The notes beneath the pieces were generated by a model. It made no database searches. It was not told the DNA's origin and worked only from the letters and a program-made list of their open reading frames with translations. 22,492 nucleotides of DNA from a virus: the IMG/VR virus record IMGVR_UViG_3300032053_008445, positions 1-22,492 of that record. The stretch is one strand, 5' to 3'. This document shows positions 1-22,492 of this stretch, piece after piece (within the stretch, counting starts at the first letter, position 1; every line of letters starts with the position of its first letter). Made by a program: the position numbers and the translations under genes.

Positions 1-1242
1 CCTTCGGGACAGACAATTACTCAATATAATGTTCAGACTGGTGGCGCAAGCAATTTGTTAAATAATGTCTCCCCCAGTGCAGCTAGCAATATCCCATTGA
101 TATCGCAGGGCGTTGCAGCCCATCCAGCTTTCGGAACTGCTTCGGTAGCAGGTGGAGGCACAGGAGCCACTACGCTTACAGGAGTCCTAACGGGCAGCGG
201 AACTAGTACTATAGTTGGAACGGCGATTACTCAATATAATGTGATTACGGGTGGAGCTTCTAATTTACCGAATTCGGTTGCCCCCAGTGCCACTAGCGGA
301 GTTCCTGTTATTTCTCAAGGGGCAGCGTCTCAACCTGTTTTTGGAACAGCTGTAGTAGCTGGTGGAGGAACGGGAGCAACTACACTTACAGGAGTCCTAA
401 CAGGAAATGGAACTAGCGCTATCGTAGGTACTGCCATCACGCAATACAATGTGATTACGGGTGGAGCTTCTAATTTACCGAATTCGGTTGCCCCCAGTGC
501 CACTAGCGGAGTTCCTGTTATTTCACAGGGAGCCGCTAGCCAACCAGTTTTTGGGACAGCTGTAGTCGCAGGTGGCGGAACGGGTTTAACCACACTCACC
601 ACAGCCTATGGCGTGGTATGTGCAGGAACTACGGCAACAGGCGCGTTGCAAAATGCAGGTGCAGGATTAGCTGGCCAAGTTTTGATATCAAACGGGGCCT
701 CTGCGTTACCTTCATTTTCACAAAATTTACAGTATTTAGATTCTAAAACACCATCAGGCGGATTAGTGTTATTTGATCTTTCTTCTTATAATTCATACAA
801 TATATATTGCATCGTAACTAAAAATATATTTCCTGCTACAAACGCAGGAATTTTGACTCTTGTTGTATCTAATGATGGTGGAGCAACATTCAAGGTAGCA
901 GGATATCAATCAGGAGTTACCTCCACTGGGTATAACACAGCTGTATCTACAAATAATAATTCGGCAGTTGCGTATTTGATGACTGGCCCAATGCATCAAT
1001 CAGGTGGCGGAGGGGGAACATTTGGAGTATATTATTTGGATACTAATTACTCGTTTGAGTTTATGCTAACGGGAAAAGGGGTCTATTACAATTCTACGAC
1101 CAACATCATGACAGGTGCGTTAGCTACTGGTGGATTAGGTATCGGAGCAGCAGCAGATATAGATTATTTAAAGTTTACGGCGACAGGAGTTGGCGGATTA
1201 ATATCTTTCGGAACGATCACCTTATTTGGAATGCCAGGATAA
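1..1242 (+). CDS. Tail fibre / receptor-binding protein, C-terminal part (5' end outside window)
   Basis: The reading frame is open from base 1, so the start lies upstream; the first in-window start-like codon (TTG at 55) sits inside a repeat and is not a real start. The N-terminal two thirds are tandem 70-residue repeats rich in Gly, Thr, Ala and Ser, containing motifs such as ITQYNV.TGGASNL and AGGGTGATTLTGVLTG. The last ~180 residues (from about base 720) are non-repetitive, rich in Tyr, Asn and Gly, and end in an FGTITLFGMPG-like strand, as is common for the knob of phage fibres. Repeats like these are typical of trimeric fibre shafts; the knob would bind the host surface. It converges with the exonuclease gene, with only 5 bp between the two stops. 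Fibre role is inferred from composition and phage context; no enzymatic motif was seen. Confidence 0.7.
   Translation, partial: PSGQTITQYNVQTGGASNLLNNVSPSAASNIPLISQGVAAHPAFGTASVAGGGTGATTLTGVLTGSGTSTIVGTAITQYNVITGGASNLPNSVAPSATSGVPVISQGAASQPVFGTAVVAGGGTGATTLTGVLTGNGTSAIVGTAITQYNVITGGASNLPNSVAPSATSGVPVISQGAASQPVFGTAVVAGGGTGLTTLTTAYGVVCAGTTATGALQNAGAGLAGQVLISNGASALPSFSQNLQYLDSKTPSGGLVLFDLSSYNSYNIYCIVTKNIFPATNAGILTLVVSNDGGATFKVAGYQSGVTSTGYNTAVSTNNNSAVAYLMTGPMHQSGGGGGTFGVYYLDTNYSFEFMLTGKGVYYNSTTNIMTGALATGGLGIGAAADIDYLKFTATGVGGLISFGTITLFGMPG
16..600 (+). repeat. In-frame tandem repeat, 210 bp (70 aa) period
   Basis: Units begin at 16, 226 and 436 (ITQYNV anchor), exactly 210 bp apart; the third decays after about 600. 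Units 2 and 3 share 77 identical bases (238-314 and 448-524). They then diverge at synonymous sites: 12 of the next 21 codons differ while the 21 residues are identical. Unit 1 is more diverged at protein level. The array probably forms the fibre shaft. Confidence 0.9.
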
Positions 1243-1247
1243 GAAAT

Positions 1248-2123
1248 TTAGATCGATAACCTCCAACTGATAACTGGATCTCCTCTGTATTGATCAAGGT
1301 CTACTCCCTTAAGCTCCGGTATTTTGGAATACTGGGGCGTTGCTTTTCTAGTGACTTTCTGAACTTTTAGATCTCCAATCCTAGCCCTTACACACCCTTG
1401 AGTCCCTTCAATTAATTCGTTTCGAAGCGTTGCCACTTCGTCTTGCATATTCGCAACTTCGCTATTTAGATACAAAAGCCGATTAGCTTTATCGACTAGG
1501 TAGGACTCTCCAAAATCGACCCAATCTTTGTCCATTGGCTCAGGAGGCTTGCAATCTAAAATACGTTTGTAAAATGCAAACTCTGCCTGAAACTGAGCGT
1601 CCATTTTAACTTTGTCGCGATATACCCACACCTCGGCTTGCGAGTCTGGATGATAAGAAAAGTACAAAATTCGATCCACGTCTGGCAGATCTTCCAGTAT
1701 GTGGTAAAGCTGTGGCATATATTTTTCTGGCACGTGACCTTCTAGAGCTTTTTGATGATCCACACGACCAGGGCATTTTATTTCAGCAACAAACACAGAT
1801 CCATCGGGCCGTTGCCATAATCCATCAAGCGAACTGATATGCCAATCGTAAAAATCTTGCGGATGAGTTATGACGACTGGCTGTAAGTCCGATTCATATT
1901 TTGTATTCAGGTATCTTCGTGCGATCGGCTCCATCATAGTTCCGCGTATCATTGCATCGTTTACAGGAGTTTCCCTATCCTCCATCATGTCTTCAAACAG
2001 TTGCAAGGGCGTTTTAAATCCAACGCCCATGATAGATGATGCAGACGAGCTGCCTATTTTGCCTCTTCGAAAATCTTTCCAATCTTGTGAACCTTGCTCT
2101 AGGTCAATAAATTTTATTCGCAT
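1248..2123 (-). CDS. YqaJ-type phage recombination exonuclease (lambda Exo-like)
   Basis: A 291-residue protein of the YqaJ/lambda-exonuclease family, PD-(D/E)XK enzymes that resect one strand of double-stranded DNA for annealing-based recombination. Visible motifs are QGSQDWKDFRRGKIGSS (10-26), RGTMMEP with Glu65, SLDG with Asp100 (98-101), EIKCP with Glu114 and Lys116, and a downstream YMPQLYH helix with Gln138. The order matches the family metal and catalytic residues. A predicted coiled-coil-like stretch (about 215-240) follows. The start is supported by an AGGAAAG Shine-Dalgarno 6 bases upstream. It lies downstream of the bet-like gene on the same strand; together they form a two-component recombinase. 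Length is normal for phage YqaJ proteins. Confidence 0.88.
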   Translation of the reverse strand: MRIKFIDLEQGSQDWKDFRRGKIGSSSASSIMGVGFKTPLQLFEDMMEDRETPVNDAMIRGTMMEPIARRYLNTKYESDLQPVVITHPQDFYDWHISSLDGLWQRPDGSVFVAEIKCPGRVDHQKALEGHVPEKYMPQLYHILEDLPDVDRILYFSYHPDSQAEVWVYRDKVKMDAQFQAEFAFYKRILDCKPPEPMDKDWVDFGESYLVDKANRLLYLNSEVANMQDEVATLRNELIEGTQGCVRARIGDLKVQKVTRKATPQYSKIPELKGVDLDQYRGDPVISWRLSI

Positions 2124-2148
2124 TTTTCTTTCCTATATTTCTTAAATT

Positions 2149-2177
2149 TTACTATAGTAATTTTAGCATATGTTACC
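2149..2177 (-). promoter_or_regulatory. Possible promoter/operator for the exonuclease gene
   Basis: A perfect 12-bp palindrome TTACTATAGTAA (2149-2160) contains TATAGT on the minus strand, one base from a sigma70 -10. No -35 lies at the right distance. Instead a GGTAACATATGCT element (2177-2165, minus strand) matches 11 of 13 bases of GCTACCATATGCT at 3072-3084 in the bet/repressor control region. It may be an operator shared by the two recombination genes. Inference only. Confidence 0.3.
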
Positions 2178-2188
2178 TCCCCAGTTGT

Positions 2189-2220
2189 TTTCCCCTCTTC
2201 TCACAGAGGGGAAATTTTTT
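2189..2220 (+). terminator. Rho-independent terminator, plus-strand direction
   Basis: A perfect 10-bp stem, TTTCCCCTCT / AGAGGGGAAA (2189-2198 and 2205-2214), with a 6-base loop is followed by six T residues on the plus strand. The minus strand lacks a U-run after the hairpin. It therefore best terminates transcription running rightward from the tail-fibre side, protecting the leftward bet-like gene from antisense read-through. It may still stabilise the 3' end of the bet transcript. Confidence 0.6.
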
Positions 2221-3034
2221 AGAAATTGAATTCTTCATCAATCTCACCAGACTCCTCCAGTTTTTTTAGTTTTTCCCTCTCAATTTTGCGCTTGTCTATT
2301 GCTCTTAAACATCCCAATAAGCAGTCTTTTGGAAGAGAAAAAAAGTTCGTCATAGGTGCTGATAGTTTGTTTTTGTTTGTGTAGTATTTAAGGAGAGAGT
2401 GTCTATAAGATGCGTCCTCAGAGGACAATATATTTTCTAGGTCCTGTGCTTCTTCGCTAGAAATTGTCTCTACAAATGTAAGCAGCTCAGGTGGGGCTTT
2501 TGGTTGCATAACCTCGTCACCTTCCAACTCTTCTTTTGTATAGATACCGCTAAGGTCTGAAGGGAATGCTTTGCGAAGTGCAAGTGCCTCTGAACATTTA
2601 GATATCATGACGTGCGGTTTGCTTTTCCACAAAGGCCCTGTGCCAACATACTCGCTAAAAACAGCTGTTACACCGACCTCGTGCCATGTATTGTCTGGCC
2701 CCAGCTTTTTAACGTAGCTGGTGGCTGATGTGATATGACCATCCTTTCCATACGTAAATGTAGTCTCTCTGCCTGGCATGTATCTTTTAGACCTCTCGGC
2801 AATCAACCTATATCCGTCAATCGCGGTGATGATGCTCATTTTGCCGCTAATTTTGATAAAATAAATCTGCCTCATAAACGGATCTAATCCCGATCGATTA
2901 CACGCGTGTAAAAACAGCTGTAGCTCATTGTCTGTTGCGTCTTTACAAATCGTATTTTTCAACAGATTTATTTTATCCTCCGACATGGTAGAAATGTCGT
3001 GGTTTTGTACGGTTTGTGTTGTCTGAACTGTCAT
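2219..3034 (-). CDS. bet: Bet/RecT-type single-strand annealing protein
   Basis: A 271-residue single-strand annealing recombinase of the Red-beta/RecT superfamily, which coats resected DNA and anneals homologous strands. Recognisable family segments are a CNRSGLDPFMRQIYFIK stretch (45-61), AIDGYRLIAERS (71-82) and a later SKCSEALALRKAFP helix. The C-terminal part (after about 180) is charged and probably interacts with partners. A longer frame upstream adds 11 residues, but ATG at 3034 is chosen because AAGGAAGGAAC lies just upstream. It is transcribed leftward ahead of the YqaJ exonuclease gene, the standard pairing, with a 95-bp gap. A sigma70-like promoter (TTGAAT, 17 bp, TAGCAT) precedes it and overlaps candidate operators. 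Confidence 0.85.
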   Translation of the reverse strand: MTVQTTQTVQNHDISTMSEDKINLLKNTICKDATDNELQLFLHACNRSGLDPFMRQIYFIKISGKMSIITAIDGYRLIAERSKRYMPGRETTFTYGKDGHITSATSYVKKLGPDNTWHEVGVTAVFSEYVGTGPLWKSKPHVMISKCSEALALRKAFPSDLSGIYTKEELEGDEVMQPKAPPELLTFVETISSEEAQDLENILSSEDASYRHSLLKYYTNKNKLSAPMTNFFSLPKDCLLGCLRAIDKRKIEREKLKKLEESGEIDEEFNF

Positions 3035-3069
3035 GATGTTCCTTCCTTTTTGCGTTAAAACATACACCT

Positions 3070-3110
3070 ATGCTACCATATGCTCTAATTAAATTCAACA
3101 TATGTGGTAC
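3070..3110 (-). promoter_or_regulatory. Divergent control region: leftward promoter with candidate operators
   Basis: On the minus strand TTGAAT (3098-3093), a 17-bp spacer and TAGCAT (3075-3070) form a sigma70-like promoter for the bet-like gene. The direct repeat TATGCT..TATGCT (3070-3084) and AACATATGTGGTAC (3097-3110) overlap it. CATATG-centred half-sites suggest binding by the adjacent Cro-like protein. The -10/-35 match is moderate; operator role is inference. Confidence 0.45.
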
Positions 3111-3120
3111 TGTGGATAAA

Positions 3121-3372
3121 ATGAACTTGAGAGACTGGCTCTTCAAAAACAAAATTCGACTAGTATACTTTTCTGCACTGATGAAAGTCGACCGAACATA
3201 CGTACACAAATGGATGCGAGGCACACACGCGCCATCTGAGAAGGTCATGAAGAGAATCCGTGAGATTTCGCTTGGGCAAATCAGTACACACGACGATTTA
3301 AGGGATCACGATATCTTAAAAAACAAAAAGTTACAGGATATCTCTGTGCCACCAAAACACCCACACGATTAA
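3121..3372 (+). CDS. Small Cro/XRE-like helix-turn-helix repressor
   Basis: An 83-residue protein. The first ~50 residues form a compact helix-turn-helix: MNLRDWLFKNKI, then FSALMKVDRTYVHKWMRG with T-x-P-S-type spacing (GTHAPSEKVMKRI), the pattern of Cro/phage-repressor DNA-binding domains. The C-terminal 30 residues are polar and unassigned. An upstream in-frame ATG at 3070 would lie inside the promoter/operator and has no ribosome-binding site, so the ATG at 3121 is preferred, though its Shine-Dalgarno is also weak. It is divergent from the recombination operon, so it probably controls that operon and its own promoter. It is convergent with the nuclease gene (39-bp gap). Confidence 0.65.
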   Translation: MNLRDWLFKNKIRLVYFSALMKVDRTYVHKWMRGTHAPSEKVMKRIREISLGQISTHDDLRDHDILKNKKLQDISVPPKHPHD

Positions 3373-3411
3373 AACGGCCAAGGGGGTTAAGATCAAAACG
3401 TGAGTCATAAA

Positions 3412-4014
3412 TTATCCTTTTTCCCAGTCTGGGATTAAAATAGAAAGTTTTCCTGAGTTGGCTTTATACCATTTTGAGTCAACAATGCGAAGGATTTCTT
3501 TAGGAAAGTATTTTTTAAAACGCGCTATCTTAGTCTTGCTCTTAGGGTCCATGAAACCCTTGACCTCGATCCACTCATGAGATCCGTCTAGCAAAATCAC
3601 CTTAAAATCAGGCAAATAAGTTACGCAACCGCGCCTAATGCCCTCGAACCAGAACGTTTGAGGCTCATGTAGCCATTCGACAATAAGACCCTGTTGTTTC
3701 TGCCACTCTAAATATCGTCCATAGTTGGCCTCCCATCGAGACCTAAAATATACGCGCCTTCCCCCGAACTCTCGCCACCCCTGCCGGAACGTCTTCTCAG
3801 GCTTTGATTTAGGCGCCTTTAGCTTGACGACAGGCTTAGTCCTAATTCTAGACGCTGCTCTTAGTTTCTCTGCGTTTTTGGCCCATCTAAGGGCTTTAGA
3901 TCGCGCATCTTTCACGGGGTCGCCTCCGTCTCTTAGGTTTGTTAGCTGTTGGATTAGATTTCTCACATCCCTCACACCACATAAGCATTTGCACTCCCCC
4001 CCCCTCCAAAACAC
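3412..4014 (-). CDS. PD-(D/E)XK-type phage endonuclease (DUF1064-like)
   Basis: Up to 200 residues. The core shows FRSRWEANYGRYLEW (an early Glu), TYLPDFKV (Asp) and EWIEVKGF (E-x-K), the ordered residues of a PD-(D/E)XK nuclease as in DUF1064/T7 endonuclease I-like phage proteins. Such enzymes often resolve branched DNA, which would fit beside the recombination genes. A basic linker (KPVVKLKAPKSKPEK) precedes the core. The start is uncertain: the frame opens with GTG at 4014 just before nine consecutive G residues, and GTG codons at 3975 and 3966 are alternatives. The 5' part overlaps the zinc-ribbon gene (3896-4081) in another frame; loss of one G from the run would fuse the two. Family assignment is by motif only. 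Confidence 0.65.
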   Translation of the reverse strand: MFWRGGECKCLCGVRDVRNLIQQLTNLRDGGDPVKDARSKALRWAKNAEKLRAASRIRTKPVVKLKAPKSKPEKTFRQGWREFGGRRVYFRSRWEANYGRYLEWQKQQGLIVEWLHEPQTFWFEGIRRGCVTYLPDFKVILLDGSHEWIEVKGFMDPKSKTKIARFKKYFPKEILRIVDSKWYKANSGKLSILIPDWEKG

Positions 4015-4081
4015 AAGCTAAATTACAGAATATTTTATGACAGTTAATGCACTCAAAACCGCATTGATCTAATGTAGGCAT
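3896..4081 (-). CDS. Small zinc-ribbon protein with basic tail
   Basis: A 61-residue protein starting at ATG 4081, supported by a GAGGAAA Shine-Dalgarno. Cysteines occur as CGFECINC, CNLAC and, after a short glycine stretch, CEGC; the tail is strongly basic (KPKRRRRPRER). This looks like a zinc-binding nucleic-acid-binding protein. The nine-G tract (minus strand of 3996-4004) lies between the two cysteine clusters and encodes the glycines. The second cluster is in the same frame as the first, which argues that the frame is genuine. It overlaps the downstream nuclease gene by up to 119 bp and is divergent from the zinc ribbon at 4106. Confidence 0.55.
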   Translation of the reverse strand: MPTLDQCGFECINCHKIFCNLACVLEGGGVQMLMWCEGCEKSNPTANKPKRRRRPRERCAI

Positions 4082-4105
4082 TTTTTTCCTCAAAAGGGGG
4101 GTCAC

Positions 4106-4294
4106 GTGAAGTCCATGTCTATCAAAAATTCCTTCAGCCATTTTATGAAGAGAAATGTAAATTGCTGTCCATCATGCATGGAACACTTTAAAAAAAGAAC
4201 GGTCAAAATAGTCTGGAAAGACGTTGTTGAGTGTACGCGTTGCGGTCATATTTGGATTCTTCTTGATGACACTGAATATGCTAAGTGGACATAA
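4106..4294 (+). CDS. Small zinc-ribbon protein
   Basis: A protein of up to 62 residues with C-P-S-C near the middle and C-T-R-C-G about 23 residues later, a typical zinc ribbon of ~30 residues. The start is ambiguous: GTG 4106 lies 4 bases after an AAGGGGGG tract; ATG 4115 and ATG 4148 are alternatives. It is divergent from the minus-strand zinc-ribbon gene with only ~25 bp between the starts, so any promoter must lie inside the neighbouring gene. Function unknown; regulatory or nucleic-acid binding is a guess. Confidence 0.55.
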   Translation: MKSMSIKNSFSHFMKRNVNCCPSCMEHFKKRTVKIVWKDVVECTRCGHIWILLDDTEYAKWT

Positions 4295-4342
4295 AAGTTT
4301 ACATAGAATAAATTTTTAAGTTGCATGAATTAAAGAGGGAAA

Positions 4343-4732
4343 ATGGATCATTGGCTTACAATCACGCAAACGGCTCGTTCTGTCAATATCACACGGCAGG
4401 GCGTTTACGTTGCGATAAAAAGCGGAAGGCTAAAAGCTTCAAAAAACGAAAGCGGGCAGTGGTTCATAAATCCAAAAGACCTATCACGCTACCTACAAGA
4501 TAAATATTCTAGGCTGCTCTCTAAAAAAAACGATGGATCTCCTCTTTATGATCCAGAAAAGGGAGAATACTCGGTAGGCCAAATTTCCGAAATGTCCGGT
4601 TGCGACCGCCAACGGGTGTACTACCTAATACGAACGAAGCAACTAAAATCTACACGCAACAATAGTTCGCACATTGTACACATAGACGACGCCTCAGACA
4701 TGCCTAGACTTATAGGATCTATGTATCGATAA
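4343..4732 (+). CDS. Tandem helix-turn-helix (excisionase/MerR-like) DNA-binding protein
   Basis: A 129-residue protein made of two similar DNA-binding units. Residues 4-51 read WLTITQTARSVNITRQGVYV..KSGRL, then WFINPKDLSRYL; residues 75-124 read YSVGQISEMSGCDRQRVYYL..TKQL, then a basic wing-like stretch and a short helix. Each matches the HTH_17/excisionase layout: helix, turn, helix, xxGRL or xxKQL wing, and a substrate-contact segment ending in DL or a similar motif. The AGAGGG Shine-Dalgarno 4-6 bases upstream of ATG 4343 supports the start. It directly precedes the structured leader and the gene at 4953, so it is a candidate regulator of that promoter. It could alternatively be an excisionase, but no integrase is visible. 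Confidence 0.65.
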   Translation: MDHWLTITQTARSVNITRQGVYVAIKSGRLKASKNESGQWFINPKDLSRYLQDKYSRLLSKKNDGSPLYDPEKGEYSVGQISEMSGCDRQRVYYLIRTKQLKSTRNNSSHIVHIDDASDMPRLIGSMYR

Positions 4733-4742
4733 GAAAAGGTTG

Positions 4743-4771
4743 TTGAATTTTAAGGTGCAGTGTTGAATAAT
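4743..4771 (+). promoter_or_regulatory. Sigma70-like promoter for the structured leader and gene at 4953
   Basis: TTGAAT (4743-4748), a 17-bp spacer and AATAAT (4766-4771) give 4/6 and 5/6 matches. Transcription would begin near 4778, about ten bases before the first arm of the long stem that starts at 4787. Confidence 0.5.
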
Positions 4772-4786
4772 GATCTAGAAAAACAA

Positions 4787-4950
4787 TGCCCCTGTATTCA
4801 GCAGAGGCAAACAACAAAAAAAAGGTAACGTTCATTTGATAATCGAACGTAGTAGATTCTGCCAAATAGGCGAATAAAAAAGAATCTAAAAGAAATACTT
4901 TGTTGTTTGCAGTTGAATACAGGGGCGCTCAAAACCTAAAAGGAGTGCCC
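4787..4950 (+). ncRNA. Structured 5' leader, candidate RNA switch (or replication-origin-like inverted repeat)
   Basis: The 220-bp gap 4733-4952 holds this element. Arm 4787-4802 pairs with 4912-4927 (13 Watson-Crick pairs of GCCCCTGTATTCA with its complement, plus ends). After a 4x1 internal loop, 4807-4818 pairs with 4899-4910. The 80-base apical part carries two hairpins: ACGTTC/GAACGT (4828-4833, 4845-4850) and TAGATTCT/AGAATCTA (4853-4860, 4881-4888). The 3' arm can instead form GGGCGCTC (4923-4930) with GAGTGCCC (4943-4950), one G-U pair, which buries part of the AAGGAG Shine-Dalgarno (4940-4945) of the next gene. The two folds share 4923-4927 and exclude each other. No known riboswitch class is recognised. 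Confidence 0.55.
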
Positions 4951-4952
4951 AA

Positions 4953-5606
4953 ATGAACATAATAAACCTAGAAATCAGCCAAGATCATCTCTACGAGTTC
5001 TTTCAATTCTACGATACGCTAGGAAATGTTCAGCAAAAAATATGGAAAGCTGTCTCTTGGTGGTGTAAAAAATTTCCATGTGCCTATCCAAAACAAGAAA
5101 AGATTGCCCAAAATATTGGATGCTCTAGAAAGCACGTTAATCGAACTCTAGACCTGTTCAAAAAACTGGGATGGATTTCTCTCATTTCCAGGGGTAATAA
5201 GAGGACAAAAATACTGTCGATTCCACACCACTTGATACAAATCGATCTCATTAAGCGTAAGTTCTTTAAGAAGGTAGAGGTTACATCAGAGGTTACACAT
5301 AGTTATTCTAGTTATGCAAGGCATACTAGTAAGGCTAGTCATCTAGCTACGCACCATCAAAAAAATATAGAAATCCCAGAAATTGCCATAAAACTCAACT
5401 GCTCAAGGGAAAATTCTCTCAAACTTGGACTGCTAAGCGAATTTATCCTTCAAGAAACACTCCATGAATGCAAAAGAGTAGGAAAAAGCGGATTTCGCCC
5501 TCAGTGTGAAGAGTCGTACTTTGTAGGAATAGCCATGAACATAGCCAAAAAACAGAACTTCAAGGTCGAATGGCCAAGATATTACTCTCAGGTTAATAAG
5601 TTTTAA
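4953..5606 (+). CDS. Winged-helix (HTH_36-like) replication/regulatory protein
   Basis: A 217-residue protein. Residues 30-91 form a winged helix: IWKAVSWWCKKF, YPKQEKIAQNIGCSRKHVNRTLD (recognition helix), LGWISLISRG and a beta wing ending ILSIPHHL. This resembles HTH_36 domains of plasmid and phage replication initiators and of proteins I associate with environmental chlamydial mobile elements. The middle (about 105-130) is Ser/Thr/His-rich and probably a linker. The C-terminal ~85 residues form a second helical domain with no recognised motif. AAGGAG lies 7 bases before the ATG and is the target of the leader hairpin. Replication initiation is an inference from family and position; a transcription-factor role is equally possible. 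Confidence 0.6.
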   Translation: MNIINLEISQDHLYEFFQFYDTLGNVQQKIWKAVSWWCKKFPCAYPKQEKIAQNIGCSRKHVNRTLDLFKKLGWISLISRGNKRTKILSIPHHLIQIDLIKRKFFKKVEVTSEVTHSYSSYARHTSKASHLATHHQKNIEIPEIAIKLNCSRENSLKLGLLSEFILQETLHECKRVGKSGFRPQCEESYFVGIAMNIAKKQNFKVEWPRYYSQVNKF

Positions 5607-5667
5607 CCTTGACTTTTCCGACGGGCACTTAAATTAACTAAATCTTAATAAAAAAGAGAGGAATCAT

Positions 5668-6435
5668 ATGGAAATAGATTTTCAAGCGATAGAGTTATAT
5701 TTAGATGCAAGAAAGAACAAAAAACACTTCATAAGTAGAAATCTAAAGACACCAATTTCTATAGAGCAAATGGGTGATATATATCAATTAGTTAAGACTT
5801 ATGGAAAAACTGAAGTAATGAAGCTGGTAGAGCCAGCACAATGCATAAGTCATAAAATAAGAACAGAAATTATTTGCGAGAAGTGTTCGTTCCTTTTTCA
5901 TAAAGATTGTGCAAAAACTTTATTTTTTTCTTACATAGAAACATTTTTTACAGATGACAAAGCAGAATCTGTAGATGAAAATTTTTTATGTAAAGAATGC
6001 CTAAGAAAACTTAAAGAAGACAAAAAAAATGATCATGAAAATCAGATCAAAAAAAGAGATGAGCTAGAAAAGGAAAATACACTGAAATACATAAATGTAT
6101 ATTTAAATCCTGAAAGTTCTTGGAATAAAGGTGTTAAAATTTCAGAAATGCTGGAATGTTTGCAGCGAGTTTTTGTTAATTGGAAAGATATAGCATTAAA
6201 AATAAAATCCATGAAGTATCAAGATTTTTTGAAAACTCCATACTGGAAAGCCATATCAAAAAAGAAAAAACTTCAGGCGGGATTTAAGTGCCAGCTTTGT
6301 AATCATTCAGAAAATCTAGCAACTCATCATAGAACATATGAAATACATGGAGACGAGCTGAATAATATGAAAGAATTGATAGTATTATGCGAAAGTTGCC
6401 ATAGTAAATTTCATGACAAAGATAGCGAATCATGA
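5668..6435 (+). CDS. HNH endonuclease with N-terminal PHD/RING-like zinc finger
   Basis: A 255-residue protein. The C-terminal ~70 residues are an HNH nuclease: YWKAISKKK, C208-x2-C211, the H220-H221 pair, a following Asn, C241-x2-C244 and H249. The N-terminal half carries another zinc-binding pattern, C59-x2-H62, C70-x2-C73, H78-x2-C81 and C108-x2-C111, whose order resembles a PHD/RING cross-brace. A lysine- and glutamate-rich helix (about 112-140) links the two. The gene looks more A/T-rich, with more A-runs, than the structural genes. It starts at ATG 5668 after AGAGAGGAATC, and its TGA overlaps the next ATG (ATGA). It may be a homing-type or genome-attack nuclease; specificity is unknown. 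Confidence 0.8.
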   Translation: MEIDFQAIELYLDARKNKKHFISRNLKTPISIEQMGDIYQLVKTYGKTEVMKLVEPAQCISHKIRTEIICEKCSFLFHKDCAKTLFFSYIETFFTDDKAESVDENFLCKECLRKLKEDKKNDHENQIKKRDELEKENTLKYINVYLNPESSWNKGVKISEMLECLQRVFVNWKDIALKIKSMKYQDFLKTPYWKAISKKKKLQAGFKCQLCNHSENLATHHRTYEIHGDELNNMKELIVLCESCHSKFHDKDSES

Positions 6436-6749
6436 TATTCAAACGCTCTCTAACCCTACCACAATTGGCAAGAAGGGCGTTTTTATCGCATTTAGAGGCG
6501 TATCAATGGTTTTCCGATGCTTTACTCAGGTTTGAGAAAAAAAGGCTTAGAATCGAAGATATGGAGGTTTACTTTAGCCTCAGCCTCCAGGCCGATAAAA
6601 AATGGCTAGATGCAGAGTCCAGGGTCAGAGAGGCCAACATATGCCACCTCATCCCCGACTACTACGACAAAACCCTAGACCAAGGCATTGAACAAAATCG
6701 CCTCGTGGCGTTAAGGTACCTACAGGAACAATGCGGAGTCAAAATATGA
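6432..6749 (+). CDS. Hypothetical protein
   Basis: A 105-residue protein translationally coupled to the HNH gene through an ATGA overlap. It is helical and charged, with several Trp, Tyr and Arg residues (LSHLEAYQWFSDALLRFEKKRL, then ADKKWLDAESRV). There is no cysteine cluster, signal peptide or membrane segment. Family not recognised. Confidence 0.6.
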   Translation: MIFKRSLTLPQLARRAFLSHLEAYQWFSDALLRFEKKRLRIEDMEVYFSLSLQADKKWLDAESRVREANICHLIPDYYDKTLDQGIEQNRLVALRYLQEQCGVKI

Positions 6750-6755
6750 GCAACC

Positions 6756-6896
6756 ATGACTAAAGAGCTAGAATCGTTTAGAAAATTCCTGTGGGAAATA
6801 GGTGTACCAGTTCACTCCCAATCCATTGACGAACAGATGATCTCCTATATCCTAACATACCTAGATATCAAAAAGAGGCAAAAAAATGGAAACTGA
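6756..6896 (+). CDS. Small hypothetical protein (46 aa)
   Basis: A short frame, MTKELESFRKFLWEIGVPVH through KKRQKNGN, starts 6 bases after the previous stop and overlaps the next ATG by 11 bp, in line with the tight packing here. It has a mixed helical composition with a basic end. The ribosome-binding site is weak (GAGCAACC), so expression would rely on coupling to the upstream gene. Function unknown. Confidence 0.4.
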   Translation: MTKELESFRKFLWEIGVPVHSQSIDEQMISYILTYLDIKKRQKNGN

Positions 6897-7119
6897 CATA
6901 GATACAATACAACAAAAAGAGGTTGATAGGGTCCTGGATGAGATAGATGGCATCCTAGTCAAATCCTCCCTTAACGATACATGGATTATGTCTCTATGCA
7001 TGTACATGGCATGGCAAGCGTCCAGAAGTCTAGATAAAGAAAACACTTTCCTGAAGAATGCAGAAACATTCTTGAAAGCCACAGAACTAGTAGAGCGAGA
7101 GTTTTATGAAATGGATTGA
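6886..7119 (+). CDS. Hypothetical protein (77 aa)
   Basis: An acidic, helical 77-residue protein (EVDRVLDEIDGILVKSSL, then an aromatic stretch and FLKATELVEREF). AGAGG 7-8 bases upstream supports the start. Its last four codons (EMD-stop) overlap the first codons of the following DUF551-like gene by 14 bp. Function unknown. Confidence 0.55.
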   Translation: METDIDTIQQKEVDRVLDEIDGILVKSSLNDTWIMSLCMYMAWQASRSLDKENTFLKNAETFLKATELVEREFYEMD

Positions 7120-7393
7120 TGTGATAGACCAAGAGATTCCGAAAGATCGAGATGTTTTGGTTATATGGAAAGGCAGGATCGGGATTCTTCATTGGGATTC
7201 TGAAACAAAACCTTTCTGTGCTATTTGTCCGTATGAATTTACCGGAATTATGGAAATGGATGATCAGTGCTTTTCCAAGATTAATTATTGGATGGAATGT
7301 CCACCCGTTATTTACAGATGCGATCAGCCTACATTTATGCAATCGGAACTTGTACAGAGCGAAGGAGAGCGAAGCGAACATGAAATGGATTGA
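7106..7393 (+). CDS. DUF551-like protein, copy 1
   Basis: A 95-residue protein. The start MKWIDVIDQEIPKDRDVLV and the later INYWMECPP match the two ends of the phage DUF551 domain (MKWI..., P.....VLV, and a terminal ..HWMPLP-like motif). About 30 extra residues follow the domain. The family has no established function. ATG 7106 overlaps the preceding stop, so it is read by coupling. It also overlaps the second copy, at 7380, by 14 bp with the same sequence. Confidence 0.6.
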   Translation: MKWIDVIDQEIPKDRDVLVIWKGRIGILHWDSETKPFCAICPYEFTGIMEMDDQCFSKINYWMECPPVIYRCDQPTFMQSELVQSEGERSEHEMD

Positions 7394-7586
7394 TATAAAA
7401 TACAAACAACCTGAATTTATGGAATCTGTCCTCGTTGCCTACTACTCAGACACAGGAGGGCGTCGCGTATCTGTCGCGTGGAATGAACATGAGGCGCACG
7501 AAGACCCTTCCTACTACTGCCCAGAAACAAGAAGCGTAGTCGAACCAACTCACTGGATTCCATTTCCGGAGCATCCATTTGCATGA
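7380..7586 (+). CDS. DUF551-like protein, copy 2
   Basis: A 68-residue protein starting at ATG 7380 with MKWIDIKYKQPEF..VLVAY and ending in PTHWIPFPEHP, the canonical DUF551 C-terminal motif. The frame extends upstream to 7152, but that part is a shadow of copy 1. Both copies start within the 15-base sequence ATGAAATGGATTGAT, which also ends the gene before. Function unknown. Confidence 0.65.
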   Translation: MKWIDIKYKQPEFMESVLVAYYSDTGGRRVSVAWNEHEAHEDPSYYCPETRSVVEPTHWIPFPEHPFA

Positions 7587-7625
7587 GATTAGGCGGGGGA
7601 TATATTTTTAAAATTATATATGTAA

Positions 7626-7655
7626 TTGTGCTAAACTATGCCTGCGAACTATTCT
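7626..7655 (+). promoter_or_regulatory. Weak candidate promoter for the gene at 7680
   Basis: TTGTGC (7626-7631), an 18-bp spacer and TATTCT (7650-7655) lie in the 93-bp AT-rich gap after the DUF551 pair. The match is only fair. Confidence 0.25.
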
Positions 7656-7679
7656 TTTTACTTATAAATTTGGGGATAT

Positions 7680-7991
7680 ATGCTAAGTGAGAATAAAAAA
7701 TTATATAATATGTTCATAAAAATGGTCGGATATAACAAAGCTGGGCATTGTGCGTTTCAGGATCGACTAACCTTCTTAGATCAAATGACTCATTTTTGCG
7801 CTGTCCATCACGAACAAAAGATCATTCCAGGCGACACGGAAGAAACTTTCATTTCACGACAAAGCCTCGAGCCTGAGTTTTTTGATCTAATGCACGTTTT
7901 TAAAGACAATAGCAGTTTCATAGCATTGTGCCTAGGCATGTCCAATAAATTTTCATACGAAAAACTAGAGGACTTAGAAGCTGCTAATTAA
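7680..7991 (+). CDS. Hypothetical protein (103 aa)
   Basis: A 103-residue soluble-looking protein with several His and Phe residues (GHCAFQDRLTFLDQMTHFCAVHHEQK) and no recognised domain. GGGGA sits just upstream of the ATG. Its last 8 bp overlap the 3' end of the acidic minus-strand gene, so the two genes converge. Function unknown. Confidence 0.55.
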   Translation: MLSENKKLYNMFIKMVGYNKAGHCAFQDRLTFLDQMTHFCAVHHEQKIIPGDTEETFISRQSLEPEFFDLMHVFKDNSSFIALCLGMSNKFSYEKLEDLEAAN

Positions 7992-8112
7992 TGTCGTCTT
8001 CGTCGTCTTCGTCAAATTCAAACTCCTCGGGGTCCTCTTCTTCTTCCTCGGGGAAATAATACGGTGATTCGTAGGGATTCAAATTATCGTATATGTATTG
8101 CATTGCGTTCAT
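7984..8112 (-). CDS. Tiny, extremely acidic protein (42 aa); DNA-mimic candidate
   Basis: Read on the minus strand from ATG 8112 with an AGGAGG Shine-Dalgarno 6 bases upstream; the stop is TAG at 7984. It begins MNAMQYIYDNLNPYESPYYF and then becomes almost wholly Glu/Asp, ending DEDDEDDIN. I count 18 acidic residues and no Lys or Arg in 42. Strong acidity with aromatic residues is seen in phage DNA-mimic inhibitors and in acidic interaction tails, but I recognise no family. It is the only minus-strand gene in the 4106-22492 interval and has its own promoter candidate (8187-8215). Confidence 0.6.
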   Translation of the reverse strand: MNAMQYIYDNLNPYESPYYFPEEEEEDPEEFEFDEDDEDDIN

Positions 8113-8186
8113 TTTTTCCTCCTCTCCTATCTTTAATTAATTAATATCTCATGTCTAAATACGTGTCACTTGTTGTTTATGCCTAA

Positions 8187-8215
8187 ATTGTACATGATCG
8201 TAAAATTACATGCAA
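8187..8215 (-). promoter_or_regulatory. Candidate promoter for the acidic gene
   Basis: On the minus strand TTGCAT (8215-8210), 17 bp, TACAAT (8192-8187): 3/6 and 5/6 matches. An 8-bp inverted repeat, ATGCAACA / TGTTGCAT (8210-8217, 8243-8250), overlaps the -35, and CAACATATGT (8213-8222) repeats a sequence found at 3096-3105. The 8113-8313 gap holds nothing else convincing. Confidence 0.35.
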
Positions 8216-8313
8216 CATATGTTTCATTTATCACACACGAAGTGTTGCATACACACGGAAGATTAAGGAAAATATGGATACTTAAATTATTTATATGGTA
8301 CGGTCGTGAAATT

Positions 8314-8532
8314 ATGAAACATATTCTTATCACATACTCTAACGGAGATACGGAAAGATCGGCTCTAAACGGAATCAATTCTCACGAAATGCTGCAAGGC
8401 ATTCTGGACACCGATTTTGAGTGCGCTTGGTATTCTAAACGCAGAGACGGTAGCTTAAATCTCATTACCAATATGAGGCACGTTAGATCAATCGAAGTGC
8501 TTGGAGAGGACATTGATAACCTGGAAGACTGA
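8314..8532 (+). CDS. Hypothetical protein (72 aa)
   Basis: A 72-residue protein, MKHILITYSNGDTERSAL through EDIDNLED, with an alternating pattern suggesting a small alpha/beta fold. The frame is open further upstream to about 8170, but that extension is hydrophobic, lacks a ribosome-binding site and covers a promoter-like region, so ATG 8314 is preferred. It overlaps the ParB-domain gene by 20 bp. Function unknown. Confidence 0.45.
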   Translation: MKHILITYSNGDTERSALNGINSHEMLQGILDTDFECAWYSKRRDGSLNLITNMRHVRSIEVLGEDIDNLED

Positions 8533-8980
8533 AACTCGCAAGATCAAGGATTTAAAACCTCACCCTAAAAATCCTAGAAAGCTATCAAAGCATGACGCTG
8601 CCCATCTTCAAAAATCTCTCGAGAAATTTGGCCTAATCGACAAACCCATAATCACCGCAGATGGGTTAATAATTGGTGGACATCAGCGCATAGCTATCCT
8701 CAAGAAAATGAAGCACAAAGAAGTTGAGTGCTACGTACCCGAACAGGAAATGACCGATAAAGACATCGAAGAGTTAAATATCCGACTCAATAGGAATAAT
8801 GGAGAGTGGGACTTTGACATACTGGCAAACGAATTCGATGTAGAAGATTTGCTTTCCTATGGATTTACAGAAGTGGAATTCTCTATATCAGGCGTTGAGC
8901 AGGTTTCTAGTGCAGAAGAAGACGCTTCTAGCGAAGAAAATCAGGAAAAAACTTGTCCCAAGTGTGGAAATAAACTTTAA
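8513..8980 (+). CDS. ParB/Srx-domain protein with C-terminal zinc knuckle
   Basis: About 155 residues. The N-terminal ~100 residues are a ParB/sulfiredoxin-like domain: KIKDLKPHPKNPRKLS, LQKSLEKFGLIDKPIIT, then LIIGGHQRIAILKKM with the hallmark GHQR motif. In ParB relatives this pocket binds nucleotide, and phage versions have been described as nucleases or as partners of DNA methyltransferases. No methyltransferase follows here. The end is an acidic linker and CPKCGNKL, a single CxxC that could pair with another chain. Start is TTG 8513, 6 bases after GGAG; TTG 8501 is an alternative. It sits directly upstream of the terminase genes, a common place for this family. Confidence 0.75.
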   Translation: MITWKTETRKIKDLKPHPKNPRKLSKHDAAHLQKSLEKFGLIDKPIITADGLIIGGHQRIAILKKMKHKEVECYVPEQEMTDKDIEELNIRLNRNNGEWDFDILANEFDVEDLLSYGFTEVEFSISGVEQVSSAEEDASSEENQEKTCPKCGNKL

Positions 8981-8995
8981 ACAAATAGGGTAATT

Positions 8996-9505
8996 ATGGG
9001 TACATCTGGAGTTCCTTTTAATATACCAAAACTAAGGATAATTGAAAGTATAAAAAAAAAGAAAGGCGTAGTTACACAAATATGCGCAGATTTAGATATT
9101 TCTTTCCCCACATATGCAAAACATATCAGAGATAACCCAGACTTAAAACAGGCCATCGATGACGCGCGGAACGATTTTGACACAACGATATGTGATATGG
9201 CGGAAACCGTTTTGATGCTGGCGATGAAGCAAAAAGACGACATGCCTTCCTCACTCAGTTCCGCAAAATTTGTCTTGAATAACAAAGGGCGAAATCGGGG
9301 ATATAACCCACCTACACAGGGAATAGAAAATAAGGATTGGGGTGTAAATGAATTGCTCAAGGGAATTAAAGGAGTTCTTGGCGACTCCGGAAGCAAAGGC
9401 CTTAGCGAGTCAGGAGTGGAGGTTAAACAACCTGTACCACATAGTGAGCAGAAACGGAAGCTCAATAAAGTTTCGGCTAAATCCAGTACAAAAAAAAGTA
9501 AATGA
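8996..9505 (+). CDS. Terminase small subunit-like protein
   Basis: A 169-residue protein. The N-terminal half has a helix-turn-helix: IIESIKKKKGVVTQICADLDISFPTYAKHIRDNPDLKQAIDDAR, the layout seen in phage TerS proteins, where HTH units recognise pac/cos DNA and recruit TerL. A middle helix (TICDMAETVLMLAMKQ) may oligomerise. The last ~50 residues are low-complexity and Lys/Ser-rich, ending KVSAKSSTKKSK, and are encoded within the 158-bp overlap with terL. AGGG upstream of ATG 8996 supports the start. Assignment rests on the HTH and on the gene directly preceding terL. Confidence 0.7.
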   Translation: MGTSGVPFNIPKLRIIESIKKKKGVVTQICADLDISFPTYAKHIRDNPDLKQAIDDARNDFDTTICDMAETVLMLAMKQKDDMPSSLSSAKFVLNNKGRNRGYNPPTQGIENKDWGVNELLKGIKGVLGDSGSKGLSESGVEVKQPVPHSEQKRKLNKVSAKSSTKKSK

Positions 9506-11933
9506 CGGTTTGCACTCTCGTAATCTAATTCTGAAAGCGAGGCAACTCGGCATGTCTACGTTTGCAGTCATTTATCTTCTCGATCAGGCTATATTCAATC
9601 CAAATTTATCCGCTGGAATTGTTAGCTACTCACTAGAACACGCTCAGCATATTTTCAAGCGCATAATAGGACACGCGTTAGATTCAATGCCCGATTGGGC
9701 ACAACCTCTAGCTCCTGTTATTCAGAGATCAGCTAGGGAGATTACGTTTAAAAACGGCTCATTCTTGCGCGTAGACACTACACTAAGAGGAGGAGCTTAT
9801 CAGCTAGTTTTGGTATCGGAGTACGGTAAAACGTGCGCTAGAAATCCGTTAAAAGCAGAAGAGGTAATCACAGGCACGCTACAAACCGTGCCAATCAATG
9901 GGCGTATTATTATCGAGAGTACGGGTGAAGGCAACTCAGGGTTTTACGCGGAGATGTGCCAGAATGCCGTAGCGCGAGGGAATGATAATTTAGCGTTGCT
10001 AGAATACAAAATGTTCTTTTTCCCCTGGTATCTAGAACTAGATTACCAAATGGATCAGGCCGTTAGCTATGGCGTAGAGCTAACAGACTACATGGCTAAG
10101 ATCGAAAAAGAAACGGGCGTTAACATAAGCCAAAAGCAACGGTATTGGTACGCACACCAAAAGAGCATTCTAGGCGAAAAGATAAAACAAGAATTTCCAT
10201 CCACCATTTCCGAGGCATTCCTATCCAGTTCAGATGCGTATTATTTCCAGCTCAGCATAGAGAAGGCATACCAGGACCATAGATGCTTACAAACTAACCC
10301 TTACGACCCATTGACCCACGTTTATGTAGCTATGGACATCGGAGTAAATGATTTGACGGTAATGGCATTCTTCCAGATAGTACACGGCGAAATAAGATTT
10401 ATTGACTACTACGAAGATAAAAATAAAGGCGTCGATTTCTATGCAAGATACCTCCAGCAAGATAAGAAATACCTATACCACACAATATTTCTACCACATG
10501 ACGCAGCTCATAGAGATGGCATTGTGGTTGAAAATACATACCAAAGAGACTTCCAACGGCTGTTTGCTCAAACGAACACTAAGTTTATTGTCCTCAAAAG
10601 AACCGATAAAAATCTCCAAATATCAAACGCTAAAATCAAATTCGATCGTTGCGTGTTTAACTTGTCTAGGGTGAAACCGTTCCTAGATCAGCTTGGCAAA
10701 TACCGTAAGAAATGGAGTGAACAATACGGAAAATACGAAGATAGTCCGCACCACGGGATTGAGTGCTTCATAGGAGAAACTTTAGTTGAAACAGATATAG
10801 GAGAAAAGAGAATCGATCAAATATCAATAGGAGATAAAGTTATAACACCCAATGGTTTAAGATTAGTTAAGAACGTATTTAAGCACAAAACAAAAGAGCT
10901 GATTATGATAGAAAAGGGAGACTCTTCTATCATTTGCACTCCACATCATAAGGTATTCACTAAAAAAGGATTGATAAAAGCTAGTTCATTGACATATAAT
11001 TCATATGTTCTTACCAAAAATGAGGAGGATATATGGAAACGAATTGGATTGAGTGGAGAGGAGAAAGGGTTAGGATTCAAGGATTATTTCGTATTAATGA
11101 GTCAGGGACAATTATCTTCTTTGATGGGTACAAATACAAATTACACAAGTGCGGATATTATAGAGGAGCAAAGTACGGTGGATTGCATCGGCATATGTGG
11201 GCCTTCTATAACGGAGAAGTTCCTGAAAGCCATCACATTCATCATATCGATGGGAACCCAAAAAATAATGACATTTCAAACCTGCAATGCTTGCCAGGGG
11301 ATGAACATCTCAAAATGCACAACAAAATTTGGGCGCGCAGTGAAGAAGGACAAAGATGTCTTAAGAAACGAATTCAAAGTATGTTGGATAAAAGAGAGCT
11401 CCTTAAAAAAACATGTCGAATATGCAGTAAGAATTATGAAACCGTACATCCTTGGTCTTTTTTATGTTCGGCCAATTGCAATACAAAGTCCCGTACATTA
11501 TCAAGAAAAGATTTTGAATCAAGAACCTGTATCCAATGCTTTTCGGAGTATCAATGCAATAAATACAGCGATCAAAAACTCTGCTCCTCAAAGTGTGCCG
11601 ATAAGATTAGGTGGGCAAATCGAGAAAGAGCATCCACAATCAAAACCTGCGAAGAGTGCGGAAAAGAATTCGACCGAAAGAGACATCCTAAAGTCAGGAC
11701 ATGTTCTAAAAGTTGTGGAGTTAAATTTGGACACAGAAGTAGACGTCTACGATCTCGAAGTTGAATGCGATCACTGCTACTTTGCCAATGGCATTTTAGT
11801 AAGCAACTCCAACTACGCAGATTGTTTTCAGTATTGCTGTTCCGCCGTTACGCATGTGGAGGCTGTTGGGGACATGAAAGGGGCTTTACAAAAGCACAAA
11901 GAGATAGTTGAAAACAGAAGATTAAAAATATAA
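9348..11933 (+). CDS. terL: Large terminase subunit with an in-frame intein
   Basis: An 861-residue precursor; the extein alone is ~513 residues, normal for TerL. ATPase: an ELKEFLATPEAKALASQEWR-type N-terminus, Walker A LKARQLGMST (62-71), Walker B LVLVSE with Glu158, and coupling motif IIESTGEG (188-195). Nuclease: YVAMDIG with Asp330, HDAAHRD, and the final ADCFQY motif with Asp825. TerL pumps DNA into the prohead and cuts it. The conserved block PHHGIE..SNYADCFQY is interrupted by a 348-residue intein (Cys473-Asn820), so packaging activity requires splicing. Start ATG 9348 lies 158 bp inside the TerS gene, with GGGG upstream; the conserved N-terminus begins there. Confidence 0.92.
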   Translation: MNCSRELKEFLATPEAKALASQEWRLNNLYHIVSRNGSSIKFRLNPVQKKVNDGLHSRNLILKARQLGMSTFAVIYLLDQAIFNPNLSAGIVSYSLEHAQHIFKRIIGHALDSMPDWAQPLAPVIQRSAREITFKNGSFLRVDTTLRGGAYQLVLVSEYGKTCARNPLKAEEVITGTLQTVPINGRIIIESTGEGNSGFYAEMCQNAVARGNDNLALLEYKMFFFPWYLELDYQMDQAVSYGVELTDYMAKIEKETGVNISQKQRYWYAHQKSILGEKIKQEFPSTISEAFLSSSDAYYFQLSIEKAYQDHRCLQTNPYDPLTHVYVAMDIGVNDLTVMAFFQIVHGEIRFIDYYEDKNKGVDFYARYLQQDKKYLYHTIFLPHDAAHRDGIVVENTYQRDFQRLFAQTNTKFIVLKRTDKNLQISNAKIKFDRCVFNLSRVKPFLDQLGKYRKKWSEQYGKYEDSPHHGIECFIGETLVETDIGEKRIDQISIGDKVITPNGLRLVKNVFKHKTKELIMIEKGDSSIICTPHHKVFTKKGLIKASSLTYNSYVLTKNEEDIWKRIGLSGEEKGLGFKDYFVLMSQGQLSSLMGTNTNYTSADIIEEQSTVDCIGICGPSITEKFLKAITFIISMGTQKIMTFQTCNACQGMNISKCTTKFGRAVKKDKDVLRNEFKVCWIKESSLKKHVEYAVRIMKPYILGLFYVRPIAIQSPVHYQEKILNQEPVSNAFRSINAINTAIKNSAPQSVPIRLGGQIEKEHPQSKPAKSAEKNSTERDILKSGHVLKVVELNLDTEVDVYDLEVECDHCYFANGILVSNSNYADCFQYCCSAVTHVEAVGDMKGALQKHKEIVENRRLKI
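10764..11807 (+). mobile_element. Intein in TerL
   Basis: The intein runs from Cys473 (TGC at 10764) to Asn820 (AAC at 11805-11807), followed by Ser821. Splicing blocks: block A CFIGETLVETDIGEKRIDQI, a GDKV strand, block B CTPHHKVFTKKG (the T-x-x-H motif), block F VYDLEVECDHCYFANG, block G ILVSN then Ser. The penultimate residue is Ser rather than the usual His. The Hint parts (about 10764-11020 and 11700-11807) total ~120 residues, the size of a mini-intein. The ~225 codons between them show no endonuclease in this frame, but are the shadow of an HNH gene in another frame (11033-11764). Insertion is in the conserved nuclease motif, a known kind of intein site. Confidence 0.93.
11033..11764 (+). 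CDS. HNH homing endonuclease nested out of frame inside the intein
   Basis: A 243-residue protein in a different frame from terL, with its own AGGAGG (11023-11028) 4 bases before the ATG. Residues 45-95 form an HNH fold: GGLHRHMWAFYN, SHHIHHIDGNPKNNDISNL, then a terminal EHLKMH. Residues ~120-243 carry three tandem Cys motifs of the form C-x2-C ... C-x3-C (TCRIC / LCSANC; TCIQC / LCSSKC; TCEEC / TCSKSC), likely zinc fingers for site recognition. Presumed role: cut intein-less terL and drive intein homing. Its last ~65 bp overlap intein block F, so that stretch must satisfy two reading frames. Motifs are clear; activity is inferred. Confidence 0.9.
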   Translation: METNWIEWRGERVRIQGLFRINESGTIIFFDGYKYKLHKCGYYRGAKYGGLHRHMWAFYNGEVPESHHIHHIDGNPKNNDISNLQCLPGDEHLKMHNKIWARSEEGQRCLKKRIQSMLDKRELLKKTCRICSKNYETVHPWSFLCSANCNTKSRTLSRKDFESRTCIQCFSEYQCNKYSDQKLCSSKCADKIRWANRERASTIKTCEECGKEFDRKRHPKVRTCSKSCGVKFGHRSRRLRSRS

Positions 11934-11968
11934 GTGCTATATATCTTTTATTTCGTTAAATTTCAGAC

Positions 11969-14110
11969 ATGCTTACAAGAACTGAAATATGGTCCGAGTT
12001 CCAAGAAAATTATAGGTACGCTCACGACTATTGGTCGCCATTCGTCACCAACGCACAGGTTTATACCTTGGCTTCATCTGGATACACTTGGAGCAATCAA
12101 GAGCTAGAATCACTTGTTAAGGAAGGTCGAGAGCCACTTGAATTAAATATCATGCGCAGACCTCTTCAGTTTTTCTCTGGCTATCTTCGCGACAACCTGA
12201 ATTCTATCGTCATTGCTCCAGTTGAGGGCAGCGATCAAGCTACGGCCGATCAAATGACAAAGCTATCCTACTACACGTGGGATAAAGGCGAGGGGTATAC
12301 AACATTTTTAGACGCCGCCGATGAGATGATGAAATCAGGAATTTCGCTTGTAGGAATTCAGATGGACTATTCCAGGGATTTTATTAATGGGGATATATCC
12401 TTTTTTAAGCGGACTTTTAACCAATTTTACCTTGATCCTACGTTTGAGCGAATAGACCTGCGAGACTGCGCCTTTTCCATAACTCGAGATCTTTTAGACC
12501 GCAATTTTATTAAACAGCTTCTCCCCTTCATTGATCCAAATGAAATTGACGACATACAAAACTCATTTAGGGACGACAAATTTCTATCATACCACCCCAA
12601 TTTTACCTCTTTGAGTCGCAACCGAAACTTGATGGCGTATGACCAATATTATAAACGCACTACAAGAAAGCGCAAATTTCTTGTGGATGAGCAATCCTCT
12701 TTTTATCGAGACATTACAGATCTTAGCGATGACGATGTAAAAACTCTAAAAATGGGGATAGGCAGGCTTAAAAGTATTAGAGAAGATGCCTCCTCAATGG
12801 ATGTGGATCAGAATAACTTGCCTCCAATTCTAGAGATCCGTGAAGAGAACCGGCCGTTTGTAGAACTCCACATTATGCTTAACGGTCAGGAAGTTTATAA
12901 CGGCGAAGACAAGACCGGAATCGTTGAGACATATCCTTTCTGCCCTCTGATATGTTATATGGAACCATCAATCTGGATGCCATCGCAGCGCATACAAGGG
13001 ATCGCATCATCACTCTATTCAGCTCAGCGACAGTTTAATAAGCGTCACATGAAAATCGTCGACATGATGGATTCCAACATCTCGACTGGATACAAATATA
13101 TGATCGGCTCCGTGGCCGATCCTCAAGATTTACAGCAATCCGGACAGAATAAATTAATCGGAATAGATCCCGAAAACGCTCCTGCCGGAATGGATTCAGT
13201 ACAACAGCTCGAGGGGGGCGGTACGAATCCAGCTTTGATCGAATATCAGGCAGTACTAGATCAATTAACTCTCACGTTGGCGAACGTTAATGAATCCGTG
13301 CTTGGTGTTGATGATAAGGGTAACACACAGGTCTCAGGAAGACTCGCGCAAGTGCGAATCGCTCAGGGCCTTCGCTCCAACAGAAAGATCTTTGACAACA
13401 TAGAGTTAAGCCAAAAAGTGCTTGGCGGACTCGTTCTCAAAGCCATTCAACTACATATGCCCTCTGGAAAAGTAGAGAGAATTATAGGAGAAAAACCAAC
13501 AGAGCAGTTTTATGAGAAAGATTTTGAGCAATATGATGCTGTTATCAAAGAGGGTGTCCGTTCTCAATCTCAAAGAGATGCCTACTACTACGAACTCGTT
13601 TCTCTTAAACGCGAAGGCATTGTTGACGTACCTCAAACGGAAATTGTCCGCGCGCTACAGATGGCTGGCCTTGATGATCTCAAAAAAGCTATCGAACAGC
13701 AACAAGAGCAGACTAGCCAAGCTCAACAAATGGCAGCTAAAAAAGAAATGATGGAAATTGAGTTACTTAATGCAACTAAAGAAGAGAAGCTCGGACTGGC
13801 ACAAGAACGACGATCACGTGTTATCAGCAACCTGGCTCTTAAAGATGAACGCGAAAGCGAGGCGCAACAAAACATAGCGCAGGCTGCTTTAGATAGAGCT
13901 AAGACGATTACAGAAATAGCAAAAATGCACGACGACCGAATTTTGCAAGTGCTGGCGTTCGTAAATCAGCTTGAGCAGCAAGAGGCAGTAGCTCGAGAGA
14001 TGCAAAAACAACAAGTGGAAAATCAGTCCGATAAGATCAATGTCGATACCGAAGGATCAGCGGAAAACAAGCAAGCTTTACAAGCTGCTCAGCCCCCTGC
14101 TTTAGGGTAA
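11969..14110 (+). CDS. Portal protein (P22-like)
   Basis: A 713-residue protein, close to the P22 portal (725). The N-terminal region EIWSEFQENYRYAHDYWSPF..., EPLELNIMRRPLQFFSGYLRDN, and the middle PFCPLICYMEPSIWMPSQRIQGIASSLYSAQRQFNKRH are typical of podovirus portals. VSGRLAQVRIAQGLRS precedes the tunnel region. The last ~150 residues are a long Gln/Glu/Lys-rich coiled coil (EQQQEQTSQAQQMAAKKEMM...), like the P22 barrel. It forms the dodecameric DNA entry ring at one capsid vertex and docks TerL, encoded just upstream. There is no strong Shine-Dalgarno before ATG 11969. Confidence 0.88.
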   Translation: MLTRTEIWSEFQENYRYAHDYWSPFVTNAQVYTLASSGYTWSNQELESLVKEGREPLELNIMRRPLQFFSGYLRDNLNSIVIAPVEGSDQATADQMTKLSYYTWDKGEGYTTFLDAADEMMKSGISLVGIQMDYSRDFINGDISFFKRTFNQFYLDPTFERIDLRDCAFSITRDLLDRNFIKQLLPFIDPNEIDDIQNSFRDDKFLSYHPNFTSLSRNRNLMAYDQYYKRTTRKRKFLVDEQSSFYRDITDLSDDDVKTLKMGIGRLKSIREDASSMDVDQNNLPPILEIREENRPFVELHIMLNGQEVYNGEDKTGIVETYPFCPLICYMEPSIWMPSQRIQGIASSLYSAQRQFNKRHMKIVDMMDSNISTGYKYMIGSVADPQDLQQSGQNKLIGIDPENAPAGMDSVQQLEGGGTNPALIEYQAVLDQLTLTLANVNESVLGVDDKGNTQVSGRLAQVRIAQGLRSNRKIFDNIELSQKVLGGLVLKAIQLHMPSGKVERIIGEKPTEQFYEKDFEQYDAVIKEGVRSQSQRDAYYYELVSLKREGIVDVPQTEIVRALQMAGLDDLKKAIEQQQEQTSQAQQMAAKKEMMEIELLNATKEEKLGLAQERRSRVISNLALKDERESEAQQNIAQAALDRAKTITEIAKMHDDRILQVLAFVNQLEQQEAVAREMQKQQVENQSDKINVDTEGSAENKQALQAAQPPALG

Positions 14111-14138
14111 GCAAAAATAAATTTGATAAAAATGTCTA

Positions 14139-14154
14139 CTACATTACGATGTAG
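14139..14154 (+). other. Short RNA hairpin with a UACG tetraloop
   Basis: CTACAT / ATGTAG closes a TACG loop in the 67-bp gap between the portal gene and the next gene, upstream of its AAGGAGG. It may be an mRNA processing or stability element. Confidence 0.3.
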
Positions 14155-14177
14155 AACATAGCCAAGGAGGCTTAGAT

Positions 14178-14375
14178 ATGAAAAACGGTAATGGTGGAAA
14201 ATTCATGGACAACGGAAAGGGCATGTGCTCTTATTCCAAGAATCCAATGAAAGCATCCTCGCAAGTAAAGCCAGAGTGCGGGCCTGGAAGCAATCCAGAT
14301 ATGCAGAAAGCAAACAAATTGCTACAGAAAGCGCAAGCTCAGGTTGATTCACAGCGCGGGCAAAGCGGAATGTAA
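14178..14375 (+). CDS. Small virion-module protein, unknown function
   Basis: A 65-residue protein with an ideal AAGGAGG 7 bases before ATG 14178. It is rich in Gly, Asn, Lys and Gln, with KNPMKASSQVKPECGPGSNP and a helical ANKLLQKAQAQVDSQRG tail; there are two Cys residues but no zinc motif. Its place between portal and scaffold suggests a morphogenesis or minor virion role. Family not recognised. Confidence 0.6.
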   Translation: MKNGNGGKFMDNGKGMCSYSKNPMKASSQVKPECGPGSNPDMQKANKLLQKAQAQVDSQRGQSGM

Positions 14376-14376
14376 A

Positions 14377-14751
14377 ATGGCTTTACATTCGATATTAGAG
14401 ACGCCAGAGCTTCTCGTTCATCCAGATTTTATGGATGAAAAAGAACTCCTCAAATCACATTTGAGCAGAGCCGTTGATACTATCGTGATGCAAAACCAGA
14501 AAAAGACAGATCCATATTTCATTGTTTTTCATGAGAAATCAGATTCCATCAATTCTCGGATGAAGATTTCCACGTCAGACAGCTTACCAAGGTTCGTTAC
14601 TAATCAGATTGTTTTCTGGTGCTGTAACAGACGAGGGATTTGCGAATGGTTATGGACAGTTCCCCCAAAGGAACAAGGCAAAAAGTTGAGGGTTGAGTTT
14701 AATACGTCAGGTGTCGCCTACCTGCAAGCAAAGGGCGCAATGTCATCATAA
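14377..14751 (+). CDS. Hypothetical protein (124 aa)
   Basis: Begins at ATG 14377, one base after the previous stop; an upstream TTG (14344) would overlap the preceding gene and is not preferred. Contains FWCCNRRGICEWLWTVPP, a Cys/Trp-rich patch, and otherwise mixed alpha/beta sequence. No signal peptide. It is co-transcribed with portal and scaffold genes; function unknown. Confidence 0.5.
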   Translation: MALHSILETPELLVHPDFMDEKELLKSHLSRAVDTIVMQNQKKTDPYFIVFHEKSDSINSRMKISTSDSLPRFVTNQIVFWCCNRRGICEWLWTVPPKEQGKKLRVEFNTSGVAYLQAKGAMSS

Positions 14752-14766
14752 TCATCATTGTGATAG

Positions 14767-14808
14767 TTATTATGATAGGCCATCGTGACTGGCTAAGTCA
14801 CGTAATAA
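14767..14808 (+). other. Composite hairpin in the scaffold gene leader
   Basis: CGTGACT / AGTCACG (14784-14790, 14796-14802) with a GGCTA loop, flanked by TTATTA (14767-14772) and TAATAA (14803-14808) pairing across an 11-base bulge. No U-run follows, so this is not a terminator. It ends ~12 bases before ATG 14820 and could influence scaffold translation. Confidence 0.35.
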
Positions 14809-14819
14809 TCGGGTAAAAA

Positions 14820-15449
14820 ATGAGTGCGGATACCGGTCCTGTACAAGAAGTGGTAGCAGAAGAGGCAGTTGAACAACCTGTTTTTCAGGAAGAACAACAA
14901 CAAGCCGATGTGCCTGTGCAGGAACAAATAAGAGAAGAAAACGTTCCGCTTGCGGCTCTACAAAAAGAGAGACGTAAAAGACAGGAAGTCGAGCAAGAAC
15001 TGAGATGGCATAAAGATCAGATGATGGCGAAAAATCCGGAGCCTAATCATGAGTCGTACGAAAGCCTATTAGAAGCTGCCACCAAGGAAGATTTAGTAAA
15101 AGTTAAACAGCAGGTTATTCGGGATGTGCAAGAAAGCAGTTGGATTAAAGCCAACCCTGAAAAAGTCGCTGATATTAACGATAAATTGTCTGAATTTTTA
15201 AAACAAAGACCGAACTTAGCTTCGGCGATTGAGGCCGCGTCTAATAGATATGAAGAGGCATGGGAGTTAATGGATAAATTATCCCCCAAGCAAAAGATAG
15301 CACTGAAAGCAGCGCCTTTGAAAAAGGACTCTCCTGGGAATCCAGCAAGCGTTCCAAAAGCGGCAGCAATAAATCAAGTGCTAGATTTTAGCAGTATGTC
15401 CGATTCAGAATTTAACGCGTGGAGGAAGTCGAAACAGAAGCTACGGTAG
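14820..15449 (+). CDS. Capsid scaffolding protein
   Basis: A 209-residue protein with an acidic, Glu/Gln/Val-rich N-terminus, then VPLAALQKERRKRQEVEQELRWHKDQ, the segment typical of podovirus scaffolds. It has long helical stretches and a basic C-terminal end (FNAWRKSKQKLR) that would bind the coat protein, as in P22. It lies directly before the major capsid gene. The internal scaffold directs procapsid assembly and is then released. Confidence 0.8.
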   Translation: MSADTGPVQEVVAEEAVEQPVFQEEQQQADVPVQEQIREENVPLAALQKERRKRQEVEQELRWHKDQMMAKNPEPNHESYESLLEAATKEDLVKVKQQVIRDVQESSWIKANPEKVADINDKLSEFLKQRPNLASAIEAASNRYEEAWELMDKLSPKQKIALKAAPLKKDSPGNPASVPKAAAINQVLDFSSMSDSEFNAWRKSKQKLR

Positions 15450-15467
15450 GTCGCAAGGAGCTTACTA

Positions 15468-16400
15468 ATGTCAGTAACTACAACCTCAAGCTACGGCTCT
15501 ATGGCCGATAGATGGGCACAACGGGCGTTGCTACAACGTAGCAAACCTAGAAACGTGCATAATTTATTTGGAAGAGCATTTATGCTCCCCCAAAAAAATA
15601 CCGATACGATGGCATTTCGAAGACAAGAAAACCTTCCTTCGGATCCAGTCGTATTATCAGAAAATGCAGATCCCGCACCAGTTCAAGTTAACAAATTCGA
15701 TATCAACGTAACAATTCAAGAGTTTGGCCAAGTGGTTCTGCTCTCACGAAAAGTTATTTTGGTGGTAGAGGATTCGACAGCATCAGAGACGGCAGATAAC
15801 CTGTCGCAATCTATGCACACGATGCTAGATAAAGTAACACGCGATGTTTTTGCTAGTTCTGTTCCTCAGATTTCTTGCCTAAACGGTGTCAACGGTAATG
15901 CGATCACAGAATTGACTCAGGTCGATGTAAATAGAGCGATTGCTTATTTAGATCAGAACGATTCCGAAAAAATGGCTCCAACTATAGAAGGAACTTCACG
16001 TTTTGGTACAGGCCCCGTGGAACCAGCTTATTGGGTAACGGCACACGTAAAAATGAAGCCAGATATTAGAAATCTGGATGCGTTTGTGCCAACGTCACAA
16101 TACGGTTCGCAAGATCCAGTTTTGCAATGTGAATTCGGCGCAACTGATGAAGCACGTTGGGTAACATCTACTCTGGTTACTGTAACTAGTGATAACCCAC
16201 CTGTTTACTACAACACCTTTATTGCTGCAAATGCATACGGTTATGTAGGACTTGACGAAGTTTCGACAGAAATGATTTTGAAACCACTCGGCTTCAACGA
16301 TTATTTAAACCGATTCCAGTCAATGGGCTTTACGGCTTGGTTTAATGCAGCCATCTTGGATGACTCGCACATTGTAACCCTGCTTTCAACACAAGCTTAA
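15468..16400 (+). CDS. Major capsid protein (N4-gp56-like, HK97 fold)
   Basis: A 310-residue protein. Segments KNTDTMAFRRQENLP, ADPAPVQVNKFDINVTIQEFGQVVLLSR and GTSRFGTGPVEPAYWVTAHVKMKPDIRNL match the N4-gp56 major-capsid family, which adopts the HK97 fold. Placement after the scaffold gene agrees. It is somewhat shorter than N4 gp56 (about 400). GCAAGGAGC upstream of ATG 15468 supports the start. It forms the icosahedral shell. Confidence 0.85.
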   Translation: MSVTTTSSYGSMADRWAQRALLQRSKPRNVHNLFGRAFMLPQKNTDTMAFRRQENLPSDPVVLSENADPAPVQVNKFDINVTIQEFGQVVLLSRKVILVVEDSTASETADNLSQSMHTMLDKVTRDVFASSVPQISCLNGVNGNAITELTQVDVNRAIAYLDQNDSEKMAPTIEGTSRFGTGPVEPAYWVTAHVKMKPDIRNLDAFVPTSQYGSQDPVLQCEFGATDEARWVTSTLVTVTSDNPPVYYNTFIAANAYGYVGLDEVSTEMILKPLGFNDYLNRFQSMGFTAWFNAAILDDSHIVTLLSTQA

Positions 16401-16409
16401 GGAGATATT

Positions 16410-17183
16410 ATGGCAGATCTATTTTTGGGGCAAACATGCACCGAGGCTTACCAGTTCATTTCTGCTGGTACAGCTCATACATTTACATTTTCATGGCAGC
16501 CAGACAAAGTTGTGTTCAATAACTTGACACAGTGGGCAGCGGTTGCAGGTAATTTACCTATTTCCACATGGTTTAGAGATCAAACAGATTCAGCAGATTC
16601 TTATTCACAAAAAGTTATTGATTCCTCTGCTGGGGCTTCATTTAACTTTTTGGCTTTCACGTCCAACGGTTTTACCGTAGCTAACTCAGCTGGTGGAGTA
16701 ACCTCATACTTCAAGTTGATTAGTGCTGTATCTCAAGCTAATCCTTGCGTAATCACGACAACGACAGCACACGGGTATCAAACAAACCAAATTATAAGGA
16801 TCACAGATCTTGGTAATATTGGTCCTGGATTGACAGCGCGTGGCATGGACCAATTAAATAACAATCGATATATGATTGTTGTTATCGACTCAACAAACTT
16901 CTCGCTTAAAGACCCAGTAACGGACGAGCCTGTAGATTCTACAAGCTTTACGGCTTGGGTTGCTGGCGGACGAGTTGACTTAGAAACAAGAGTGATTTCG
17001 CTCAACAATCCGGCTCAGTCTCCATATTTGGTAACACCGTATGTACCTAACCCGTTCGCATACAGCCCAATCGACTATAAGTTGACTGCTGGCACGAACG
17101 TTATGGGCGCAGATGGTGATGTGTTCCTCATTGAGGTGTACAAGTGGGGTCAGGTAATTGACCTTGGCGATCTTTTAGTCTAA
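16410..17183 (+). CDS. Virion protein with an FCCH-like domain
   Basis: A 257-residue protein starting just after the capsid gene with AAGGAG. The first ~105 residues are beta-rich. About 108-193 form an HGY-type module: CVITTTTAHGY..NQIIRITDL, NNNRYMIVVIDSTNFSLKD, DSTSFTAWVAGGRV, a pattern seen in phage virion proteins and named after the E1 FCCH domain. The same module occurs in the proteins at 17242 and 19624. The tail of the protein is again beta-rich. Probable head decoration or neck protein; the exact role is unknown. Confidence 0.6.
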   Translation: MADLFLGQTCTEAYQFISAGTAHTFTFSWQPDKVVFNNLTQWAAVAGNLPISTWFRDQTDSADSYSQKVIDSSAGASFNFLAFTSNGFTVANSAGGVTSYFKLISAVSQANPCVITTTTAHGYQTNQIIRITDLGNIGPGLTARGMDQLNNNRYMIVVIDSTNFSLKDPVTDEPVDSTSFTAWVAGGRVDLETRVISLNNPAQSPYLVTPYVPNPFAYSPIDYKLTAGTNVMGADGDVFLIEVYKWGQVIDLGDLLV

Positions 17184-17195
17184 GAATTGAAACTT

Positions 17196-17219
17196 TTGGG
17201 TGCAGTAAAAAGCACCCGA
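17196..17219 (+). terminator. Candidate weak terminator or attenuator
   Basis: GGGTGC / GCACCC (17198-17203, 17212-17217), extendable by two pairs, with an A-rich loop, followed by AATTTATTTAAA. The T-run is imperfect. It would reduce, not stop, read-through from the capsid genes into the tail genes. Confidence 0.4.
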
Positions 17220-17241
17220 ATTTATTTAAAGGACAACGTAA

Positions 17242-17574
17242 ATGACAGCGATTGGGCAACTTCCGCGTAGGAGCGTTTTGTTGAGTGTTAGTTTAGCATA
17301 TCCTTGCATCATAACAACAACAGAAGCCCACGGCTATTCAACGCATGATTTTATTCGTCTTACTAACCTTAACGGGATGATGCCGCTTCCTCACAATGGT
17401 GCAGACCAATTGAACGGGAACCGATACAGAATAATAGTTACTGGTGATGATACATTTAAGATTCAAGACCCTATCACCTTCCAAGACATAGATTCTAGCA
17501 ACTTCACGCCATATGCGTCTGGTGGGAATGTAAATTTAATAGAAAGCACATATTTCTTTTACGGAGAAGAATAA
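17242..17574 (+). CDS. Small virion protein, FCCH-like domain paralog
   Basis: A 110-residue protein that is almost entirely the module of the preceding gene: CIITTTEAHGYSTHDFIRLTNL, DQLNGNRYRIIVTGDDTFKIQD, DSSNFTPYASGGNV. It looks like a duplicated, truncated copy now on its own. AAAGGAC lies upstream of ATG 17242. Its stop is adjacent to the next ATG. Likely structural; partner unknown. Confidence 0.6.
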   Translation: MTAIGQLPRRSVLLSVSLAYPCIITTTEAHGYSTHDFIRLTNLNGMMPLPHNGADQLNGNRYRIIVTGDDTFKIQDPITFQDIDSSNFTPYASGGNVNLIESTYFFYGEE

Positions 17575-18054
17575 ATGCCAAGACCTAAAAAAACAGAACA
17601 ACAGTTAGCAACAGAAGTTACCGCTGCTATGCTACCAAAAGTAGAACCTACAGGTATTGAGGATATGCCTCTTAACTCGCTAGGCGATTACATGAGATAC
17701 AACGCAAAAGCTCGGGAGCTTAACAAAAAGCTAAAGCTCTTGCGATACCCTATCAAACAATGCCCAGTTGAACTACACCCGATGGAACGTATTGTATTTG
17801 GGCGCAATGACCAACCCACTAACTCACTCCCTGTATTCCTATCGGATCATATGATTCATTACGACCGCACTGCGCCTAGAGATCGATTAGTTCCAGGGCA
17901 AACATATGATATACCGCGTTATGTAGTTGATTATCTTTCCGGAAAGGGGACTCCTATTTGGAAATGGTATGATAATCCAGATGGCTCAAGAGAAACTAGG
18001 AAAGAGTCTATAACCCCTCGATTCGCTATGCGGACGATCTACAAGGATGAGTAA
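17575..18054 (+). CDS. Conserved-looking phage structural-module protein, unknown
   Basis: A 159-residue protein with a basic N-terminus (MPRPKKTEQQLA), a helical DYMRYNAKARELNKKLKLLRYPIKQCPVELHPMERIVFGRNDQP and a later YDIPRYVVDYLSGKGTPIWKWYDN. Start is ATG 17575, directly after the previous stop, with GGAGAA within the previous gene. Position before the connector gene suggests a head-completion or neck role; the family was not identified. Confidence 0.55.
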   Translation: MPRPKKTEQQLATEVTAAMLPKVEPTGIEDMPLNSLGDYMRYNAKARELNKKLKLLRYPIKQCPVELHPMERIVFGRNDQPTNSLPVFLSDHMIHYDRTAPRDRLVPGQTYDIPRYVVDYLSGKGTPIWKWYDNPDGSRETRKESITPRFAMRTIYKDE

Positions 18055-18056
18055 CT

Positions 18057-18749
18057 ATGGCACAGTTTGTCTCTGATTGTTTGAGGACTATGCGTGTAGC
18101 GATTGGGCGTAGAAATGAAAATGACCCCGATTCTAACGACAACACCCTAAAGCAATATATCAATGATTTTGTAAATCTAACGATGTCGGATGACGTAAAA
18201 GTATTCGAGCAGTTTGGTACGCTTGAGTTTACAATCGATGAGACAAACACAACAGGCGTTTACACTTTCAACGATGTAGGCGCTTCTTCTAATTTCACGA
18301 ATATCTCTCAGGAAGGATTTATATCATTGCTTACTCCAGTTGATGGATCAATCTCTTGGAATAAGCTATGGATATATCAAGACCCAGGTCAATTCTATTC
18401 GGAATGGGGCATAAACAATACGGATGTGTTGATTCCTGGCTACCCAACTGAAATGCTTTATTATGGAACGGAGATGGTATTTAGGACGATTCCAAATACA
18501 TCGTACCTCGTTCAGATTTATGGGTATAAAGTCCTTCCCGAATTCTCGTCTGTTGGAGATCCAGCTATACCACATGATTATTGGATGCGATATATTGCGT
18601 ATGGCGCAGCGATGAACTATGGTAGGGACTACAGATTTGAAGGAGATAAGCTTGGACTATTGCAGACGGCGTTTGCTCATGAGAGGAAATTGTTATTAAC
18701 ACGTACGCACAATCAGATAAAGTTAAGCAGGGCAATGCCCAGATTTTAA
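18057..18749 (+). CDS. Head-tail connector / tail tubular A-like protein
   Basis: A 230-residue protein whose N-terminal FVSDCLRTMRVAIGRR and NTLKQYINDFVNLTMSDDV resemble P22 gp4/T7 gp11-type adaptors. The central part is beta-rich (YTFNDVG, YGTEMVFRTIP). IPHDYWMRYIAYGAAMNYGRDY is a helix common in this family, and the C-terminus is basic. It would sit below the portal and join head to tail. Starts 2 bp after the preceding stop. Confidence 0.6.
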   Translation: MAQFVSDCLRTMRVAIGRRNENDPDSNDNTLKQYINDFVNLTMSDDVKVFEQFGTLEFTIDETNTTGVYTFNDVGASSNFTNISQEGFISLLTPVDGSISWNKLWIYQDPGQFYSEWGINNTDVLIPGYPTEMLYYGTEMVFRTIPNTSYLVQIYGYKVLPEFSSVGDPAIPHDYWMRYIAYGAAMNYGRDYRFEGDKLGLLQTAFAHERKLLLTRTHNQIKLSRAMPRF

Positions 18750-18768
18750 CAAGATAAACTAAAGGAAA

Positions 18769-18960
18769 ATGATGAAAAAGATGAAAAGCTCTAAGAAAGT
18801 ATCCGGCAAGAAATATGCAGCAGCTCTTGAAGAACAAGACGAGAAAGAAGGGCAAAAAGACAACTTCCCTTCTAAAAAACCTGCTGATATTGCACAAGCA
18901 TTGAGTAGATCTAAGATGCAGAAAAAGATTCTTAAAATAAAAACTAGCAAGAAAAAATAG
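18769..18960 (+). CDS. Small basic protein, unknown
   Basis: A 63-residue Lys-rich protein (MMKKMKSSKKVSGKKYAAAL ... KILKIKTSKKK) with AAGGAAA before the start; ATG 18769 or 18772. Strong positive charge suggests nucleic-acid binding or interaction with acidic virion surfaces. Function unknown. Confidence 0.55.
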   Translation: MMKKMKSSKKVSGKKYAAALEEQDEKEGQKDNFPSKKPADIAQALSRSKMQKKILKIKTSKKK

Positions 18961-18969
18961 AGGTGTATT

Positions 18970-19623
18970 TTGGTTTGGAACTCAACGTCACCAAATGGAG
19001 CTGTTTCGGTAAAGCAAAACACGACTCCCATGCAACAGAATACTACCTATACAGAGACAACGTTAAATAACGATCATTTCTGGAATATAGGCGTAAATGA
19101 AGATGGGCACCATAAATGGGCTAATATGGTAGCTACAAATGATGCGGACAAGTCGCTTCAGACTAACGCTTCATTAGCTACAGGAATGGACGGGAATTAC
19201 TTTACGCGATTTAAGACGGCTACCGAGGCGACTGTAACTGGTGCAGACAATGCACAGCCCTTCTTTGTTGGAGACCCGTTAGGACAAATTATGCAACTGC
19301 TTGGAATTCGTGCCTGTGCGGTATTTAATGTAGCAGCTGGTGTAGCGACAATGGTATATAAGCAAAACATGGCATCAGTTACGCGCAATGCCGCGGGAGA
19401 GTTTACGGCTGTTTATACAAATGCAATGCCGTCAAATTCATATATGGTATTGGGCGCAGCTATTTATAACGGAAGTCAAAGCAGCATCCTTAATTTTAAC
19501 ATACGAGGAGGAGTGGACTTGGTAAATAACAAGAGTGTATCTCAGTGTCAGATCAGAATTTCTACGGAAGCAAATGTAAAAACAGACCCACTCCAAGCGT
19601 GGTTTATATGTTTTGGCGGATAA
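18970..19623 (+). CDS. Virion-associated protein, possibly fibre or decoration
   Basis: A 217-residue protein starting at TTG 18970, supported by AGAGG six bases upstream; no good ATG is near. N-terminal SPNGAVSVKQNTTPMQQNTT and NNDHFWNIGVNEDGHHKWANM precede a beta-rich body rich in Asn, Thr and Ala, ending WFICFGG. It lies between the connector and the large tail protein. A structural role is likely; fibre versus decoration cannot be decided. Confidence 0.5.
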   Translation: MVWNSTSPNGAVSVKQNTTPMQQNTTYTETTLNNDHFWNIGVNEDGHHKWANMVATNDADKSLQTNASLATGMDGNYFTRFKTATEATVTGADNAQPFFVGDPLGQIMQLLGIRACAVFNVAAGVATMVYKQNMASVTRNAAGEFTAVYTNAMPSNSYMVLGAAIYNGSQSSILNFNIRGGVDLVNNKSVSQCQIRISTEANVKTDPLQAWFICFGG

Positions 19624-21498
19624 ATGGATATATTTGAAGTAGTCAGCGGAAAACAGGCAGACGGTTTTACAATAGGTATCGATGATGGTGGTGTTAACTT
19701 TCTCGATCCAATAGATGCGTTTGAGACGTTGAGAAATGGATTTGTTTACCGGCAATCCCTGCAATCTAGATTAGGATTTGCTAAATTTGGGAATCGCTTA
19801 TCGGACAATTCTAGGGTAATGGGTATCTTTGAAAACGTTAATCCGGCAGATAGCACTGTAGAAACTCTAGTAGTTTCAAAAGATTTTTTATATAAATACA
19901 ATACTGCGACTAATGCTTTCGACCAAATCCCAATGGCTGGATCTGCTCCAGTTGGAGGCTTTGCAATCGCAAACAACGAAGATTATGTTTCAGGAACTAC
20001 ATACCCTGATAAGGACAATGCTCAAAGATTCGTGTTTTGCAGCAGAGGGATGGCTAATATTTATTATTATGATGGAACGGATGTAAAAGTTTTTACGATT
20101 GATAATGGTGAATATGCAAACCCTCCTCTTCAGGTATTAACTGTAGCAACTTATGTTACGTGGTTTGGCGAGCGACTAAACTTCTTCATGCCTACTTTGT
20201 CAGGAATACCATATCCACAAGGAATTCTTTATTCTGGGATACGATCCTCTTCAGGCAATGGCGATAAATTTGATGTCCCTGGGTCAGGACAAATCAACGC
20301 TGATACTTATGAGATCATGCGCGGGATAAATGTAATCAGCGACTTTATGATTATTAATTTTCAACGTTCAAATTGGACTTTGAGAAAAACTAGGGATGCA
20401 TTCAACCCTTATTTCCTTGAAAAAACTCCATCAGTATTAGGGACTGATGCAAGCTTTTCCGCTGTTGCATGGGATTATGAGGTAAAGTCTATTGGTAAAA
20501 CTGGATTGATCTCTACCGACGGAAGGCGATCTCTAAGGTTTGACAACAAAATCCCTAACTTTACTGCGGATAATATCGACGAAATGGAATTTGATCTAGC
20601 CTATGGAGGATTTGATCGAATCAACGCGCAGTTTTTGTTTGCATTTAGAAGAGCCGGTTCTACCCTTTCGGAAGTTACACAAGATCAAGTCTTGGTCTAC
20701 AACTACACAGAAAAAACATGGGCACTATATGACCAACGATTTAGTGTATTTGGGCAGGCCAACAATGGTTTAAATCTCACATGGAATGATATCGACGAGA
20801 CTTATGAGCCGTCTTGGTTGCGAATGGACACTACAGAAGAGACATGGAATAAGATAGGCGTTAGTTCAGCGACTCAGAAGACTCTTGCGGGTGATAATGA
20901 TGGATTCGTATACCAGATCAACCAAGATTTCGACGATTATTTTGCTGCTATAACAGGGATTACACAGGCAAGTAGTGCCGTTATAACCTTCGCTGCCACT
21001 CCATTTAAAATTGGTGATAGAGTTACCTTTGAAAACGTTGAGGGCATGACAGAAATTAACGGATTATTCGCAACCGTTACTGCGGTTACGTTAACAACGG
21101 CAGATGTGAATATTGACAGCACTCTATTTACTGCGTACTCAGCCAATGGAAGCATCTCAAAGTTAATAGATTTTGAAGCTAAACTTAGTCCATTCAATCC
21201 CTACCGATCTCAGGGCAGAAAATGTTATATATCACATGTTGAGGTACTGCTGAACACAAATTCAGGGAGCGTATATGTAGATATTTTTGAGGACGAAGAG
21301 CAATCTGCATTATTTAAAGATCCGGTGCTTTTAACGCCTAGCTCAACTACAACAAGAGCGCGGGAATGGATTACATTTACAGTGGATCAAGAGTCTAATT
21401 TTTTGAGTTTAAGATTTAGAAGAGAAAGCGCCAACACACAAACGATAATTACTTCAATCAGAATCCACGCTAGCGCGGGATCGTACACGAGTTCATAG
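19624..21498 (+). CDS. Large tail protein (stabilization / tail tubular B-like)
   Basis: A 624-residue beta-rich protein without enzyme motifs. Features are FETLRNGFVYRQSLQSRLGF at the N-terminus, repeated strand patterns suggesting a propeller-like fold, and an FCCH-like insert (~443-515: ITQASSAVITFAATPFKIGD through INGLFATVTAV). The length and position after the connector fit P22 gp10 or T7 gp12-type proteins, which close the head and form the tail tube. Adjacent to the previous stop. Fold assignment is by context. Confidence 0.6.
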   Translation: MDIFEVVSGKQADGFTIGIDDGGVNFLDPIDAFETLRNGFVYRQSLQSRLGFAKFGNRLSDNSRVMGIFENVNPADSTVETLVVSKDFLYKYNTATNAFDQIPMAGSAPVGGFAIANNEDYVSGTTYPDKDNAQRFVFCSRGMANIYYYDGTDVKVFTIDNGEYANPPLQVLTVATYVTWFGERLNFFMPTLSGIPYPQGILYSGIRSSSGNGDKFDVPGSGQINADTYEIMRGINVISDFMIINFQRSNWTLRKTRDAFNPYFLEKTPSVLGTDASFSAVAWDYEVKSIGKTGLISTDGRRSLRFDNKIPNFTADNIDEMEFDLAYGGFDRINAQFLFAFRRAGSTLSEVTQDQVLVYNYTEKTWALYDQRFSVFGQANNGLNLTWNDIDETYEPSWLRMDTTEETWNKIGVSSATQKTLAGDNDGFVYQINQDFDDYFAAITGITQASSAVITFAATPFKIGDRVTFENVEGMTEINGLFATVTAVTLTTADVNIDSTLFTAYSANGSISKLIDFEAKLSPFNPYRSQGRKCYISHVEVLLNTNSGSVYVDIFEDEEQSALFKDPVLLTPSSTTTRAREWITFTVDQESNFLSLRFRRESANTQTIITSIRIHASAGSYTSS

Positions 21499-21765
21499 AT
21501 GGCAAAAATATCAGAATATTATAATGTCGGTAGCAGAGAAGAAATGACAATAGAGACACTGCTAATCGTTATAGAGGATATATATACGCAACTGGCTGTA
21601 GCGATTAATCAGAAGACAGACTTAGTAGAAAGGACGACTGATGGATTGGTAACGGATACGTTTTTGAGCAATGGAACGGTTAACATAAATCTAAGCACAA
21701 ATAAAGTGCAGATGTTGACTAACCATCCAACTGTTTCGACGGTAACTTGGACTACGCTCAGCTAA
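21499..21765 (+). CDS. Hypothetical tail-module protein (88 aa)
   Basis: An 88-residue protein beginning MAKISEYYNVGSREEMTIET, directly after the previous stop, with a helical ETLLIVIEDIYTQLAVAINQK and a beta-rich end (GTVNINLSTNKVQML...). No enzyme motif. Probably a small tail component or trimerisation partner; unknown. Confidence 0.55.
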   Translation: MAKISEYYNVGSREEMTIETLLIVIEDIYTQLAVAINQKTDLVERTTDGLVTDTFLSNGTVNINLSTNKVQMLTNHPTVSTVTWTTLS

Positions 21766-21794
21766 GAGCACAATAGATTAAAAGGAGAAATATT

Positions 21795-22424
21795 ATGGCA
21801 TTTGATTTTGGGTCCGGCTTCTCTGGGGCAACTAGCGGAGGCGCACTTGGCTCAGCTTTCGGGCCAATCGGAACTGCGGTCGGAGCTGGACTTGGTGGTC
21901 TAGCTGGTGGATTTTTTGGCAGCGGAGGAAAAAACACAGAAACTCCTACGCAGGCGAAACAGCGGGAACTTGTAGACCAACTGATTGGTTCGCTCAATGG
22001 GCAAGGGCCGTTTGCAAATCTATTCTCAGCTAACGAAGAAGATTTTAATAAAGGATTTAGAGATCCAGCGATGGCTAAATTCAAGTCTCAAACCATTCCT
22101 GCTATCCAGCAAGGATATGTTGGTGGACAATATGGACAACAGCGAGGAGGAACAGGGATTGAGGATTCTTTAGCTAGAGCTGGCGTAGATATGGAACAGC
22201 TTTTAAACCAAAATTACCTACAGTTTCAGCAAGGTGCACAGAATAGACAGTCTAACGCGATTGGTTCAATCTTAGGTCAAGGAGCCGGAGCACCTGTGCC
22301 AGAATCCTTTGCATCTCAATATTTTGGTTCGGAAGGTTTTGGCAATGATATAGGAACCCTATTAAAGTCATTTAATAAAAAACCGGAAGGGACTAGACAG
22401 GGTTTTGAGTCAGATGAACTATAA
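21795..22424 (+). CDS. Glycine-zipper virion protein, likely DNA-ejection protein
   Basis: A 209-residue protein with AAAAGGAG upstream of ATG 21795. Residues 5-45 are a Gly/Ala-rich stretch (GSGFSGATSGGALGSAFGPI and following) typical of a glycine-zipper membrane segment. The rest is Gln/Gly-rich and helical (QTIPAIQQGYVGGQYGQQRG, LLNQNYLQFQQGAQNRQ), with no catalytic motif. Podovirus ejection proteins have this make-up and are encoded after tail genes. They form a channel across the host envelope during infection. Confidence 0.6.
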   Translation: MAFDFGSGFSGATSGGALGSAFGPIGTAVGAGLGGLAGGFFGSGGKNTETPTQAKQRELVDQLIGSLNGQGPFANLFSANEEDFNKGFRDPAMAKFKSQTIPAIQQGYVGGQYGQQRGGTGIEDSLARAGVDMEQLLNQNYLQFQQGAQNRQSNAIGSILGQGAGAPVPESFASQYFGSEGFGNDIGTLLKSFNKKPEGTRQGFESDEL

Positions 22425-22439
22425 TTTAGGAAAAATGCT

Positions 22440-22492
22440 ATGAACCAGATAAATCCATTCCAAGTCGCGAGTAATATTACAAGCGCGGTAAG
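22440..22492 (+). CDS. Start of a further virion gene (truncated by window)
   Basis: ATG 22440 with AGGA upstream opens a frame reading MNQINPFQVASNITSAV that runs off the edge. Position suggests another ejection or virion protein; too short to identify. Confidence 0.45.
   Translation, partial: MNQINPFQVASNITSAV

Follow-up and report, generated by a model that had tools for sequence, protein, structure and literature searches.

Canonical HNH inteins combine a Hint splicing domain with an HNH homing nuclease that is a domain of the intein itself. In another arrangement, reportedly described by Dassa and colleagues in 2009 (cited in PMC10448857), fractured phage genes carry split inteins with a separate endonuclease gene between the intein halves. 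I-HmuI, an endonuclease with an HNH domain and added DNA-binding parts, is intron-encoded and not overprinted. An in-frame HNH has been reported for the CL131 dCTP deaminase intein (PMC6293099). The nearest published element is the ShiLan domain, a sporadically distributed insertion in a phage methylase gene that leaves the host frame without stops and has an HNH nuclease with zinc fingers encoded at +2; its authors find no splicing domain of an intein or intron and propose that the methylase retains it (Arsenault, Gosselin and Gogarten, 2025; PMC11855218). No ribosome binding site was found for the ShiLan nuclease (PMC11855218). Overlapping frames in actinobacteriophage inteins are suggested by the title of a preprint (“Non-Canonical Architecture”; Gosselin et al., bioRxiv 2025, 10.1101/2025.01.02.630785) and by its citation in PMC11855218, the only parts of that source on which we draw.

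Here, we analyzed a stretch of viral DNA of 22,492 nucleotides (“the window”; IMG/VR record IMGVR_UViG_3300032053_008445, positions 1 to 22,492) in which the large terminase subunit gene, terL, contains an intein whose linker is overprinted by an HNH gene. Unlike ShiLan, the insertion has Hint halves flanking the HNH gene and a Shine-Dalgarno (SD) sequence. It also differs from split inteins in fractured genes, since the whole intein forms a single polypeptide, with the endonuclease gene overlapping its linker region, and from canonical HNH inteins, since the nuclease is a separate +2-frame protein that is not fused in frame. We found no description of an intein with an overprinted endonuclease in the literature searched, and priority remains uncertain given the preprint of Gosselin et al.

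The terL open reading frame (9348-11933) is uninterrupted over 861 codons (Table 1). The bounds of the intein within it are exact (10764-11807): 348 codons with zero stops, Cys first and Ser-Asn last, followed by Ser+1. Pfam Intein_splicing (PF14890) matches the intein with an E-value of 9.9e-12, with the halves at both ends of the insert and the match reaching residue 348. The sequence and fold features of a class 1 Hint intein are all present, namely the position-1 Cys, the block-B TxxH, a C-terminal Asn followed by Ser, and Hint sequence and fold. C1, T59 and H62 are invariant across 47 relatives and N348 is invariant among relatives; the penultimate residue is Ser instead of the usual His, and this Ser is common to many relatives. 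AlphaFold2 models of the intein frame, built from alignments without rows from GenBank phage records, have pLDDT values of 91-98 for residues 1-80, 85 for residues 81-90 and 89-97 for residues 311-348, and of only about 38-61 for the linker of about 220 residues. The best match among solved structures is the gp41-1 intein (6qaz, E 1.6e-7), a likeness to the split type. The joined exteins (...YGKYLDEPYHDIS followed by SNYADCFQYCC..., with YHDIS meeting SNYAD at the junction) align without gaps to relatives with an empty site. From its first ATG, the terL frame overlaps a preceding 169-aa open reading frame in another frame by 158 nt (9348-9505); the true start may be later, because in many relatives the match begins only at residue 15-19.

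Table 1. Features of the terL locus in the window, and related loci with interrupted inteins.
Feature	Position or locus	Strand	Evidence
TerL N-extein (ATPase and most of nuclease domain)	9348..10763	+	PHROG terminase large subunit matches
IntN, intein residues 1-90; Cys1, block B T59-x-x-H62	10764..11033	+	Pfam Intein_splicing; AlphaFold2 pLDDT
SD sequence AGGAGG of HNH gene, within intein coding sequence	11023..11028	+	Sequence; 4 nt ahead of ATG
HNH homing-endonuclease gene, +2 frame, 243 aa, ATG-GAA start, TGA stop	11033..11764	+	Pfam, PHROG, AlphaFold2, dN/dS
Intein linker in TerL frame: open, near-neutral, low-confidence/disordered, HNH gene overprinted	11034..11693	+	pLDDT, dN/dS, stop counts
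HNH_3 domain (H70, H71, D73, N78, N79, N83, H92); CxxC zinc ribbons downstream	11183..11308	+	Pfam, stretch 51-92
IntC, intein residues 311-348, ending ...FANGILVSN	11694..11807	+	Pfam; pLDDT 89-97; N348 invariant
TerL C-extein including stop codon; Ser+1 (SNYADCFQYCC), around nuclease catalytic Asp motif	11808..11933	+	Extein-join alignment
Interrupted, probably split inteins, same TerL site and HNH family	L003, L004, L027, L034, L041, L051, L053		
Interrupted, probably split inteins, same TerL site and HNH family	L059, L066, L067, L080, L086, L104		
Interrupted, probably split intein, same TerL site and HNH family	L018 (Vibrio phage 1.245.O)		

The original prediction placed an out-of-frame HNH/zinc-finger gene with its own AGGAGG inside the open terL frame, and the gene is confirmed at the +2 offset. 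Its product matches HNH_3 in Pfam (E 2.3e-15) and HNH in PHROG (E 1e-25). The HNH_3 residues listed in Table 1, together with C128, C131, C145 and C149, are invariant among 41 relatives; the HNH motif and the zinc-binding cysteines are intact. The AlphaFold2 model of this frame has a mean pLDDT of 85.7, and its best fold match is a weak one to I-HmuI (1u3e, E 6.7e-3). A Pfam search of the intein frame itself yielded no match of the linker to a nuclease family. Elsewhere in the window, a further gene (5668-6435) carries an HNH-like domain at its C-terminal end (PHROG E 1.8e-8), and RecE-, RecT- and resolvase-like proteins are likewise encoded.

The same arrangement was then sought in other TerL inteins. 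HNH searches covered viral contigs, phage records and genome contigs, and the loci recovered were sorted with IntN and IntC profile HMMs; the collection scan relied on HNH alignments, the intein alignment (A1) being too divergent. The overprinted layout (IntN and IntC in one frame, stop-free, with HNH at +2) occurs in 51 distinct viral loci and a further 13 loci in genome contigs, giving 64, and three more alleles with HNH at +2 and zero stops were found among close TerL relatives (L203, L212 and L239). It is thus a recurrent class and not a one-off. Genome-contig labels include Methyloceanibacter, Nitrospiraceae, Clostridium, a Thermoplasmatales archaeon and Nitrosotalea; the hosts are uncertain because these contigs come from metagenome bins. 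Named members are Tetrasphaera phage TJE1, Acinetobacter phage Highwayman and Rhodobacteraceae phage LS06-2018-MD07, in whose records terL is annotated and the HNH gene is not. In nearly all members the insertion site lies in the TerL nuclease motif (D/N-H|C...N|C-x-D-A-x-R-Y). One Clostridium TerL (L142:1331-4735) contains two overprinted inteins in two different active-site motifs, which on our reading of the sequence would be the Walker B and nuclease motif I regions. Additional in-frame intein-like insertions accompany the overprinted intein in the TerL of L131 and L143.

Selection on the two frames was compared in the three usable pairs, L001-L002, L024-L025 and L069-L071. Values of dN/dS for the HNH frame are 0.17, 0.13 and 0.10, respectively (0.17 for the window), and those for the intein frame are 0.85, 1.01 and 1.04 (about 0.85 for the window linker). 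Linkers resemble one another only slightly more than do synonymous recodings (mean z 0.39 over 346 pairs). Given this small excess and the contrast in dN/dS, what is conserved is the HNH protein, through purifying selection; the intein frame stays open with nearly free content, and selection on it acts mainly against stop codons. The expectation of a mini-intein with a large, otherwise meaningless linker is therefore upheld: only the Hint halves are structured by confidence, and the linker combines low pLDDT with dN/dS near 1.

One alternative is that the linker is a functional domain whose frame is also kept for its content. The slight excess similarity could be read in this way, as could third-position change, which is somewhat lower in the overlap than in the extein. 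We nonetheless consider it very improbable in the face of near-neutral dN/dS in the intein frame and low model confidence, and most of the similarity between linkers is an echo of HNH coding. A conserved linker domain had been entertained as a candidate and was dropped after the dN/dS comparison and the echo test against synonymous recodings; what looks like linker conservation in alignment A1 (GxIIxGKFxK...) is the HNH motif seen in the other frame.

How the HNH protein is produced is inferred from its start region. A TGA at 11021-11023 closes the HNH frame upstream, which makes initiation at the gene's own start the plausible route. Across the family, 59% of HNH starts follow a suitably spaced SD match of at least four bases; for the other ATGs within the inteins the figure is 9% (p 3e-15). 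This agrees with the predicted separate endonuclease gene, encoded in another frame with a start and a ribosome site of its own. Ribosomal frameshifting from IntN could instead deliver the HNH product: there is an A-run ahead of the junction, and no clear SD is present in L002 and in about 40% of overprinted members. We regard this as quite improbable, since the upstream TGA leaves only three codons in which a shift could occur and SD sequences are so strongly enriched at HNH starts.

The original prediction also held that the intein frame is kept open by selection, from a chance of (61/64)^225, or 2e-5, of meeting no stop in 225 codons. That estimate ignores the constraint of HNH coding, and the odds for the window come to about 1 in 600 instead of 1 in 50,000. 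When its own synonymous HNH codons are shuffled with the protein kept, a mean of 3.7 intein-frame stops arise and the probability of zero is 0.00175; with the codon usage of the locus, 6.0 are expected against none seen (p < 0.001). For this single window the evidence for stop depletion is good but not overwhelming. With the family added, it is beyond doubt, and selection for openness stands. Across the HNH genes of the 51 viral members, the intein frame contains 0 stops against 134 expected with own codons shuffled and 242 with locus codon usage, while the third frame has 1186 against 1134 expected. Members from genome contigs show 0 against 29 expected. Free-standing HNH genes of the same family serve as a control and have 99 stops against 103 expected. 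Because the overprinted set was selected for zero stops, the weight of this evidence lies in the controls and in the gap between zero and at least five, not in the bare count: non-overprinted loci with the same frame relation have 5-13 stops each, and none has 1-4. The counts are not independent, because the members are related.

Homologs with stops in the intein frame would have spoken against the original prediction, and such loci do exist. In 21 related loci the same HNH lies between IntN and IntC with 4-34 stops in the N frame; they resemble split inteins, and most of those checked for it, a set without L018, have a start and an SD for IntC. Their HNH genes contain 121 stops against 123 expected, and with no depletion they act as a control rather than a refutation. 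These loci do lend some support to reading the window itself as a split intein in a fractured gene, with IntN and IntC as separate proteins and the open linker accidental. We find this highly improbable: stops are at expectation in the split loci and absent from the class to which the window belongs, and its terL is one 861-codon frame rather than separate ones. The frame relation of the overprinted class is kept in 9 of the 21 split loci (p 2e-4 if independent), which only suggests that split and overprinted forms interconvert.

A formerly in-frame HNH could also have been shifted by a pair of indels or by sequencing error, leaving a decayed canonical intein of no functional meaning. In-frame HNH inteins do occur, as in CL131 and, within the searched set, in L113 and L169, both in ribonucleotide reductases. 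Decay is barely tenable, however: more than 60 loci, whose HNH sequences are about 30% identical, share the offset and the open frame; the HNH gene begins and ends on signals of its own and has an SD; dN/dS in the HNH frame is 0.10-0.17; stop depletion is complete; and both frames are conserved among distant phages. We give almost no credence to a self-splicing intron removed at the RNA level, even though phage group I introns frequently carry HNH genes, as there is no Rfam match at any E-value up to 1 in 10400-12200, Hint motifs and fold are present, and an intron has no need of an open frame.

Overprinting is not confined to one frame or one nuclease. In a TerL intein from a Planctomycetota bin (L130:2923-3441), the HNH lies in the rarer frame, with 0 stops against 7.9 expected, and the usual frame has 6 against 5.3 expected. 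In a clamp-loader AAA+ intein (L112:1110-3218), the gene of a zinc-finger DUF559 nuclease (E 2.1e-11), with its own SD, is overprinted on the linker in the other (+1) frame, and there are 0 stops against 17.6-19.7 expected. The latter is a second, independent kind of overprinted intein; a search for its homologs gave one additional partial match and no further family. With both of these in the other frame, it is very likely that overprinting arose more than once. On the HNH tree the overprinted label must change 12 times, and well-supported branches force at least three of these changes. A single origin was considered and is disfavored by these changes; most deep branches are weak, leaving the direction and number of origins unsettled. 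In the common frame, intein codons take HNH codon positions 2, 3 and 1, and stops can form only where xTA is followed by R or xTG by A across a codon junction. Purging stops is therefore cheap, which may explain why this stop-poor frame dominates.

The distribution of the intein is sporadic. Among 80 viral TerL relatives (60-81% identical), 71 have an empty site, five are occupied and four are cut off or atypical. Intein carriers are L186 (the L002 contig), L203, L212 and L239, and L211 ends inside an intein. Sporadic presence at a conserved insertion site, a mark of HNH homing endonucleases, is borne out by these alignments; homing and cleavage of empty sites are inferred. In the HNH tree, the Highwayman HNH clusters with one from the related Acinetobacter phage BP10 that stands alone ahead of terS. 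Free-standing relatives of the HNH gene lie directly next to terminase genes in L019 and L020/L021, before terS in BP10 and after terL in Pseudomonas phages.

We consider a homing intein with an overprinted endonuclease to be the best explanation of the locus and hold it with considerable confidence, although splicing, HNH synthesis, cleavage and homing are all inferred. TerL, IntN, linker, IntC and the remainder of TerL would be translated as a single polypeptide. From the anatomy, the Hint halves would fold, the 220-residue linker would loop out, and the intein would excise itself, restoring the TerL nuclease active site. Other ribosomes, as the SD and selection imply, would initiate via the AGGAGG located where IntN meets the linker and translate the +2 frame into a free HNH/zinc-ribbon nuclease. 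This nuclease may then cut intein-less TerL genes, with repair copying the intein in.

For the wider class, we lean, by a modest degree only, towards a picture in which overprinted inteins are widespread, repeatedly evolved and undescribed. They would have content-free linkers, occur in bacterial and probably archaeal viruses, where they occupy several active-site positions of TerL as well as a clamp loader, use at least two nuclease families in both alternative frames, and interconvert with split inteins. Overprinting would be a third way for an intein to carry an endonuclease, besides fusion and splitting, and apparent mini-inteins with long meaningless linkers would be explained as complete mobile elements. 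One stretch of DNA does two jobs here, and gene annotation misses this arrangement. These loci supply many natural examples of long genes that overlap on the same strand, with openness the sole demand on one of the two frames; they are a clean system for measuring the cost of overprinting. With split and overprinted forms found side by side at one site, ideas on how split inteins arose can be put to the test.
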